Assembly (NCBI RefSeq): GCF_013004105.1
Contig: NZ_CP053085.1
Location: 3,782,001 to 3,846,000 of the forward strand
Length of the DNA stretch: 64,000 nucleotides
Direction of reading: 5' to 3'
From: Gemmatimonas groenlandica
GTDB taxonomy: Bacteria; Gemmatimonadota; Gemmatimonadetes; Gemmatimonadales; Gemmatimonadaceae
Shown here: positions 1-64,000 of the stretch, piece after piece
Layout of the letters: each line of letters begins with the position of its first letter
How positions within the stretch are numbered: position 1 is the stretch's first letter
The notes under the pieces: model-generated
Told to the model about the DNA's origin: nothing
The model's database searches: none
The model's input: the letters and a program-made list of their open reading frames with translations, nothing else
Program-made: the position numbers and the translations under genes

Positions 1-1
1 A

Positions 2-1108
2 CAGTTGATGGCGGTGTTTCCCTCGTCGCTGTTTCTCACGCTGTTGGGGGTGACCCTGCTGTTCGGCGTGGCGCAGGCCAATGGCACGATGCAGGCCGTC
101 TCGCAGCACGGCGTACGGCTCCTCGGCGGGCGGTCCGCCCTGTTGCCCCCGTTCTTCTTCGTGCTGGCCTGCCTGATCTCCACCAGCGGACCGGGCGCCA
201 TCGCGACCACGGCACTCCTGGCCCCCTTGGCGATGGGCATCGCGCATCGGGCGAAGGCGCCGATGTTGCTGATGGCCCTGATGGTGGGGAACGGGGCGAA
301 CGCCGGCAACCTGTCGCCGATCAGCGCTATCGGTGCGCTGGTGCAGACCCTGATGGCGAAGGCCGGGCTGGGCGGCCATGCGACCGAGGTCCTGGTCATG
401 AACTTCGCGGCGCACGCGATCGTGGCGATCGCGGCGTGGGCGATGTTCGGCGGACCGGCGATGCTGAGCCACGGTCGCGTGGTGGTCGACGAGGAGCGCA
501 CCCCCTTCACGCGCGCTCACTGGACGACACTGGCCGTCGGCGTCCTCTGGGTGAGCAGCGTGCTGCTGTTCAAGTTCAACCCCGGGCTCACCGCCTTCGC
601 CGCGGCGGCGGTGCTGGTATTGATTGGTATCGGCGACGACAGCGCAATGCTGAAGCAAGTGCCTTGGCCGGTGATCGTGATGGTGTGCGGGGTGAGCGTG
701 CTGATCGGCGTGCTGGAGAAGACCGGGGGCATGGATCTCTTCACGACGCTCCTGTCGAAGCTGGCCACGCCCGGCTCGGTGAACGGGGTGATCGCCGGCG
801 TGACGGGCCTGATCTCGACCTATAGCTCCACCTCGGGCGTCGTGTATCCGGCGTTTCTCCCGGCGGTGCCGGGGCTGGTCGCCAAGCTCGGTGGCGGCCA
901 CCCGCTGCAGATCGCGATCAGCATCAACGTGGGTGCGGCGTTGGTCGACGTCTCACCGCTCTCGACGATCGGCGCCCTGTGCATCGCGGCTGTTCCGGCC
1001 GGTCACGACACGAAGCAGCTGTTCCGTCAGCTCCTGATGTGGGGCTTTGCCATGACGATCGTGGGTGCGCTCTTCTGTCAGTTCCTGGTGCCAGTATTCA
1101 TTCGCTGA
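2..1108 (+). CDS. MatC/SLC13-type dicarboxylate permease (5'-truncated)
   Basis: Integral membrane permease resembling the dicarboxylate carrier MatC N-terminal family and the wider citrate/ion-transporter superfamily. The reading frame is open at the left window edge, so the first residues are missing; about 367 codons are visible. Hydrophobic segments fill nearly the whole protein. The stretch around residues 95-110 (NGANAGNLSPISAIG) is the conserved polar re-entrant loop of the family, and a second, related loop near the C-terminus (VDVSPLSTIGAL) suggests the usual two-fold internal repeat. The substrate is probably malonate or a C4 dicarboxylate, which is an inference from family only. 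No transport partner gene lies next to it. The following WYL regulator starts 40 bp downstream on the same strand and might or might not be co-transcribed. Confidence 0.8.
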   Translation, partial: QLMAVFPSSLFLTLLGVTLLFGVAQANGTMQAVSQHGVRLLGGRSALLPPFFFVLACLISTSGPGAIATTALLAPLAMGIAHRAKAPMLLMALMVGNGANAGNLSPISAIGALVQTLMAKAGLGGHATEVLVMNFAAHAIVAIAAWAMFGGPAMLSHGRVVVDEERTPFTRAHWTTLAVGVLWVSSVLLFKFNPGLTAFAAAAVLVLIGIGDDSAMLKQVPWPVIVMVCGVSVLIGVLEKTGGMDLFTTLLSKLATPGSVNGVIAGVTGLISTYSSTSGVVYPAFLPAVPGLVAKLGGGHPLQIAISINVGAALVDVSPLSTIGALCIAAVPAGHDTKQLFRQLLMWGFAMTIVGALFCQFLVPVFIR

Positions 1109-1148
1109 CGATGTCCTGCTGTTCAACTGACCACTCGGAATTCATGGT

Positions 1149-2252
1149 ATGGCTGCTGCGGACAAGCTGACCCGCTGGTTCGATCTGATCGCGGCGCTCC
1201 TGCGGCGCCGGAACGGTGGGACGTTCGAGGAGTTTCGTTACGATGTGCCGGCCTACATCACCGCCGCGGTGAACGAGGCGAGCATCATGCGCACCTTCGA
1301 GCGTGACAAGGACGAACTCCGCGCCTTTGGTGTCGCGATCGAGACACTGCCCGACGGCGACGGCGGCGAGTCGCGCTACCGGCTCCGGCCCGATGAGTTC
1401 TATCTACCGTTGCTCGCGCTGTGTGAATCGCGCATCGTTTCCGCGCTCGAAGTGCGAACCATAGCGCGCCCGAAAGGCATCGGCTTCCAGACATTGCCGG
1501 TGCTCGCGATCACACCCGATGAATGTCTCACGCTGCGCCGCGCGGCTGGGCGTGTGCGCGCACTCGGCAATCCGACACTCGATGCCGATGCCGCCGGCGC
1601 GATCCGCAAGCTCGAACAGGACGTTGGACTGCTGCCGATCGGCGAGCCGATCGTCGCTGCGGTAAAGGTGCACGCGAGCACCTTCGAAGTGCTTGGCGCT
1701 GCCCTCTCGGCGCGACAGCGGGTGACGTTCAGCTACGCCAGCATGGGTCGCAATCAGCAGAGCATGCGCACGGTGGAACCGTACGGTCTCGTGTTCCTCA
1801 CGGGGCACTGGTATCTCGTCGCGCACGATCCGACACAGCAGGCGCTACGACAGTTCCGGGTGAGCCGCATCTCCAAGCCGAAGTACAACGCGCAGAAGAA
1901 GCAGCCGGATTACGTCATCCCCGCCACTTTCGATCTTGAGGCGCATGCGGCCTCGCGTCAGTCGTGGGAGCTCGGTGACGAGGAGGCGGTGTCGGTCGTG
2001 GTCGCCTTTCGCGGCGAGTCGGGGCAGGTGCAGCAGGGCATGCAGTTGGGAGAGGAGACGAGCACCCCGTCAGAGCGATGCTTTCGGGTGCGTCGGCGCG
2101 ATCCGTTCCTGCGTTGGCTGCTCACGTTTGGTGGTGATGCGTCGATCGTGTCGCCGGCCGAATGGCACGGCAGCTGGCGCACCTTGCTGCACGACACGTT
2201 GTCGGCCCATCGTGCGGCCCAGTCACTGGCGAACGCCGCGGAGGTCGCATGA
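1149..2252 (+). CDS. WYL-domain transcriptional regulator (PafB/C-like), first of a pair
   Basis: 367-residue regulator with an N-terminal winged-helix-like region (residues 1-85) and a WYL domain (about 170-250). The WYL core is visible as VEPYGLVFLTGHWYLVAHD followed by a conserved RxFRVSRI segment. WYL proteins bind nucleic-acid or nucleotide ligands and control DNA-damage or defence genes; PafBC of actinobacteria is the best-known tandem pair. The stop codon overlaps the ATG of the next WYL gene (ATGA), so the two are translated together and probably act as a heterodimer. No proteasome/Pup genes lie nearby, so a direct PafBC role is not shown. Start chosen at the ATG giving MAAADKLTRW, typical for the family. 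Confidence 0.88.
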   Translation: MAAADKLTRWFDLIAALLRRRNGGTFEEFRYDVPAYITAAVNEASIMRTFERDKDELRAFGVAIETLPDGDGGESRYRLRPDEFYLPLLALCESRIVSALEVRTIARPKGIGFQTLPVLAITPDECLTLRRAAGRVRALGNPTLDADAAGAIRKLEQDVGLLPIGEPIVAAVKVHASTFEVLGAALSARQRVTFSYASMGRNQQSMRTVEPYGLVFLTGHWYLVAHDPTQQALRQFRVSRISKPKYNAQKKQPDYVIPATFDLEAHAASRQSWELGDEEAVSVVVAFRGESGQVQQGMQLGEETSTPSERCFRVRRRDPFLRWLLTFGGDASIVSPAEWHGSWRTLLHDTLSAHRAAQSLANAAEVA

Positions 2253-3241
2253 CGCGCGCCGATGAACAGTTGCAACGCCTGTTGATTGCGTTTCCGACGA
2301 TGGCCGACGAACACAAGCTCACGTTCGACGAACTTGCGGCGCTCGTGGGTACCGACGCCAAAACGCTGCGCGCCGACTTCCACGCTCTCGACCGCGACGA
2401 TACCCCGGCCGGCTTTGTGGAGGGCGTACAACTGTTCGTTGGATCCAACAGCGTGTCGATGCGCTCGTCGCACTTCAAGCGTCCCATGCGGCTCACGCGG
2501 CCCGAGGTGGCGTCGCTCGAACTGGGGCTCGGCATGCTGGAGCAGGAGCTTCCGGTCGACGAGCGTCATCAGGTCACGAACGTCCGGGCGCGACTGCGCG
2601 AGATCGCCGTGCGACCGGTCGATACCGTGGTCGAGAAATGGAAGACCAGCGCGCCCGCCGATGCGGCCAGCACCCTCGCGGTTGAACCCGCGCGCGACGA
2701 CGAATGGGAAGCCGTGGTCGTGCTGCATCGCGCCATCGAACGTCACCATGTCGTGCAGCTCACGTATCAGCGGTCGAACGACACCGAATCGACCGTGCGT
2801 CGCGTGCGCCCGTACGCGATGGTTCGGGCCGACGCCAACATCTATCTCGTGGCGTTCTGCGAGCGCAATGACACGCTCCGGGTGTTCCGGCTCGATCGGG
2901 TGCGCGGGGCGGTGGAGACCAGCGATCCCTTCGAACTCCCCGCCGATTTCACGGTGGAATCGGTCTTGCAACAGGGCCATGTGTTCGTGCAGGACGCGCC
3001 GGCCGCCGAGTCGCTGGTGGTTCGGTATAGTCCGGCCGTGGCACGTTGGATCGCCGAGCGTGAGCGTGGCGAGTGGCACCCCGACGGGTCATTGCTGGTG
3101 CACTATCCGCTGGCGGATGAATCCTGGGCGATCCGCCACGTGTTGCAGTACGGCCCCGACGCGGTGATCCTCGCGCCGGAGCGGGTGCGACAGGCGATGG
3201 AGCTGGTGCTCCAGCGCGCGCTCGACGAGCTTCCCGCCTGA
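2249..3241 (+). CDS. WYL-domain transcriptional regulator, second of a pair
   Basis: 330-residue WYL protein starting at the ATG that overlaps the previous stop (ATGA). An in-frame ATG 87 bases upstream lies inside the previous gene and gives an Arg-rich, non-homologous extension, so it was rejected. N-terminal residues 1-60 form a helix-turn-helix (FDELAALVGTDAKTLRADF). The WYL domain at about 160-225 contains RRVRPYAMVRADANIYLVAF, in which the W-Y-L core is degenerate (I-Y-L). This is common in the second member of tandem WYL pairs. The C-terminal part resembles the WCX extension. It ends 9 bp from the convergent holin-like gene. Confidence 0.88.
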   Translation: MTRADEQLQRLLIAFPTMADEHKLTFDELAALVGTDAKTLRADFHALDRDDTPAGFVEGVQLFVGSNSVSMRSSHFKRPMRLTRPEVASLELGLGMLEQELPVDERHQVTNVRARLREIAVRPVDTVVEKWKTSAPADAASTLAVEPARDDEWEAVVVLHRAIERHHVVQLTYQRSNDTESTVRRVRPYAMVRADANIYLVAFCERNDTLRVFRLDRVRGAVETSDPFELPADFTVESVLQQGHVFVQDAPAAESLVVRYSPAVARWIAERERGEWHPDGSLLVHYPLADESWAIRHVLQYGPDAVILAPERVRQAMELVLQRALDELPA

Positions 3242-3250
3242 GCGGAGGGT

Positions 3251-3622
3251 TCAGTCGGCGTCGGCGTCGCTCGGGATCACGACCCAACTGAGGATGGTAC
3301 TGAGGATGCTCACCAACAACGCCCCGATGAACGCGGCCCAGAAGCCACTGATGTGGAACGAGACGCCAAGTCGCGTGGCAAGGGCGCTCGTGAGCAGCAG
3401 CATGGCGGCGTTCAGCACGAGGGTGAACAGGCCCAGCGTGATGATCTGGATCGGGAACGAGAAGAACGACAGCACCGGTCGCACCAACGTGTTCACGACG
3501 CCGAACACCAGTGCGAGTGCGACCAGTCCCTGCCAGCTTCCGGTATAGCTGATGCCATCGATGAAGCGAGCGGCGCACCACAGCGCGACCGCATTGATCA
3601 GGAGTCGCAGAATGAAGGTCAT
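3251..3622 (-). CDS. Phage-holin-superfamily-IV small membrane protein
   Basis: 123-residue protein with four predicted membrane helices, starting MTFILRLLINAVALW and ending in a short acidic tail. It matches the widespread 'phage holin family protein' (Mycobacterial 4-TMS holin superfamily IV, DUF360-like). In bacterial chromosomes this is a housekeeping membrane protein of unknown role, not evidence of a prophage: no other phage gene is present. Only 8 bp separate its start from the divergent PLD gene, so the promoters of each must lie partly inside the other's coding region. Confidence 0.85.
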   Translation of the reverse strand: MTFILRLLINAVALWCAARFIDGISYTGSWQGLVALALVFGVVNTLVRPVLSFFSFPIQIITLGLFTLVLNAAMLLLTSALATRLGVSFHISGFWAAFIGALLVSILSTILSWVVIPSDADAD

Positions 3623-3630
3623 GCTGAAAC

Positions 3631-5004
3631 ATGGCTGACCGACACTCGCCTCGGGAAGTGCGCACGTACCGCGCGTGGGGCGCCGCCCGGCGCTTCACCG
3701 AGGGCGTGCGCGACCCGGCGTTTCGCGAGCTCCTGCAGCTGATCGACGGCGGATCGCTGCATGGCTGTCCTCCCCTCGTGCTGCTTCCCGACGGCGCGCA
3801 GGCGTTCCAGCGGATGATCGCGAGCATGGACAGCGCGCAGGAGGAGGTCCTGCTCGAGACCTACATCATGCGTGATGACAAGCTCGGCGAGTCGGTGCAG
3901 CAGGCGCTGATTCGCGCGGCGGCGCGCGGCGTACGCACCTACGTGTTGGCCGATGCCGTGGGCTCGATGAATACCGGCGATCGATTCTGGGAAACCCTGA
4001 CCGAGCACGGGGTTGAAGTGCGACACTTTCATCGGGTGTGGCACCATCCCTTCGAGGCGCTACGACGGGATCATCGCAAGATCCTCGTGTGCGATCGCCG
4101 GATCGCGTTCACGGGGGGCATGAACATCGCCGAAGAGTACGGATCATCGATTCGCTCGAAGAGCAACGCGTGGCGAGACACGTTCGTCCAAGTTGAAGGC
4201 TCGGTGGCGCGTGAGCTGGCGGCGGTGTTCGCCGAAGGATGGGATCGCGCGAAGGGTCCTGACTTGCCCGGGCTCGAGTACGTGAGTTGGAGTGTGATCG
4301 ACGAGACGTCCACACGCGCTCCCGCTCACGTCGTGGGGCCGCGCAAGTTGCAGCGCGCCCTGCAGCAGAAGCTGCATCAGAAGCTCGGCGCGCAGCGAGA
4401 TAAACGACGGGGTCGGCGCGTACGCAGTGTCGCCGATCTCGCGGCGCCGGACGATCGCGCGGTGCTGGTCCTCGCGCCGCGACCCGGACGCGGACAACGT
4501 GAGATGCTCGGCGCGCTGGCGGCGATGATCGGCGGCGCACGCCAGCGACTCTGGATCACCACACCGTATTTTGCGCCGCCTACACGCGCACTGACGCTCT
4601 TGCTTGCGGCGGCACAACACGGTGTCGATGTGCGCCTGCTGCTACCCGGAGAGCACGCCGACGTGCCACTCATCCGGCACGCCGCACACGGCACGTATCA
4701 CAAGCTGTTGAAGGGCGGTGTGCGTGTGTTCGAGTATCAGCGCGCGACGTTGCATGCGAAGACGGTCGTGATCGACGGGCACGCCAGCTTGATTGGCTCG
4801 TCGAACCTCGATTTCCGTTCGTTCTGGCTGAACGCGGAGTGCAACGTTCTGGTGTTCGACGACGAGTGTGGCGCCGGCATGGAAGCGAGCTTTGAGGCCG
4901 ATCTAAAAGACAGTCACGAAGTCACGATGGAAGAATGGCGACAGCGCACGTGGTCTCACCGAGTGTTCGACCGCCTCGCTCGCGCGCTACGCTTGGCCCT
5001 TTAG
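3631..5004 (+). CDS. Phospholipase D-family protein, cardiolipin-synthase-like
   Basis: 457-residue protein with two PLD catalytic HKD motifs. The first is at H148-x-K150-x4-D155 (DHRKILVCD) followed by FTGGMN, and the second at H375-x-K377-x4-D382 (LHAKTVVID) followed by GSSNLDFRS. Spacing and the GG/GS-N signatures match bacterial cardiolipin synthases (ClsB-like), which join phosphatidylglycerol molecules or transfer phosphatidyl groups in the inner membrane. It lacks the N-terminal transmembrane pair of ClsA, which fits the ClsB type. An Arg/Lys-rich insert lies between the two halves at about 240-270. A non-synthase PLD activity cannot be excluded. Confidence 0.85.
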   Translation: MADRHSPREVRTYRAWGAARRFTEGVRDPAFRELLQLIDGGSLHGCPPLVLLPDGAQAFQRMIASMDSAQEEVLLETYIMRDDKLGESVQQALIRAAARGVRTYVLADAVGSMNTGDRFWETLTEHGVEVRHFHRVWHHPFEALRRDHRKILVCDRRIAFTGGMNIAEEYGSSIRSKSNAWRDTFVQVEGSVARELAAVFAEGWDRAKGPDLPGLEYVSWSVIDETSTRAPAHVVGPRKLQRALQQKLHQKLGAQRDKRRGRRVRSVADLAAPDDRAVLVLAPRPGRGQREMLGALAAMIGGARQRLWITTPYFAPPTRALTLLLAAAQHGVDVRLLLPGEHADVPLIRHAAHGTYHKLLKGGVRVFEYQRATLHAKTVVIDGHASLIGSSNLDFRSFWLNAECNVLVFDDECGAGMEASFEADLKDSHEVTMEEWRQRTWSHRVFDRLARALRLAL

Positions 5005-5142
5005 CGGCGCAGCCGAATGGATTGTACGGGATTCCCTGACGAGGACCACAGGACTCCCCGATAGAGCGCGTGTGTGGAAAGTGCGACCCTCTTCTGCAGG
5101 GCTACGCAACCCGCTGCCCGTCGCTCTACGAGGTTCCCGCCC

Positions 5143-6066
5143 ATGTTCGTTCGCGCTCATGATCCCGTCATGCACTCGGAGTATCTGCCGCCCGGCACCG
5201 ATGGACCCGTGCTCGTCGCGTGCGACGGTGCATCGGCTTCGAGTGAGGCCCTGTTCAACGCGGGTCGGTTGGCGATCCGGGCGCTCGGTGGTCCACTTCA
5301 GGTCCTCGGCGTCTGTGAGCCGACACCCGGCGTGGCCGCCGGGATGGACGTGTTGCTGGTGCCGGCGGAGCTTGACGAGGCGCGCCGCGCGTTAATGGTC
5401 GAAGACGTGCGTCGTGCGATCTCGATCTCGGCCGCCGGTGATCCGGCGTGGGACGTGGACGTGCAGCTGGGCTCTCCCGCACGACTGTTGGCGACGGAGG
5501 CATTCCGCCGCCATGCGTCGGTCATCGTGATGGGTATCGGCCGCCATAACCCGCTCGACCGATTGTTCGGCACGGAGACGACGCTCGCCACGCTCAGGGA
5601 ATCGCGCGTGCCGGTACTCGCCGTGTGCCCCAGCTTCCCGACGACCCCGACGCATGCGGTGGTCGGACTCGATTTCAGTGCGGCCAGCGTACAGTCAGCC
5701 CGTCTTGCCGCTCGCCTCCTGGCCCCCAACGGACGCCTCACGCTCGTACACGTACGTCCGCGCTTCGAACATCCGTCGGCAGATTGGCAGGCCTGGGACG
5801 CCGACTATGGCCGCACGCTGCCGCCCCTGTTCGATCAGGTCCGCACGCAGCTCGATCCGCCCGAAGGGGTGACCGTGGACACCGTCACCGTGCGCGGCGA
5901 TCCCGCGTCGTCCTTACTGTCGTTCGCGCAGCAGGCGCAGTGCGATCTCATCGCGGTCGGCACGCAGCGTCACAGCTTCCTCGAGCGCCTGATGGTGGGC
6001 TCGGTCGCAACGCGTGTGTTGCGCACGGCGCGTTGCGGTGTGCTCGCGGTGCCATCGGCCGCGTGA
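5143..6066 (+). CDS. Tandem universal stress protein (two UspA domains)
   Basis: About 307 residues with two UspA folds in a row. The first covers about 20-170, with an ATP-loop-like VIVMGIGRHNPLDRLFG. The second covers about 175-305, with DLIAVGTQRHSFLERLMVGS and the terminal VLRTARCGVLAVP. The G-x2-G-x9-G-(S/T) nucleotide-binding pattern is recognisable in the second domain and altered in the first. Start chosen at the ATG preceded by GAGG with suitable spacing; a GTG 69 bases upstream and an ATG 27 bases downstream are alternatives. Usp proteins act in the cytoplasm in stress survival; the ligand here is unknown. The gene is followed by an intergenic palindrome. Confidence 0.88.
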   Translation: MFVRAHDPVMHSEYLPPGTDGPVLVACDGASASSEALFNAGRLAIRALGGPLQVLGVCEPTPGVAAGMDVLLVPAELDEARRALMVEDVRRAISISAAGDPAWDVDVQLGSPARLLATEAFRRHASVIVMGIGRHNPLDRLFGTETTLATLRESRVPVLAVCPSFPTTPTHAVVGLDFSAASVQSARLAARLLAPNGRLTLVHVRPRFEHPSADWQAWDADYGRTLPPLFDQVRTQLDPPEGVTVDTVTVRGDPASSLLSFAQQAQCDLIAVGTQRHSFLERLMVGSVATRVLRTARCGVLAVPSAA

Positions 6067-6115
6067 TGGCCATCGGCGGCGTGATTTCAGCGACTCGGGG
6101 ATGCGGAAAACTGCG

Positions 6116-6311
6116 GTTCCTGCCTGACACGGATACGAACCGGTATGAACAGATAGAAACCGATCACCGTCGTTGTGCGACGAGATCGGAGGCTCAACGG
6201 CTGTTCAATTTAAGAATTGGACGACTCACGTCTCGCCGCGCCGGTGCGATTGCACAGGGCAAATCCATTTCTGTCCGTTGCTATCGGTTCGTATCCGTGT
6301 CAGGCAGGAAC
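6116..6311. repeat. Intergenic long inverted repeat, copy 1 of the 'GACACGGATACGAACC' family
   Basis: A 27-bp perfect inverted repeat: left arm 6116-6142 (begins GTTCCTGCCTGACACGG) and right arm 6285-6311. Similarity between the arms continues inwards for another 20 or so bases with mismatches. The centre (about 6207-6225) has a short palindrome containing GTTCAATT. A second copy of the same element lies at 53057-53295. It fills most of the 297-bp gap between the convergent usp and mlaD-like genes. No open reading frame of note is inside. Possible roles are a bidirectional terminator or a non-autonomous (MITE/REP-like) element. Confidence 0.85.
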
Positions 6312-6363
6312 AGTCTGTTTCTGTTGTTATCATCCGATTCGCGTTGCCGACGCTACACATGCG

Positions 6364-7377
6364 CTAGAACACCCGCACGTTGATGTAGCGCTTCGGGTTC
6401 TTCTTCACGTCGGCCACGAGCGCGCGCAATTCACGCACGAGCGAGTCGCTCTGCTGGTACAACGCCGGGTCGTTCACCATCAGTCCAAGCGTGCCGCGAC
6501 CCGAATTGACCTTGTTGAACACCGAATCGGCTTTGGCCACTGCACTGGCTAGACGGCCCTCCGTACGATCGAGTCCCTCGGCCACTTCGCGCAGGCGTGT
6601 GGTCGCCGCGAGCAGCTCCTTGGCCGCCGTCTGTGAGTTGTTGACGATGACCTGGAGTTCGCCACGGCTCGTCGCCGAGTCGACGCGTGACGAGAACGCG
6701 TTCAGGTTGGCCGCTGCGGCGTTGATGCTCTTGAGCCCGAGCTGCACGTCGCTGCTGATGTGATCGAGGTTCTTCGACTGCAGCTCCACCGTGGAGGCCA
6801 ACTGCGCCGAAAGCCGAGAGAAGTTGCGGATCGATTCACGCAGTTCGCGCGCGGCCTGCTCATCGAACGCCACCTGCACCCGGTCGGCGACCTTGGCCAC
6901 ATCACCGGCGATGCGACCGGCCACCGTGGTCAGTTGCGCGATGTCGGGAAGCACGGCCCCGGCCAGCGTGTCGCCGGAAGCGCGCGACTCATTGATGGCG
7001 GCACGCAGCTCACGGTCGGCTGGCAAGCCGGTCGCGTCGGTGATCGTGGCCTGCCATTCGCCGAACAGGCTGGCGGCCGCGAGTAGCACGACCGGATCGG
7101 ACGGCAGCGTGACACCACGATCGATGCCAAGCGTGAGCACCACCCATCCGCGCTCGCCGAGGGCGATCGATTCGATATGTCCGGAACGCACACCGCGAAT
7201 CACCACCGGGTTACCGAGCGCGACGCCACCCACGTCGCGCGTGCGCACCACGAGATGTCGGGTCTTGCCGCGAAGATCGGCCTGCTTGAGCCAGAGGACC
7301 GCGCCGATGACCACGATCGTCACCACCAGCACGGTGGCGCCGACCACGAAATCGCTGGCCCGTCGGGAGGTGGTCAT
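6364..7377 (-). CDS. MlaD-family (MCE-domain) lipid-transport substrate-binding protein
   Basis: 337 residues: one N-terminal membrane helix (about 11-31), an MCE domain (about 39-115, with GNPVVIRGVRSGHIESI), then a long helical, coiled-coil-like region to the C-terminus. MlaD/Mce proteins form hexameric rings in the periplasm that carry phospholipids between membranes for an MlaE/MlaF ABC transporter. The permease gene lies immediately upstream on the same strand with a 32-bp gap, so the two form an operon. The gene for the ATPase (MlaF-like) is not in this window. Confidence 0.88.
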   Translation of the reverse strand: MTTSRRASDFVVGATVLVVTIVVIGAVLWLKQADLRGKTRHLVVRTRDVGGVALGNPVVIRGVRSGHIESIALGERGWVVLTLGIDRGVTLPSDPVVLLAAASLFGEWQATITDATGLPADRELRAAINESRASGDTLAGAVLPDIAQLTTVAGRIAGDVAKVADRVQVAFDEQAARELRESIRNFSRLSAQLASTVELQSKNLDHISSDVQLGLKSINAAAANLNAFSSRVDSATSRGELQVIVNNSQTAAKELLAATTRLREVAEGLDRTEGRLASAVAKADSVFNKVNSGRGTLGLMVNDPALYQQSDSLVRELRALVADVKKNPKRYINVRVF

Positions 7378-7409
7378 AAGGCGTGTGGAAAGAGAAGCAC
7401 GTCCATGGG

Positions 7410-8213
7410 TTACCGAAGTGTACGGCCAGAGAGCCAGACCAGCGCCCAGAAAGCATCGAGTACGAGAATCATGACGGCGGAAATCACGACCGCGCGCGTG
7501 GCGCCGCGTCCCACGCCCTGTGCCCCGCCTTCCGTGTTCAACCCGGCGCGGCAGCCGATCAACGAGACCGCCGCACCGAAGCTCGCCGACTTCACGAGGC
7601 CATAGCGCACGTCGAAGTCGGTGAAGAAGATGCGCGCTCCCTTCAGGAACTGCGGTGTGGTGATATCGAGCAGCACCAACGACGCCACCCAGCCCGACAG
7701 CAGACCAACCAGCATCGCCACGGCCACCACGACAGGAAACATCAGCGTTGATGCGAGTACGCGCGGCACCACGAGATGACTCATCGGATCGAACGTGAGC
7801 GTTTCGAGTGCATCGATCTGTTCGGTCACGCGCATCGTGCCCAACTCGGCGGCGATATTCGCTCCAACGCGTCCGGCCAGCGCCAGACCCGTGAGCACCG
7901 GAGCGAGTTCGAGGGTGATGGTCTTCTGGACCAGCGTGCCCACAAAATACGGCGGCACGAGATCACCCACGGAGTAGCTCGCGAGCAGCGCCAGCACGAT
8001 GCCGGTGAACAGCGCAATGAAGATGCCGATCGGGAGTGACTCGACACCGAGTACGCGCGCGTGCGTGCTGAACTCGGGGATCCAGTCCTTCGTGTCACGC
8101 ATGGCCCGAAACGTCGCCGCGACGAATCGCGCGCCGGCACCGATCTGATCGAAGAACGATCGTGTGGTCCGGCCGACGGCGCTGATGCGCTGATGCAGCG
8201 AATTCACGGCCAC
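7410..8213 (-). CDS. MlaE-family ABC transporter permease
   Basis: 267-residue inner-membrane permease with five or six hydrophobic segments. The MlaE signature is clear: ELAPVLTGLALAGRVGANIA followed by AELGTMRVTEQIDALE. With the MlaD-like protein encoded next, it forms the membrane part of a lipid-asymmetry or lipid-import ABC system at the envelope. The usual ATPase partner is absent from both flanks (the neighbour is the divergent sahR-like gene), so it must be encoded elsewhere. Start is the ATG giving MAVNSLHQRI. Confidence 0.9.
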   Translation of the reverse strand: MAVNSLHQRISAVGRTTRSFFDQIGAGARFVAATFRAMRDTKDWIPEFSTHARVLGVESLPIGIFIALFTGIVLALLASYSVGDLVPPYFVGTLVQKTITLELAPVLTGLALAGRVGANIAAELGTMRVTEQIDALETLTFDPMSHLVVPRVLASTLMFPVVVAVAMLVGLLSGWVASLVLLDITTPQFLKGARIFFTDFDVRYGLVKSASFGAAVSLIGCRAGLNTEGGAQGVGRGATRAVVISAVMILVLDAFWALVWLSGRTLR

Positions 8214-8315
8214 CCGATGCAGATGCCGCCGAGAGAAAGATCAAGCATTAGTGGCAATGGTAGCACCGATCCCACCCCACGGGAGGGGCAAATCCCCGAG
8301 TTGACGGCATCCCGA

Positions 8316-8344
8316 TTGACGGAGTAGGACAAGGGTGCTATCCT
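8316..8344 (+). promoter_or_regulatory. Predicted sigma-70 promoter of the sahR-like/ahcY operon
   Basis: TTGACG at 8316-8321, a 17-bp spacer, then TATCCT at 8339-8344. Transcription would start near 8351, inside the direct-repeat operator described next. An additional TATATT (8363-8368) closer to the ATG lacks a matching -35 element. Confidence 0.5.
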
Positions 8345-8350
8345 TTCATC

Positions 8351-8366
8351 CGGATATACGGATATA
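8351..8366 (+). promoter_or_regulatory. Predicted operator of the SahR-like regulator (direct repeat CGGATATA)
   Basis: Two head-to-tail copies of CGGATATA at 8351-8358 and 8359-8366, extended on the left by ATC to give the small palindrome ATCCGGAT. The pair sits at the predicted transcription start and 8 bp before the ATG, where a bound repressor would block transcription. It is AT-rich compared with its surroundings. Assignment to the downstream regulator is inference from position. Confidence 0.45.
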
Positions 8367-8374
8367 TTAAAAAC

Positions 8375-9355
8375 ATGACCTCGCCACGCCTTGCAATCCA
8401 CGACCGTATGGTCGAGCTCGCCGACGCCACCCGGTGTCGGCTGCTTTCGGCGTTGGAGCGGCAGGAACTGACCGTCGGCGAACTGGCCACCGCCCTGCAA
8501 CTGCCGCAGAGCACGGTGAGTCGGCATCTCAAGATACTGGCCGACGAAGAATGGATCGCCTCGCGGGCTGAAGGGGCGAGCCGATGGTATCGCCGGAATC
8601 CGCAGCTCGACGCCGACATGCGGGCCCTTTGGGACATCGTCCGATCGGCCGTCGGCAGCACGCCGGCGGCGCTCCAGGACGCCGCCCGGATCGATGCAGT
8701 GATCTCGGCCCGACGCGCCGGCACGCAGGCGTTCTTCGCCACCGCCAGCGCGGAATGGGATGCGCTGCGCAACGACATGTTCGGCGCGCGCGCTGACCTG
8801 AGCGCGGCGCTCGCGCTCCTCGATGAGTCAGTGATCATCGGCGATCTGGGCTGCGGCACCGGTGCCCTCGCCGCCGCGCTGGCCCCGCACGTGGCGCACG
8901 TGCATGCCATCGATGCTTCACCGGCCATGTTGTCGTCGGCCTCTTCGCGATTGGCCGCGTACAGCAACGTGACGCTCAGTGAGGGAACGCTCGAAGCGTT
9001 GCCCTTGGGCGACGCCTCTCTCGACGCGGCCGTGTTGATGCTGGTCCTGCACCATGTGGCCGATCCGCAGCGTGCGCTGCGCGATGTCCGACGCGTGCTC
9101 CGCCCCAACGGGCGCCTGCTCATTGCCGATATGCGCCCGCACGCGCAGGAGCGCTATCGCGAGCAGATGGGTCACGTGTGGCTCGGCTTCGATCCGCTCG
9201 AACTGACGTCGTGGCTGCACGACGCCGGCTTTACCGACGTTCGCTATGTCCCGCTACCGGTGGATCCCGACGCCACCGGCCCCGCGTTGTTTTCCGCCAC
9301 GGCGCGCTGCGCTGTGGGTTCCCGTTCCGACTCTTCTCTCAGGATTCATAGGTAA
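8375..9355 (+). CDS. SahR-like regulator: ArsR-type HTH fused to a SAM-methyltransferase fold
   Basis: 326 residues. Residues 1-75 are an ArsR/SmtB winged helix (LTVGELATALQLPQSTVSRH). Residues about 120-290 are a class I methyltransferase fold with motif I at about 157-166 (DLGCGTGALA). This fusion is the architecture of SahR, which represses S-adenosylhomocysteine hydrolase and methionine-cycle genes and is released by binding S-adenosylhomocysteine. The stop codon directly abuts the ATG of ahcY, the expected SahR target, which strongly supports this role over a free-standing methyltransferase. No metal-site cysteines are seen in the HTH part. No clear Shine-Dalgarno sequence precedes the ATG. 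Confidence 0.82.
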   Translation: MTSPRLAIHDRMVELADATRCRLLSALERQELTVGELATALQLPQSTVSRHLKILADEEWIASRAEGASRWYRRNPQLDADMRALWDIVRSAVGSTPAALQDAARIDAVISARRAGTQAFFATASAEWDALRNDMFGARADLSAALALLDESVIIGDLGCGTGALAAALAPHVAHVHAIDASPAMLSSASSRLAAYSNVTLSEGTLEALPLGDASLDAAVLMLVLHHVADPQRALRDVRRVLRPNGRLLIADMRPHAQERYREQMGHVWLGFDPLELTSWLHDAGFTDVRYVPLPVDPDATGPALFSATARCAVGSRSDSSLRIHR

Positions 9356-10846
<1,491 letters not shown>

Positions 10847-11002
10847 GACCGCGGTGGGAACCGTGTGGACGGCACGGGAAGCTATTGGGTGCGAACGTGG
10901 GTGAGACTGGTGGAAGCGGCGTTACCTCGGGTGAGGTGGCGCCGCTTTTGGCAGGCGGGTCGTGCGGTCGCGGGGGTGTGGTACGGGAGTTAGGATACGG
11001 AC

Positions 11003-12571
11003 ATGATCGTCATGACGCGGCTTCGCTCTGTGACAATGCTGGTGGCGCGCGTGGCGTCGCTTCTCGTCCTGCCGCTGGCTTCCAGGCACTGGCTTTACTC
11101 GACCGCACTCGGTGCCATACTGTTGGCGCTACCGGCACGCACTACCCAGAGTCAGGCGCTTACTGAAAAACCGGCCACCGGCAAACTCCGTGGCGTCGCC
11201 TACGACAGTGTGCGGGCGCGACCGCTGCCACTGGCCACGATTCAGTTGGTGAGTGCCACCGACCCGAGCAGCGCTCGCGAGCTGCATACTGACAGTCTCG
11301 GACGATTCAGCGCCGACAGTTTGCCGCCCGGCTCATGGATTGTGGGCGCCACGCACCCGTGGCTGGACTCACTCGCCGTCGATCAGTTGGCCGTGCAGGT
11401 CGATGTGAAGGCGAAAGGCACCACGCGGGCGTTGATCGCCGTGCCGTCGGCGCGCGCGCTCGTGGCCCGCGTCTGCGGAGAGCAGGTGGCGCGCGACTCG
11501 TCGGGATACGTACACGGGCTTGTCCGTCGCGCGAGTAACCTGGGTGTCGGTGCTCCAGGCACCGTGCGCGTAGAGTGGCTCGAGCTGACGCTCACGAAGG
11601 AGCGGATGGAACGCTCCATCGAGGGCGTGGAAGTACAGTCTACGTCGGACGGACGCTACGTCGCCTGTGGCGTTCCACTTGGCGGCGCACTGCGGGTGCG
11701 CAGCTGGACCGGAAACGACTCGACCGGCGTACTGGACGTTGCACTGGCGCCGCATGGCATTGGGCGGCTCGATCTGGCGATCGGCGAGGCGCAACGCACG
11801 ACGGTCTCGATTCCCGGAGAGACCGATTCATCCAACGCGACGGCAGCCGACTCAATGGCGCCCATGGAGATCGAGGTGCTGCGCGGAGCCGGCAGCATAC
11901 AGGGCGTGATTCGTTCAGTCGCGAGCGGCAGCAGCAATCCACCGCTGGCCAATGCGCGCGTCACCGTGTGGGGGACTGGACTCGAGGTGCGGAGCGCGAA
12001 CAATGGCCGATTTGCGATGAGCGGACTGCCCACCGGCAGTTACATCGTGGAAACCGTCGCCATCGGCTATCAGCCGGTGCGCGAGGTGGTCGAGCTGCGT
12101 GCTGACGCTACGGTGACCGTCGAGACGCGCCTCGAACGCCTGCTCATGCTCGACACCGTGCAGGTGCGCGCACTACGGCGGCGTGCACTGGGCCCGAGCA
12201 TTGCTGGATTCGAGGAGCGTCGGCAACGCGGCTTCGGCAAATTTCTCGGACCGGAGGAGCTCGACCGCCGCGTCGCTTCGCAGGCGTCCGACCTGCTCCG
12301 CATGATCGCCGGCGTGCGCATCGTGCCCGGCCCCGACGGGTATCGCGTGCTGCTGCGCGGAGATTTCAAAGGCTCGTGCGCGCCGACCATGTTCCTTGAT
12401 GGCATGCGCATTCTCGACATGGGCGGCGTAAACAGCATCAACTCGTACGTGTCGCCGATGGAGATCCGTGCGATCGAGGTGTACGTGAGTGGCGCCGCGA
12501 CGCCACCAGAATTCTCGAATGGCTTGAGCACCTGCGGCAGCATCGTGATCTGGACCGGGGCGCGTCGTTAG
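11003..12571 (+). CDS. Secreted carboxypeptidase-regulatory-like / TonB-plug-like protein without barrel
   Basis: 522 residues with an N-terminal hydrophobic signal region (about 25-50). A carboxypeptidase-regulatory-like beta-sandwich follows at about 60-130. A second similar domain at about 300-375 contains NARVTVWGTGLEVRSANNGR and the typical GSYIVETVAIGYQP. The C-terminal part at about 400-520 resembles a TonB plug (SDLLRMIAGVRIVPGPDGYR and FLDGMRI), but the beta-barrel is missing. Such barrel-less plug proteins are frequent in Gemmatimonadota and Bacteroidota-like genomes; function unknown, presumably envelope-associated. Its stop codon overlaps the stop of the convergent TonB-receptor gene by several bases. 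Confidence 0.75.
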   Translation: MIVMTRLRSVTMLVARVASLLVLPLASRHWLYSTALGAILLALPARTTQSQALTEKPATGKLRGVAYDSVRARPLPLATIQLVSATDPSSARELHTDSLGRFSADSLPPGSWIVGATHPWLDSLAVDQLAVQVDVKAKGTTRALIAVPSARALVARVCGEQVARDSSGYVHGLVRRASNLGVGAPGTVRVEWLELTLTKERMERSIEGVEVQSTSDGRYVACGVPLGGALRVRSWTGNDSTGVLDVALAPHGIGRLDLAIGEAQRTTVSIPGETDSSNATAADSMAPMEIEVLRGAGSIQGVIRSVASGSSNPPLANARVTVWGTGLEVRSANNGRFAMSGLPTGSYIVETVAIGYQPVREVVELRADATVTVETRLERLLMLDTVQVRALRRRALGPSIAGFEERRQRGFGKFLGPEELDRRVASQASDLLRMIAGVRIVPGPDGYRVLLRGDFKGSCAPTMFLDGMRILDMGGVNSINSYVSPMEIRAIEVYVSGAATPPEFSNGLSTCGSIVIWTGARR

Positions 12572-15500
12572 TCGCCACCCCGGTTGATCTGCATCTGCGT
12601 CGGTCCGTTCGCCTCGCCCGCCACGCGCGGGCGATTGTGCACCAGCGGCACCGGATTGCCGAATTGCCACTGCGAATTCTTGCGATCTTCGGCGGATACT
12701 TCCGACATGCGCTGCAGGAAGGGGAGCAGCGCCTTCTGTTGTGGCGTGACGATGGTGTCCATGATGTCTACCTGCGACCAGAAGATCGGCCAGTACAACT
12801 TGGTGGTGGCTTGTACGCTGTCGAGCGCCGCCTTGCCTGCCACCCCTTCGGGTTGCACGGCGAGGAAGTCGCCGAGCGCCTTGTAGATGACGCGGACCTT
12901 GGCGGAGTACAGTGAGTCGGCCTTCAACAAGGCGTCGATCTGCGGCTTGGTGAGAAACAAGGAGTCGCTCTCGCCCAGGATCATGCGATGTACGTTCGAC
13001 GTGTTGCGCAGATAGAGCGCGGCGATCGAGTCGGTGCTGCGACGCTGCCACGTGTTCTTGGCCACGCGCACCGGCTCCAGGGCCCGTCGCAATTGCTGCA
13101 TGTCGTACGGCACGGACAGATCGACCGAGAAGTCGAGCGTGACGCGGAACGGCTGCCGCGACAGCGTGCGAAAGGCACGGGTGTCACCGAAGCGCGGATT
13201 CACGTCGTAGCGGAACTGCTGCGTGGCCGCGTTGAAGCCCTTGGGCAGCAGCAATACCGGATCGGGCGTCGCCCGCGTGCCCCAGCCGCGGAGTCCATTC
13301 GCGCCGTGCAACGCCTGATCGAGTCCGGCCAGCGGGTTCTCGAGCACGATGTTGGCCGTGATGCGTCGTCCCGACGGACGCCAGTTGATGCGCGGCTGAA
13401 TCTGCATGTTGAGCTGCTGCGTCCACGAGCCACGGCAGCTCATACGACCGGCCACGGTGCCCTGCTGTGCCTCGAGACATTCGCGCACATTGGCGGGAGC
13501 GGCCGACAGCAGCGCGCGCATCTGCGCCGCCGTGCTCGCGTCACTCTCGGTCGCGGGATTGGGCACGAAGGCGCGGTCATTGGCGCGCCCGTCGCCGTTG
13601 ATGTCACTGCGTACGATCGGGGTGAACGGCAATCCCGACTGCAGTCGGCCGAACAGCGTAATCGTACCGATCTTGGGGAGCCCGATACCACCTTGAACCA
13701 CCAGCGCGTGCCGTGCGTCGTTCGGGCCGGTGCCCCATTCCGTCACGCGCGGGTCACCAAAGCCACCGCCGTCGAATCCGCGATACTGCTGACGCACCTG
13801 CTGCAGCGTGTATGATGCCGACGTGTAGAACTGCACGCGTGGACGGAAGCGGAACACATCGGGGGCGATCGTCCCGGTGATCTGTCCACCGTAGCCGCGC
13901 AGGTCGCTGGTGCGCAGCGCCACGCGTCCGAAGGCGTTGCTGATGCGCGACTCACCCGCTGACACCGAGCCCGTGTTGGGATCGATCGCCCCGGTGCTCA
14001 CGAATATCGGGCGGCTGTTCTCGCCCGGCAGTGTGAAACGCGACACACCGGCGAAGTTGGCGTCGAGCGTGCTGGGTTGCGAGAGATCGTACGAGCCGAG
14101 CGCGTCCACTTTCACCATCACCTTCCGGATGTTGGTGGCCCAGTTCAACGACGCGCGCCAACTGCGCGGCACATCGAACCCGCGATCCACCAGCGTGACG
14201 CTCGGCGCGCGTTCGGAGAGCGCCCCGGAGCCGTCGGCACAGGCGCTGGGCAGCGTCGCCGATCCGTTCGACAGGGCCTCCCAGTCGGGCACGGGAATCG
14301 ACGCGCCCACGCATGACAGCGACAGCGTGCTGCCGGCAATGCCGGCGCCAGCGACGGCATCGGCCAGCATGCCCGGCTTGTACAGGTCGCGGAACTCGCC
14401 GATACCGCCGCGAATGAAGCCGAGACTCTGCCGGTAGAATACGCCAATCGGGCTCTGATTCGTGCCGTTGCCGTTGTCCTTGGCGCGTGAGTAGGTGTAA
14501 GAGAAGCCCACGCGCGGCGACAGGTGCACGCGCGCCGGCGCGAGGCCGGTAGTGACGCCGAGTGCCTGCTCGAGCGCGCTGTTGGTGGGCGGCGCATCGC
14601 CGAACGCGTTCATCTCGACGCGCGCGCCGTACAGCATGCTGAAGTAGCGCGTCGGATTCCACTGATGCGCCAGTGCGACCGCGCCATTGTAGGTGGTGGC
14701 ACTGCGCGTGGGCTGTACCAAGGTGCGCGAGTACGAGGACGGACGATTGCCGGCGAAATCGGCCAGCGAGTTGAACGTGTACTGCCCGAGTGCGTTGGGC
14801 ATCCCTTCCTGTCGCAGACCATCAACGCGTCCCCACGCCTGCGTCTTGAAGCGGTGCTTGGTGCCCTGCGCATTCCACACCATCTCGTTGGAGCCTTCCA
14901 GCGTCCACTTGCTGTCGTCGACGGCGAGAAACGGATTGCCGCCCAGTGAAAGCGCGACGACATCGCTGGTGGCCGCATCGGAGCTGGAACGGGCCAGCAC
15001 CGTGGCACCGGGAAGGTTCACGTACGGCGATGTCTGCTCGCGCACGGAGCTGATGGCCAGGCGGTTCTGCATGAGCGTGCGGTAACCAGCGCCCATGAAT
15101 TGGCTGTGCAGGAACTGTGCGCCGATGGTGCGCTGCTGCTGTTTGCCACCGGCGGCCGGCGCCACGAGCGGACCGAAGGCCAGCGCACCTTCCTTGTTGC
15201 TCGACGCGTACGTGGTCAGCGTGAGCGTGCGGAGCGAATCGCGGATGTCATCGATGCGACCGAGCCACGTGATGTTGTCCTGCTGTCGCGCGCTGGGAAT
15301 GCCGCCGCCCGACAACGGCAGGCCAACCGCATTGGCCACTTGCAACACACGTCGCGCGGAGTCGGGCGAAAGGCCGGCGCGTCGCAGCGCATCGGCGTCG
15401 CCTCCCAGCAACGTGGACGGATCGCTCACCGTGCGGCCCACATCGAGTGCGATGTTGTACGTGAGCACGCGGGTGATCGCTTCGCCATCGGCACCGACGC

Positions 15501-16320
15501 TCCCGCGGAATCCGCCGTTCACGAGGCCCAGCGAACGACCCACCTTATCCGTGAGCTGCAGCTGCGGCGCGTTGAGCGTGAGAAACGCGTTACGATTCTG
15601 AAAGTCGCGGGAGCCTGAGCCCAGTCGCACATCGATGTTGGCGCCGGCGAAACCACCGCGTGTGGGATCGAAGGTCGCGCCGGTGACGCGCATCTCGGTG
15701 CGTGCAGCCCGTGGCAACGAGCCACCGGGAATCGCCATGCCGTTCAGCGTGGTCAGATTCGATCCCACGCCCGACCCGAGCATGGTCGGTCCGCCGGCGG
15801 TGAGCGTGACACCGGGGATTGTGCCGGCCATCGCCCCCAGATCGCCCGCGGCGTTCACGCTGACCCGACCGGCGACGCCATTGGCCCACTGCTCGCTGGC
15901 TCCCGTTTCGGCCTGATAGGGTGACGCAATGGTCGCGCTGGCGCGCACAGGTTTGGCGGCCGTCACTTTCACCGCGGCCAGCATGGCCAGGTCACGTCCC
16001 ATGGTGAAATCGGCCACCAGCTCGCGTTCACTGCCGAGTCGCTGAATGCGACGCCGGGCCGTGCGGAAGCCGAGCGATGCGACGTTCACCAGATAGTCGC
16101 CGGTGCCCTGTTCGAACCGGCTGCTATACCGGCCAGCAGAATCGGTAACCGTACTCTGCACCAGGCGGTCGGGGCCGCGCGTGATCACCACGGAAGCGCC
16201 GACGAGGGCGCGGCTGGAGTCGTCCAGCACGCGGCCACGGACGATGTCGGCACTCTGGGCGCGCACGGCGCCGACCGCGAGCAGCAGCATCGCTGCGACA
16301 TTGAGGGGAAGGAATCTCAT
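12568..16320 (-). CDS. Large TonB-dependent-receptor-like outer-membrane protein with carboxypeptidase-regulatory domain
   Basis: 1250 residues from the ATG giving MRFLPLNVAAMLLLAVGAVRA, a clean signal peptide; an upstream in-frame ATG adds a non-signal extension and was rejected. Residues about 25-110 are a carboxypeptidase-regulatory-like domain. About 130-260 is plug-like, with GAMAGTIPGVTLTAGGPTML. The remainder has the alternating pattern of an outer-membrane barrel. The last 180 residues form a helical tail (PQIDALLKADSLYSAKVRVI) not usual in classic receptors. Likely role: uptake of a large substrate across the outer membrane; substrate unknown. Convergent with the previous gene with overlapping stops (TTAG). 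Confidence 0.8.
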   Translation of the reverse strand: MRFLPLNVAAMLLLAVGAVRAQSADIVRGRVLDDSSRALVGASVVITRGPDRLVQSTVTDSAGRYSSRFEQGTGDYLVNVASLGFRTARRRIQRLGSERELVADFTMGRDLAMLAAVKVTAAKPVRASATIASPYQAETGASEQWANGVAGRVSVNAAGDLGAMAGTIPGVTLTAGGPTMLGSGVGSNLTTLNGMAIPGGSLPRAARTEMRVTGATFDPTRGGFAGANIDVRLGSGSRDFQNRNAFLTLNAPQLQLTDKVGRSLGLVNGGFRGSVGADGEAITRVLTYNIALDVGRTVSDPSTLLGGDADALRRAGLSPDSARRVLQVANAVGLPLSGGGIPSARQQDNITWLGRIDDIRDSLRTLTLTTYASSNKEGALAFGPLVAPAAGGKQQQRTIGAQFLHSQFMGAGYRTLMQNRLAISSVREQTSPYVNLPGATVLARSSSDAATSDVVALSLGGNPFLAVDDSKWTLEGSNEMVWNAQGTKHRFKTQAWGRVDGLRQEGMPNALGQYTFNSLADFAGNRPSSYSRTLVQPTRSATTYNGAVALAHQWNPTRYFSMLYGARVEMNAFGDAPPTNSALEQALGVTTGLAPARVHLSPRVGFSYTYSRAKDNGNGTNQSPIGVFYRQSLGFIRGGIGEFRDLYKPGMLADAVAGAGIAGSTLSLSCVGASIPVPDWEALSNGSATLPSACADGSGALSERAPSVTLVDRGFDVPRSWRASLNWATNIRKVMVKVDALGSYDLSQPSTLDANFAGVSRFTLPGENSRPIFVSTGAIDPNTGSVSAGESRISNAFGRVALRTSDLRGYGGQITGTIAPDVFRFRPRVQFYTSASYTLQQVRQQYRGFDGGGFGDPRVTEWGTGPNDARHALVVQGGIGLPKIGTITLFGRLQSGLPFTPIVRSDINGDGRANDRAFVPNPATESDASTAAQMRALLSAAPANVRECLEAQQGTVAGRMSCRGSWTQQLNMQIQPRINWRPSGRRITANIVLENPLAGLDQALHGANGLRGWGTRATPDPVLLLPKGFNAATQQFRYDVNPRFGDTRAFRTLSRQPFRVTLDFSVDLSVPYDMQQLRRALEPVRVAKNTWQRRSTDSIAALYLRNTSNVHRMILGESDSLFLTKPQIDALLKADSLYSAKVRVIYKALGDFLAVQPEGVAGKAALDSVQATTKLYWPIFWSQVDIMDTIVTPQQKALLPFLQRMSEVSAEDRKNSQWQFGNPVPLVHNRPRVAGEANGPTQMQINRGGD

Positions 16321-16382
16321 GTCGCATACGACGCCACGTGGGACGAATTGGTTGCACTGCTTCGCCGATGCTAGCTTACGGA

Positions 16383-17186
16383 ATGCCTCGATCAACGGCT
16401 TCTGCGTGTGCGTGCTTTCCGTCGTTGCCGTCGTTGATGACGGTCTGTCTCATGGCGTCGGTCCTGGTGGTGACCACGGGTGCTCCGCTCGTCGCGCAGC
16501 AGACGCTCGCGGTCCCGGCGCCCACAGTTCAGGCCGTCTTGGTCGCGCCCGGCGATTCCACGCTGCGCGGCGACCGCATTCTGGCCGACTCGGTGCAGTA
16601 CTCGCTGATCGCCTATCGCGGCGCCCAGCAGCAGATGCTGGGCACGGCGGTCGACGTGGTGAAGCTCGAGATGCGTGGCGACGTGCCGGTGATTCATCGC
16701 ATCCTCACCGTTTCGCCGGGTCGCGCGCCGCTGATCGACTCCACCGTGACGGACGCGCGCACGTTGGCGCCGCGTCGTCACCGCAACGTGTCGTCGTCGC
16801 GACTGATCTCGATCGATTTCAACGGCAAACGTGTGAAAGGATCGATCGGTCCGGTCGACGTGCCGTCACTGCCGGTCGATACCACGCTGGCGATCGCGCC
16901 GTTCGATTCGGGGAACTGGGATTTGATCGTGCGTTCGCTGCCGCTGGAGAAAGGCTACGCCGCGCGCTTTCGCGTCTATGACACCGATAGTGGTCTGCGC
17001 GAGTATCGCATCGAGGTCACCGGCAGTGCCACGGTGCTCGGCGAAGACGCGCACGTGGTGATCTTTACTCTGGCGCCGAAGCGCGAATCGGTGGTGTGGA
17101 TCGGCAAGGCGTCACGCCGGTTGCTGCAGGTGGAGACGCTGATCGATGCGAACACGATGCTGCGGCAGGTGCGTCAGGAGCGGTAG
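16383..17186 (+). CDS. Secreted hypothetical protein (DUF3108-like beta protein)
   Basis: About 267 residues. The N-terminus holds a hydrophobic signal segment ending near APLVAQQ. The mature part is beta-rich and contains RAPLIDSTVTDARTLAPRRH and RLLQVETLIDANTMLRQVRQ, patterns seen in lipoprotein-like DUF3108/outer-membrane lipid-handling folds, so the protein is probably periplasmic. The start is uncertain: ATG at 16383 is preceded by ACGGA, whereas ATG at 16437 would give a tighter signal peptide. It is divergent from the large receptor gene, 62 bp apart. I do not recognise a specific function. Confidence 0.6.
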   Translation: MPRSTASACACFPSLPSLMTVCLMASVLVVTTGAPLVAQQTLAVPAPTVQAVLVAPGDSTLRGDRILADSVQYSLIAYRGAQQQMLGTAVDVVKLEMRGDVPVIHRILTVSPGRAPLIDSTVTDARTLAPRRHRNVSSSRLISIDFNGKRVKGSIGPVDVPSLPVDTTLAIAPFDSGNWDLIVRSLPLEKGYAARFRVYDTDSGLREYRIEVTGSATVLGEDAHVVIFTLAPKRESVVWIGKASRRLLQVETLIDANTMLRQVRQER

Positions 17187-17265
17187 TCGTCGCGGCGGCT
17201 GAAAAATTGCGCTGCTGGTTGGCCGAGCGCGAGGCAGAGCCACGTACGAGCACAGAGGAGCCCAG

Positions 17266-17946
17266 GTGCACGAGGAGTCGACGATCGGAACGGGCGTGCG
17301 GGATCGTGTCGCCCACATGCGGGCGGGTACGCGCATCGCGTGGGCACTGGCCGTGAGCGTGGTCACGCTGGCGCTGCTGCCGCCGCGGTTGACGATCGAG
17401 CTGCGCGCGGTGGCGGCATGGGATGCCTTCGCCGCTACCGCCTTGCTGTCCACCTGGTTCACGATTCTCACGCTGCGACCGGCGCAGATTCACGCCTCGG
17501 CCCGGCGCGAGGACCCGAGTCGCGCCGCCTCGCTCGTGCTGGTGCTGATGGGCGCCGGAGCCTCGCTGCTGGCGGTGTTGCTGCTCTTGAAGGCCAGCGC
17601 GCAGTTGGATGCCATCCTGCTGGCGCTGTCGGCCGTTGCATTGGCGTGGACGTTGATTCACACGGTGTTCACGGTGCGCTACGCGCATCTGTATCACGAT
17701 GGATCACCCACAGCTGTGGCCGAGGAGGGACCGCTCGACTTCCCGGGCGCGGAGGGCCTGCCCGACTATCTCGACTTCGCCTACTTCGCGTTCGTGGTGG
17801 GCATGACCGCGCAAACGTCCGACGTCTCGATTCGCGGTCGGCGTATCCGTCGCACGGCGCTCCTGCACGGCGTCATTTCCTGGGTGTTCAACACCGCTGT
17901 CGTGGCGCTGCTGATCAGCGTGCTAGGATCGGTGATTGGTGCATAG
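17266..17946 (+). CDS. DUF1345 membrane protein
   Basis: 226 residues with about five transmembrane helices and the family signature GLPDYLDFAYFAFVVGMTAQ plus TSDVSIRGRRIRR. The protein starts at GTG, preceded by AGGAG at good distance. Function of the family is unknown. The last codons overlap the GTG start of the next gene, so the flavin oxidoreductase is translationally coupled to it. Confidence 0.88.
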   Translation: MHEESTIGTGVRDRVAHMRAGTRIAWALAVSVVTLALLPPRLTIELRAVAAWDAFAATALLSTWFTILTLRPAQIHASARREDPSRAASLVLVLMGAGASLLAVLLLLKASAQLDAILLALSAVALAWTLIHTVFTVRYAHLYHDGSPTAVAEEGPLDFPGAEGLPDYLDFAYFAFVVGMTAQTSDVSIRGRRIRRTALLHGVISWVFNTAVVALLISVLGSVIGA

Positions 17947-19180
17947 CACGGGCTCGGTGACCACGCACCGCCGACTGCGGCGCGGGCGTTCCCTGTGGGC
18001 GGACTCCCGCGGAATCGTCGTGCCGCATACGCCGCTGCCGGCGAACGGCATGCGGGAGATTATCGACGATGTCGTGGTGGTCGGCACCGGCATCAGCGGC
18101 GCGCTCGTGGCACACGCGTTGATCGAGGCCGGACGCTCGGTGACGATGCTCGATCGACGACCGCCGATGACGGGTAGCACGCTGGCATCGACGGCCTTGC
18201 TGCAATTCGAGATCGATCTGCCGTTGCACCGACTGGCGCGACAGGTCGGCTGGCCGCGCGCGCGCCGCGCCTACCAGCGATCGGTGCGGGCGGTGCAGGA
18301 TCTGACGGCGCTCGTGCGCCGCGAGGGGATTCGTTGTGCGTTCGGCGCCCGGGAGAGTCTGTATCTTGCCGGCGACGCGTATGGCGCCCGCGCGCTGGCG
18401 GTCGAAGTCGACGCGCGCGAGAAGGCGGGAGTCCCCGGTGAGTTTCTACCGGCCAGCGAGGTGCGTTCTCGCTACGGGATCGCGCGAACCGGCGCGATCG
18501 TGAGCGCGGGGTCGGCCACCGCCGATCCTGCGCAACTCACCGCTGGCGTGCTGCGACGTATCGTGTCGCGCAGCGGGCGGATCTGGTCGGGCGTGAACGT
18601 TACCGGCGTCGACAGCAGCCTACACGGCGTGGAGCTGTCTACCGAGCAGGGCCAACGGGTGTTCGCCAATCAGGTGGTGTTCTGCACGGGATACGAAACC
18701 CCTACGCACGTACCCACGCGTGATCATCGCATCCATTCCACCTGGGCCGTGGCGAGCGCACCGAACGCGGCATTCCCGGCGTGGCTGGCGCGCACGGTGG
18801 TGTGGGAGGCCTCTGATCCGTATCTGTACCTGCGCACGACCGCCGACGGCCGACTGATTGCCGGCGGACATGACGAGGAAGCGGCGAGCGCTTACACGGT
18901 GACGCATCGTATTGCGGCGAAGGCGCGCGCGATTCAACACGACGTCCACGCGCTGCTGCCCGACACCAGATTCCGTGTGAGTCACGCGTGGGGTGGTGCC
19001 TTCGGCGAGTCCACCACGGCGTTGCCGCTGATTGACCGATTGCCCGACACGCGACACACCTGGGTGGTCGCGGGCTTCGGCGGCAACGGCATCACCTACA
19101 GCATGATCGCGGCGCAGGTGATCGCGGCCGCCCTTCAGGGCGCGCGCGATCCTGATGCCGGGTTGTTCATCCTGCGCTGA
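17939..19180 (+). CDS. FAD-dependent oxidoreductase of the D-amino-acid-oxidase (DAO) family
   Basis: About 413 residues. The Rossmann dinucleotide motif VVVVGTGISGALVAHAL lies at about 43-60, followed by the acidic residue in VTMLDRR that binds the FAD ribose. The C-terminal WVVAGFGGNGITYSMIAAQV is the usual second FAD contact. The GTG start overlaps the end of the DUF1345 gene; an ATG at 18050 (MREIIDDVVV) is an alternative that would remove a 37-residue, Arg-rich extension. Substrate unknown: DAO-fold enzymes oxidise amines or amino acids. It ends 6 bp from the convergent BLUF gene. Confidence 0.85.
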   Translation: MHSTGSVTTHRRLRRGRSLWADSRGIVVPHTPLPANGMREIIDDVVVVGTGISGALVAHALIEAGRSVTMLDRRPPMTGSTLASTALLQFEIDLPLHRLARQVGWPRARRAYQRSVRAVQDLTALVRREGIRCAFGARESLYLAGDAYGARALAVEVDAREKAGVPGEFLPASEVRSRYGIARTGAIVSAGSATADPAQLTAGVLRRIVSRSGRIWSGVNVTGVDSSLHGVELSTEQGQRVFANQVVFCTGYETPTHVPTRDHRIHSTWAVASAPNAAFPAWLARTVVWEASDPYLYLRTTADGRLIAGGHDEEAASAYTVTHRIAAKARAIQHDVHALLPDTRFRVSHAWGGAFGESTTALPLIDRLPDTRHTWVVAGFGGNGITYSMIAAQVIAAALQGARDPDAGLFILR

Positions 19181-19186
19181 CGCCGT

Positions 19187-20251
19187 CTACGCGCGCGCTC
19201 CGCGGGCGCGGGCGACATCGTCGGGCAAGTGCGCGGCCGACGTCGAGCTCGCATCGGCATGCACGTCGGCGCCGGATATCCTACGGTCGTAGAACGCACG
19301 TCCACCAGCGACCACGACCAAGGCCGGGTTCTTCGAGGCGTGACGCACCGAGTCGATGATCTGCGTCATCTGACCAGCGCGATGCTCGCGCGTGAAGGCC
19401 GGACTGAGCGACAGATCGATCGCATCGAACCAGTTGGTCGCGACAATCTGCTTGAGCGCCTGCTCGGTGGAGGGAAAGCGAATGCGGGTGTCGTGTCCGG
19501 CCTGCCAGAGTGCCTCGGCGTCGAGTGACGCGCCGAGCATGTGGATCTCACCAGGCAGTGGCGCGACCAGCACCACCAGTGGTTGTGCGATTTGCTGCTG
19601 GACGCTATCGACCGCGATCTCCCGGACAAAGGTCTGCAAGCGGCAGAGGCCGAGCGTCACTTCGTACTCGCCGCAGTCGTCGGCGGCCCACAAATCCCCG
19701 AGACGTCGTGCGGCGGGCTCGATCAGCAATTCGGTCAAGGCGGACATCGACCGGAACTCAGCGTAGGCCGCGTTGAGCAGGAGACGCGCGTCGTTCGGCT
19801 CGGTGGCGATGGCGAGAGCGGCGAGTCGCTCAGCGGCCACGTTAGTGGAGGTCGCGTTTTCAGCGTGAACGCTGTCGAGCACTGCATCCGCCGGGCCCGT
19901 CGACAGCTTGAGATTCCACTTTCCAAACAGGCGCGAAGGCGCCGAGTGCACGGAGATCGCTTCGATGTCCGCGTGCCGCTGGTCGCGGCTGATCGACGAC
20001 CACACACGCGCGATGCTGGCGGGCGGTCCCTCGAGCCACTGGAAGAAGCGATCGTCGTTATAGACCATGAGGCCCGTGATCCCTTCGCGATGATTCCGAC
20101 TGGCGGCTGCGTGCTGCAACTCGCCGAGCTGCGTTTCGGACATCGGAGAAGTCGCCCGACTCCGGTAGGTCAGCGTCATGAGCGGACGCTCGGCGGACGG
20201 GTTGCTTCCGCGGTCGGACTGCTCGAATCCCGACATCATGTTCCAAACCAT
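19187..20251 (-). CDS. BLUF blue-light sensor fused to a SCHIC/B12-binding-like domain (AppA-like)
   Basis: 354 residues. Residues about 24-118 are a BLUF domain with TYRSRA, GITGLMVY, FFQWLEG and RLFGKW. The flavin-pocket residues Y29, N53, Q71 and W112 lie exactly 8 positions after AppA Y21, N45, Q63 and W104; the Met106 position is Leu114. Residues about 155-215 form a helical bundle (RRLGDLWAADDCGEYEVTLG), and about 224-325 a B12-binding Rossmann-like domain with GEIHMLG, where H237 sits where the base-off cobalamin or haem ligand would be. The bundle has VT, not EH, where CarH-type B12 sensors carry Wx9EH, as expected for SCHIC/AerR-type domains. This is AppA's architecture: redox and light control of gene expression. 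No DNA-binding domain is present, so it needs a partner protein. Several start ATGs are possible. Confidence 0.85.
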   Translation of the reverse strand: MVWNMMSGFEQSDRGSNPSAERPLMTLTYRSRATSPMSETQLGELQHAAASRNHREGITGLMVYNDDRFFQWLEGPPASIARVWSSISRDQRHADIEAISVHSAPSRLFGKWNLKLSTGPADAVLDSVHAENATSTNVAAERLAALAIATEPNDARLLLNAAYAEFRSMSALTELLIEPAARRLGDLWAADDCGEYEVTLGLCRLQTFVREIAVDSVQQQIAQPLVVLVAPLPGEIHMLGASLDAEALWQAGHDTRIRFPSTEQALKQIVATNWFDAIDLSLSPAFTREHRAGQMTQIIDSVRHASKNPALVVVAGGRAFYDRRISGADVHADASSTSAAHLPDDVARARGARA

Positions 20252-20514
20252 ACCGCGCTACCCCGTAACCACGAAGGAGAACCGGCGGGAGTGTGCAGGA
20301 GGGAGACACACTCAACAGCGAACGCACGGCGCTTCAGATGCGGCGTAGTATTTGAATCGGCGCAGGTGGTGTCAAGCGACTATGTCGAGTTTGACGCGTT
20401 GGAAAGTAGGTTCGGACCGTTGTTCCTAGTATATTGGCTAATCGTCACGCCGCTCCGGTGGAAGGACGGGCAACCCGCTGTAGTTGAAGGCGGGGTGAGT
20501 AGACTTCACCAACG
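20252..20514. other. Divergent intergenic region, 263 bp
   Basis: Separates the divergent BLUF-SCHIC and carboxylesterase genes. It is locally AT-richer around 20400-20455, where a TTGACG (20390-20395) and a TATATT-like stretch (20431-20436) occur without standard spacing. I see no strong palindrome, repeat or RNA gene. Confidence 0.5.
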
Positions 20515-21249
20515 ATGACTGAATTCCAAGACGCTGCCCGTGACGCCGCCGCGGCGATCACCATGCACAAGCTGGCCGTGGAACGCACGGCCCGGTACGC
20601 CACCGCTGGAGCCGAACCAGCCGACACTGCCACGCTGTGGGTGGTCTTTCACGGCTATGGCCAGCTGGCGAGCGAGTTCATGACCACCTTCGCCCGACTG
20701 GCCTCCAAGACGACGCGCGTGATCGCGCCCGAAGGGTTGTCGCGGTTCTATCTCGAGCTGCCGAGGGCCGACGGCAAGCATCTCGCGCGCACGGGCGCCA
20801 CGTGGCTCACGCGCGATGGTCGTGAAGACGATCTGCGCGACGCGCTGGGCATGTTGCATGCGGTGGTCGGCCAGGAAGTCGACGCGATTCTCGAGGCGCG
20901 TGGCGATGTGCCCGTCATCAAGGTGCTCGGCTTTTCGCAGGGCGTCGCGATGAGCATGCGCTGGGTGGCCGATGTGGCCGATCGCGGGGTACCCGAGGAG
21001 GGTGCCGACGTGGCGACGCACGTGTTGTGGGCGGGTGGGCTCGCGCACGATGTCTCGGACGACGCCATGCAGGCCGCATGGAAAGGCACGGTGGTGCAGG
21101 TCGTCGTGGGCGACAAGGATAAGTTCGCGACCGATTCGTTCCGTCGTACGCTGCGCAAGCGCATCGACGCGATGGGCGTCGAGGTGGAGGAGTTCACGTT
21201 CGGCGGCGGGCATCGGCTGGATGACGACGTGCTCCGCCGGTTGCTGTAG
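20515..21249 (+). CDS. Phospholipase/carboxylesterase-type alpha/beta hydrolase
   Basis: 244 residues, cytoplasmic (no signal). Contains the oxyanion HGYG (about 44-47), the nucleophile elbow GFSQG (about 142-146), an acid in VVVGDKDKF and the catalytic His in GGGHRL. This matches the YpfH/carboxylesterase 2 (acyl-protein-thioesterase-like) group. The natural ester substrate is unknown. It ends 6 bp from the convergent DinB gene. Confidence 0.85.
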   Translation: MTEFQDAARDAAAAITMHKLAVERTARYATAGAEPADTATLWVVFHGYGQLASEFMTTFARLASKTTRVIAPEGLSRFYLELPRADGKHLARTGATWLTRDGREDDLRDALGMLHAVVGQEVDAILEARGDVPVIKVLGFSQGVAMSMRWVADVADRGVPEEGADVATHVLWAGGLAHDVSDDAMQAAWKGTVVQVVVGDKDKFATDSFRRTLRKRIDAMGVEVEEFTFGGGHRLDDDVLRRLL

Positions 21250-21255
21250 CCGACG

Positions 21256-21783
21256 TCAGCCCCGGTCAAGAATGGGGAGGTATTCGCGCCAGGGTCCCAC
21301 GGCGGCGCGATACTGCTTCGCCATGACGCGCGCGATCTGCGCGAGGTGTCCCAGGTCATGCGCGACCCAGGTGGCGAGCAACTGACGCAGTGTGACCTCG
21401 CCGAAGGCCGGATGTTCACCGCGGAGCGCCAGTTGGCTGTCCGATAGCTGCCAGCTACACAGCGTGGCGAGACTGGCCTCGCGTTGCGTTGTGAACGCGC
21501 GCAGCAATTCCGCCAGCGAGCGCCCCTGGCTCGCCTCGAACTGCGCGAAACGATCGAAGGGGGAAAACCGACGGTCGTCGCCCTGCGCGAGAATCAGCTG
21601 GGCTCGCGGAATCCAGTCGGTTTTCTCGCCGTGCAGCAGGTGGCCTACGATATCGTACGCGCTCCAGGTGTCCGGACCTTCGTTGACCGATGTCCACGCG
21701 GTGTCGAGACCGTCGAGCCACGCGTGCAAGGTGGTTGGCGTGCGGGCGAGAATGGCGCTGCCGTGCGTGAGATCGAAGTCCAT
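21256..21783 (-). CDS. DinB-family four-helix-bundle protein
   Basis: 175 residues from the ATG giving MDFDLTHGSAILARTP. The DinB/YfiT metal-ligand pattern is present: His in VGHLLHGEKTDWIPR, and the paired His in TWVAHDLGHLAQIARVMAKQ. Family members are metal-dependent thiol transferases or of unknown role. The PWREYLPIL end is typical. An upstream in-frame ATG exists, but the extension is low-complexity and lies against the divergent hydrolase, so it was rejected. Confidence 0.87.
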   Translation of the reverse strand: MDFDLTHGSAILARTPTTLHAWLDGLDTAWTSVNEGPDTWSAYDIVGHLLHGEKTDWIPRAQLILAQGDDRRFSPFDRFAQFEASQGRSLAELLRAFTTQREASLATLCSWQLSDSQLALRGEHPAFGEVTLRQLLATWVAHDLGHLAQIARVMAKQYRAAVGPWREYLPILDRG

Positions 21784-21888
21784 GCGAAGCCTCGGTGGGG
21801 GCTGTCGGAATGACGCGGTGGTCGCGGGGATCGTATTGGAGATCGTATTATTGGGGCCGAACGACATTCCTTGTCACGAGGCCCCTTC

Positions 21889-23868
21889 ATGCATCTCACG
21901 CATCGCGTTGCCCTGATCGGCGCGCTCCTCTGCGGCGCGACGGCACTCGCGGCCCAGCCGGCCACGCTCAGCGTCGGCCGACCCGTCCGCGCCACGCTCG
22001 CCCGTGGTGACACGGCGCGATACCGGTTCGACGCCGACTCCAATGTCATTGTCCGCGTGGCTGTTGACCAGATCAGCGCGAATACGATGGTCCGCGTGCT
22101 CACGCCGCGCGGTCGCCTGCTGCGCGCGGTGAATGCGACCCCGCGCGGGCTCGAGCGCCTGCAGGTCGAGATCACTGAGACGGGGCTGCATCAGATCGAG
22201 GTCATTCCGGTGGACTCTGCCGTCGGGGACTTCTCGATCACCTTGACCGCGCGTGAGCTCTTGTCGAAGGATCCGCGCACCTTCGCGGCGCAGTTGCTCG
22301 CTCCCTACGACCGCACCGACGGCCCCGGTGCCGCTGTTGCCGTGTGGCGCGGAGGTCGGATGCTCTTCGCGAAGGGCTACGGCATGGCGAACCTCGCCTA
22401 CAACGTGCCGTTCCTCGCCACGACGCCCACGAACATCGGATCGACTTCCAAGCAGTTCACGGCATTCGCGGTGATGCTGTTGGTGGAGCAGGGGAAGCTG
22501 AGCCTCGATGACGATGTGCGGAAGCACATTCCTGAGCTGCCGGACCTTGGCCGCACGGTGACCGTGCGGAATCTGCTGACGCACACCAGTGGCTATCGCG
22601 AGCTGTACAACGGACTGTCGCTCGCTGGTCGCCGCTTCGATGAAGGGGATCATGTCGAGCGGTCGGAAGTGCTCGGCATCGTGCAGCATCAGCCGGCACT
22701 GCAGAACTCCCCTGGCGCGGAGTTCAACTACAACAACACTGGCTATGCGCTGGCAGCGCTCACGGTGGAGCGCGTGTCCGGCCTGACGTTCCCTGAATTC
22801 ATGAAGCAGAATGTGTTCGGACCGATCGGCATGTCGCACACGATGGTGCGAAGTGATCGCCACGGGACCGTCCCCGGTGCGACCGAGGGATACACGCGAG
22901 GCGCGAACGGTGAATGGCGTACGCTGGGCGACCTTCCGGCGTCGATGGGCGCCGGTGCGATCTACACCACGCTCGGCGATCTGCAGCGGTGGGTGGAGAA
23001 CTACGCGCATCCACGTGTGGGGAGCGCCGCTAGCGTCGCGCAGATGATGACGCCGTTCACGCTGACCACTGGCAAGAGCACCGGCTATGGTATGGGACTG
23101 TTTGTCGATACCCAAGGACCGCTCAAGCGCATCCATCATGGTGGGGCCGATGTGGCGCACCGCTCGATGCTGGCGTACTACCCCGAGATCGACGCCGGCG
23201 TGACCGTGCAGAGCAACGATGCCGGCTTCGATTCGCAGGTCGCGTTTCGCATCGCGCAGGCGTTCTTCACCGAGCTCACGCCGGCGCCTGGCGCCAAGAG
23301 TGCCGCCACCTTCGCCTTCGACGCGAAGCGTTTCGATGAGTACGTGGGCCGCTATGCACTCGATGCCGCGCCGCAGTTCATCCTGAGTTTCACCCGATCC
23401 GGTGATTCGCTCTTCACGCAGGCCACCGGTCAAGGACGGCTACAGCTGACCGCGACGTCGGATTCGGCGTTCGCGATTCGCGGCGTCGAGGCGTCGGTGA
23501 CGTTTCTCCGCGATGCGGCGCGGAAGGTGGTCGGCCTCACGCTGAACCAAAATGGTGTGCAGCGGGCCACCCGATTGAGCGGTGAAGCGCCCAAGGCATG
23601 GGCACCGACGGCGGCGGAGTTGGCGGCCTATGCGGGGCGATACTTCAGCGACGAGTTGGAGACGTATTACACGCTGAGTGTGAAGCAAGGCGCCCTGATC
23701 GTGGAGAACCGTCGATCGGCCGCGGTGAAGCTGTCGGCCAGTGCGAAGGACACGTTCGTCGTCGACGCGACCACGCTGTTGTTCGAGCGCGATCGCAATG
23801 GACAGGTGATCGGGTTCTACGCCGGCAATACGCGCACGCGGGACGTGCGGTTTGCGCGCGTGCGGTGA
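21889..23868 (+). CDS. Secreted serine hydrolase of the beta-lactamase class C / S12 family
   Basis: 659 residues, start chosen at the ATG after GAGG giving a signal peptide ending LAAQP. Residues about 25-125 resemble a pre-peptidase (PPC-like) beta domain. The S12 catalytic domain (about 135-460) has S-x2-K in GSTSKQFTAF, the Tyr motif YNNTGYALAA and HHGG in place of KTG. The remaining 190 residues are two DUF3471-like beta repeats (VGRYALDAAPQF and AGRYFSDELETY). The periplasmic enzyme probably acts on D-Ala peptides or esters; a resistance role is not implied. Confidence 0.87.
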   Translation: MHLTHRVALIGALLCGATALAAQPATLSVGRPVRATLARGDTARYRFDADSNVIVRVAVDQISANTMVRVLTPRGRLLRAVNATPRGLERLQVEITETGLHQIEVIPVDSAVGDFSITLTARELLSKDPRTFAAQLLAPYDRTDGPGAAVAVWRGGRMLFAKGYGMANLAYNVPFLATTPTNIGSTSKQFTAFAVMLLVEQGKLSLDDDVRKHIPELPDLGRTVTVRNLLTHTSGYRELYNGLSLAGRRFDEGDHVERSEVLGIVQHQPALQNSPGAEFNYNNTGYALAALTVERVSGLTFPEFMKQNVFGPIGMSHTMVRSDRHGTVPGATEGYTRGANGEWRTLGDLPASMGAGAIYTTLGDLQRWVENYAHPRVGSAASVAQMMTPFTLTTGKSTGYGMGLFVDTQGPLKRIHHGGADVAHRSMLAYYPEIDAGVTVQSNDAGFDSQVAFRIAQAFFTELTPAPGAKSAATFAFDAKRFDEYVGRYALDAAPQFILSFTRSGDSLFTQATGQGRLQLTATSDSAFAIRGVEASVTFLRDAARKVVGLTLNQNGVQRATRLSGEAPKAWAPTAAELAAYAGRYFSDELETYYTLSVKQGALIVENRRSAAVKLSASAKDTFVVDATTLLFERDRNGQVIGFYAGNTRTRDVRFARVR

Positions 23869-23869
23869 G

Positions 23870-24295
23870 CTACCCGGGATAGCGCGCCTTGGTGGCTGCG
23901 ATCGAGCCTGCGATCAACTGCTCGAGCACTGGCAGTTGCACATCGGAGAGCCGCCGGATGTAGAGGCAGGCTTTGCCGATCTTGTGCCGCCCGAGCTGTG
24001 CCAGCAGGGCGCGGGTCTCGTCCGTTTCGTACCCGGCGAGCAGGTACACACTGATATCGCCCTTTCGTGACGAGTAACCGACCAGGCACGAGCTCCCCTC
24101 GTGGCCGCTGGCATACTTGTAGTGATACGTGCCGAAGCCGACGATGCTGGTGCCCCACATGGTCGGCTCGTGACCACTGAGTCGTTGCATGAGGGCCGTC
24201 AGCGCGCGGCAATCCTCACGGCGCGTGTCGTCGGTGATCGCCGCGAGGTAGCTGTCGACACTGACGGTCGTGGGCTTGGTCTTCGCTTCGTACAT
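23870..24295 (-). CDS. DUF1801-domain protein
   Basis: 141 residues from the ATG giving MYEAKTKPTTVSVDSYL. Characteristic DUF1801 segments are MWGTSIVGFGTYHYKYASG and RHKIGKACLYIRRLSDV. Related to YdhG/iron-chaperone-like folds; function unknown. Its stop lies a single base from the stop of the convergent serine hydrolase, and it lies downstream of the alpha/beta hydrolase gene on the same strand, 60 bp apart. Confidence 0.86.
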   Translation of the reverse strand: MYEAKTKPTTVSVDSYLAAITDDTRREDCRALTALMQRLSGHEPTMWGTSIVGFGTYHYKYASGHEGSSCLVGYSSRKGDISVYLLAGYETDETRALLAQLGRHKIGKACLYIRRLSDVQLPVLEQLIAGSIAATKARYPG

Positions 24296-24355
24296 CGTGC
24301 GTCTCCGGTTGAGATGTATGAGGAGTTCAGCGGACAAAAAGCTGTCGTCGGCCGC

Positions 24356-25186
24356 TCAGACGTGCTCTCCCTGCTCCACCCGCCCGACCCACGATTCGAT
24401 CGCTGCCGTGACGTGGGCCGGCTGCTCCACACTGCTGGAATGGCCCGCGTGCGGAATACGCACCAGCTTCGACCCGCGAATGGCCGCATGCATGCGCTCC
24501 GACTTCAGCGGCACGGTCGCCACATCTTCGTCGCCCACCATGATCAGTGTCGGCGCCGTGATGCGGGAAAGCTCCGGCAGGATCGGCTCGCGCTCGATCA
24601 CGCCGTTCACGGCCCGCCAGATGTCGCGGCGATTGCGCGACAGCCGCTCGCGCCACGCGTCGCGCTCGGCGGCACGCGCGGGATCCGTGAGAAATGACCG
24701 GCCGAACATGATCGGCATGACCTTGTTCGCGATCATGCGGAGACCGAACCATCTCGCCACGCGATTGAGCGTGCGATACCTCGGCACGTTCTCCGGGGGC
24801 TCCGCATCGGCGCTCGTTTCCAGCAGCACACACGAGCGCACCAGATCGGGGCGGCGGGCGGCGAGTCGCATGGCCACAAATCCGCCCATCGACAGCCCGA
24901 CGATGTGTACCGGAGCCACGCCGAGCTGCTCAATGAGCGCGACCGCATCTGCATAGCAGTCCTCGATGCTGATAGCGCGATCAGTCGGCACGTCGCTCTG
25001 TCCCTGTCCGCGATGATCCCACGCGATGCACCGGTACCGCGGCCGCAACGTGGCCACCTGCGCATCGAACATTCGCGTGCTCCAGAGCAGGCCGTGCGAG
25101 AAGAGCACGGGCGGTCCACTGCCACCGGTGTCTTCGACCCAGAGTCGAACACCGTTGATGGTGAGATGCCGCCCGTTGGTGTTCAC
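24356..25186 (-). CDS. Alpha/beta-fold hydrolase
   Basis: 276 residues. Oxyanion region LFSHGLLWS (about 28-36), AWDHRGQGQSD (about 54-64), nucleophile elbow GLSMGG (about 97-102) and catalytic His in HAGHSSS near the C-terminus. Closest in look to the 3-oxoadipate enol-lactonase/haloperoxidase group. It starts 1 bp after the hemJ stop, so both are in one transcript; the functional link is not evident. Confidence 0.87.
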   Translation of the reverse strand: MNTNGRHLTINGVRLWVEDTGGSGPPVLFSHGLLWSTRMFDAQVATLRPRYRCIAWDHRGQGQSDVPTDRAISIEDCYADAVALIEQLGVAPVHIVGLSMGGFVAMRLAARRPDLVRSCVLLETSADAEPPENVPRYRTLNRVARWFGLRMIANKVMPIMFGRSFLTDPARAAERDAWRERLSRNRRDIWRAVNGVIEREPILPELSRITAPTLIMVGDEDVATVPLKSERMHAAIRGSKLVRIPHAGHSSSVEQPAHVTAAIESWVGRVEQGEHV

Positions 25187-25187
25187 A

Positions 25188-25628
25188 TCACATGCCCGGT
25201 CGCACGATGACCGCGATGACGATGATCAGCAGCAGGATCGTGGGGACCTCATTGATCCAGCGGCACGCGGTCTCGCTGAGCACGTACTCGCCCTTGAGAA
25301 ACTTCTTGCGCGTCCACGAGGCGAGTCCGTGATAGCCGAGCAGGAAAAAGACGGCACCGAGCTTGGCGTGCATCCACGGCATCTTCAGCAGCGACGGGTT
25401 CATCACCAGCATCGCGGTGCCCGCGCCGAGGGCCACGACCATGGCCGGCGTCATGATGGCGCGAATGAGTCGCCGCTCCATGACCTCGAGCGTGGCGGTC
25501 ACGGCCGGCTCGCTCCGCTTCTGCACGTGGTACACGTACAGGCGGAAAATGTAGAACAGCCCGGCGTACCAGGCGATAACCGCGATGACGTGTAGTGCTT
25601 TGATCGAGAGGTAGCCTGTTCCGTTCAC
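25188..25628 (-). CDS. hemJ: Protoporphyrinogen IX oxidase HemJ (CopD-like membrane protein)
   Basis: 146 residues with four membrane helices. HemJ signatures are ALHVIAVIAWYAGLFYIFRL with the invariant His, WMHAKLGAVFFLLGYH, and RWINEVPTILLLIIVI near the end. HemJ oxidises protoporphyrinogen IX to protoporphyrin IX in haem synthesis, using the quinone pool. The start is a GTG preceded by AGGAACGGGG. No other haem gene is nearby. Confidence 0.9.
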   Translation of the reverse strand: MNGTGYLSIKALHVIAVIAWYAGLFYIFRLYVYHVQKRSEPAVTATLEVMERRLIRAIMTPAMVVALGAGTAMLVMNPSLLKMPWMHAKLGAVFFLLGYHGLASWTRKKFLKGEYVLSETACRWINEVPTILLLIIVIAVIVRPGM

Positions 25629-25733
25629 GAAGCCCCGTTCCTGCGTAAATGTTGCGTACCGGCAGAGAGGATAGCATATCGCGACACATCCTGCACGCTC
25701 CGAGGGTGCGTTCTGTCGCCGCGCGTGCGTGCC

Positions 25734-26777
25734 CTATTGGCGTACGCGACGAAGCCGTTCGAGCTCGGCGTCAATCTCGGATGGTAAAAGCAGATTGTCG
25801 GCGATCCCGGCGATTTCCTCGGCCTCGCGCCACCGCGCCTCAAGTGCGGCCAGCTCGCCGTCGAGGGCGCGACGCTCGTCGTCCTCGTGGAGGCTCATTT
25901 CGAGGGCGAGGCGATACGCGCCGGGGAGTCGACCCAACGTCAGTACGGGGAGCTTCATGTATGATCGCCCTTCGCGATCTTCGGCCGTGAGGAGCGACTT
26001 TGCCAGGTTCCCACGCGCGCTCGCCACCTCGACGGCCGCGGACACGGTCTTCGCGCTGTCGCCCTGATAGTTCACGGTGGGAAGAAGCTGAGCGATAGCG
26101 CGGCGGGCGCTGTCCCCTTGGAGATTCCTGTAGGCAAAGCCCGTATCCGAATTCGCCTGCCGATGCGCGAGGCGCAGGGTCCAGGCATCGTCTTCGCGAT
26201 TCACCAGCTCGGAGCGACTGGCATCCCACGCCGAAAGCGACCACAGCATGCCATCATCGTCGCGGACACGCAGGCACACGCGGCGCGCACGGCGGTACAT
26301 GCTAAGGTGCTGCGTGGCTGTCGATGCGAGCAGGGCGGTCGAAACACCGGCAGTCAGCGACGGTGCGGCACCGATCGCAAAGAGTGCCAGGTGTCCCAAT
26401 CCGATCACCAGCGGTGGGGCAGCCAATAGCATGGTACGCTGATATCGCTTCCTGAATACGCCGCCATATCGCCACGCCGCGAATTCGGGGAGCATCGGCT
26501 TACCGATGCGCACGAGCTCCGTGCCCTCCTGCAATCGGGCGAGGCCGATATGCTCGGTCGCAGACCGCAGCTTCGTGTCGCGATACGCGCGCTCGGCCTC
26601 GTCGATCGCCTCCCAGCGACTCTCGAGCGGCGAGAGGTTCCAGCGTGCGCACGTGGGGCAAATAACCCAGAGCCGTCCCTTGGCGGCGTCGAAGGCGAGC
26701 CGACGACCGACGGGGAAGTGTTCAATGGATTCATTGCGCCCGAGGGTGCCGGCGCAGAACAGACACGTGGAATACAT
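25734..26777 (-). CDS. Unrecognised membrane protein with an N-terminal zinc-ribbon-like Cys pair
   Basis: 347 residues. The first 45 residues hold CLFC and CPTC pairs separated by about 32 residues, a likely zinc ribbon with HNH-like look (NESIEHFP), but no catalytic His/Asn set is evident. Two hydrophobic segments follow at about 117-160, then a soluble region. The last 45 residues form a charged helix (ALDGELAALEARWREAEEIA). I do not recognise the family. It stands alone between hemJ and the M28 peptidase on the same strand. It may be a cytoplasmic sensor anchored by a membrane hairpin; this is a guess. Confidence 0.7.
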   Translation of the reverse strand: MYSTCLFCAGTLGRNESIEHFPVGRRLAFDAAKGRLWVICPTCARWNLSPLESRWEAIDEAERAYRDTKLRSATEHIGLARLQEGTELVRIGKPMLPEFAAWRYGGVFRKRYQRTMLLAAPPLVIGLGHLALFAIGAAPSLTAGVSTALLASTATQHLSMYRRARRVCLRVRDDDGMLWSLSAWDASRSELVNREDDAWTLRLAHRQANSDTGFAYRNLQGDSARRAIAQLLPTVNYQGDSAKTVSAAVEVASARGNLAKSLLTAEDREGRSYMKLPVLTLGRLPGAYRLALEMSLHEDDERRALDGELAALEARWREAEEIAGIADNLLLPSEIDAELERLRRVRQ

Positions 26778-26820
26778 GCGGAGAGTCTACGGCTGGTATC
26801 GTGTGGGCCGATAGTCTGTT

Positions 26821-26875
26821 GGTTCACGCGAAGGGCGCGAAGAGCCGCGGCCTCTTCGCGGACTTCGCGTGAACC
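26821..26875. repeat. 55-bp palindrome of the CGCGAAG family
   Basis: Near-perfect hairpin: GGTTCACGCGAAG (26821-26833) pairs with 26863-26875, and CGCGAAGAG (26836-26844) pairs with 26852-26860, with one 2-bp mismatch between. It lies 20 bp beyond the stop of the M28 peptidase gene, so it may help end that transcript. The same words recur at 30600-30736. Confidence 0.8.
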
Positions 26876-26895
26876 TACGGCGCCGCCGCCGGCAC

Positions 26896-28653
26896 TCAGA
26901 ACCCGTACAGAGCCGCCTTACGCACCCGATCCTTCGCCGCGCTCAGCGCCGCGCCAAGCTCCATCGGACCGACGGCGATATCCGGAATGCGATCGATCGC
27001 GCCGAGGTAGAAGTCACGCCACGCGTCGATGATGTGATGCTCGGTCTCTACCGTGCCGCCACGCGACAGTGTGTCGCGGCCGAGGGCTTTCTGTGTGGCG
27101 AGCTCCTTCTCGGCCGCGCGGGTGAGTTCTTCCAGCGCCGCGAGTACGACGGGGCGCGAGCCGTCGGCAAGCAAGAGGCCCGTGGTCAGCGCGCACGAGC
27201 CCACGTTGCCCAGCGACGCGGCGCTGACCATATCGATGCGATCGAGGTCGGTGTGGTAGTGTTGATCGGTGAAGTGCCAGAGCAACACGGCGGGGATCTG
27301 CGCGTTCAGGAACGGTGTGTGATCACTGCCGCCTTCAAACGGATTGGCCTTCACCACCCATCCCGTTTGCGCAGCGCGGTCGAGGCAGCGCTGGCGCACG
27401 AAGTCGTTGAACCAGTGCGCGCGAATGTCCTTCTCAGCCAGCGGCCGTCCGCCCCACTCGCTGTGCTTGTCTTCGCCGCGCACCCAGACGGCACTCGGAT
27501 CGGGCATCTTCTCGATCAAGAACGTGCCACCGGTTTTCGCGGTGTTCTCACCGACCATATCGAGCGACATGCCCCACTTCACGCCGATGCGACGCACACT
27601 GTCTTCCTTGATGTACCGGTCGGTGGAGCGGATTTCGTCGCCCCACAGGAACGTGACCGTGCGCTTCGGATTGGCCGTGCCGGCTTTCACCAACTGCGCC
27701 GCAACGCGCGCCATCTCAGCCAGCGTACCGACACCGGTGGCATTGTCGTTGGCGCCCGGCTCCTGCACATGCGCCGAATACATGAAGCGCTCGGACGGTA
27801 CGGACGCGCCACGGATTTCGGCCACCAACGTGCGCTCGGGCCGACTCTCCAAGAGCGTCTTTACGACCACGTGCACACTGACCGGTCCGCGCGTGATCGC
27901 CGACTTGAGCGCATCGCGCGACGCGCGTGAGACGAACAGCAGCCAGCCGGGCGTGAGCGTATCACGCGCGATGCCGGTGAACTGAATGGACGTCACGTTC
28001 TTCGACTGCTGGTTGTACTCCGGGAGCTTCTGCGCCGCGAGCACACCGACGGCGCCCTTCTGCATGGCGCGCACGAAGATCGAGCGCGCATTCCCCTCGG
28101 CGAGTACGATCTTGCCCTTCACATCGACCGCGGCGAAGTCGGCTTCGGCACCAGCACCCACGTCGACCACCGCGGCGGTTACACCGTCGGGCGCGGTGGA
28201 CACGGAATTGATCGCGATCATATTCAGATTCTTCGGCCACGACTGCAGAGGCGCCGGCTGCCCCACGATCGTGATCGATGCGCCTTCCGGTGTCCACGCC
28301 AGATCACGCATGGGTCGCGACTCGATGCGATACACGAGACGCGCCGTCGGCGACGCCGAGGCTTCATCGACGTAACCGGCCACCCGCAGCAATGACGCGA
28401 CGGTATCGATCGCGAGGTCGAAGCCTCGATTGCCTGGCAACCGGAAGTAGCGCTGCACATAGTCGACCGTGCGCAAGGCCCGGTCGCCGCTGATGGCGGC
28501 GGATACGGCCCGGGTGATCGGGGCCATCGCCGGCGACGGCGCTGATGGCTTCGCGACAGGTTTCCCCTGCGCTACGGCAGCGCCGGCGGGGAGCGAAAGG
28601 GCGAGCAGCGCGACCGCGCGCGCGGGCCGTGTGAAGCGAGGAAAATAGCTCAT
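26896..28653 (-). CDS. Secreted M28-family metallopeptidase with PA domain
   Basis: 585 residues with a signal peptide (cut near AAVAQG). Residues about 130-260 form a PA (protease-associated) insert. The M28 catalytic domain carries di-zinc ligands in YSAHVQEPGANDNATGVG (His and Asp), the acid pair in LWGDEIRST, SDHTPF and the last His in HYHTDLDRIDM. Members are aminopeptidases or carboxypeptidases acting in the periplasm or outside. The C-terminal 120 residues are helical. Start is the ATG giving MSYFPRFTRP. The pheA-like gene lies 38 bp upstream on the same strand. Confidence 0.88.
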   Translation of the reverse strand: MSYFPRFTRPARAVALLALSLPAGAAVAQGKPVAKPSAPSPAMAPITRAVSAAISGDRALRTVDYVQRYFRLPGNRGFDLAIDTVASLLRVAGYVDEASASPTARLVYRIESRPMRDLAWTPEGASITIVGQPAPLQSWPKNLNMIAINSVSTAPDGVTAAVVDVGAGAEADFAAVDVKGKIVLAEGNARSIFVRAMQKGAVGVLAAQKLPEYNQQSKNVTSIQFTGIARDTLTPGWLLFVSRASRDALKSAITRGPVSVHVVVKTLLESRPERTLVAEIRGASVPSERFMYSAHVQEPGANDNATGVGTLAEMARVAAQLVKAGTANPKRTVTFLWGDEIRSTDRYIKEDSVRRIGVKWGMSLDMVGENTAKTGGTFLIEKMPDPSAVWVRGEDKHSEWGGRPLAEKDIRAHWFNDFVRQRCLDRAAQTGWVVKANPFEGGSDHTPFLNAQIPAVLLWHFTDQHYHTDLDRIDMVSAASLGNVGSCALTTGLLLADGSRPVVLAALEELTRAAEKELATQKALGRDTLSRGGTVETEHHIIDAWRDFYLGAIDRIPDIAVGPMELGAALSAAKDRVRKAALYGF

Positions 28654-28691
28654 GCACGGATGTTCGGCGAAAACCCGCGCTCTGTCGAGTG

Positions 28692-29249
28692 CTACGTAGA
28701 CGCGCTGATCACCAGAAAGCGCGTCCAGTTGGCGGGCACGTCTTCGATGTGCCGCGCAATGATCTCGAGACCGTAGCGTTCGGCTGCCATCTCGCTGGCG
28801 ACCGCGCCAACCGTGCGGTCGTTCAGTTCCGCGACCATTCGCGCAGCGCCGGCGGTGTCGTCATGCGGCGCCGGCTCGAGCCAGCCGTGACGCGCAAAGA
28901 AGATGCGGCACTGCGCGAGGGCCACGGCGTGACTGTGCACGTTGCGCAGCTCGGCGAGCGACGCGCCACGCGGCGCGAGCAAGCACAGGTGAATCGGCAC
29001 CCGCAGTTCACTACGCTCCACCACCTCGATGCCGGCGCTCCGCAGTGCGTCGAGCGCCACCTTCACCGCCCCGATGATCGCATTCTCCACCGGAATCACC
29101 CCATACTCGGCGGCACCGCTGCGCACGCTGGCAATGGCATCCGGGAACGTGCGGCACGGAATCGCGGTCGCGCCGTTCGGCCATTGCTGGCGGATCGCGA
29201 GCTCGCTGAAGGCGCCCAACTCACCCTGAAAGGCGACGCGTGGAATCAT
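28692..29249 (-). CDS. pheA: Prephenate dehydratase, catalytic domain only (no ACT domain)
   Basis: 185 residues from the ATG giving MIPRVAFQGELGAFSE. Prephenate dehydratase converts prephenate to phenylpyruvate in phenylalanine synthesis. Motifs are FQGELGAFSE, YGVIPVENAIIGAV, VHSHAVALAQC, DTAGAARMV, and the catalytic Thr in NWTRFLVIS. The protein stops right after the catalytic domain, whereas most bacterial enzymes (about 280 residues) continue into an ACT domain that gives feedback inhibition by phenylalanine. It is therefore probably insensitive to Phe, or regulated by a separate protein. Divergent from the attenuator-controlled DAHP synthase. Confidence 0.9.
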   Translation of the reverse strand: MIPRVAFQGELGAFSELAIRQQWPNGATAIPCRTFPDAIASVRSGAAEYGVIPVENAIIGAVKVALDALRSAGIEVVERSELRVPIHLCLLAPRGASLAELRNVHSHAVALAQCRIFFARHGWLEPAPHDDTAGAARMVAELNDRTVGAVASEMAAERYGLEIIARHIEDVPANWTRFLVISAST

Positions 29250-29261
29250 GGTTTCAACATA

Positions 29262-29290
29262 TTGACTTGGGGATGCACTCACCGTAGCCT
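29262..29290 (+). promoter_or_regulatory. Predicted promoter of the aromatic leader and DAHP synthase
   Basis: TTGACT at 29262-29267, 17-bp spacer, TAGCCT at 29285-29290. The expected start, 7 bp further on, falls on or next to the ATG of the leader peptide at 29298, so the leader may be translated from a leaderless transcript. The -10 element is weak. Confidence 0.4.
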
Positions 29291-29297
29291 CAATGGT

Positions 29298-29378
29298 ATG
29301 ACGCGTCACCGCTCCGCCCGCTATTGGTATTATACGCCGACCCGCATGGGCCCCGGTGTATTTGGCGTGTGCGACTGA
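29298..29378 (+). CDS. Attenuator leader peptide with Tyr-Trp-Tyr-Tyr
   Basis: A 26-residue reading frame (ATG 29298, TGA 29376-29378) whose residues 9-12 are Tyr-Trp-Tyr-Tyr (codons 29322-29333), with a Phe codon at 29361. It lies between a promoter and a Rho-independent terminator in front of DAHP synthase, the first enzyme of aromatic amino-acid synthesis. Four aromatic codons in a row is the hallmark of ribosome-mediated attenuation: shortage of charged tRNA-Tyr or tRNA-Trp stalls the ribosome and favours the antiterminator. Translation of the peptide is predicted, not shown. Confidence 0.8.
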   Translation: MTRHRSARYWYYTPTRMGPGVFGVCD

Positions 29379-29419
29379 TTCGCTGACGCTCCAACACTGT
29401 GAGGCTCGTGCAATCGCAC
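29369..29419 (+). promoter_or_regulatory. Predicted antiterminator pairing of the aromatic attenuator
   Basis: GTGCGACTG (29369-29377) can pair with CAATCGCAC (29411-29419) with eight of nine base pairs. The second segment covers the loop and half of the 3' arm of the terminator, so the two structures exclude each other. The first segment overlaps the leader stop codon and is covered by a ribosome that finishes the leader, but free when the ribosome stalls at the aromatic codons. Confidence 0.65.
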
Positions 29420-29434
29420 GGGCCTTTTGCTTTT
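29403..29434 (+). terminator. Rho-independent terminator (attenuator) before DAHP synthase
   Basis: GGCTCGTGC (29403-29411), loop AATC, GCACGGGCC (29416-29424): nine base pairs including one T-G wobble, followed directly by TTTTGCTTTT. It ends 62 bp before the aroF-type ATG, and no other gene end on this strand could use it. Confidence 0.85.
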
Positions 29435-29496
29435 CCGGCTCCGGCGACGCTCGACGCCTCGTGATGCTCCACCGCCCTCCATCATGAGACGACCCG

Positions 29497-30546
29497 ATGA
29501 TCATCGTTACCGTTCCTGGAATTTCCGAAAGCGCCCTCGCCCGACTGATCGAGCACGTCGAGGCCGCGGGATTGCGTACCCATGTGTCGCGCGGCGAGCA
29601 CCGCACCATCGTGGGATGCATCGGCGACGAGGGTCTGCTGAGCGATCACGGTCTTACGCAGCTCGAGGGTGTGGAGCGCGTCCTCCCGGTGCTCAAGCCG
29701 TACAAGTTGGCCTCGCGCGAGTTCTCGGTGCAGTCGACGGCGATTCGCTTGGGCGATGCGGCCGATACGGTGATCGGTGGACGCGATCTGGTGGTGATCG
29801 CCGGTCCGTGCTCGGTGGAAGGGCGTGAGATGATGCATGAGACGGCACATGCGGTGCAACGCTCGGGAGCGCGACTGCTGCGTGCCGGCGCCTTCAAGCC
29901 GCGTTCGTCTCCCTACGCATTTCAGGGCATGGGCGAGGAAGGGCTCAAGATTCTGGCCGAGGTGCGCGCGGAAACGGGCATGCCGATCGTGACGGAAGTG
30001 ATGGACACACGACAGGTGGAGCTGGTAGCGAGCTACGCCGACGTGCTGCAGATCGGCGCGCGCAACATGCAGAACTTTCCGCTGCTCACCGAGGTCGGTC
30101 GCACGCAGCGTCCGGTCTTGCTCAAGCGCGGTTTGTCGGCCACGATCACCGAGCTGCTGATGGCGGCCGAGTACATCATGGCGCAGGGCAACGGCGACGT
30201 GATTCTGTGCGAGCGAGGTATCCGCACCTACGAGACGGCCACGCGCAACACGCTCGACGTGGCGGCAATTCCGGTGCTCAAGCGCGAGACGCACTTGCCG
30301 GTCATGGTGGACCCGTCACATGCCGGGGGCCGGGCGCATCTGGTGGCGCCGCTCGCGATGGCCGCCGTGGCGGCTGGTGCGGATGGTCTGATCGTGGAGG
30401 TGCATCCGCACCCGGCCACTGCCAAGTCCGACGGTGAGCAGTCGCTGGAGCCGAGCGCGTTTGCCTCCATGATGCAGCAGGTGCGGTCGGTCGCGCTGGC
30501 GGTAGGTCGTGAGCCGAGCTGGGAGGTTGAGCTGGCGTCGGTGTGA
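29497..30546 (+). CDS. aroF: 3-deoxy-7-phosphoheptulonate (DAHP) synthase, type I-beta
   Basis: 349 residues. Condenses phosphoenolpyruvate and erythrose 4-phosphate, the first step of the shikimate pathway. Residues 1-70 are the small ferredoxin-like N-terminal domain found in Thermotoga-type enzymes, where it mediates Tyr/Phe feedback. The barrel shows [36 protein letters not shown] and [14 protein letters not shown]. Expression is predicted to be controlled by the attenuator just upstream, giving two layers of control by aromatic amino acids. Followed by a large palindrome in the convergent gap. Confidence 0.95.
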
Positions 30547-30553
30547 GACCCTT

Positions 30554-30590
<37 letters not shown>

Positions 30591-30599
30591 CTACAATGA

Positions 30600-30736
30600 C
30601 GCGAAGGTCGCGAAGTTCGCGAAGGTACGCGAAGAACAGCAAAAGAGAAAAGCTTTGAATGAAAAACGCGAAGGGCTCGAGGTTAGACTCGGGCTCCTTC
30701 GCGTGTCTTCGCGTTCTTCGCGGACTTCGCGTGAAC
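30600..30736. repeat. Palindrome of iterated CGCGAAG words (convergent gap)
   Basis: Left arm 30600-30635 carries four CGCGAAG words about 9 bp apart; the right arm 30697-30736 carries the complementary words. Between them sits a compact hairpin, ACGCGAAGG (30666-30674) with CCTTCGCGT (30696-30704), extended inwards by GCTCGAG/CTCGGGC. Fills the 222-bp gap between the convergent aroF and Vgb-like genes and shares words with the palindrome at 26821-26875. It could act as a bidirectional transcription boundary. Confidence 0.8.
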
Positions 30737-30768
30737 GCAGTTGCTGTTCGCTGACTACGCGCCGCTCC

Positions 30769-31827
30769 TCACCCGATCGGCTTGCGCTCCGCTGGCGGGA
30801 TCACGGCGCGGCCGATGGTGCCTTGGTCACTGCCGAACCAGATGGTGCGGGTGTTCTTGTCGAACACCATGTGCCGCACCGTATTCGGCGCGGCTTTGCC
30901 GATATCGGTGGGCGTGGTGAACGTGTTGGTGCGTGGGTCGAAGCCCACCAGACGGTTCGGCTGCGTGCCCGTTTCCACGAACCAGAGGCGGTCGGCGTCA
31001 TCGACCGTCATGGCGTAGGGCAGTGACGTGCTGCCGCCGGGCAGGGGCCAATCTTTCACGGTGCCGCTGACCGGATCGAGGCGGCCCAGATAGCCGCGCG
31101 AATAGTCCACGTACCACACGGCGCCGTCGGTGGTGAGGGCGATGCGACGGCCACGGGTGCGCTCGTCGGGTAATACATACTCGCGCACGCGCATGCTGGT
31201 GGGATCGACGGTGCCGATCTTGTTCACGCCAAACAGGTTGAACCACGGTCGGCCCTTCGCATCGATCACGATGCCGTAGGGGCGCGCACGCGGCGTGGCA
31301 ATCTTCATGATCGTCACCTTGCCCGTCTTCTTCACGAGGTGGCCGACCATGTTGCTGTTCTGCAGCGTAAACCAGAGATCGCCCTTCTGATCGAACGCGA
31401 TCGTGTGCGGATCCTTCGCGTCAGGATCGGGCATCGGGTAGCGTGTGATCGCGCCGGTCTTGCCGTCGATCTTTCCGATCATGCCGTTGCGATTCCCGGT
31501 GTACCATGCGTCGCCGTCCTTATCGACCGACACGGTGTGCGGAAAGGTGCCGGCATCGATCTCGAGCTTGGTGAACGCGCCGCTCTTCGGATCGAGACGC
31601 GCCACGTAGTTGCCTTCCTGCCCCACGAACCACACGCGACCCTGCGCGTCGAGCGACGGATCGCGGGGGCGCGTGTCGGCCCACGGCACGTTCCACTCCG
31701 TCACAGCGGCGGTGTCGGCACCGCGCTTCTGCGCGACGGCGATCGAGGGAGCGAAGGCGGCGGCCACCATCGCGGCATACAGTGCGACGCGGGGCAGGCG
31801 TGCGGTCTCTCTGCATCGAGAATTCAT
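30769..31827 (-). CDS. Secreted Vgb-like six-bladed beta-propeller (streptogramin-lyase family)
   Basis: 352 residues with a signal peptide (cut near IAVAQK). At least six repeats of the Vgb/NHL-like blade can be read, for example PHTVSVDKDGDAWYTG, PHTIAFDQKGDLWFTL, RPYGIVIDAKGRPWFN and LPYAMTVDDADRLWFVE. The family includes virginiamycin B lyase, but most environmental members are uncharacterised and export as here argues against a cytoplasmic antibiotic lyase. The paired catalytic His/Glu of Vgb cannot be assigned with confidence. Its stop is 3 bp from the sensor-kinase end region on the same strand. Confidence 0.8.
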   Translation of the reverse strand: MNSRCRETARLPRVALYAAMVAAAFAPSIAVAQKRGADTAAVTEWNVPWADTRPRDPSLDAQGRVWFVGQEGNYVARLDPKSGAFTKLEIDAGTFPHTVSVDKDGDAWYTGNRNGMIGKIDGKTGAITRYPMPDPDAKDPHTIAFDQKGDLWFTLQNSNMVGHLVKKTGKVTIMKIATPRARPYGIVIDAKGRPWFNLFGVNKIGTVDPTSMRVREYVLPDERTRGRRIALTTDGAVWYVDYSRGYLGRLDPVSGTVKDWPLPGGSTSLPYAMTVDDADRLWFVETGTQPNRLVGFDPRTNTFTTPTDIGKAAPNTVRHMVFDKNTRTIWFGSDQGTIGRAVIPPAERKPIG

Positions 31828-33368
31828 GCGACGTCTCCTGAGGCGGAAGCCGAGCGGGGCAGCGTCACGCGGAAACAGGCGCCGTGGGCTCGATCGGTCG
31901 ACGGACGCAGACCAATATGCCCGCCGTGCGCATGGGCGATAGCCTGTGCGATGGCGAGGCCGAGTCCGGCGCCGCCGCCGTGCCCGCTGGCGTCGTCGTC
32001 GGGTTGGGACGAAGCGCCGTGCACGAAGCGCTCGAAGAGCCGGTCACGTAGGGCCGACGGCACGCCGGGCCCCTCGTCGTCCACGTCGATCTGCACGAGC
32101 TGATCGGTGGCATCGACGCGCACGTACACCGTGCTGGATGCGGGCGCGTGCTTGAGCGCGTTGTCGAGCAGATTCAGCACCAGACGGTGCAGCAGCACGC
32201 TGTCGCCATGTATGCGCAGCTCGGCGGTCGCGGGTGATTCGCTGAGCTGCAGTGAGACGCTTCGCGATTCGGCCAGCGACCGCACACTGCGCGCGGCCGT
32301 CGCCACCAGCTCGGCGATCGCCACCTCGCGATACTCGCCGATCGGACTGCCGGCGTCGACGCGCGCCAGCAGGAACAGATCGTCCACGACGCGCGAGAGA
32401 CGCACCGATTCCTGCTGAATTACCTGCAGGGCTTCGCGATACTCCGTTTCATCGCGGGTGCTGCGACGCAACGTGACATCGGCCTCGCCGCGAATGATGG
32501 CGATCGGCGTCCGCAATTCGTGAGAGGCGTCGGCCACGAACTGTCGCTGCGTGCGGAACGCGTCGCCCACGCGACCCAGCAAGCCGTTCACGATGTGGGC
32601 CAGTCGACCGAGCTCGTCGTGCGGATTCACGACCTGCAGCCGATCGTCGAGATTCGCGGCGGTGATGCTGGCCGTGCGCGTCGTGATCGCGTCGAGCGGG
32701 GCGAGACTACGACGCGCGAGGGCGTAGCCGGCGATCACCGACGCGAGCAGCGCGAGCGGAATCGCCAACAGCAACGTGGTGCGTACGGCGCGCAGCAGCA
32801 GCCGATCGTCTTCGAGCGAGTGCAGCGCGGTGACGAGGAGGGGAGGCTCTCCGGGATCCTGCACCATCGGCGCGAGTCGCGTGACGCCGGCGCGCCAGTC
32901 GACACCGCGCATGTGAATGGTACCGACGGCAACCTGACGCTCGTCGGCAATCTCGGTGGCACGCGTCTGCACGATGTCGCGCAACAGCGTACGCACTTCA
33001 TCGGGCAGGAGCACCGCGTCGTCGATCGTGTTGATCGATGTGCGCGACGGTCCGGGCTGACGGGCCGCCATGAGCTGCGCGCCTTCGTCGGCAATGAAGA
33101 CTTCGAGATCGCCGACACGCAGTTCGCGCAACACGGCTTGCTCGGTTTCGCCACGCACCTCTTCCACATCGCCGCGGGCCTGCGCCGCCGCTCGTTCGGC
33201 GCGGATCGCACCGGCGACCACGCGCGCCGACTCGCGCACGGCGGCATCGGTGCGTTGCCGGAGTGTCGTGGTCAGCGTGATCCAGCCAGCCAGCGCGAAG
33301 GCGCCGAGGACGAAGGCGAGCACACTGGCATTCCAGAGCGTGAGGCGCATCCGGATGGAGAGGCGCAT
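31824..33368 (-). CDS. Two-component sensor histidine kinase (HAMP-containing)
   Basis: 514 residues from the ATG giving MRLSIRMRLTLWNASVL. Membrane helix about 10-30, periplasmic loop about 31-160, second helix about 165-190, then HAMP. HisKA contains the phosphorylated His in DASHELRTPIAIIRGEA. HATPase_c has the N box LVLNLLDNALKHAP, G1 DVDDEGPGVP and G2 GGGAGLGLAIAQ. The response-regulator gene lies directly upstream on the same strand (35-bp gap) and is the obvious partner. The input signal is unknown. The stop overlaps the start of the Vgb-like gene by 4 bp (31824-31827), so that exoprotein may belong to the same operon. Confidence 0.92.
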   Translation of the reverse strand: MRLSIRMRLTLWNASVLAFVLGAFALAGWITLTTTLRQRTDAAVRESARVVAGAIRAERAAAQARGDVEEVRGETEQAVLRELRVGDLEVFIADEGAQLMAARQPGPSRTSINTIDDAVLLPDEVRTLLRDIVQTRATEIADERQVAVGTIHMRGVDWRAGVTRLAPMVQDPGEPPLLVTALHSLEDDRLLLRAVRTTLLLAIPLALLASVIAGYALARRSLAPLDAITTRTASITAANLDDRLQVVNPHDELGRLAHIVNGLLGRVGDAFRTQRQFVADASHELRTPIAIIRGEADVTLRRSTRDETEYREALQVIQQESVRLSRVVDDLFLLARVDAGSPIGEYREVAIAELVATAARSVRSLAESRSVSLQLSESPATAELRIHGDSVLLHRLVLNLLDNALKHAPASSTVYVRVDATDQLVQIDVDDEGPGVPSALRDRLFERFVHGASSQPDDDASGHGGGAGLGLAIAQAIAHAHGGHIGLRPSTDRAHGACFRVTLPRSASASGDVA

Positions 33369-33403
33369 CACACTGCTCGTCACGCTGCGCCGCGCGCTCG
33401 CGC

Positions 33404-34084
33404 TCACGTCGGCGCAACGTCTGAGAGTATGTAGCCGGCGCCGCGACGGGTGTGGATCAGCGGTGGCCACGGTGCGCGGTCGATCTTGCCGCGCAGTCGA
33501 TTCACGTACACTTCGACCGCGTTGGTGAACGGATCGTGATTGTCATCCCACACATGCGCGACGATATCAGCGCGCGAGACGACATTGCCGACACGGCGCG
33601 CGAGCAGTTCGAGCAACGCATACTCTTTGGCGGTGAGCGCAATGGGCACACCGGCGCGCGAGACCGCGTGCGATTGCAGGTCGATCTCGCAATCGCCAAC
33701 TCTCACGAGCATGGCCTGCAGCGCTTCTGGTCGGCGCAGCAGCGCGCGCAAACGCGCCAGCAGCTCGCCGAAGTCGAACGGCTTGGTGAGATAGTCGTCG
33801 GCGCCCTGATCGAGACCAGCAATGCGATCGGCGACCGCGTCGCGCGAGGTGAGCATGAGCACCGGCGTGCGGACGTTACGGGCACGCAGCGTGGACACGA
33901 CCCCGAAGCCATCGGTGCCCGGTAGCATGACATCGAGGATGATCGCGTCGTAGCTGTTCACGACGGCCTGGACGATGGCGTCGGAGCCGTTCTCGCACAC
34001 GTCCACCGCGTACGCCTCCTCGCGGAGACCGCGGGCGATGACGCGCGCGAGGCGGGGATCATCTTCTACGACGAGCAGGCGCAT
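33404..34084 (-). CDS. OmpR-family response regulator
   Basis: 226 residues. Receiver domain 1-115 with acidic pocket E7-D8-D9, phosphorylated D51 (IILDVMLPG), and K in LTKPFDFGE. Winged-helix DNA-binding domain about 125-222 ending HTRRGAGYILSD. Partner of the following histidine kinase. Start chosen at ATG 34084 (MRLLVVEDD); an ATG three codons earlier is possible. Confidence 0.93.
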   Translation of the reverse strand: MRLLVVEDDPRLARVIARGLREEAYAVDVCENGSDAIVQAVVNSYDAIILDVMLPGTDGFGVVSTLRARNVRTPVLMLTSRDAVADRIAGLDQGADDYLTKPFDFGELLARLRALLRRPEALQAMLVRVGDCEIDLQSHAVSRAGVPIALTAKEYALLELLARRVGNVVSRADIVAHVWDDNHDPFTNAVEVYVNRLRGKIDRAPWPPLIHTRRGAGYILSDVAPT

Positions 34085-34232
34085 GGCGACCATGGAGAAT
34101 GGGACGGATGGCGTGGGAGCAGCGGGCCGTCGTTAATCGTGGTGAAAGGTGCCCGCTCGTACTCTCCCCGAGTCTCATCGTTTCGCCCACCCAGGGGCGG
34201 GACCCGAAGCAAGCGAACGGTGGACAACGCGG

Positions 34233-34256
34233 CGTGCCCGGGGAAACCCGGGCACG
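34233..34256. terminator. Perfect 10-bp GC hairpin with GAAA loop
   Basis: CGTGCCCGGG (34233-34242), loop GAAA, CCCGGGCACG (34247-34256). On the plus strand it is followed by TCGTGTTTTTG, the form of a Rho-independent terminator, yet no plus-strand gene precedes it; both neighbours are on the minus strand, where the run of A precedes the stem. It may stop antisense transcription or be a stand-alone palindrome. Confidence 0.45.
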
Positions 34257-34283
34257 TCGTGTTTTTGTACGTATCGGGCGCCA

Positions 34284-35474
34284 TTACGCTGAGGATCGCT
34301 TCGCCGGTCGCATCGCGACCTTCGTGCGGGCCTTCTCCGCAGGCCGGCGACGGAACCAGCTGGCCACCAGGTAGAACTCGTCGAGATCGTGCGTGGGGAT
34401 ATCGGCCCCCGAGGGGTCGGCCCCGGTGAACACCTTCGCGGCGAGCGCGCGAAGGGCGGCGCGCTCCTCCGGCGTTTTCGGCGCGGGGACCTCGGCGCGC
34501 ACCGTGCCGCGTCGCACCAGGTATACCCACTCACGATGATCCGGACCCACCGCGTGGTAGCGGAACGTGAGCCGGTCCACGTTGGCGTGAAAGTGCTGCA
34601 CGCGTTCGTGCAGCCAGCTCACCAGTGCCAAGCGATCACGGATCACCGCCGCCCGCTCGAAGGCGAGCTGTGCGGATGCCTGTTGCATGGCCATCTCGAG
34701 CGTACGCACCGGGGCATCGCTCCGACCGTCGAGAAAGGCGCGCACGGCCACCGCCGCCTCGCGATACGGCTGCGACGCGCCGGCGCCGATGCACGGGCCG
34801 GCGCAGGTGCCGATATCGTGGCGCAGGCAGCCCGGCGCCCGGGTGCGACTCGCCCCGCGTCGCGGCTGTGCCGTGGGATCGTCGTCGAACCAGAGCGTGC
34901 TGCCGCGACTGGCCGCACTGCCGGTGATACGCACGACGTCATCGTGGACGCAGTCGCGCAGCCCCGTGCCTTCCGCGAGCGCGCGTACCGCCTCGCGCAG
35001 CTGCGCCACACGACGGAACGGACCGAATAGCGCGATCGCCGATGGATCGTCGGAACGGGCCACGACGCGTAGCCCCGGCACACTGCCGCCGGTGAGTGCC
35101 ACGTAGGCGCGCGGCCACTCGTCCTGCACCATCATCGCGTTGAAGTGCGGACGATGCTGCTTGATGAGCCGCAGCTCGCGCAGCAAGGCGCCGAACTCGG
35201 TGTTGGTGTACTCCCACTCGATCTGAAACGCGTGGCGAAGGATGCGCGCGCCTTTGTGCCGCCCCTTCGCGCGGAAGTACGACAACAATCGCGTGCGTAA
35301 CACGCGCGACTGCCCTACGTACAGGATCGCGCCGGAGGGTCCGATCATGCGATAGACGCCGGGCCGGTTCTCGCACCCTTCACGCACCAGCGCCCGCAAC
35401 TGCTTGCGGTGCGTTGGGGTCGATTGCGGCGGTCGAACGTGCAGGCGAGTGCGCTGCGGGGCGGGCGTGTCCAC
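34284..35474 (-). CDS. GIY-YIG nuclease, UvrC N-terminal-half-like (Cho-like)
   Basis: 396 residues. The GIY-YIG nuclease core lies at about 35-115 (GVYRMIGPSGAILYVGQS with the following Arg-rich helix and the catalytic Glu in NTEFGALLREL). Then come a UvrC-like Cys cluster CLRHDIGTCAGPC (about 225-237) and a UVR-like helical pair. The RNase H-like 5' endonuclease half and the helix-hairpin-helix of full UvrC are missing, so it would make only the 3' incision, like the E. coli Cho protein. It lies next to the photolyase gene on the same strand (44-bp gap), which fits a UV-damage context. Confidence 0.82.
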   Translation of the reverse strand: MDTPAPQRTRLHVRPPQSTPTHRKQLRALVREGCENRPGVYRMIGPSGAILYVGQSRVLRTRLLSYFRAKGRHKGARILRHAFQIEWEYTNTEFGALLRELRLIKQHRPHFNAMMVQDEWPRAYVALTGGSVPGLRVVARSDDPSAIALFGPFRRVAQLREAVRALAEGTGLRDCVHDDVVRITGSAASRGSTLWFDDDPTAQPRRGASRTRAPGCLRHDIGTCAGPCIGAGASQPYREAAVAVRAFLDGRSDAPVRTLEMAMQQASAQLAFERAAVIRDRLALVSWLHERVQHFHANVDRLTFRYHAVGPDHREWVYLVRRGTVRAEVPAPKTPEERAALRALAAKVFTGADPSGADIPTHDLDEFYLVASWFRRRPAEKARTKVAMRPAKRSSA

Positions 35475-35518
35475 CCGTTCAAGCTAGAGTGCGCGACGCC
35501 CGTTCAGCAACGTGGCCG

Positions 35519-37117
35519 TTACGCGGTGGCGACGACGGCGGGTGGCGCGAAGGCGCTGTCGTAGTCGAGCGCGTCGCGAAACGCCGCGGCCTGCGCGCGG
35601 ATCTGCACCAGTTCCGGTTCGGCGATGTTCTTCACGTGCACGAACATCATACGCATGCGTGGATGCGTGCCGAAGCGCGCCTGGTGCGACGCGAGGAAGT
35701 CCCAGTACAACACATTTACCGGACAGGCATCAGGACCCGAGCGCTGCTTCACGTCGTAGCGACAGCTGCCGCAGTAGTTACTCATGCGGTTGATGTACGC
35801 GCCCGACGCCACGTATGGCTTGGAGGCGAGCGCGCCGCCGTCGCCCCACGTGCCCATGCCCACCACGTTGGGCAGCTCCACCCACTCGTACGCGTCGGTG
35901 AAGGCGCTCCAGTACCAGCGCGAGAGCGCCGCCGGCTCCACGCCGATCAGGGTGGCGATGTTGCACTGCACCATGAGCCGCGCGATATGATGCACGCGCC
36001 CGTAGTCGCGCACCTGTCGGATGGTGTCGGCGAGGCAACGCATCTCGCAGGCCGCGCTCGTGGCCTGTGATTCGTCGTACGCTTCGCCATCCGGTGCCCA
36101 GAACCAGCGCGGCAGCTCGCGCGTGGCGTTGAGCGCGTTCGCGGTGCGGAGCCCCGGCATCAGGTGCCAGTACATGCCGCGGATGTACTCGCGCCAACCC
36201 AGGATCTGCCGGATGAAGCCTTCGGCCGAGGCGATGGGGACGAGCCCTGCACGCCACGCGGCTTCGGCTTTGCGCACGCATTCGAGCGGATGCAGCAACC
36301 CGACGTTGATAATCGACGACAGCGTGGAGTGCAGCAGATCTGGCGCCCCGTGCACGAGCGCGTCTTCGTACGGACCGAATTCCGGCAGTCGTTCGGCAAT
36401 GAACCGATCGAGCCACGCCTTGGCATCGGGACGGGTAACGGGCAGTGCGAACGTCTCCACGCTGCCCCAGCGATTCCGCCACGTACGCACGCGGTCCATC
36501 TGCGCCCGCGTGATGTCGTCGGGCTCGACGCGCCAGACCTCGGGGGCGGCGCGACCTTTGGGCCACGGCTTCCGGTTGTCGGCGTCGAAATTCCACTGTC
36601 CGCCGCTCGGCGTGCCGTCGGACTCCATCAGAATGCCGTGTTTCCGGCGCATCTCCCGGTAGAAGAACTCCATCCGGTGCTCTTTGCGCCCGCGGGCCCA
36701 GGTCGCGAATTCCTCACGCGTGGCGAGAAAGCCGCGGTCTTCACGGAGGGTCAGGCTGCGGCCGTCGGCGTCGAGGAGGGTGCGGGCGCGATCGAGCTCG
36801 TCGACCATATCCTGCTCGCGGCCTTCGGTGGCGACGACTTTGGCTGCACTGAACTCGGCGGCGGCGGCGGCGATGCCTTCGGCGTAGCTGGTCGCTTTCC
36901 GGTAGGCGACACGATAGCCGGCCGCTTCGAGGGCCGCGGCAAAGTGCTGCATGGACGACAGCAGCAGGACGAGCTTCTGTCGATGCCAGGGCAGCGAGGA
37001 GCCCTTGGCGACCGATTCGAGCAACAACACGACGACATCGTCGCGGGGTTCACGCGGGATATTCGCGACGGCGCGCGAGGATTCCCATGGGGCGACGAAG
37101 GCGAGGGTGGTTGGCAT
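35519..37117 (-). CDS. Iron-sulfur bacterial cryptochrome/photolyase (FeS-BCP, (6-4) photolyase type)
   Basis: 532 residues from the ATG giving MPTTLAFVAPWESS. Upstream in-frame sequence is intergenic palindrome, so longer starts were rejected. Cysteines C361, C449, C452 and C465 lie exactly 11 positions after the 4Fe-4S ligands of Agrobacterium PhrB (350, 438, 441, 454), and H377 after PhrB His366. The N-terminal half is the antenna domain (DUF523/CryPro-like) and the C-terminal half binds FAD. The expected activity is light-driven repair of (6-4) photoproducts. The UvrC-like gene follows downstream. Confidence 0.92.
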   Translation of the reverse strand: MPTTLAFVAPWESSRAVANIPREPRDDVVVLLLESVAKGSSLPWHRQKLVLLLSSMQHFAAALEAAGYRVAYRKATSYAEGIAAAAAEFSAAKVVATEGREQDMVDELDRARTLLDADGRSLTLREDRGFLATREEFATWARGRKEHRMEFFYREMRRKHGILMESDGTPSGGQWNFDADNRKPWPKGRAAPEVWRVEPDDITRAQMDRVRTWRNRWGSVETFALPVTRPDAKAWLDRFIAERLPEFGPYEDALVHGAPDLLHSTLSSIINVGLLHPLECVRKAEAAWRAGLVPIASAEGFIRQILGWREYIRGMYWHLMPGLRTANALNATRELPRWFWAPDGEAYDESQATSAACEMRCLADTIRQVRDYGRVHHIARLMVQCNIATLIGVEPAALSRWYWSAFTDAYEWVELPNVVGMGTWGDGGALASKPYVASGAYINRMSNYCGSCRYDVKQRSGPDACPVNVLYWDFLASHQARFGTHPRMRMMFVHVKNIAEPELVQIRAQAAAFRDALDYDSAFAPPAVVATA

Positions 37118-37185
37118 TGGTACTGCGGCGAACGGGAGGGGGGAGGGACGGGGTTCCCGTTTGGCGGGGGGGGCTATGGGCGGTG

Positions 37186-37345
37186 GACTCTGGGGCTTGG
37201 GGCCTTTTGCTGTCGGCCATGAGCCGTGGGCCATGGGCTCTGGGTCATGTCCAGCGTTCAGTCGCCAGTGGTGACCCACGGCTCATGGCCCATGGCTCAA
37301 GGCGGATAGCCGATAGCCCAAAGCCCCAAGCCTCGGGAGCTCACA
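37186..37345. repeat. Palindromic intergenic element of the GCCATGAGCC family
   Basis: A 15-bp perfect inverted repeat, GCCATGAGCCGTGGG (37216-37230) and its complement at 37275-37289, flanked by looser pairing of GGCTTGGGGC words (about 37192 and 37320). The element fills the gap between the photolyase start and the DUF6524 stop. It creates a spurious N-terminal extension of the photolyase frame. Confidence 0.7.
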
Positions 37346-37356
37346 GCCCACAGCCG

Positions 37357-37788
37357 TCAGTCCGTCTGATCCATGTCGACCTGTCCACTCATCGCCTTCG
37401 ACACGTGCGACCAGCTCATCCCCACCGCGAGCAGCACCGACAGGCAGAGCAACACGACATACGAAATCCCGCGGGCCGATCCGGCGCTGACGATGCCGAA
37501 GTCGAGGAGGATCCACACCAGCGCGCCCGAGATCGCGATGACCAGCGCGGCTCCGCCCATACCGATCGATCGGCGGGTGGCGTTCAGGAACACCCCCCAT
37601 CCTCCCAACAACAGGATGCCGACCAGAAACTTGACCGATGCTGGTCCAGTGCTTGTGGTATGTCCTAATAGTGGCGCGATAGCCCAGTGATAAAACGAGT
37701 ATCCCTCGGGATTGTACGTCGCAAACACCAGGATGAGGGCGGCGAAAAGCCGAGTGGCGATGCCGCCGGGACCGGGTCCGTTAGCCAT
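37357..37788 (-). CDS. DUF6524-like small membrane protein
   Basis: 143 residues with four hydrophobic segments and the family-typical N-terminus LFAALILVFATYNPEGYSFY. Function unknown. Its start overlaps the end of the upstream membrane-protein gene by 8 bp, so the two form an operon. Confidence 0.75.
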   Translation of the reverse strand: MANGPGPGGIATRLFAALILVFATYNPEGYSFYHWAIAPLLGHTTSTGPASVKFLVGILLLGGWGVFLNATRRSIGMGGAALVIAISGALVWILLDFGIVSAGSARGISYVVLLCLSVLLAVGMSWSHVSKAMSGQVDMDQTD

Positions 37789-38296
37789 GCGCGGGTCGGG
37801 GAAAGAGACGTGTCACGAGGGCACCGACGCACCAGGCGGCGGTGAGGAGGACCAGCAGGAACTTGATCGAGGCAGCGACGCCCGCCACCAGCGCCAGCGG
37901 AGTCGAGGCACCGGTGACTAGTTCGCGCCAGAGGAGCGCGTTCTCGAGCGCGTCGAGCGGGATGCAGACCAGCACGGCGGCGGCCAGACGGGCGCCGATT
38001 CGCTGAAGGTCCGATCCGTCATCGCGTCGCAGCAGTTGGACGAGGCCGCGCAGCATGAAGGGGTAGACCAGGAGAAACGCCACGTCGACCCCAAGACTGA
38101 CGAGTGCGCTTTCCTTCACACCCATGCTGTCCCACACGCTGAGCATGTCAGCGGCGCGGACCTGCGTGAACGCGAGCTCGAAGCCGACGATCCCCCACGG
38201 TGTGTCGGGGGATGTGAGTGCGCCGTCGATGAGGCGCAGCTGGACCATGAGCACCAGGGATAGCGTCGCCAGGAAGAGCCAGCCGAAAAACCGCAT
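37781..38296 (-). CDS. Hypothetical four-helix membrane protein
   Basis: 171 residues from the ATG giving MRFFGWLFLATLSLVLM. Four hydrophobic segments, with a periplasmic-looking loop after the first (about 30-60) and the sequence IPLDALENALLWRELV between helices two and three. The family is not recognised. A longer frame upstream runs antisense to the DUF4126 gene and was rejected. Overlaps the DUF6524 gene by 8 bp. Confidence 0.7.
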   Translation of the reverse strand: MRFFGWLFLATLSLVLMVQLRLIDGALTSPDTPWGIVGFELAFTQVRAADMLSVWDSMGVKESALVSLGVDVAFLLVYPFMLRGLVQLLRRDDGSDLQRIGARLAAAVLVCIPLDALENALLWRELVTGASTPLALVAGVAASIKFLLVLLTAAWCVGALVTRLFPRPAHG

Positions 38297-38354
38297 GGCA
38301 CCAGAGTAGTGTGCAGGCGTCGCGGGCGGAACAGCGCTGTGGTATCTCTCGTAT

Positions 38355-39008
38355 ATGCGACCGGATGCGTTCCTCACGAGTGACGCCCTGCTGGGTGTGG
38401 CGATCGGACTCGGTCTCGCGGCGGCCGCGGGCTTTCGGGTGTTCGTGCCGTTGCTGGCGGCGGCGATTGCGGCCAAGACCGGGGTGCTGGAGCTGTCGCC
38501 CGGCTTTTCCTGGCTAGCGACGACGCCGGCCATCGCGGCGCTTGCCATTGCCACGTTGCTCGAAATCGGCGCCTATGCGGTGCCGTGGATCGACCAACTG
38601 CTCGACGTGATCGCGACGCCGACGGCGTTGGTGGCCGGCATGCTGGCGGCGGCGTCGGTAGTGGTAGACTTGCCGCCACTCGTGAAGTGGAGCGTGGTGC
38701 TCATCGCGGGCGGAGCGGCCGGCATCACGCAGGGCGCCTCGGTACTCACGCGCTTCAAGTCGACCACGCTCACCGGCGGTGTGGGGAATCCCGTGGTGTC
38801 GACCATGGAGCTGATCGGCGCCGTGCTCACGAGCGTGCTGGCGATCTTCCTGCCGCTCGTGGCGCTGTTGGCCGTGGTGCTGTCGCTGGTGTTGGTGACG
38901 CGAAAAGTCGGACGCCTCGCGTTTGGTCGTCGGGCCGCGCGCGCCATCGCGCCGCCCAGCGCCCCGCCGGGCTCAGGCCCGCCGCGCATTCCGCGCGGTG
39001 GCCGCTAG
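38355..39008 (+). CDS. DUF4126 membrane protein
   Basis: 217 residues with about five hydrophobic segments and the DUF4126 signature GLGLAAAAGFRVFVPLLAAA, LEIGAYAVPWIDQLLD and GGVGNPVVSTMELIGA. Function unknown. The last four codons, including the TAG stop, are made of the first unit of a 16-bp tandem repeat, so the C-terminal sequence may be a product of repeat expansion. Confidence 0.87.
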   Translation: MRPDAFLTSDALLGVAIGLGLAAAAGFRVFVPLLAAAIAAKTGVLELSPGFSWLATTPAIAALAIATLLEIGAYAVPWIDQLLDVIATPTALVAGMLAAASVVVDLPPLVKWSVVLIAGGAAGITQGASVLTRFKSTTLTGGVGNPVVSTMELIGAVLTSVLAIFLPLVALLAVVLSLVLVTRKVGRLAFGRRAARAIAPPSAPPGSGPPRIPRGGR

Positions 39009-39100
39009 AGGCGGTGGCCGCTAGACGCAGTGGCCGCTAGACGCAGTGGCCGCTAGACGCGGTGGCCGCTAGACGCAGTGGCCGCTAGACGCGGTGGCCG
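38998..39100 (+). repeat. Six 16-bp tandem repeats, GTGGCCGCTAGACGCR
   Basis: Full units begin at 38998, 39014, 39030, 39046, 39062 and 39078, then a partial GTGGCCG at 39094. The first unit has GAGGCG instead of GACGCR; the last base alternates A/G. Each unit contains CTAG, and the first unit supplies the stop of the DUF4126 gene. No spacers, so not a CRISPR array. It lies in the convergent gap before the anti-sigma gene. Confidence 0.95.
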
Positions 39101-39126
39101 AGCGTCGCTCTTACCGGTACTCGCCC

Positions 39127-39417
39127 CTACCGTCCCGCCGAAAACCCTTCGCGCTGCAGCGCCTCCACCACCCGCGAGCGCAGGGCATTCGCGTCAGGGG
39201 CGTCGGTGCCGACGGCCTCGCGTTGGCTCGATGACAGCGCACTGAGAAACGTGCGGGCGAACTGAAAGTGCTCGACGCACGCCGCGCAGCGCTCCACGTG
39301 CGCCGACACTTCGGCCATGCGCGTAGCATCGAGCTCATGGTCGAGATAGTCCCAGAGCCGCTGTACGGCCGTACGGCAGTCGATCGGCTCCGTGGCGACG
39401 TCGGTGGATGTGGTCAT
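39127..39417 (-). CDS. Soluble zinc-binding anti-sigma factor (RsrA-like)
   Basis: 96 residues. The ATG overlaps the stop of the sigma-factor gene (ATGA). Zinc ligands are C14, H40, C44 and C47 (HVERCAAC, the H-x3-C-x2-C of ZAS anti-sigma factors), and the helix LWDYLDHELD resembles RsrA. No membrane segment, so it is cytosolic and likely senses thiol oxidation: loss of zinc or disulfide formation would free the sigma factor. A metal-release or other trigger is possible. Confidence 0.85.
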   Translation of the reverse strand: MTTSTDVATEPIDCRTAVQRLWDYLDHELDATRMAEVSAHVERCAACVEHFQFARTFLSALSSSQREAVGTDAPDANALRSRVVEALQREGFSAGR

Positions 39418-40007
39418 TGATCGGGGCCGGTTGACGTGTTGGAGACTGCAGCCTTGGTGACGCCAAGATCTCGGGCATACTCGAACAGCTGTTCCTGCAA
39501 CAAGCGACGCGCGCGAAACAAGCGCGACCGGATCGTGCCGACGGGCACCTCGGCCACCTGCGCCGCCTCCTCGTACGACAGTCCCTCCACATCGACCAGC
39601 GTGACCGCCGCCCGATACGGCGCGGCGAGCTGCTCGATGGCGTCGCGGATTGCCGGACCGACATCGATGCTGCACACGTACGCATCGAGCCCCGTGCGTT
39701 GCGCTGCCACATGCCCCATCACGGCGCCCATCGTTTCCAGCTCGGCGTCGCCGCCGTCGCTGGAGAGCACCACCCGCTGCTCGCGCTCGTGAATGCGGAG
39801 AAAGGCGTGATGACAGATGCTGAATAACCAGCGTCGCACGTCGGAGCCCTGCTGAAACGACGCGTAGCCGCGATACGCGCGCAGGAAGGTTTCCTGCACG
39901 AGATCGTCGGCTGCGCTGTCGTTACGGGTAAGGGACCGGGCAAAGCGCGCGACGTCGGGAAGACAGGTCAACGCACGTCGCTCGAATTCGGCGTCGCGAT
40001 CGGTCAT
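39414..40007 (-). CDS. ECF RNA polymerase sigma factor
   Basis: 197 residues. Region 2 is at about 10-75 (DDLVQETFLRAYRGYASF), region 4 at about 125-175 (LSYEEAAQVAEVPVGTIRSR), ending in the usual FRARRLLQEQL. Coupled to the RsrA-like anti-sigma gene downstream. The promoter in front has the same form as that of the divergent cytochrome b gene, indicating autoregulation and a local target. Confidence 0.92.
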   Translation of the reverse strand: MTDRDAEFERRALTCLPDVARFARSLTRNDSAADDLVQETFLRAYRGYASFQQGSDVRRWLFSICHHAFLRIHEREQRVVLSSDGGDAELETMGAVMGHVAAQRTGLDAYVCSIDVGPAIRDAIEQLAAPYRAAVTLVDVEGLSYEEAAQVAEVPVGTIRSRLFRARRLLQEQLFEYARDLGVTKAAVSNTSTGPDQ

Positions 40008-40011
40008 GCCG

Positions 40012-40041
40012 CACGTAGCCCGGTCGGAGGCGGAAAGTTCC
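40012..40041 (-). promoter_or_regulatory. Predicted ECF-type promoter of the sigma/anti-sigma operon
   Basis: Reading on the minus strand: GGAACTT (40041-40035), 17 bp, TACGTG (40017-40012). The ATG at 40007 is 4 bp further, so the transcript may be leaderless. The -35 half is one side of the perfect palindrome AGTTCCCGGGAACT (40036-40049). Confidence 0.65.
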
Positions 40042-40043
40042 CG

Positions 40044-40073
40044 GGAACTCGGACCGGCGGTCGGGTCTACGTG
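40044..40073 (+). promoter_or_regulatory. Predicted ECF-type promoter of the cytochrome b / molybdoenzyme operon
   Basis: GGAACTC (40044-40050), 17 bp, TACGTG (40068-40073), 5 bp before the ATG at 40079. Same -35, spacer length and -10 as the divergent promoter of the sigma gene; the two -35 elements together form one 14-bp palindrome. Confidence 0.65.
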
Positions 40074-40078
40074 AAGGC

Positions 40079-40795
40079 ATGTCCAGCTCCCGCCGTCATC
40101 ACCCCATCGCCCGGATCACCCATTGGGTCAGTGCCATCGCACTGACCGTGATGGCGGCCTCCGGTATGCGCATTTTCAACGCCGCGCCGTTCTTCGCGCG
40201 AAAAGGCGACGCGCCGTTTGCGTGGTGGCCGTGGGAGGGCACGCCGATTCCCGCCGTGCTCACCCTCGGCGGCTGGCTCGGCGGGGCGCGCCACTGGCAC
40301 TTCGCCATGATGTGGCTGCTGGTAGCCAATGCGCTGGTGTATCTCGTGCACCTGTTCCGGCACGGACGGTGGCGTACGATCGTCCCGCGCGTGAATGCCT
40401 GGCGCGACGCAATCGAGATGGCGCGCTTCTACCTGTATGTCCGTAAGGACCATCCGGTGCAGGGCAAGCACAACGCGCTGCAGCAGTACGCGTACACCAG
40501 CATGCTGCTGATCGGCGCCGTGATGGTGACGAGCGGTGTGGCGATCTGGAAGCCGGTGTCGTTGTCGTGGCTCACCAATCTGTACGGCGGCTATGCGCTG
40601 GCACGCTGGTGGCACTTCGCCGCCATGCTGGCACTCGGGCTGCTCGTGCTGGTGCACGTGATCATGGTGTTCACCGTCGACCCGTATGCACTGCGCGCGA
40701 TGACGACCGGCGGCTACGACGAAGACCGGTGGTCGCCGGAAGCGCGCAACGCGCGCCCGCTGTCGAACCTGCTGCCGCGGAGCAAGAAGCCATGA
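40079..40795 (+). CDS. Membrane cytochrome b (Ni-hydrogenase/FdnI-type b cytochrome)
   Basis: 238 residues with four membrane helices and haem-ligand histidines: H in ARITHWVSAIAL (helix 1), HWHFAMMWLL and LVHLFRHGRW (helix 2), and RWWHFAAMLA / LVHVIMVF (last helix). This is the b561-like fold that moves electrons between the quinone pool and a periplasmic partner. The next gene, coupled by an ATGA overlap, encodes that partner, a molybdopterin lipoprotein. The operon stands behind an ECF-type promoter shared in form with the sigma gene. Confidence 0.88.
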   Translation: MSSSRRHHPIARITHWVSAIALTVMAASGMRIFNAAPFFARKGDAPFAWWPWEGTPIPAVLTLGGWLGGARHWHFAMMWLLVANALVYLVHLFRHGRWRTIVPRVNAWRDAIEMARFYLYVRKDHPVQGKHNALQQYAYTSMLLIGAVMVTSGVAIWKPVSLSWLTNLYGGYALARWWHFAAMLALGLLVLVHVIMVFTVDPYALRAMTTGGYDEDRWSPEARNARPLSNLLPRSKKP

Positions 40796-41511
40796 GTGGA
40801 CCCACCGACCGTCGGATGTTTCTGCGACTGCTCAGTCTTGGGATAACGGCCCCACTGATCGCCGCGTGCAACGCACAGGGTACGCCGGGCATGCTCCAAC
40901 TGCTCGATCTCGTGGGCACCAAGAACGAGAAGCTGGAGCGCTGGCTGCTGAGTCGCGCCGGCAATGACCGCGTAAAGCCCGGCGTGCGCACGGCGGGCGC
41001 GAAATTTCCTAGCTACTTCATTTCCGACAGTGTGCCGACGTGGGACCCGGCGGTGTCTGGTGCGTGGCAGCTCGTCGTGGATGGCGCCGTCCGCACCCCG
41101 CTGCGACTCGATCTCGCACAGCTGCAACGACTGGCCACGCGCACGCAGACGGTGAATCACTACTGCGTGGAGGGATGGACCGCCGCCGTCAAGTTTCAAG
41201 GGGTACCCATGTCCACGCTGGCCAAGATGGCGCAGCCCACGCGCGATGCCGGCTTCGTAGACTTCTCGTCGTTCGACGAGGGCTACCACGAAAGCTGGGA
41301 CATCGAGAGCACGATGCATCCGCAAACCATGGTCGCCATCGCCAAAGACGGAGAGCTGTTGTCACCGCGCTATGGCGCACCGGCGCGCGTGCACTCACCG
41401 GTGAAGCTGGGCTACAAGAACACCAAGTACCTCACGCGCATCACCTTCATGCCGAAGGCGAACGGCGGGTACTGGAGTGACCTCGGTTACGAATGGTACG
41501 GCGGAACGTGA
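40792..41511 (+). CDS. Sulfite-oxidase-fold molybdopterin lipoprotein, MsrP-like
   Basis: 239 residues, ATG overlapping the previous stop. The N-terminus has a twin-arginine stretch (DRRMFLRLL) and then a lipobox (LIAAC), so it is probably folded in the cytoplasm, exported by Tat and anchored as a lipoprotein. The oxidoreductase molybdopterin-binding domain shows the molybdenum-ligating Cys in VNHYCVEGWTAAVKFQGVPM, and the end VKLGYKNTKYLTRITFM ... YEWYGG is typical. With the cytochrome b as electron donor, a periplasmic reductase such as the MsrP/YedY methionine-sulfoxide repair enzyme is plausible; the substrate is unproven. Confidence 0.87.
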   Translation: MSGPTDRRMFLRLLSLGITAPLIAACNAQGTPGMLQLLDLVGTKNEKLERWLLSRAGNDRVKPGVRTAGAKFPSYFISDSVPTWDPAVSGAWQLVVDGAVRTPLRLDLAQLQRLATRTQTVNHYCVEGWTAAVKFQGVPMSTLAKMAQPTRDAGFVDFSSFDEGYHESWDIESTMHPQTMVAIAKDGELLSPRYGAPARVHSPVKLGYKNTKYLTRITFMPKANGGYWSDLGYEWYGGT

Positions 41512-41524
41512 GGTGCCTACGGCG

Positions 41525-41989
41525 CTACACCGGCTTTGCTACCATGCACCACACCGCGTAGAGCAGCGGCGCGGTCGCTGTCCATCCGGCGACGTTCCAT
41601 CGCGTGTAGGCGCGCACCAGCAGCGTGTCATCGTCCTGACTCGTGCCACTGCGGAGCATGACGCGCTGCGCCGGCACCAGCCACACGAGCCACATGATGG
41701 TCGAGACGGCCAGCGCTACGACTGCCTGGCGGATCCACGGCGTTCCCCACAGCGGATAGCCGCGGCCGATGGCCAGCGACACGCCGGTGATCGTGAGCAG
41801 CGCGCCACCGCCTACGGTAAAGAGCCAATCGGTGAGGACAATCGCACGCGCCGCGACCCCGAAATCGTGGGTGTGGCGCGCACGGAAAAAGATCGCCGTC
41901 CAGATGCCGGTCACGATCACGTTGCCGACGAACAGGATCGCCGCCAGTACGTGCAGCGCCTTGAGCGACGACAGCAGCGTGGGGGACAC
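41525..41989 (-). CDS. DUF2269 membrane protein
   Basis: 154 residues, four hydrophobic helices, with SLKALHVLAAILFVGNVIVT and the WTAIFFRARHT and RWNVAGWTATAPLL segments of DUF2269. Related in outline to the CopD/HemJ superfamily, with a His in helix 1 that could bind haem. Function unknown. It is last in the IorAB-DUF1080 operon, 5 bp after the DUF1080 stop. Confidence 0.85.
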   Translation of the reverse strand: MSPTLLSSLKALHVLAAILFVGNVIVTGIWTAIFFRARHTHDFGVAARAIVLTDWLFTVGGGALLTITGVSLAIGRGYPLWGTPWIRQAVVALAVSTIMWLVWLVPAQRVMLRSGTSQDDDTLLVRAYTRWNVAGWTATAPLLYAVWCMVAKPV

Positions 41990-41994
41990 GCGCC

Positions 41995-42930
41995 TTACGG
42001 CTTGACCGGCGTGATCACGATGTTGCGATACTCCACCGTGGTATGATCGCCCTGCAGATAGATCGGCCCCGGTGCTCCTTCATCGCTGTCGAGCGCACCG
42101 CCGGTGATGCCGGGAATGACCTGATCGGCGATGACGGTCTTGCCGTTGAGCACCACCGTCACGCGACGACCGATCAGCGTGATGTCATACGTGTTCCACA
42201 CGCCTGGGCCCTTGGCCGCGTTCTCATTGGGCACCAGAAATCCATACACGCCGCCGATGTGGGTGGAGTTGAGCTCAGCGTCGCTGATATCCTCAACCTG
42301 CACTTCATGCCGACCGCGCAGATACACGCCACTGTTGCCGTTCTTCGGGTAGCGGAACTCGATGTGCAAGGTGAAGTCGGTGAACTTGGCGTCGGTCATC
42401 AGATTGGCGCCTGGCTTGGTGTTGGTGAGCACCGAGCTCACCACCTTCCAGTTGTTCGTACCGCCGAACGACCTCCACCCACTGAGATCGCGACCGTTGA
42501 ACAGCGTCACCGGCGCGCCCCACACCGGCGCGACCGTACGACGTAACGCCGGCGCGCGTTTACCCGTAAACGATTGACGTTCGCCGCCCGATGTCACGAT
42601 GGTCCCGGTGAGCATGTCGTTGGCCAGCGTGCCTTCGAACGTCATGTCCTTGTTCGCGGCGTCCCACTGCGGCGGGATGGCGAAGCGCATCGTGTTGTCG
42701 GCGTACGTGACTTTGGCAATCGGACGCGCACTGCCACCGCCGGCCACGAAGCGGCCCACCAGCGTGCGATTGCCCGACAACGAGACTTCCACCCACGACG
42801 GATACGGCCCATTGGCACCTTGCACCGTGAGATCCCATCGTCCGATCACGGGAGCATTGGCCTGCGCACCAGCGGTCGTTGAGAGCGAGGCGACAAGGGC
42901 AGCACTCACGATAGCAAAATGGCGGGTCAT
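41995..42930 (-). CDS. Secreted DUF1080 (3-keto-disaccharide hydrolase-like) protein
   Basis: 311 residues from the ATG that overlaps the stop of the 2Fe-2S gene (ATGA); a further upstream in-frame ATG lies in that gene. Signal peptide cut near TTAGAQ. About 30-140 is a beta-domain with no clear match; about 150-310 is the DUF1080 concanavalin-like fold ([43 protein letters not shown]). Family members bind or hydrolyse sugars, including 3-keto-glycosides. Coupling to an IorAB-type dehydrogenase is notable, since an oxidised sugar could be the common substrate; this is speculation. Confidence 0.85.
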
Positions 42931-43442
42931 CCGGTTGATCCTTTGGAAAGTGTAGGGCGCGCCTCCGCGGAGACCGACAGAGCGGCGCGATGAATGGCGG
43001 CGCGAATGCGTGGGTAGGTGCCGCACCGACAGAGATTCGCCTGCATGGCTGTGTCGATGTCTTCATCGGTCGGTGTCGCTTTCGCGTTCAGCAGTGCCAC
43101 GGCCGACATCACCTGTCCCGACTGACAGTACCCGCACTGCGGCACGTCGAGCGCGGCCCAACTGCCTTGTACCGCTTCCGCCACCGGTCCGCGGAGTCCT
43201 TCGATGGTGGTGATCGCCTTGCCGGCAGCGGCCGACACCGGCGTGACGCACGAGGGCACGGGCACGCCGTTTACGTGCACCATGCACGCACCGCAGGCCG
43301 CGATGCCGCAGCCGAACTTCGTACCCGGTAGCCCAAGCGTCTGGCGCAGCACCCAGAGCAACGGCGTGTCAGCATCGACAGTGACTGACGCAGGAGTGCC
43401 GTTCACCACCAGCGCGATCGGCTCAACGTCGGGCGCCGTCAT
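42927..43442 (-). CDS. (2Fe-2S)-binding subunit of a molybdenum hydroxylase (IorA-like)
   Basis: 171 residues. The plant-ferredoxin-type 2Fe-2S cluster Cys set is in [17 protein letters not shown], and the second, helical 2Fe-2S cluster is in [12 protein letters not shown] plus [11 protein letters not shown]. Passes electrons from the molybdopterin subunit encoded immediately upstream (ATGA overlap at 43439-43442). Substrate not predictable from sequence; isoquinoline 1-oxidoreductase is the name-giving relative. Confidence 0.92.
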
Positions 43443-45745
43443 GACGAGGCCTCACTCGGCATACGCAACGGCAGCGAGCGCAGGCGCGTGCCGGTGAGCG
43501 TGAACAGCGCGTTCGCCACGGCGGGCGCGATAGGTGGGAGTCCCGGCTCGCCGACACCAGACGGCACGTCGAGACTGAGCACAATGTGCGTTTCGATCAC
43601 GGGACACTCGTCGATGCGCAACAGGCGATATTCGTGAAAGTTCGACTGACGCGGCGTACCGCCCTCGATCACCAGCTCGCCGTTGAGGGCCGCCGAGAGT
43701 CCGTCGATGATACCGCTTTCGATTTGCTGCGTGATGATGTTCGGATTCACCGCGAGTCCACAGTCGACCGCGGCCACCACGCGATGCACACGAATGCGTC
43801 CGTCGGCCGCCACTGAGACTTCCGCGACTTCTGCTACGATCGAGCCGAAAGCGGCGTGCAGCGCGATGCCCCGCGCACGGGGGCGGCCATCAGGTGCCGG
43901 CGCGAGCGGTGTACCCCATCCACTCTTCTCCGTCGCAAGCTGCAACACGCGCAATGCGCGCGGATGAGACTGCAGCATGGTGGCGCGATACGCCGCCGGG
44001 TCCTGCTTGGCCACCGCTGCGAGTTCGTCGATGAAGCTCTCCACGAAGAACGCGTGATGCGAGTGCCCCACGCTGCGCCACGAGCCTACCGGAATCGCAC
44101 TGTCGGTCTCACTGTGCGACGCGTGCAGTGCGGGAAAGGCGTAGGGTTGATCCCACGTGCCTTCGCTCGACGTGCGATCGGGCCCCGACTGCGTGAGCAG
44201 GAACCCGACGCGCTTGCTGTACGCCTTGAATGGCGCCTGCCCGGCCGAGTGTGCCACGAACGCGGTCACGCGACCATCGGCGTCGAGCGCCGCGCGCAAG
44301 CGCGACACGGTGGCCGGACGATAGAAGTCATGTCGCATGTCGTCTTCGCGCGACCAGATCACCTGAACGGGCACTCCCGGCGCCGTCTTCGCGATCGCCG
44401 CCGCCTGGGCAACGTAGTCCACGTCGAGCCGTCGACCAAAACCACCACCGAGGATGTGCTGATGCACGGTGACCCGTTCGTCGTCGAGGCCGAGCACGTG
44501 CGCCACCGCAGCGCGCGCGTAGCCTGGCACCTGCGTGCCGGTCCACAGCTCGGCCCCGTCGTTCGACACACGCACCGTGGCGTTCATCGGCTCCATCGTG
44601 GCGTGCGCGAGGTACGGCGCTTCGTACGTGGCGTCGACGGTGCGTGATGCCGCCGCGAGTACCTTCTTGGCGTCACCGAAAAAGCGCAGTGGCATGCCGT
44701 CGTCGTTGCGCAGGGTGTCGCGAATGTCCTGCAGCACCGTTACCGTCGACACCGCGCTTGCGCCCGATGCGGTCGCCGATGCCAGCGCACCCGCCGCCTT
44801 GTGCGCCTGCCACCACGACTCGGCCACCACCGCCAGTGCCGGTGGGTCGCCGTACCTGCTGCCGGGCAGCGACACGACCGCGCGCACACCGGACATCGCG
44901 CGGCTCTGGGCCATCTGCGCCGCCGTCACGGATGGTGCCGTGGTGGCGCCGAAGGGACTCATGAGCACGGCCGCATACAGCATGTTGGGCAACGACGCGT
45001 CGATGCCGTAGGTCGCGGTGCCGTTCGACTTGGCCGTCGAATCGAGACGCGGCATCGGTTTCCCGACGACAGCGAAGTCGGCGGCGGCCTTGAGTGTGAT
45101 CTCACGTGGCCTGTGCGACACGGCGCGCGACGCCAGCTCGCCGAAGCGCAATCGACGGCCGTCCGTGCCGATCACCGCACCCTGTTCGGTGCGGCAGGTT
45201 GATGCCGCTACGCCCCACGTGGCCGCCGCGGCGGCGATGAGCGACGCCCGCGCCGACGCCCCGGCTTCGCGCATCGGCATCCAGCAATCGCGCACACTCG
45301 ACGATCCACCCGTCATCATTACGCCCAGCTCACGCGCCGTCTTGGCCATCATCCAGCGGATCCCGCGCACGAGCGTGCCGTCGGCTTCGGGAGCGAAGGG
45401 CAGGCCTTCCACCAGCGCTGACACGTTACCGTAGATCTTGTCGATCGGGCTGTGCTCCACCCGCACGCGGGCCCAATCGCAATCGAGTTCTTCGGCCATG
45501 AGCATCGCCAACGCGGTGTGCGTGCCCTGACCCATCTCGGCTTTGGGCACCACCACGGTGATCGTGTCATCGGGGGCGATGGTGAGCCAGCCGTTGAGCG
45601 CGACGGCCTTGCCGCCGGTATCGGTGCCACCGCTTTCGGGAAGCGTGCTTCCGACGAGTCGCTGACGCGGGGGGAGCAGCGCCCAGCCCAGGAACAGCGC
45701 ACCTCCGGTACCCAGCCCAGCCAGCAGAAAGGTGCGACGTTTCAT
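43439..45745 (-). CDS. Molybdopterin-binding subunit of a molybdenum hydroxylase (IorB-like)
   Basis: 768 residues, with a Tat signal ([10 protein letters not shown]). Xanthine-dehydrogenase-family large subunit of the isoquinoline 1-oxidoreductase beta type, with the characteristic [20 protein letters not shown] and the C-terminal [19 protein letters not shown], where E is the catalytic glutamate. Hydroxylates or oxidises a substrate in the periplasm together with the IorA-like subunit. First gene of a four-gene minus-strand operon (IorB, IorA, DUF1080, DUF2269), all overlapping or 5 bp apart. Confidence 0.92.
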
Positions 45746-45844
45746 GTTCTCAGCGGCTCGGCGTCATATTGTTCTCTGCTCCACCTGAAGATGCGGCACG
45801 AAGCCCCCGCCGACTACTCCCCGCCTTTCTACGCCAGATCGTTC

Positions 45845-46234
45845 ATGTCCTACGTGTCCCGCACTCTCCTGCTGCTGACCACGATCGGTTGTCTGGCCTG
45901 CAGTGAGAAGGCCGCACCGGTTGCCAAGTCTCAGACGCTCGGTCCGGAAGACATGCAGCTCGTGTCGTCGGACAAGAGCTTCGCGCTGGAGCTGATCGGT
46001 GATTCCGTCCACGTGTACATGCCGGGGAGCCGGGTGAGCGTGCCGTCGACCTACATCGAGAACATGAAGTACGCCGACGGACGACTGCGGTTCGACATCC
46101 GCGGACTGGGCGTGCGGATCTTCGAAGTGGGCGACGGTACTGAGCAGGGCGCCGCCATCAGTCAGCAGGAGGCGCTGTTGTTCATGTCGGCCGTTACGCG
46201 CAATCAGGCCAAGCAGGAGAATGCGGGCAAGTAA
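45845..46234 (+). CDS. Small lipoprotein of unknown function
   Basis: 129 residues from the ATG giving MSYVSRTLLLLTTIGCLAC, a signal with lipobox ending in Cys. The mature part is mainly beta (ALELIGDSVHVYMPGSRVSV, FDIRGLGVRIFEVGD). No family recognised. It is divergent from the IorB-type gene (99 bp apart) and ends 28 bp before the convergent selO gene. An alternative ATG at 45791 would spoil the signal sequence. Confidence 0.65.
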   Translation: MSYVSRTLLLLTTIGCLACSEKAAPVAKSQTLGPEDMQLVSSDKSFALELIGDSVHVYMPGSRVSVPSTYIENMKYADGRLRFDIRGLGVRIFEVGDGTEQGAAISQQEALLFMSAVTRNQAKQENAGK

Positions 46235-46262
46235 GAAAGCCTGGTGTACGCTACGAAGGTCG

Positions 46263-47873
46263 TTACGAACTGCAACTCAACATCGAACATCCCGCCTTCA
46301 CTCGCGCCCATTCCGGTCGGCGTGCGGCGAAGTGCGCGTACTCCGGCTGATCGTCGTACGGTCGCCGCATGACCTCGAGCAACGTCTGCACGAGTGACGC
46401 ATCGCCATCCGTCGCCGCGTCGATGGCCTGCTGCGCGAGATAATTCCGCAGCACATAGCGGGGATTCACGGCGTGCATCGCCACGCGGCGCTCGGCAGCG
46501 CTGCGTCCATGCGTCGATACCAGCGTGTGCCAGCGATACAACCACGCGTTGAGCGCGTCGGCCTTGGCCTCACGTTTCGCGTCGTCGTAGAACACGTCGC
46601 CAAGCACGCCGATGGGATTGTCCGCCGGCAAGGTATCACCGATCTCTCCCAGTGCGCGGAAGAACAGCGTGTAGTCCACCTCGGCTTCGTACAACAACGC
46701 GAAGCCCTCGCGTACGAGCAGCTGCTCGGCGTCACCACGCACCACGAATCCGAACTTCGCGGCGTTCATCGCTTCGTACTCGGCCATATACACGTCGCCG
46801 AACCGCTCGAGGGCGCTCTGCAACACGTCGCCCGACTCGAAGAGTGGCGCAATAGCCTCGGCGAGGCGCACCAGATTCCACTGCGCGATGGCCGGCTGCT
46901 GGCCGAAGCGATAGCGGCGCGTGCTGGCGTCGGTGGTGTTGGGCGTCCAGGTGGGATCGAAGTTGTCGAGCCACCCGTACGGACCATAGTCGATCGTAAG
47001 CCCCAGGATCGACATGTTGTCGGTGTTCATCACGCCGTGCACGAAGCCCACGCGCATCCAGTGCACGATCATGTGGGCGGTGCGTTCGCACACGTCGGCA
47101 AACCACGCCACGCGACGCTCGGTGGCATCGGCGATGCCGGCGAGCTCGGGAAAGTCACGGTCGATGGTGAAATCGACGAGCTGCGCCATCAACGCGAGGT
47201 CATCACGCGCGGCGAGAATCTCGAAGTTGCCGAAGCGGATGAATGACGGCGCGACACGACAGACGATCGCACCCGGTTCCGGCGCCGCGTTGCCGTTGTA
47301 GAACATGTCACGCACCACACTGTCACCGGTGGATACCAGCGACAGGGCGCGGGTGGTCGGCACCCCGAGATGATGCATCGCTTCGCTGCACAAGAATTCG
47401 CGAATCGACGAGCGCAGCACCGCGCGGCCATCGGCGGTGCGTGAGTACGGCGTGGGGCCGGCGCCTTTGAGCTGCAGCTCCCACCGCGCGCCGGCGGCGT
47501 TCACCACTTCGCCCAGCGACATGGCCCTTCCGTCGCCCAGCTGACCGGCCCAGTTCCCGAACTGGTGCCCGCCGTAGCAGGCGGCATACGGGGCCATGCC
47601 GGGGAGCAGCGCGTTCCCCCCGAAGACCCGGGCGAACGCGGCCGACTGCACGTCAGGCTCGGCGATCCCAACCAGCGCGGCGACCTCGTGCGCGTGGGCG
47701 ACCAGCGCGGGGCCGGCCACGGGGGTGGGCGCGGCCGCGCTCCAGGCGGCGCCCTGCACCTGTCGGCGCCGGTTCGACCGGTCAGGGTCGCCCGGCAGTT
47801 CGTTCACGAAGCGGTTGTCGAAGCGGAGAGTGTCCACCCCTGTAAAATAGGGACATGCGACGGTCGTAGGCAC
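46263..47873 (-). CDS. selO: SelO-family protein adenylyltransferase (YdiU)
   Basis: 536 residues from a GTG; a GTG at 47837 just before the conserved [15 protein letters not shown] is an equally good start. SelO is a pseudokinase-fold enzyme that transfers AMP to Ser/Thr/Tyr of proteins, with roles in oxidative stress. Motifs are [12 protein letters not shown] (Lys), [31 protein letters not shown] (metal-binding Asn/Asp) and FARVFGGN. The C-terminal GCSMLSCSS keeps the Cys that replaces selenocysteine in other members. Divergent from msrB-msrA, another thiol/methionine-oxidation function. Confidence 0.93.
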
Positions 47874-47910
47874 TCCATTGCAGGCACTCCGGGTCGGGCA
47901 CTCCGGACCC
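47869..47910. repeat. Three 14-bp direct repeats starting GGCACTCC in the selO-msrB gap
   Basis: GGCACTCC at 47869, 47883 and 47897, exactly 14 bp apart, just upstream of the msrB -10 element and overlapping the most upstream selO start. This arrangement is typical of a cooperatively bound operator, though it might be a chance short tandem duplication. Confidence 0.6.
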
Positions 47911-47920
47911 CAGTTCTGTG

Positions 47921-47926
47921 TATATC
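47921..47926 (+). promoter_or_regulatory. Predicted -10 element of msrB-msrA
   Basis: TATATC preceded by TGTG, an extended -10 form; 7 bp lie between it and the msrB ATG (47934), so the transcript would be leaderless or nearly so. No standard -35 is seen; the GGCACTCC repeats occupy that position. Confidence 0.4.
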
Positions 47927-47933
47927 CTCTACT

Positions 47934-48377
47934 ATGTCAGACTTCATCAAGCCTCCTGTTGACGAACTGGCTCGGACGCTCACGCGCGAGCAGTTCACGG
48001 TCACCCAGCAGTCGGGGACCGAGCCGCCATTCCGCAATGAATTCTGGGATCACCACGAAGACGGGATCTACGTCGATATCGTGAGTGGTGAGCCGCTGTT
48101 TTCGTCGCTCGACAAATTCGACTCCGGCTGCGGCTGGCCGAGCTTCACGAAGCCGGTGGCGCCGCAAGTGCTGGAGAAGGAAGACCGCACGCACGGCATG
48201 CGCCGTGTCGAAGTGCGGTCGAAGGATGCCGACTCGCATCTCGGTCATGTGTTCGACGACGGTCCGCGCGAGGCCGGTGGGCTTCGCTACTGCATCAATT
48301 CCGCGTCATTGCGTTTCATTCCGCTCGAGCAGCTCGAAGCGGAAGGGTATGGCGATTTCCGCAAGTTGTTCGTATGA
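47934..48377 (+). CDS. msrB: Peptide methionine (R)-S-oxide reductase
   Basis: 147 residues from the ATG giving [16 protein letters not shown]. Reduces the R epimer of methionine sulfoxide in proteins. Catalytic C120 is in [12 protein letters not shown], with [10 protein letters not shown] and [10 protein letters not shown] (C66, possible resolving Cys). The two CxxC zinc motifs of some MsrB proteins are absent. Cytoplasmic. Its stop overlaps the msrA ATG (ATGA), so R and S epimer repair are translated together. Confidence 0.95.
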
Positions 48378-48871
48378 GCGAGAAGCAGACTGAAGTCGCG
48401 ATTCTGGCCGGTGGATGCTTTTGGGGCGTAGAAGAGATTCTGCGCGCCGTGCCGGGAGTGCTCGACACCGACGTGGGCTACACGGGCGGCTGGTTGGAAC
48501 ATCCGGTGTATGACGACACGCACGACAGTGCATCGGGACACGCCGAAGCGGTGCGCATCGTGTTCGATCCCACGGTGCTGAGTTTCGAGTCGTTGCTGGA
48601 GAACTGGTTCTTCCGGTTGCACGACCCGACCACGTTGAACCGTCAAGGCAACGATGTGGGCACGCAGTATCGCTCGTCGATTTTCTACACCACGCCGGAG
48701 CAGCGCGAGACGGCGGAAATCGTGAAGGCACGCGTGGCGCAATCGGGATTGTGGAAGCGGCCGATCACGACCGAGATCGCACCCGAAGCCACGTGGTGGA
48801 CCGCCGAGGGCGAGCACCAGGACTTCCTGCAGAAAAATCCGTACGGGTACAACTGTCATTACATGCGGTAA
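48374..48871 (+). CDS. msrA: Peptide methionine (S)-S-oxide reductase
   Basis: 165 residues. Catalytic Cys15 in the GGCFWG motif, [26 protein letters not shown], and [13 protein letters not shown] are all standard. It ends YNCHYMR with a possible resolving Cys. Reduces the S epimer of methionine sulfoxide. Coupled to msrB by an ATGA overlap; followed by a large palindrome in the convergent gap. Confidence 0.96.
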
Positions 48872-48876
48872 ACCCG

Positions 48877-49030
48877 AACAGCCAAAGCAACAGCAACTGC
48901 AACAGCGGGAACACGGATTCGTACTCGATTGCACGGATTACACCGATAAGCAAAAACGCCTTTGGTTTATCGGTGTGATCGGTGCAATCGATTTATGATC
49001 CGTGTTCCTGCTGCTGCTTTTCAGCTGTTT
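48877..49030. repeat. Long palindrome with AACACGGAT arms, copy 1
   Basis: The arms run about 48877-48957 and 48961-49030. The left arm contains CAGCAACTGCAACAGCGGGA, then AACACGGAT, TCGATTGCAC and ACACCGATAA. The right arm is its near complement, with a loop of about ten bases. A close relative lies at 57895-58051. Fills the 163-bp gap between convergent msrA and the SRPBCC gene. No coding potential. Confidence 0.85.
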
Positions 49031-49034
49031 CGAT

Positions 49035-49481
49035 CTAGCCGTGCAACACCGCCGCCAGCCGCGCGAGGTGTTTGCTCCAGCCGTCGATGTGCGCTTGCAT
49101 CAGCATCTCACGACGATCGTCGGGGAGCGCGAGCCAGCCGCGGTGTTCGAGGTGCAGCTCGCAGCGGGGCGTGGGCGCATCCGCCACGCTCACGAGTTGC
49201 CACGAGACACCCGTCACGACGAGCCAGTCGTCGTCGGCCCACGTAAACGCGATCACGTGTGGTGGCTCGCATACGACGACCTGTCCCACCGTGGTGACCG
49301 TACGGTCGCCCTCCGTCCATTGCTCGCGCAGCTGACCGCCGGCGAACGTGTCGAGCGTGACGTGGTCCCCCCACCAGCGAGCCAGACCGGCAGGTGAGGT
49401 GAGCATGGCCCACGCGTCGGGCACGCCGACGTTCAGCGTGACCGCCAGCCGGAAGAGATCGGGCTCTCGCGACACCAGCAT
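49035..49481 (-). CDS. SRPBCC/AHSA1-family protein
   Basis: 148 residues. Shows the START-like pattern of the AHSA1 group: an N-terminal strand then VPDAWAMLTSPAGLARWWGD, a middle VICEPPHVIAFTW-like strand (here VVVCEPPHVIAFTW), and the C-terminal helix MLMQAHIDGWSKHLARLAAV. Binds a hydrophobic ligand or co-chaperones; specific role unknown. Confidence 0.86.
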   Translation of the reverse strand: MLVSREPDLFRLAVTLNVGVPDAWAMLTSPAGLARWWGDHVTLDTFAGGQLREQWTEGDRTVTTVGQVVVCEPPHVIAFTWADDDWLVVTGVSWQLVSVADAPTPRCELHLEHRGWLALPDDRREMLMQAHIDGWSKHLARLAAVLHG

Positions 49482-49600
49482 CGAACGGACTCCTCAACGA
49501 CGGGGCATGGACGGCTCGGGACGGACTCGCCACATTAGCCCACCGTTGATCGGTTGAGCAACCGCGGCGATACGCTCCCCTCCTCCCGCTGAATCCCTTC

Positions 49601-52600
49601 ATGTCCAGGACACTGCACCGACGCGCTGCTTCATTGGCGGCGCTCACGCTCCTGTGTGCACCGGCATCCTCTCGCGCGCAGGCTGCGCTCGGGGCCACAC
49701 CGGTCGCGCAGGAGTTCGACAAGCTGCACTTCCGCTCCATCGGACCGGCCACGATGTCGGGGCGTATCTCCGACCTCGCCATCTACGAGGCCAATCCGGC
49801 CATCTGGTACGTGGGCACGGCCCACGGCGGTGTGTGGAAGACCACCAGCAACGGCGCGATCTTCACGCCGCTCTTTCAGGATCAGGGGCTGATCGCGATC
49901 GGTGATGTTGCCGTGTCTCAAACCAACCCGGATCTCGTGTGGGTAGGCACCGGCGAGTCGAACAACCGTCAAAGCACGTCGTGGGGCAGCGGCATCTACA
50001 AGTCGACCGACGGCGGGAAGACGTTCGCGATGATGGGACTGCCGCAGTCGAAGCACATCAATCGCATCGTCATTCATCCCACGAACAACGATGTGGTGCT
50101 GGTGGCGTCGACCGGTCCGTTGTTCGGCCCGGGTGGTGAGCGCGGCGTGTACAAGACCACCGACGGTGGTAAGAGCTGGAAGCAGGTGCTCAAGGTGGAC
50201 GACGAAACGGGTGCGAATGAACTCGTGATGTCGGCGACCGATCCGAACATCATGTTCGCCAGTACGTATCAGCGTCGTCGTACGGCCTGCTGTATGAACG
50301 GTGGTGGCCCCGGCAGCGCGCTGTGGAAGTCGACCGACGGCGGCGACACGTGGACCAAGGTGACGGGCACCGGCTTCCCGACGGGTCCGCTCGGCCGTAT
50401 CGCGGTGGACGTGTTCCGTCAGAGCGCGAACATCGTGTATGCCACCGTGGAAGGCCCGGCACCCGGTGCGCAGCGCGCGGCGGCGGCTACGGAGAACATG
50501 GAAGCCGCACCGGCGGCGCCGGCAGGGCGCGGTGTGGTGGCGGGCGTCTCGGGACTCTACAAGTCCACCGACGGCGGCGCCACGTGGACCAAGCAGAGCA
50601 ACACCAATGCGCGGCCGATGTACTTCAGTCAGTTGCGCATCGATCCGGTGAATCCGGAGCGCATCTACATGGGTGGCGTGGGCCTTCACCTTTCAGTGGA
50701 CGGCGGACGCACCTTCGAAACCGATGCGGCACTGGTCACGCACGACGACGTGCACGGTATCTGGATCGACCCAAAGAACCCCGATCACGTCATCATCGGG
50801 AACGACGGTGGTTTAGCGACGTCGTACGACATGAGCCGCACCTGGCAGTTCATCGAGAATGTGCCGGTGGGATTGTTCTACCACGTGGGCTTCGACATGG
50901 AAACGCCGTACAACGTGTGCGGCGGTATGCAGGACAACTACGACTGGTGTGGCCCGAGCGCGTCGCGCATGAACCGCGGCATCTTCAACTACGACTGGTT
51001 CCAGATTCTTGGCGGCGACGGCTTCGTGGCCATTCCCGACCTGCGTGACTCGCGCATCATCTACACCGAGTCACAGGACGGCAACATGGTGCGACGCAAC
51101 AAGGTGACGGGTGAATCGAAGTCGATCCGCCCCACGCCACAGAACGTGGTGAACGCCACCGCCGGCGAAGCGTACCGCTTTCATTGGGATACGCCGCTTA
51201 TGCTGTCGCCGAACGATCCCGGCGTACTGCTGTCCGCAGCCAATCGCGTGTTCCGCAGCATCGATCGTGGTGACTCGTGGACGGCGATCAGCCCTGACCT
51301 CACGAAGAACGAGAAGCGCGACGACATCGTGACGATGGGCCTCAAAGGCAGCGACATCGCGATCTCGCGCAACGACGGCATTTCGCAGTGGCCCACGATC
51401 GTAGCACTGGCGGAGTCGCCGAAGCAGAAGGGCGTGTTCTACACCGGTACCGACGACGGCACAGTGAGCATGTCGAAGGACAACGGCGCCACGTGGCAGA
51501 ACATCACCAAGAATCTACCGGGCTTCCCGGCCGGTCATGCGTTCGTGTCGGAGGTGGTGCCGTCACGCTTCGAGTCGGGCACGGTGTACATCACGGTCGA
51601 CAATCATCGTCTAAACGACTACGAGTCGTACATCTGGGTGAGCACCGACTTCGGTGCCTCGTTCAAGTCGCTCACCGCGACACTCAAGGGCGAAGTGGTG
51701 AAGACGCTCACCGAAGACACGCGCAATCCCGATGTGCTCTACATCGGCACCGAAACGGGAATCTTCCTCACGCTCGATCGTGGCAAGACATGGAAGCGGT
51801 TGAAGGCGAACTTCCCCACCGTGCGCGTGGATGAACTCACGATTCATCCGCGTGACAACGCGCTGCTGGTGGCCACGCATGGTCGCGCGCTCTGGATTCT
51901 CGATCATCTCGAGCCCATCCAGGAATTCAACGCGGCGCAGAAGGCCGATGCCACGTTGTTCACGCCCGGGCAGTCGTTGCAGTGGAAGTCGAAGGACGAC
52001 CGCAACGACGAGTTCTGGGGACATCAGTTCTTCACCGGTGAGAACCCGCCCACCGAAACGGTGCTCCAGTTGCACCTGAAGAAGGCGGTTACCAACCCGA
52101 CGCTGCGCATCAGCGATGCAAGCGGCGCGGTGGTGCGTGAACTCCCGGTGCCTGCGGCCAAGAATGTGGCCGGCATCCAGACCGTGTGCTGGGATCAGCG
52201 CGTGGAGCCGATCCGCGATGCGACGCCGGCCGGTGGTCCGCCGGCTGGTGGTCCGCCGGCTGGTGGACCTGGTGGTGGCGGTGGATTCGGCGGCGGTGTT
52301 CGTGGTCCGCTGCCCGGCATGCCGACGCCGCTGCCGACGGTGGGCTATCTCCCCGAGAACCCCTGCGCCGCGCCGGGCGGCGGTGGTGGTGGATTCGGTC
52401 GTGGCGGCGGTGGCGCCAATCAGGGTCCGCAGGTGTTGCCGGGCACGTACACGGTGGCGCTGGTCGTCGACGGCAAGACGGTGGAATCGAAGCCGCTCAC
52501 GATCGTGATGGATCCGCTGGTGCAGCTCACGGCGGCGCAGCGTGTCGCGTACAACGCGCTCGCCACTGAGTTACACACCGCGCAGCAGGCGGGCGCCGCG

Positions 52601-53023
52601 GCGGCGGCTCCGATGACGGCGCTGCTGGCCGAGGTGCGGAAGGCGGCGGCCAAGATGGACTCCACGCCCACGCTGGCTGATAGCGTGAAGACGCAGTTCG
52701 CGGCCTTCCGGAAGGACTTCGACGCCGTGCGCGCCAAGCTCGGTGCGGGTGCCCCGGCGGTGGCGTTCGGACCTGGCGGCGGTGGTGGCGGCGCGGGCTT
52801 CGGTACCAACGACGCGAACGTGCTGGCACGACTGGGTGCCGTGAAGAGCGGCATGCTGGGCGTATGGGAAAGCCCAAGCGCGTCGGTGCAAAGCCAGGCC
52901 ACGTCGGCCAAGGCGGCCGTGGAAGCGGCGGTGGCCGAGTCGAAGACGTTCATGGCGCGGGCGCGAGCGATGAGCGCGCTGTTGGCAGCCAACGGCATCA
53001 CGATGGCGGTGCCGGCGAACTAG
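49601..53023 (+). CDS. Large secreted BNR/VPS10-type beta-propeller protein
   Basis: 1140 residues with a signal peptide (cut near SSRAQA). Two propeller regions carry many Asp-box repeats (S-T-D-G-G-x-T-W), e.g. KSTDGGKTFAMMG, KTTDGGKSWKQV, KSTDGGDTWTKV, KSTDGGATWTKQ, and LDRGKTWKRL at about 725-735. A Gly/Pro-rich linker (about 878-960) encoded by short DNA repeats precedes a C-terminal helical region. Homologues are called 'glycosyl hydrolase' because of sialidase-like Asp boxes, but the sialidase catalytic residues are not evident. Probably an extracellular binding or hydrolytic protein. Confidence 0.85.
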   Translation: MSRTLHRRAASLAALTLLCAPASSRAQAALGATPVAQEFDKLHFRSIGPATMSGRISDLAIYEANPAIWYVGTAHGGVWKTTSNGAIFTPLFQDQGLIAIGDVAVSQTNPDLVWVGTGESNNRQSTSWGSGIYKSTDGGKTFAMMGLPQSKHINRIVIHPTNNDVVLVASTGPLFGPGGERGVYKTTDGGKSWKQVLKVDDETGANELVMSATDPNIMFASTYQRRRTACCMNGGGPGSALWKSTDGGDTWTKVTGTGFPTGPLGRIAVDVFRQSANIVYATVEGPAPGAQRAAAATENMEAAPAAPAGRGVVAGVSGLYKSTDGGATWTKQSNTNARPMYFSQLRIDPVNPERIYMGGVGLHLSVDGGRTFETDAALVTHDDVHGIWIDPKNPDHVIIGNDGGLATSYDMSRTWQFIENVPVGLFYHVGFDMETPYNVCGGMQDNYDWCGPSASRMNRGIFNYDWFQILGGDGFVAIPDLRDSRIIYTESQDGNMVRRNKVTGESKSIRPTPQNVVNATAGEAYRFHWDTPLMLSPNDPGVLLSAANRVFRSIDRGDSWTAISPDLTKNEKRDDIVTMGLKGSDIAISRNDGISQWPTIVALAESPKQKGVFYTGTDDGTVSMSKDNGATWQNITKNLPGFPAGHAFVSEVVPSRFESGTVYITVDNHRLNDYESYIWVSTDFGASFKSLTATLKGEVVKTLTEDTRNPDVLYIGTETGIFLTLDRGKTWKRLKANFPTVRVDELTIHPRDNALLVATHGRALWILDHLEPIQEFNAAQKADATLFTPGQSLQWKSKDDRNDEFWGHQFFTGENPPTETVLQLHLKKAVTNPTLRISDASGAVVRELPVPAAKNVAGIQTVCWDQRVEPIRDATPAGGPPAGGPPAGGPGGGGGFGGGVRGPLPGMPTPLPTVGYLPENPCAAPGGGGGGFGRGGGGANQGPQVLPGTYTVALVVDGKTVESKPLTIVMDPLVQLTAAQRVAYNALATELHTAQQAGAAAAAPMTALLAEVRKAAAKMDSTPTLADSVKTQFAAFRKDFDAVRAKLGAGAPAVAFGPGGGGGGAGFGTNDANVLARLGAVKSGMLGVWESPSASVQSQATSAKAAVEAAVAESKTFMARARAMSALLAANGITMAVPAN
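52232..52270 (+). repeat. 15-bp tandem codon repeat encoding the Gly/Pro linker
   Basis: GGTGGTCCGCCGGCT occurs at 52232-52246 and 52247-52261, then a diverged GGTGGACCT at 52262-52270, encoding AGGPPAGGPPAGGP within the BNR protein. The unit is in frame (5 codons), so length changes would not disrupt the protein. Confidence 0.85.
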
Positions 53024-53056
53024 TCGTTCGGTGCCGAACCAGCCTTAGCACCTTTG

Positions 53057-53295
53057 GGGATAGAAACGGAAACAAACAGTTCCTGCCTGACACGGATACG
53101 AACCGATAGAAACGGCTGCGAACGGATTTGCTACGTGCGATCGTACCGCCGCCGTCAAAACCGAGCAGTTCAATTTCCAAATTGAACGGCCGTCGAGCCG
53201 CCGAGTCCGGGGCGCAACGACGATAATCGGTTGCTATCAGTTCATATCGGTTCGTATCCGTTCAAGCTGGAACAGCCTGTTTCACTTCCTATCCC
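53057..53295. repeat. Intergenic long inverted repeat, copy 2 of the 'GACACGGATACGAACC' family
   Basis: Arms about 53057-53130 and 53222-53295 pair imperfectly over roughly 70 bp, including GATAGAAACGGAAACAAACA near the outer left end. GTTCCTGCCTGACACGGATA begins at 53079, as in copy 1 at 6116. A perfect inner palindrome GTTCAATTTCCAAATTGAAC lies at 53168-53187. Copy 1 keeps a related but degenerate centre. Similarity between copies in arms and centre argues for a mobile or selected element rather than chance. Confidence 0.88.
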
Positions 53296-53304
53296 AGAGC
53301 TACT

Positions 53305-53345
53305 AAAAGCACGAGGGGCCGGCCCACTTTGGACCGGCCCCTCGT
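53305..53345 (-). terminator. Rho-independent terminator of ridA
   Basis: Stem ACGAGGGGCCGG (53311-53322) pairs fully with 53334-53345, with two further pairs after one mismatch and loop ACTTT. On the minus strand the hairpin is followed by GCTTTT. It begins 26 bp after the ridA stop. Confidence 0.85.
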
Positions 53346-53371
53346 GACGTAACCGACGAGCTGTCAGCGCG

Positions 53372-53755
53372 TTACGGCCTCTTGGCCACTAGTTCGATTT
53401 CTACCGAGGCGTTGAGCGGCAGGCCGGCCACGGCGACCGTGGTGCGGGCCGGGAACGGGGCCGAGAAGCGCGTGGTGTAGGCCGCGTTCATGGCGGAAAA
53501 GTTCGCCATGTCGGTGAGGTACACGTTGCACTTGATCACGTCGTCCATGGTCAGGCCGGCGTCTTCGACCACGGCCTGCAGGTTATCGAACACGCGGTGC
53601 GTCTGCGCGGTGACGTCGCCGTCGATGAGCTTCGTGGTGGTCGGGTCGATGGGCGTCTGACCGGAGCAGTAAAGCAGGTCACCCGCCCAGACGGCGTGCG
53701 AGTACGGGCCGATGGCGGCGGGACCGCGCGGGCTGAAGGCGGCAGAACGGGGCAT
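53372..53755 (-). CDS. RidA-family enamine/imine deaminase
   Basis: 127 residues from the ATG giving MPRSAAFSPRGPAAIGPYSH. Conserved RidA segments are GPYSHAVWAGDLLYCSGQ, the key Arg in FPARTTVAVAGLPLNASVEIE, and NVYLTDMANFSAMN. RidA hydrolyses reactive 2-aminoacrylate and related enamines from PLP enzymes. Cytoplasmic, usually trimeric. The start is 74 bp from the divergent HDOD gene. A sequence TACAAT lies upstream on this strand (about 53800) and may be the -10 element. Confidence 0.9.
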   Translation of the reverse strand: MPRSAAFSPRGPAAIGPYSHAVWAGDLLYCSGQTPIDPTTTKLIDGDVTAQTHRVFDNLQAVVEDAGLTMDDVIKCNVYLTDMANFSAMNAAYTTRFSAPFPARTTVAVAGLPLNASVEIELVAKRP

Positions 53756-53847
53756 GGGAAGATCGGGAGTGTGGTGGGTCGGTACAGCGTCGCTCAGAGA
53801 TTGTATCGACGGACGCAAGACCGGTCTACGTGGTGCCGATACTTCGG

Positions 53848-55605
53848 ATGATGCCAGCCAACGCCCCACACCTGCAGATCGACCCGGTCGACCCCGAGGA
53901 ATCGCCCGTGCGCGCGCGCATGAGCCGCATTCTCGAGGGCAGCGATTTTCCGGCGCTGTCGAAGCAGATCATCGAGACGATCTCCGCGCTGGACGACGAC
54001 GCCAGCTCGCTGCAGCGCCTGGCCAACGTGGTGCTGCGCGAATACAGCCTCACGTTGAGTGTCGTGCGGACCGCCAATAGTGCGCACTACCGGCGCTCTG
54101 GGCGCTCCATTCAAAGCGCGACGCACGCCATGATGATGCTGGGCGCGAAGACCGTGCGTCAGCTGGCCAGCAGCTTGCTGCTCTTCGAGAACTTTCATCG
54201 TCGCTCGCCGGCGCTGAAGGAGCTGATGCTGCAGTCGCTGCTGACCGCCAACCATGCGCGCGAAGTGGCGAACAAGCTGGGCATGGAGGAGCCGGAGGAG
54301 GCGCACCTGTGCGGCATGTTCCGCAACCTCGGCGAAGTGTTGATCGCCTGTCATTTCGGCGAAGACTACGCGCGCATCCAGACGATGATGCACGACGAGG
54401 GCAAGTCGGAAACGGGCGCCACGAAAGCGGTGCTGGGCTTTCCATACGCCGACCTGGGCGCCGAGGTGTCGCGCCACTGGGGGATGCCGGAGACGGTGGT
54501 GCAGGGCATGCGGGCACGCGCGTCGACGTCAGTGTCGTTATCGGCGGCGGTGACGGCGTTCAGTCATGACCTCACGCTGGCGCTGTACCATCAGGAGCAG
54601 ACGCCAGATGGCGCCGGCGTCGCGCTGGAAGAGGTGATCGAGCGGCACAGTGCCAAGGTCAAGATCAGCCGCGAGCATGTACGCGAAGTGATCGCGTCGG
54701 CGCTGAACGAAACGCGCGAACTATTCTCGAGCTTACACATTCCGAGCGATCGTCAGCGCTTCAAGCAGCTCTCCGAATCGGCGCGTTCCGCAATTGGTGT
54801 GGCCGCGTTCGAAACCGGTGAGTGGATGGCGGCCACGCCCGAGCTCAGCGAAGACACCGCGCTTCAGCTGCGTGACCGTCTGCGTCAGGAGCTCGAGAGC
54901 GCCGCCGATGCGTCATCCGGCACGGCACTCGGCGACGTGCTGCTGCTGGCACTCGAAGGTGCGCTGCGCGGTGGCCCGTTCGACCGCGTGATCGTGTGCA
55001 TCCTCGACGCCGACAAGGGTCGACTGGTGGCGCGCTCAGGACTCGGCGAAGGCATCGAAGCGCTGCTGCCGCATTTCGATTTCCCGATGAACATCCGCGG
55101 TGGTCCGGTGGTGACGGCGACGCAGCAGCGCGCGCCAATCTACCTGCCCAACGACCGCAGCATGAACGCGATCGAGGCGCGCTGGGCCGGCACGCTGCGC
55201 GTGGCACAGTTCGGCGTGTTCCCGATCGTCGTGTCGGGCAAGATCGTGGGCTGCCTGTTCGTGGACCGCGCAATGGACGGCGAGATGGCGGCAATCACGC
55301 CCGATCGCGCCACGCTGCGCTACGTGAAATCGCTGAGTGAGATCGTGGTCACGGCGATCGCGGCGCGGCGGCGGTTGTCGACGGCAGCCGCGGTCGAGCC
55401 TGCACGAGATACACCGAAGAGCGCCGTGCCGGCAGCGGCTGGTGTGGAGCCTTCGCGCTCTGGCGCGGATCGGGTGGCGTTGGTGCTGCAGTTGCTGCAG
55501 GGGGCGTCGAGTGACGCTGTATCGAAGGAGAGCGGGGTGCCGGTGGCGCAGCTCGAGGCGTGGCGGGCAGAAGTGTTGGCCGCAGCGGCAGCGCGGTTGC
55601 AGTGA
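53848..55605 (+). CDS. HDOD-domain protein with GAF domain
   Basis: About 585 residues (ATG at 53830, 53848 and 53851 are all possible; the middle one is used). HDOD domain at about 25-230 (FPALSKQIIETISALDDDAS, MMMLGAKTVRQLASSLLLFE, HLCGMFRNLGEVLIACHFGE), where the metal-binding HD pair of true HD phosphohydrolases is missing as usual for HDOD. Helical linker about 230-320. GAF-like domain about 340-490 (VIVCILDADKGRLVARSGL, IRGGPVVTATQQRAPIYLP). The last 40 residues form a short helix-turn-helix-like tail. Such proteins take part in signalling and motility control; ligand unknown. Confidence 0.85.
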   Translation: MMPANAPHLQIDPVDPEESPVRARMSRILEGSDFPALSKQIIETISALDDDASSLQRLANVVLREYSLTLSVVRTANSAHYRRSGRSIQSATHAMMMLGAKTVRQLASSLLLFENFHRRSPALKELMLQSLLTANHAREVANKLGMEEPEEAHLCGMFRNLGEVLIACHFGEDYARIQTMMHDEGKSETGATKAVLGFPYADLGAEVSRHWGMPETVVQGMRARASTSVSLSAAVTAFSHDLTLALYHQEQTPDGAGVALEEVIERHSAKVKISREHVREVIASALNETRELFSSLHIPSDRQRFKQLSESARSAIGVAAFETGEWMAATPELSEDTALQLRDRLRQELESAADASSGTALGDVLLLALEGALRGGPFDRVIVCILDADKGRLVARSGLGEGIEALLPHFDFPMNIRGGPVVTATQQRAPIYLPNDRSMNAIEARWAGTLRVAQFGVFPIVVSGKIVGCLFVDRAMDGEMAAITPDRATLRYVKSLSEIVVTAIAARRRLSTAAAVEPARDTPKSAVPAAAGVEPSRSGADRVALVLQLLQGASSDAVSKESGVPVAQLEAWRAEVLAAAAARLQ

Positions 55606-55678
55606 GATTGGTGCGAAAGCACTGAACTGCTTGACCGCGAATTTGCGCGAATGAACGCGGATTGCTTACCGTTCAGGC

Positions 55679-56041
55679 ATGCGAAATGTCTTTCTTGTTT
55701 GTGTCGTCGTCGCTGCTGTGGTTGCCGGTGGCTGCAACAACGTGACGGATCTCGTGTGCCCCGCCGATCCGGCGCGAGTGAAGGTCTCGCCGACCTCGCG
55801 TACGATGAATGTCGGTGAGCAATTCACGCCTACCGTAACAGCGGCTGTGTGTGGTGGGACACAGCCCACGCCGTTCGTCGGACGGTTCACGGCCACGAAT
55901 GTGGCGGTCGCGCGGGTCGATTCCGTTCGAGGGGTTATCACGGGTGTTGCGAGTGGCGAGACCTACGTGTTCGCGAGGTACACGACCGACGGTTTCCCGC
56001 TTGGTGGAACGCGCGACTCGATCCGCGTGACGGTGCGATAG
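55679..56041 (+). CDS. Small Ig-like (BIG_2-type) lipoprotein
   Basis: 120 residues. Lipobox VVAGGC at about 14-19, then an Ig-like beta-sandwich with VKVSPTSRTMNVGEQFTPTV, ATNVAVARVDSVRGVITGV and the C-terminal RDSIRVTVR, typical of bacterial Ig-like group 2 domains. Probably anchored in the outer membrane facing the periplasm or surface. Stands alone, followed by a tandem triplicate element. Confidence 0.78.
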   Translation: MRNVFLVCVVVAAVVAGGCNNVTDLVCPADPARVKVSPTSRTMNVGEQFTPTVTAAVCGGTQPTPFVGRFTATNVAVARVDSVRGVITGVASGETYVFARYTTDGFPLGGTRDSIRVTVR

Positions 56042-56582
56042 TCGGACGGGGAGCGCACGTCATTAACTGCTTCGCCGCGGATCTACACAGACAGAACACG
56101 GATCGACCGCGTCGCCGCGACGACCACCGCGGCGCGCACTTTATCAAATTGTTTGGCTGTTCAATTCGCGGTCATCCGCGAAGATTCGTGGTGAAGTTGC
56201 CTTAAAAGAAAAAGCCAACCGCCTTACCGCGGGTCTACACGAACACGTCACGGATCGACTTCGTCGGGACGACGACCATTGCGGCGCGCACCCATTCCTA
56301 ATGTTTAGCTGTTCAATCCGTGGATATCAGCGAAGATTCGTGGTGGAGTTGTTGAAGAAGGGAAACAACGAACTGCCTTACCGCCGATCTACACGGATAG
56401 AACACGGATCGACCTCGTCGGCGCGATGACCACCGCGGCGCGTACTGATTCAAAATATTTGGCTGTTCAATTTGCGGATGTCGGCGAAGATCCGTGGTGA
56501 AGCTGTTCAGGAAAGCACGAATCCAACCGCGTTCCCGCAGCTCGGCTCCGGCACGGCACGGAAGGTCTTGCTCGCTGCGCCC
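56042..56582. other. 541-bp convergent gap filled by a triplicated element
   Basis: Lies between the Ig-like lipoprotein and the rhomboid gene; holds three tandem copies of a ~153-bp unit (listed next). The last 70 or so bases before the rhomboid stop have no recognised feature. No coding sequence is supported. Confidence 0.8.
56065..56506. repeat. Three tandem copies of a ~153-bp unit
   Basis: Units start at about 56065, 56217 and 56371 (periods 152 and 154). Shared landmarks are AACTGCYT at the left end, GGTCTACAC or a close variant, CGGATCGAC, GACGACCA, GCGGCGCG, a GCTGTTCAAT and GCGAAGATTCGTGGTG at the right end. Each unit has imperfect inverted ends, so each could fold back. Divergence between units is appreciable, so the triplication is not very recent. 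Words are shared with other palindromes (GTTCAATT, ACACGGATC). Confidence 0.9.
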
Positions 56583-57170
56583 CTACCGCGCCCCGCGATA
56601 CCGCCGCGCTGCCAGCACACCCGCAATGAACCCACCCAGGTGTGACTGCCAGCTGATGCCCACCTGTCCCGGCGCGATACCGAGCACGAGTCCACCCCAG
56701 AGCACGGCCACGAGGATGCTGAGCGTGATGCTCATGAAGCTGCGCGCGTACCAGCCGCCGAGGAGCAGAAAGCCGAAGTAGCCAAATACGACGCCGCTGG
56801 CGCCGATGTGGACGGAGCCCGGCGCGCCGAGCAGCCAGGCCATGAGTCCCGAGCCGAGCATTGCGAACAGGGTGACCGGCAGGAAGTGTCGCGCATCGCG
56901 CAGCATGACCAGCCAGCCCATCGCCAGAAACGGAATCGTGTTGGCGATGAGGTGCTGCATGTTGGCGTGCAGGAACGGCGCGAAGAGAATGCCGCGCAGT
57001 CCGGTGAGGGTGCGTGGAATCACGCCGTACTGCATGAGCGCGCCGCCGGCGATGCCGTTCACCACGAACGCGGTCCACGTGGCACCCACAGTCGCACTCA
57101 GTGTGGTGACTTGCTGCTTGAAGGTGCGCGTGACGCGCTTGGCGCTCTTTACGACGGGTGACTTGGCCAC
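56583..57170 (-). CDS. Rhomboid-family intramembrane serine protease
   Basis: 195 residues with six hydrophobic segments after a basic N-terminus. Catalytic Ser in HIGASGVVFGYFGF, catalytic His in SHLGGFIAGVLA, and the HxxxN-like HANMQHLIANT of helix 2 that stabilises the oxyanion. Cleaves transmembrane substrates; physiological target unknown. The next gene on the same strand ends 6 bp upstream. Confidence 0.9.
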   Translation of the reverse strand: MAKSPVVKSAKRVTRTFKQQVTTLSATVGATWTAFVVNGIAGGALMQYGVIPRTLTGLRGILFAPFLHANMQHLIANTIPFLAMGWLVMLRDARHFLPVTLFAMLGSGLMAWLLGAPGSVHIGASGVVFGYFGFLLLGGWYARSFMSITLSILVAVLWGGLVLGIAPGQVGISWQSHLGGFIAGVLAARRYRGAR

Positions 57171-57176
57171 GGTGCG

Positions 57177-57872
57177 TTATACCGGTGATCCTACGAGTTT
57201 ACCGATCATCGCCGTCGACACCATCGCGATCGCCCCCCAAAACGTCACGCGTGCCGCGCCGCGCAGCAGCGATGCGCCACCAAGCTGCGCCGCGAGCATG
57301 CCTAGGCCGCCCAATGCGACAATCGTGGAGGCGAACACGAGTGGTGTGAGAATCGCTGTGGGCGCGACAAATACGAAGAGCACGGGTAGCCCAGCGCCGA
57401 CGGCAAAGGCCGCGGCCGAGGCGAGGGCTGCCTGAACGGGACGCGCACGTGTGAGGTCGTGAATGCCCAACTCGTCGCGCGCGTGTGCACCGAGTGCGTC
57501 GTGCGCGGTAAGTTCGACGGCCACTTGTTTGGCCAGCTCCGGGCTCAGTCCGCGCGACACGTAAATGCCGGCCAGTTCCGCGAGTTCGTGCTCGGGCTGC
57601 GTGGCCAGCTCCATCTGCTCGCGCGCGAGATCGGCGGTCTCGGTGTCGGACTGCGAGCTCACCGACACGTACTCGCCCGCCGCCATCGACAACGCGCCGG
57701 CCACCAGGCCCGCGAGCGCCGCCACCACCACCGAGGCGCGATCGGGCTGCGCGGCGGCCACGCCGACCACGAGACTGCTGGTCGAGATCAGTCCATCGTT
57801 GGCGCCGAGAACGGCGGCGCGCAGCCAGCCGATGTTGGCGCTCTTGTGGGTTTCGGAGTGCGATGCGGGCAT
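57177..57872 (-). CDS. VIT1/CCC1-family metal transporter
   Basis: 231 residues. Family signatures are LGANDGLISTSSLVVGVAAA in helix 1, GALSMAAGEYVSVSSQSDTE, and a cytoplasmic acidic/helical stretch (about 80-125, QMELATQPEHELAELAGIY) that in plant VIT1 binds iron. Transports Fe2+ or Mn2+ across the membrane. 6 bp upstream of the rhomboid gene, so probably the same transcript. Confidence 0.92.
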   Translation of the reverse strand: MPASHSETHKSANIGWLRAAVLGANDGLISTSSLVVGVAAAQPDRASVVVAALAGLVAGALSMAAGEYVSVSSQSDTETADLAREQMELATQPEHELAELAGIYVSRGLSPELAKQVAVELTAHDALGAHARDELGIHDLTRARPVQAALASAAAFAVGAGLPVLFVFVAPTAILTPLVFASTIVALGGLGMLAAQLGGASLLRGAARVTFWGAIAMVSTAMIGKLVGSPV

Positions 57873-57894
57873 GGATGAACCGGGAGATGTCGAA

Positions 57895-58051
57895 CGGCAA
57901 CAGCAACAGCAACAGCAACAGCTGGAACACGGAGTGAACGGATTGCGCCGATATCACAGATAAGCAAAGGGCGCACACAAACACAGAAAATCGTTTTTGC
58001 CTATCTGTGTAATCTGTGTCATCCGTCGATTCCGTGTTCCCGCTGTTGCCG
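57895..58051. repeat. Long palindrome with AACACGGA arms, copy 2
   Basis: Left arm about 57895-57965 opens with CGGCAACAGC and CAGCAA units, then GGAACACGGA, GAACGGATTG and TATCACAGATAAGC. The right arm about 58000-58051 is its approximate complement, ending GCTGTTGCCG. Same family as 48877-49030. It lies between two minus-strand genes, upstream of the VIT1/CCC1 gene and downstream of the flavin oxidase gene. Confidence 0.82.
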
Positions 58052-58084
58052 TTTCCCGACCTCACCCGACACCGTAGCCCGTCG

Positions 58085-59263
58085 CTAGATCACGTTCCGC
58101 TCCACCAGCGGTGCCTCCGCTGCGATCCGCTCGAGCCCAAGTGGCGACAAATCGAGCGCCGCATACAACCCGGTCGCGATCAACTCAGCCATCCCCAGCC
58201 CCACCGCCGGCGCCTGCTGCAGGCCGTGTCCCGAGAACCCCGCCGCCACGAACGCGTTGCGCACACCCGGAAGCCGGCCTACCAGTCCGTTCTGGTCGAA
58301 GGTGTTGTACTCGTAGTACCCCGCCCATGAGCCCGTGACGCGCAGCTCGTCGAATTGCGGCACCCGCTCGGCCAGTCGCGGCCACAGCCACTCGTCGAAC
58401 AGGCCGTGATCGACCTGATCCAGCGGCATACTATCGACGTCCACGCCGCGCGGTGGTGAGCCGCACAGGAACTGCCCGGCGTCGCCATCGGGGCGGAACC
58501 AGAAGCCACTGGGGTCGATCACCAGCGGACATCCCGGCAGTGGTCCGGGCGCCTGCAGCGAGAACACATCGCGTTTGCGGGCACGCACGGGCAGGTCGAA
58601 GCCGAGCATGCCCGCCAGCGGCGATGACCAGGCGCCGGCGGCGATGAGCACGGCGTCGGCGGCGATACGGTCGCCCGCCGAGGTGACCACCGACTGCACC
58701 GTGCCATCGCGAACGTCGAAATCGACCGCCTCGGCTTCGATAAAGAGGGCGCCCTGCGCGATGGCGTGGTGCCGGAACGCCTGCAGCGCGGAATAGCCGT
58801 CGAACCAGCCTTCGCCGCTCGTGGCCGTGGAGAGCCCCAGCGATCCCAACGCGATCTGCTCCAGTGACAACCACGGGAAACGCCGCGCAAGCTCGCTCGG
58901 CGACAACAGTGCCACGGCCGCACCGCACCGCGTCTGCAGCGCCTGATTCTCCTCGAGCACGTGGGCGCCGGCGCTGGTGGCGAGATACAGGTATCCCGGT
59001 TCCACCAAGCCGATGCTGGGCCGATCAGTGCCCACCGCCAACTGCGTGCCGATGTCGCGATAGAACGCGAGGCTCTGTTGCGAGATCCGGATGTTGATCT
59101 CGGTGGAGAATTGCTGCCGGATGGCGCACACCGACAGCGCACTCGACGCTCGCGCATACGACGCGTCACGCTCGATCACGGTGGCGCGAATGCCGTAGCG
59201 CGCCCCAAGAAACGAGGCCGTGGCGGCGCCCATCACACCGCCTCCGATGATGAGCACTCGCAT
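58085..59263 (-). CDS. FAD-dependent oxidoreductase (DAO/FOXRED1-like)
   Basis: 392 residues from the ATG giving MRVLIIGGGVMGAATASFLG (the FAD-binding GGGVMG). Also visible: ATVIERDA, SALSVCAIRQQFSTEINIRI typical of FOXRED1-like proteins, the substrate-domain GYYEYNTFDQNGLVG and the C-terminal FVAAGFSGHGLQQAPAVG. Oxidises an amine or imino acid with flavin. A longer frame upstream overlaps the divergent gene and was rejected. Its divergent neighbour is an ornithine-cyclodeaminase-like reductase, consistent with amino-acid or imine catabolism. Confidence 0.88.
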   Translation of the reverse strand: MRVLIIGGGVMGAATASFLGARYGIRATVIERDASYARASSALSVCAIRQQFSTEINIRISQQSLAFYRDIGTQLAVGTDRPSIGLVEPGYLYLATSAGAHVLEENQALQTRCGAAVALLSPSELARRFPWLSLEQIALGSLGLSTATSGEGWFDGYSALQAFRHHAIAQGALFIEAEAVDFDVRDGTVQSVVTSAGDRIAADAVLIAAGAWSSPLAGMLGFDLPVRARKRDVFSLQAPGPLPGCPLVIDPSGFWFRPDGDAGQFLCGSPPRGVDVDSMPLDQVDHGLFDEWLWPRLAERVPQFDELRVTGSWAGYYEYNTFDQNGLVGRLPGVRNAFVAAGFSGHGLQQAPAVGLGMAELIATGLYAALDLSPLGLERIAAEAPLVERNVI

Positions 59264-59316
59264 GGACGAGTCCACCTGCTGGTTCCGCAAAGCGCCTGGA
59301 GACATAGAATCCCAAG

Positions 59317-60246
59317 ATGCTGCCGTATCATTCCGCCGAACAGGTCCATGCCGCCTTGCCGTGGCCCACATTGGTATCCGCCCTGCGCGACGCCTTCGCG
59401 GCCGGTGCCACGGTGCCGCGCAGACACGCGCATGCGCTGAGCGAGCGGGACTCGCTGCTGCTCATGCCGGCGTGGAGCGATGATGCGCTTGGCGTGAAAG
59501 TGGTGACGGTCATGCCCGATTCGCGCGCGGCTCGCACCGTACAGGCGCTGTATATCCTGCTGGACCGGCGCACCGGAGAGCCGCAGGCCGTGCTCGACGG
59601 CGAAGCGCTTACGGTGCGGCGCACGGCGGCCACGTCGGTGCTGGCGGCCAGCTATCTGGCGCGCGAGGACGCGAGCGACCTGTTGGTGATCGGCACCGGC
59701 ACGCTGGCCCCGTACACGGTGCGGGCGTACTGCGCCATGCGACCGGCGATCACGCGTGTGCGGCTCTGGGGACGCACGCCGGCTCGCGCGGCGGCGCTGG
59801 CCAACGCGCTGGCGAGCGAAGGACTGCCGGTGGAAGCGTGCCCCGATGAACCGCACTCCTTGCACAATGCCCTCGCCGCGTCGCACATCGTCTGCGCGGC
59901 CACCACGTCACGCACGCCGATCGTAAACGGCGCATGGTTGCAGGCCGGCACGCACGTGGATCTGGTGGGTGGCTTCACGCCCGCCATGCGTGAAGCCGAT
60001 GACGACACGATGTGCGCCAGTCGCATTGTGGTGGACAGTTACGATGGTGCCCTGAGCGAGGCCGGAGATCTCGTCGATCCACTCGCTCGCGGCACCATTC
60101 CGCGGGCGCAGGTGGTGGCCGAGCTGAGTGAGCTAGTGGCGGGTACCATTCCGGGGCGGACCGACCCGTCGCAGATCACGCTGTTCAAGTCGGTCGGACT
60201 CGCGCTCGAAGACTTGGCGGCAGCGACGCTGGTGTGCGGCGCGTAG
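59317..60246 (+). CDS. Ornithine cyclodeaminase / mu-crystallin-family imine reductase-like protein
   Basis: 309 residues. Family signatures: KVVTVMPDSRAARTVQALYI, the conserved RRTAATSVLAASYLA, GTGTLAPYTVRAYCAM as the dinucleotide site, and the ending FKSVGLALEDLAAATLV. Members include ornithine cyclodeaminase, alanine dehydrogenase and ketimine/imine reductases, so the reaction is not certain. It is 53 bp from the divergent flavin oxidase gene and 37 bp before the D-aminoacylase gene. Confidence 0.9.
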   Translation: MLPYHSAEQVHAALPWPTLVSALRDAFAAGATVPRRHAHALSERDSLLLMPAWSDDALGVKVVTVMPDSRAARTVQALYILLDRRTGEPQAVLDGEALTVRRTAATSVLAASYLAREDASDLLVIGTGTLAPYTVRAYCAMRPAITRVRLWGRTPARAAALANALASEGLPVEACPDEPHSLHNALAASHIVCAATTSRTPIVNGAWLQAGTHVDLVGGFTPAMREADDDTMCASRIVVDSYDGALSEAGDLVDPLARGTIPRAQVVAELSELVAGTIPGRTDPSQITLFKSVGLALEDLAAATLVCGA

Positions 60247-60283
60247 CATTGTTGGTCACGCTTAATACACACTCCTCCAGATC

Positions 60284-61867
60284 ATGACTCTCCTCTCATC
60301 TGTTCGTCGCGCGGGAGTGCTCGGCCTGTTCATCGCCGCACTGCCGCACGGCCCTGCATTGCAGGCGCAAGGCGCGGTGGACGTGCTCATTACCGGTGCG
60401 ATGGTGTACGATGGCACCGGTGCGCCGGGCCGCGTCACCAATGTCGGCATTCGCGGCGATCGCATCGCGTTCGTGGGCGCGATCCCGAGCGGCACTACGG
60501 CCGCGCGTCGTATCGATGCCACCGGTCTGATCGTGTCACCGGGGTTCATCGACCCGCACACGCATGCCTATGAAGGACTGCCGCGGCTGAGCGCCGAGCG
60601 ACGGTTGAGCGCGTCGAATTTGATGCAGGGCGTGACGACGGTCACGATCGGCCCCGATGGTCGCGGACCGTTCGACGTGAAGCGCGTGCTCGACGAATCC
60701 GAGAAGTTGGGGCTTGGCATCAACGCCTATGCGACTGTGGGCTTCGGCACCGTGCGCGCCAACGTGATGGGGGCATCGTCGGCGCCGGCCACCAAGGTGC
60801 AGATCGACTCCATGCGCGCGCTCATCACGAAAGCGATGCAGGAAGGCGCGCTCGGTGTGGGCTCAGGCTTGTTCTACGCGCCACAAAGCTACGCCAGCAC
60901 CGACGAAGCGATCGCCGTGATCTCGGCCGCGAAACCGTTCGGTGGCGTGTACGACACGCATCAGCGCGATGAGTCGAGTTACACGATCGGGCTACTGGCG
61001 TCGGTGCGCGAAACGATCCGCATTGGCTGCGAGTCGGGGCTCACGGCGAATGTGGGACACATCAAGACGCTGGGCGTTGATGTATGGGGCAAAGCCGACA
61101 GCGTGTTGGGCATCATGCGCGAGGCGCGCGCGAAGGGCTGCGTGGTCACGGCCGATCAGTATCCCTGGACCGCCAGCGGAACAGGGTTGAGTGCCGCGTT
61201 GGTACCGCGCTGGGCACAGGCGGGCGGCAATGATTCGCTTAAACTCCGCATTGCCGATGCCGCGTTGCGCGAGAAGATGCTGGTGGAAATGCGCGACAAT
61301 CTGCGCCGTCGTGGTGGCGACAGCACGTTGTTGCTGACCGGTGGCAGTGCCGCCGCCAAGTCGTATATCGGCAAGACGCTTAAGCAGGCAGCGGCCGAGC
61401 GAAACATGCCGGCGGTGGAGACGGCGCTGGCGATGATTAACGAGGGACTCGACATGAGCGTCGCGAGCTTCAACATGACCGAAGCCGACATCGAGACCTT
61501 TATGAAGGATCCGTATGTCATGACCAGCTCCGACGGCTCGGGCGGGCACCCGCGGCTCTACGGCACCTACCCGCGCAAGATCCGTCGTTACGTGCTCGAC
61601 AAGCCGGTGATCACGATGGAGCGGATGGTGCGGGCGTCGTCGGGGCAGGTGGCCGAGACGTATCGCATTCCCGATCGCGGCGTGCTGCGGGCTGGTGCGT
61701 TCGCTGACGTGATCGTGTTTGATCCCAAAACGATCCGGGACGAAGCGACCTACGTGGAGCCAACACGATTGTCGAGCGGGATGGTGTGGGTGTTCGTGAA
61801 CGGACGGGCGGCCGTGCAAGAGGGACGGATGGCGAATGTGTTCGCGGGGCGTGTGCTGCGTCGTTAG
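60284..61867 (+). CDS. Secreted N-acyl-D-amino-acid deacylase (amidohydrolase family)
   Basis: 527 residues with an N-terminal signal (cut near ALQAQG). D-aminoacylase-type metal sites: HxH in DPHTHAYEG, His in DTHQRDES and NVGHIKTLG, and Asp in SSDGSGGHPRLYG. The usual Cys of the VxGNCG motif is replaced (VTIGPDGRGP), so one metal site is altered. Removes the acyl group from N-acyl-D-amino acids in the periplasm, releasing D-amino acids that the neighbouring flavin oxidase and imine reductase could use. A dipeptidase-like or other amidase role is possible. Confidence 0.88.
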   Translation: MTLLSSVRRAGVLGLFIAALPHGPALQAQGAVDVLITGAMVYDGTGAPGRVTNVGIRGDRIAFVGAIPSGTTAARRIDATGLIVSPGFIDPHTHAYEGLPRLSAERRLSASNLMQGVTTVTIGPDGRGPFDVKRVLDESEKLGLGINAYATVGFGTVRANVMGASSAPATKVQIDSMRALITKAMQEGALGVGSGLFYAPQSYASTDEAIAVISAAKPFGGVYDTHQRDESSYTIGLLASVRETIRIGCESGLTANVGHIKTLGVDVWGKADSVLGIMREARAKGCVVTADQYPWTASGTGLSAALVPRWAQAGGNDSLKLRIADAALREKMLVEMRDNLRRRGGDSTLLLTGGSAAAKSYIGKTLKQAAAERNMPAVETALAMINEGLDMSVASFNMTEADIETFMKDPYVMTSSDGSGGHPRLYGTYPRKIRRYVLDKPVITMERMVRASSGQVAETYRIPDRGVLRAGAFADVIVFDPKTIRDEATYVEPTRLSSGMVWVFVNGRAAVQEGRMANVFAGRVLRR

Positions 61868-61919
61868 GCGCGACATGGCCTGATCAAACCATTGAGGGAG
61901 TCGTGCTGTCGGAACAGGC

Positions 61920-64000
61920 ATGCCACGACTCCTTCTGCTTCTCCTGGCCGTGCCTGCTTTGCTGCAGGCGCAGCCCTCCGCGGCGACGATCACGGCGCCC
62001 TCGGCTACGAAAGAGCGCGCTGACGCGCCAGCACCGAGCTCGATGCGTAACGCGTCGGCCACCCGCGTGTCGCAGGCGCCGGTGCTCGATGGACGCGATG
62101 ACGACGCGGCGTGGCGCAGTGCCACGGTGATCGATCAGTTCCTCGAGTACGAGCCTAATCAGGGGGCAACGCCACGCTTCCGCACCGAAGTGCGCGTGAC
62201 CTACGATGAGCGCTATCTGTATGTGCTGGGACGCATGTTCGATCCGGCCCCAGACAGCATCATCTCGTTGTTGTCGCGTCGCGATGTGCGTACGGAGAGT
62301 GAGCAGCTCAAGCTGGTGATCGACTCGTATCATGATCGCCGCACCGCCTACCAGTTCATCACGAACCCGGCTGGTGTGAAGCGCGACTTCTACGTCTACA
62401 ATGACAACGTCGAAGACCCCACGTGGGATGCGGTGTGGGATGTGGCCACCAAGATCGACTCACTGGGGTGGGTGGCGGAGTTCCGCATTCCCTTCAGTCA
62501 GATCCGCTTCAATCAGGACGATACCAAGCGCTTCGGATTCCTGATCGTGCGTGACGTGGCCCGCACCAAGCAGCGCATTTCGTGGCCGCTGTTTCGTCGC
62601 GACGTGCAGGGGTACGTGTCGCAGGGTGGCGAGCTGGAAGGGTTCGGGCGGTTGCCGCAGCCGCGTCGCCTCGAGATCACGCCCTATGTCGTCGAGAAGA
62701 GCAGCACGCGGCAGAATGCGAACGGCCGCTATTCGTCGCCCATGTCGCAGGCGTTCGGTGCCGACGTGAAGATGGGGCTCGGCTCCAACCTCACGGTGGA
62801 CGCCACGATCAATCCCGATTTCGGTCAAGTCGAGGCCGATCCGTCGGTGCTGAACCTCTCGGCGTTCGAGCAATTCTTCGAAGAGCGTCGACCGTTCTTC
62901 CTGGAAGGTGCGGGCATCTTTCAGTTCCGCACGGCGTGCGACGACATCGACACCGGCTGCACGGGGCTGTTCTATTCTCGGCGTATCGGCCGGTCGCCGC
63001 AGCTGTTGAATCGCTACGGTGACGGATCGAGTGCGACCGCCTCGCGCATCATTGGCGCCGGCAAGGTGAGCGGTCGTCTTGCCAGCGGCATGTCGGTGGG
63101 CCTCGTGACGGCGGTGACCGAACGCGAGCTCGGCACGCAGCGTCGCACCATCGAACCACAGACGGGCTATGCGGTGTTGCGCCTGCAGCAGGATCTACGC
63201 AACGGCAATAGCGGCATCGGCGTGATGCTCACGGGTGTCGATCGTACGAACGACGAATGGAGCCGCAACGCGCTGCGCGGCGGCGCGTACACCGGCGGCA
63301 TCGACCTGCGCCATCGCTTCGCCGCCAACAATTACGAGCTGGCCGCGTCGGTATCGGGCAGCACCGTGAACGGTACGGCCGACGCGATTGCCGCCACGCA
63401 ACGCAGCAGCGTGCACCAGTACGATCGGCCCGACGACGACATCGCGTACGATCCCACCCGCACCTCGATGACGGGCGATGCCGAACGTCTGTCGATCTCC
63501 AAGTTCGGTGGCGGTATCACGCGCTTTCAGAGCGTGCTGCAGCGTTTCTCACCGGGCTTCGAGAGCAACGATCTTGGTTTTCAGGCGCGGGCTGATCAGC
63601 AGATGTTCCGGAACTGGTTCTCCCTCCAGCTGAACACGCCTACCAAGTACTACCGTCGCGCGTTCCTGAACTTCAACACGTTCAACACGTGGAACACGGC
63701 AGGGCTCGCGCTGGGGCAGGGGCTCAACATGAACTGGCACGTCGAGCTGCCCAATACGTGGTGGATTCACACCGGCGTGAATGCGAACGCGCTCACGCCC
63801 GTGTACAGTGATCGTGCCGCGCGTGGTGGGCCGGCCGTGCGCTTGAGCTCGAGCGGTGGTGCTTGGCTGGGTCTGGAGGGCGATCGCCGTAAGTGGTACA
63901 CGCCCACGCTGTTCCTGGGCACCAACAGCGGCGACGAAGGGCGCACCGACGGCATGTGGATCGAGCCGGGCATCCAGGCACGGGTGTCGTCGAGATTCAG
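61920..64000 (+). CDS. DUF5916 outer-membrane protein with CBM9-like N-terminal domain (3'-truncated)
   Basis: The frame starts at an ATG giving MPRLLLLLLAVPALLQAQ (signal peptide) and is open at the window's right edge; at least 690 residues. Residues about 50-220 form a carbohydrate-binding-family-9-like domain (APVLDGRDDDAAWRSA, NPAGVKRDFY). Then comes the DUF5916 region with INPDFGQVEADPSVLNLSAF and FFEERRPFFLEGAGIFQF, followed by barrel-like strands. This combination is common in Bacteroidota and Gemmatimonadota outer-membrane proteins of unknown role. Confidence 0.88.
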   Translation, partial: MPRLLLLLLAVPALLQAQPSAATITAPSATKERADAPAPSSMRNASATRVSQAPVLDGRDDDAAWRSATVIDQFLEYEPNQGATPRFRTEVRVTYDERYLYVLGRMFDPAPDSIISLLSRRDVRTESEQLKLVIDSYHDRRTAYQFITNPAGVKRDFYVYNDNVEDPTWDAVWDVATKIDSLGWVAEFRIPFSQIRFNQDDTKRFGFLIVRDVARTKQRISWPLFRRDVQGYVSQGGELEGFGRLPQPRRLEITPYVVEKSSTRQNANGRYSSPMSQAFGADVKMGLGSNLTVDATINPDFGQVEADPSVLNLSAFEQFFEERRPFFLEGAGIFQFRTACDDIDTGCTGLFYSRRIGRSPQLLNRYGDGSSATASRIIGAGKVSGRLASGMSVGLVTAVTERELGTQRRTIEPQTGYAVLRLQQDLRNGNSGIGVMLTGVDRTNDEWSRNALRGGAYTGGIDLRHRFAANNYELAASVSGSTVNGTADAIAATQRSSVHQYDRPDDDIAYDPTRTSMTGDAERLSISKFGGGITRFQSVLQRFSPGFESNDLGFQARADQQMFRNWFSLQLNTPTKYYRRAFLNFNTFNTWNTAGLALGQGLNMNWHVELPNTWWIHTGVNANALTPVYSDRAARGGPAVRLSSSGGAWLGLEGDRRKWYTPTLFLGTNSGDEGRTDGMWIEPGIQARVSSRF

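Follow-up and report, generated by a model that had tools for sequence, protein, structure and literature searches.

The aroF gene of Gemmatimonas groenlandica, a soil bacterium, codes for one of two DAHP synthases and is very probably controlled by a ribosome-mediated transcription attenuator of the trp/his type. Within the window, i.e., the whole 64,000-nucleotide stretch of DNA that was analyzed, the region upstream of aroF, judged by its sequence, is a complete four-segment trp-type attenuator, from which we infer a starvation-responsive regulation of aroF. The features are collected in Table 1.

Table 1. Features of the aroF attenuator region in the window, and the hisG leader of the same genome.
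Feature	Position	Strand	Evidence
pheA-type prephenate dehydratase (PF00800), divergent from aroF	28692..29249	-	domain match
-35 box TTGACT, leader promoter	29262..29267	+	sequence; promoter survey of leaders
-10 box TAGCCT, 17-nt spacer, ends 7 nt before leader ATG	29285..29290	+	
Leader ORF MTRHRSARYWYYTPTRMGPGVFGVCD*; ATG at 29298, 26 codons, TGA stop at 29376-29378	29298..29378	+	sequence; aromatic leader also in 108/140 orthologous upstream regions
Regulatory codons Tyr-Trp-Tyr-Tyr (TAT TGG TAT TAT)	29322..29333	+	aromatic cluster conserved in relatives
1:2 (anti-antiterminator) hairpin; 5' arm directly 3' of the Tyr codons	29332..29361	+	-14.4 kcal/mol
Segment 2, antiterminator 5' arm (GCATGGGCC + CCGG)	29344..29356	+	2:3 pairing energy, covariation
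Segment 3, antiterminator 3' arm; 29401-29411 doubles as terminator 5' arm	29397..29411	+	
Segment 4, terminator 3' arm	29416..29426	+	98.4% of 3:4 cells paired, 104 leaders
Terminator T-rich tail	29425..29434	+	sequence; TTTTGCTTTT comes after 29426
aroF (regulated gene), DAHP synthase with N-terminal ferredoxin-like domain PF18152 + PF00793	29497..30546	+	domain matches
hisG leader ORF MQSRHHHHAHRSHGHTGRGASCVPR, window's own genome	L256:1175-1252 = G000:C1 ~3463246-3463323		

The 26-codon leader with a Tyr-Trp-Tyr-Tyr cluster, which the original prediction had placed before the DAHP synthase gene, is present. Segment 1 lies right after the aromatic codons, segment 2 follows ~10 nt past the last of them, and segments 3 and 4 are the two arms of the terminator. 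The rho-independent terminator and its T runs were also confirmed: GAGGCTCGTGC-AATC-GCACGGGCCTT forms 11 pairs at 29401-29426 (-19.7 kcal/mol), and with the T-rich tail the element extends over 29401-29434. The antiterminator had been drawn with its 5' arm across the leader stop codon, but the best pairing over 29361-29399 reaches only -6.7 kcal/mol, versus -16.2 kcal/mol for the 2:3 pairing via 29344-29353. The arrangement over the stop codon was rejected; the true 5' arm is found further upstream, ~24 nt before the stop codon, and corresponds to leader codons 16-19. In the genus and close relatives the antiterminator stem reaches 13 pairs (29344-29356 with 29397-29411). A small hairpin over the stop codon, inside the antiterminator loop, is found in the window sequence alone and is not conserved. 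Because the window's terminator has a somewhat lower energy than its antiterminator, function would depend on timing. As a separate observation, the sequence 3' of aroF (30553-30735) contains a CAACAG-like repeat run and, after it, an inverted repeat that is long, imperfect and rich in TTCGCG/CGCGAA.

Relatives were taken from 41 close genomes, 395 genomes of the phylum, a named genome collection and 108 fetched stretches, and the loci were oriented by translation before the upstream regions were compared. The orthologue set comprised 140 distinct upstream regions (AroF identity of at least 61%, the window's own included), and a leader was defined as an ORF in which a stretch of six codons holds at least three aromatic residues. 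Such a leader was observed in 108/140 orthologous upstream regions versus 25/700 dinucleotide shuffles, and a leader together with a terminator in 106/140 versus 4/700 (0.6%). With AroF genes below 61% identity, the leader was detected in 12 of 66 and leader plus terminator in 3 of 66. All 16 orthologues tested from the genus (g1) carried both elements, and the corresponding counts by family code were 39/43 for the rest of f1, 9/9 for f4, 9/11 for f6, 4/6 for f2, 27/53 for f5 and 0/1 for f9. About a quarter of the orthologues, mostly of family f5, have no recognisable leader; aroF is intact in these relatives, and we read them as losses and not as a refutation of the attenuator. No leader attenuator was found at the second DAHP synthase of the same genomes (0/12 paralogues). 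The comparison of relatives that the original prediction had proposed bore it out, in that the aromatic codons are conserved and the stems covary (see below), and we conclude from the upstream regions compared that the attenuator has been retained by most of the phylum Gemmatimonadota. In a metagenome-assembled genome titled Proteobacteria (Centralia_MAG_106, locus L081), MLGSANWYYYFRCGMKELR and a terminator precede an AroF of 58% identity, with the hairpins differently arranged; this is a possible aromatic attenuator outside Gemmatimonadota.

In the aromatic clusters of the 108 leaders, 292 codons specify Tyr, 105 Phe and 39 Trp. Tyr is present in 107 of the 108 leaders, and is the only aromatic residue of the cluster in 27; Phe occurs in 70 clusters and Trp in 37. 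The mixed Tyr/Trp sensor that had been proposed is seen in this sequence but does not hold as a general design, because sister species carry RFYY, SYYY, SYYYF or RYWYF. The best reading of these codon counts is a Tyr-centred sensor in which Phe and Trp are optional, with Tyr as the amino acid most likely to dominate the response. This reading needs caution, because the Phe-Tyr-Phe leader of Corynebacterium glutamicum reportedly answers to Phe and not to Tyr (PMC11802643).

A promoter scoring at least 8/12, with its -10 box ending 5-12 nt before the start, was found for 79/108 leaders versus 37/1080 shuffles, and for 51 of these 79 promoters this distance is 6-7 nt. A Shine-Dalgarno-like motif precedes 10/108 leaders versus 63/108 for aroF itself; in the class Gemmatimonadetes a functional Shine-Dalgarno has been predicted in only 22% of mRNAs (PMC10783764). 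Since the -10 box lies mostly 6-7 nt before a start that has no Shine-Dalgarno motif, it is likely that the leader ORF is leaderless.

The spacing of the segments was measured in 107 leaders. The distance from the last aromatic codon to segment 2 is 10-11 nt in 53 of them, that from the end of segment 2 to the end of the stop codon is most often ~24 nt, and that from the stop codon to the terminator is mostly 20-30 nt. In the minimum-energy folds, segment 2 is held by the upstream segment 1 in 101/107 cases. The stalled state was modelled with the last aromatic codon in the A site, taking a textbook footprint that extends for 13 nt, counted from the A-site codon's first base, and the covered RNA was removed before folding. 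Under these conditions the 2:3 pairing forms in 103/107 leaders, and in the ribosome-free state in 49/107.

Covariation was counted on a MAFFT alignment of 104 leaders, over nine 2:3 pairs and nine 3:4 pairs. RNAalifold on the mixed alignment returned the terminator only, because one fold cannot display two exclusive structures, and the two sets of pairs were therefore counted separately. The 2:3 positions were paired in 90.0% of cases, versus 78.1 ± 0.7% after shuffling, and a one-base slide of one arm reduced this pairing to 48%; the 3:4 positions were paired in 98.4%. Double changes in the 2:3 pairs amounted to 125 cells versus 48 ± 5 in the shuffled controls, counts that are inflated by related sequences. 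One such pair is A-T in 54 leaders versus G-C in 38, another is C-G in 43, G-C in 31 and T-G in 18, and a third is G-C in 71 versus A-T in 24, where segment 4 varies in step with segment 3. On the AroF tree the states of these example pairs require a minimum of 12 to 16 changes. A test of independent pairs, confined to well-supported branches, went almost wholly in the expected direction, but its 1-6 pairs were too few to reach 0.05. In an alignment-free swap test, a leader's own segments 2 and 3 gave a mean of -18.2 kcal/mol versus -14.5 kcal/mol for permuted partners (z = -12). The 2:3 and 3:4 stems share segment 3, so that antiterminator and terminator are mutually exclusive, and both covary. 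We conclude from the aligned leaders that segments 2, 3 and 4 covary three ways.

These results bear on what is conserved in the leader. An arrest of the ribosome by the nascent peptide, as in the TnaC or Erm leaders, or an action of the peptide in trans, would find support in the C-terminal half PTRMGPG, which looks conserved in the genus. It is very unlikely, however, given that the same RNA is read in three phases across clades while the peptide changes completely: segment 2 is in phase 2 in 79 leaders, in phase 1 in 20 and in phase 0 in 5, and therefore the RNA is conserved, not the peptide. Across clades no general residue was found beyond the aromatic cluster. Furthermore, in one leader upstream of aroF (L006, genome G022) segment 2 is flanked by a one-base loss on its 5' side and a compensating one-base gain on its 3' side; this RNA stays intact and the original frame is regained, but PTRMGPG has become RRPAWAPG. 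The same leader has a GTG start 6 nt after its -10 box, and it can be regarded as a natural recoding experiment. A T-box, a riboswitch or an RNA-binding protein might act as the sensor in place of the translating ribosome, terminator/antiterminator switches being common to all such systems; we consider this highly improbable. The Rfam search gave no match at gathering or relaxed thresholds, the best sub-threshold hit being Leu_leader with 18.2 of 50 bits. Accordingly, none of the families Trp_leader, Phe_leader, His_leader and Leu_leader scored above gathering, and the Rfam models of the T-box core and stem I gave no match. No conserved ligand-binding core was seen, and in-frame aromatic codons stand at a constant distance from segment 2.

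The hairpin itself is a genuine terminator structure in an intergenic region, and it could be thought to end the transcription of an upstream gene or to insulate aroF, with the leader ORF being incidental. Against this, the upstream gene is divergent; with no plus-strand gene upstream, the terminator serves no other transcript, and the leader, its own promoter and segment 2 co-occur with the terminator, so that we give this explanation very little weight. Least probable of all is a chance juxtaposition of a short aromatic frame and an ordinary terminator. Chance alone can produce a short ORF with an aromatic cluster, as the 25 shuffles that contained one reveal, but the occurrence of leader plus terminator in 106 orthologues versus 0.6% of shuffles, the three-way covariation and the fixed spacing all argue against a coincidence. 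Phylum-wide conservation, as read from the upstream regions, has already refuted a chance origin. Ribosome-mediated attenuation of aroF, as originally predicted, is strongly supported by anatomy, covariation and conservation, whereas the placement of the antiterminator, the generality of the Tyr/Trp sensor and part of the claimed novelty did not stand.

In the attenuation mechanism that we propose, transcription would begin no more than a few bases from the leader ATG, and, as the promoter geometry suggests, the ribosome would start on the 5' AUG without a Shine-Dalgarno sequence. A shortage of charged tRNA for Tyr (or Phe or Trp) would stall the ribosome on the aromatic codons, and its footprint would hide segment 1 and end where segment 2 begins. 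Segment 2 could then pair with the newly made segment 3, the terminator would not form, and aroF would be transcribed. With charged tRNAs the ribosome would pass through and leave, the 1:2 and 3:4 hairpins would form, and the 3:4 terminator would halt transcription ~65 nt before aroF. A ribosome sitting at the stop codon would leave a little of segment 2 exposed, so that termination is expected to lean on the re-forming of 1:2. In an integrating reading, a delay at a single one of the several aromatic codons would suffice for read-through. We lean, with moderate confidence, towards a broader proposal: a phylum-ancestral attenuator whose probably leaderless mini-ORF integrates Tyr, Phe and Trp tRNA charging to gate the entry into the shikimate pathway, within a wider use of (nearly) leaderless attenuators in Gemmatimonadota.

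Other amino acid operons were analyzed in the same genomes. Upstream of hisG, a His-rich leader ORF and a strong terminator were observed in 13 of the 15 loci examined (including L251-L264), and by its sequence this is a second attenuator of the same design as that of aroF. The trpE upstream regions of 15 relatives (L236-L250) contained no Trp-rich leader with a terminator; therefore, aromatic attenuation sensing seems to sit at aroF and not in the Trp branch. The genes ilvB and leuA passed the cut-off in few genomes, and their upstream regions showed no convincing leader. At the cut-offs used, ilvB- and leuA-family genes were missing from most genomes of the genus (G000-G010), perhaps because of branched-chain auxotrophy or because the enzymes are divergent.

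Within this deep and little-studied phylum, the codons, the arm sequences and even the reading phase drift among the leaders, which makes them a natural experiment on what attenuators must conserve. The features that must be kept appear to be the distance from the codons to segment 2 and the three-way pairing, not the peptide. The Tyr-centred, probably leaderless design is testable in cultured strains.

A survey of Actinobacteria found no phenylalanine or tyrosine RNA elements (PMC1262725), and in 2010 leader peptides were known only in Proteobacteria and Actinobacteria, besides that survey's own finding in Firmicutes (PMC2965389). Our literature search, which subscription papers mostly escaped, retrieved no report joining Gemmatimonadota, attenuation and leader peptides. 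An aromatic attenuator on a DAHP synthase is not new as such, the C. glutamicum aroR-aroF system being a precedent; the apparent novelty lies in the phylum, in a codon set centred on Tyr and in the depth of conservation.

The aroF attenuator shares with E. coli trpL the four-segment logic, with 1:2, 2:3 and 3:4 hairpins and stalling at codons for the pathway end product. The trpL leader is preceded by a Shine-Dalgarno sequence, and its segment 2 comes downstream of the stop codon; the aroF leader, in contrast, is probably leaderless and contains segment 2 within its ORF, which ends ~24 nt beyond that segment. The ribosome at the E. coli trp stop codon covers segment 2, which would not quite be the case here, and the regulated target is the first shikimate enzyme rather than a terminal branch. 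The C. glutamicum aroR-aroF attenuator was reportedly described by Neshat et al. in 2014. There, an aroR leader (Phe-Tyr-Phe) precedes aroF as an aromatic attenuator on a DAHP synthase (PMC4046766, PMC11802643). The likeness lies in an aromatic-codon leader before one of two DAHP synthases and in ribosome-mediated attenuation; that system belongs to another phylum and reportedly responds to Phe and not to Tyr, whereas here Tyr dominates and the Trp and Phe codons vary by species. The Streptomyces lividans leaders trpL1, leuL1 and ilvL are leaderless, with TAnnnT -10 boxes 4-9 nt before the start (PMC8079986), and resemble the probable absence of a 5' UTR in the aroF leader. They differ in belonging to Actinobacteria and in serving other amino acids, and the available text of that work describes no DAHP synthase attenuator (PMC8079986).
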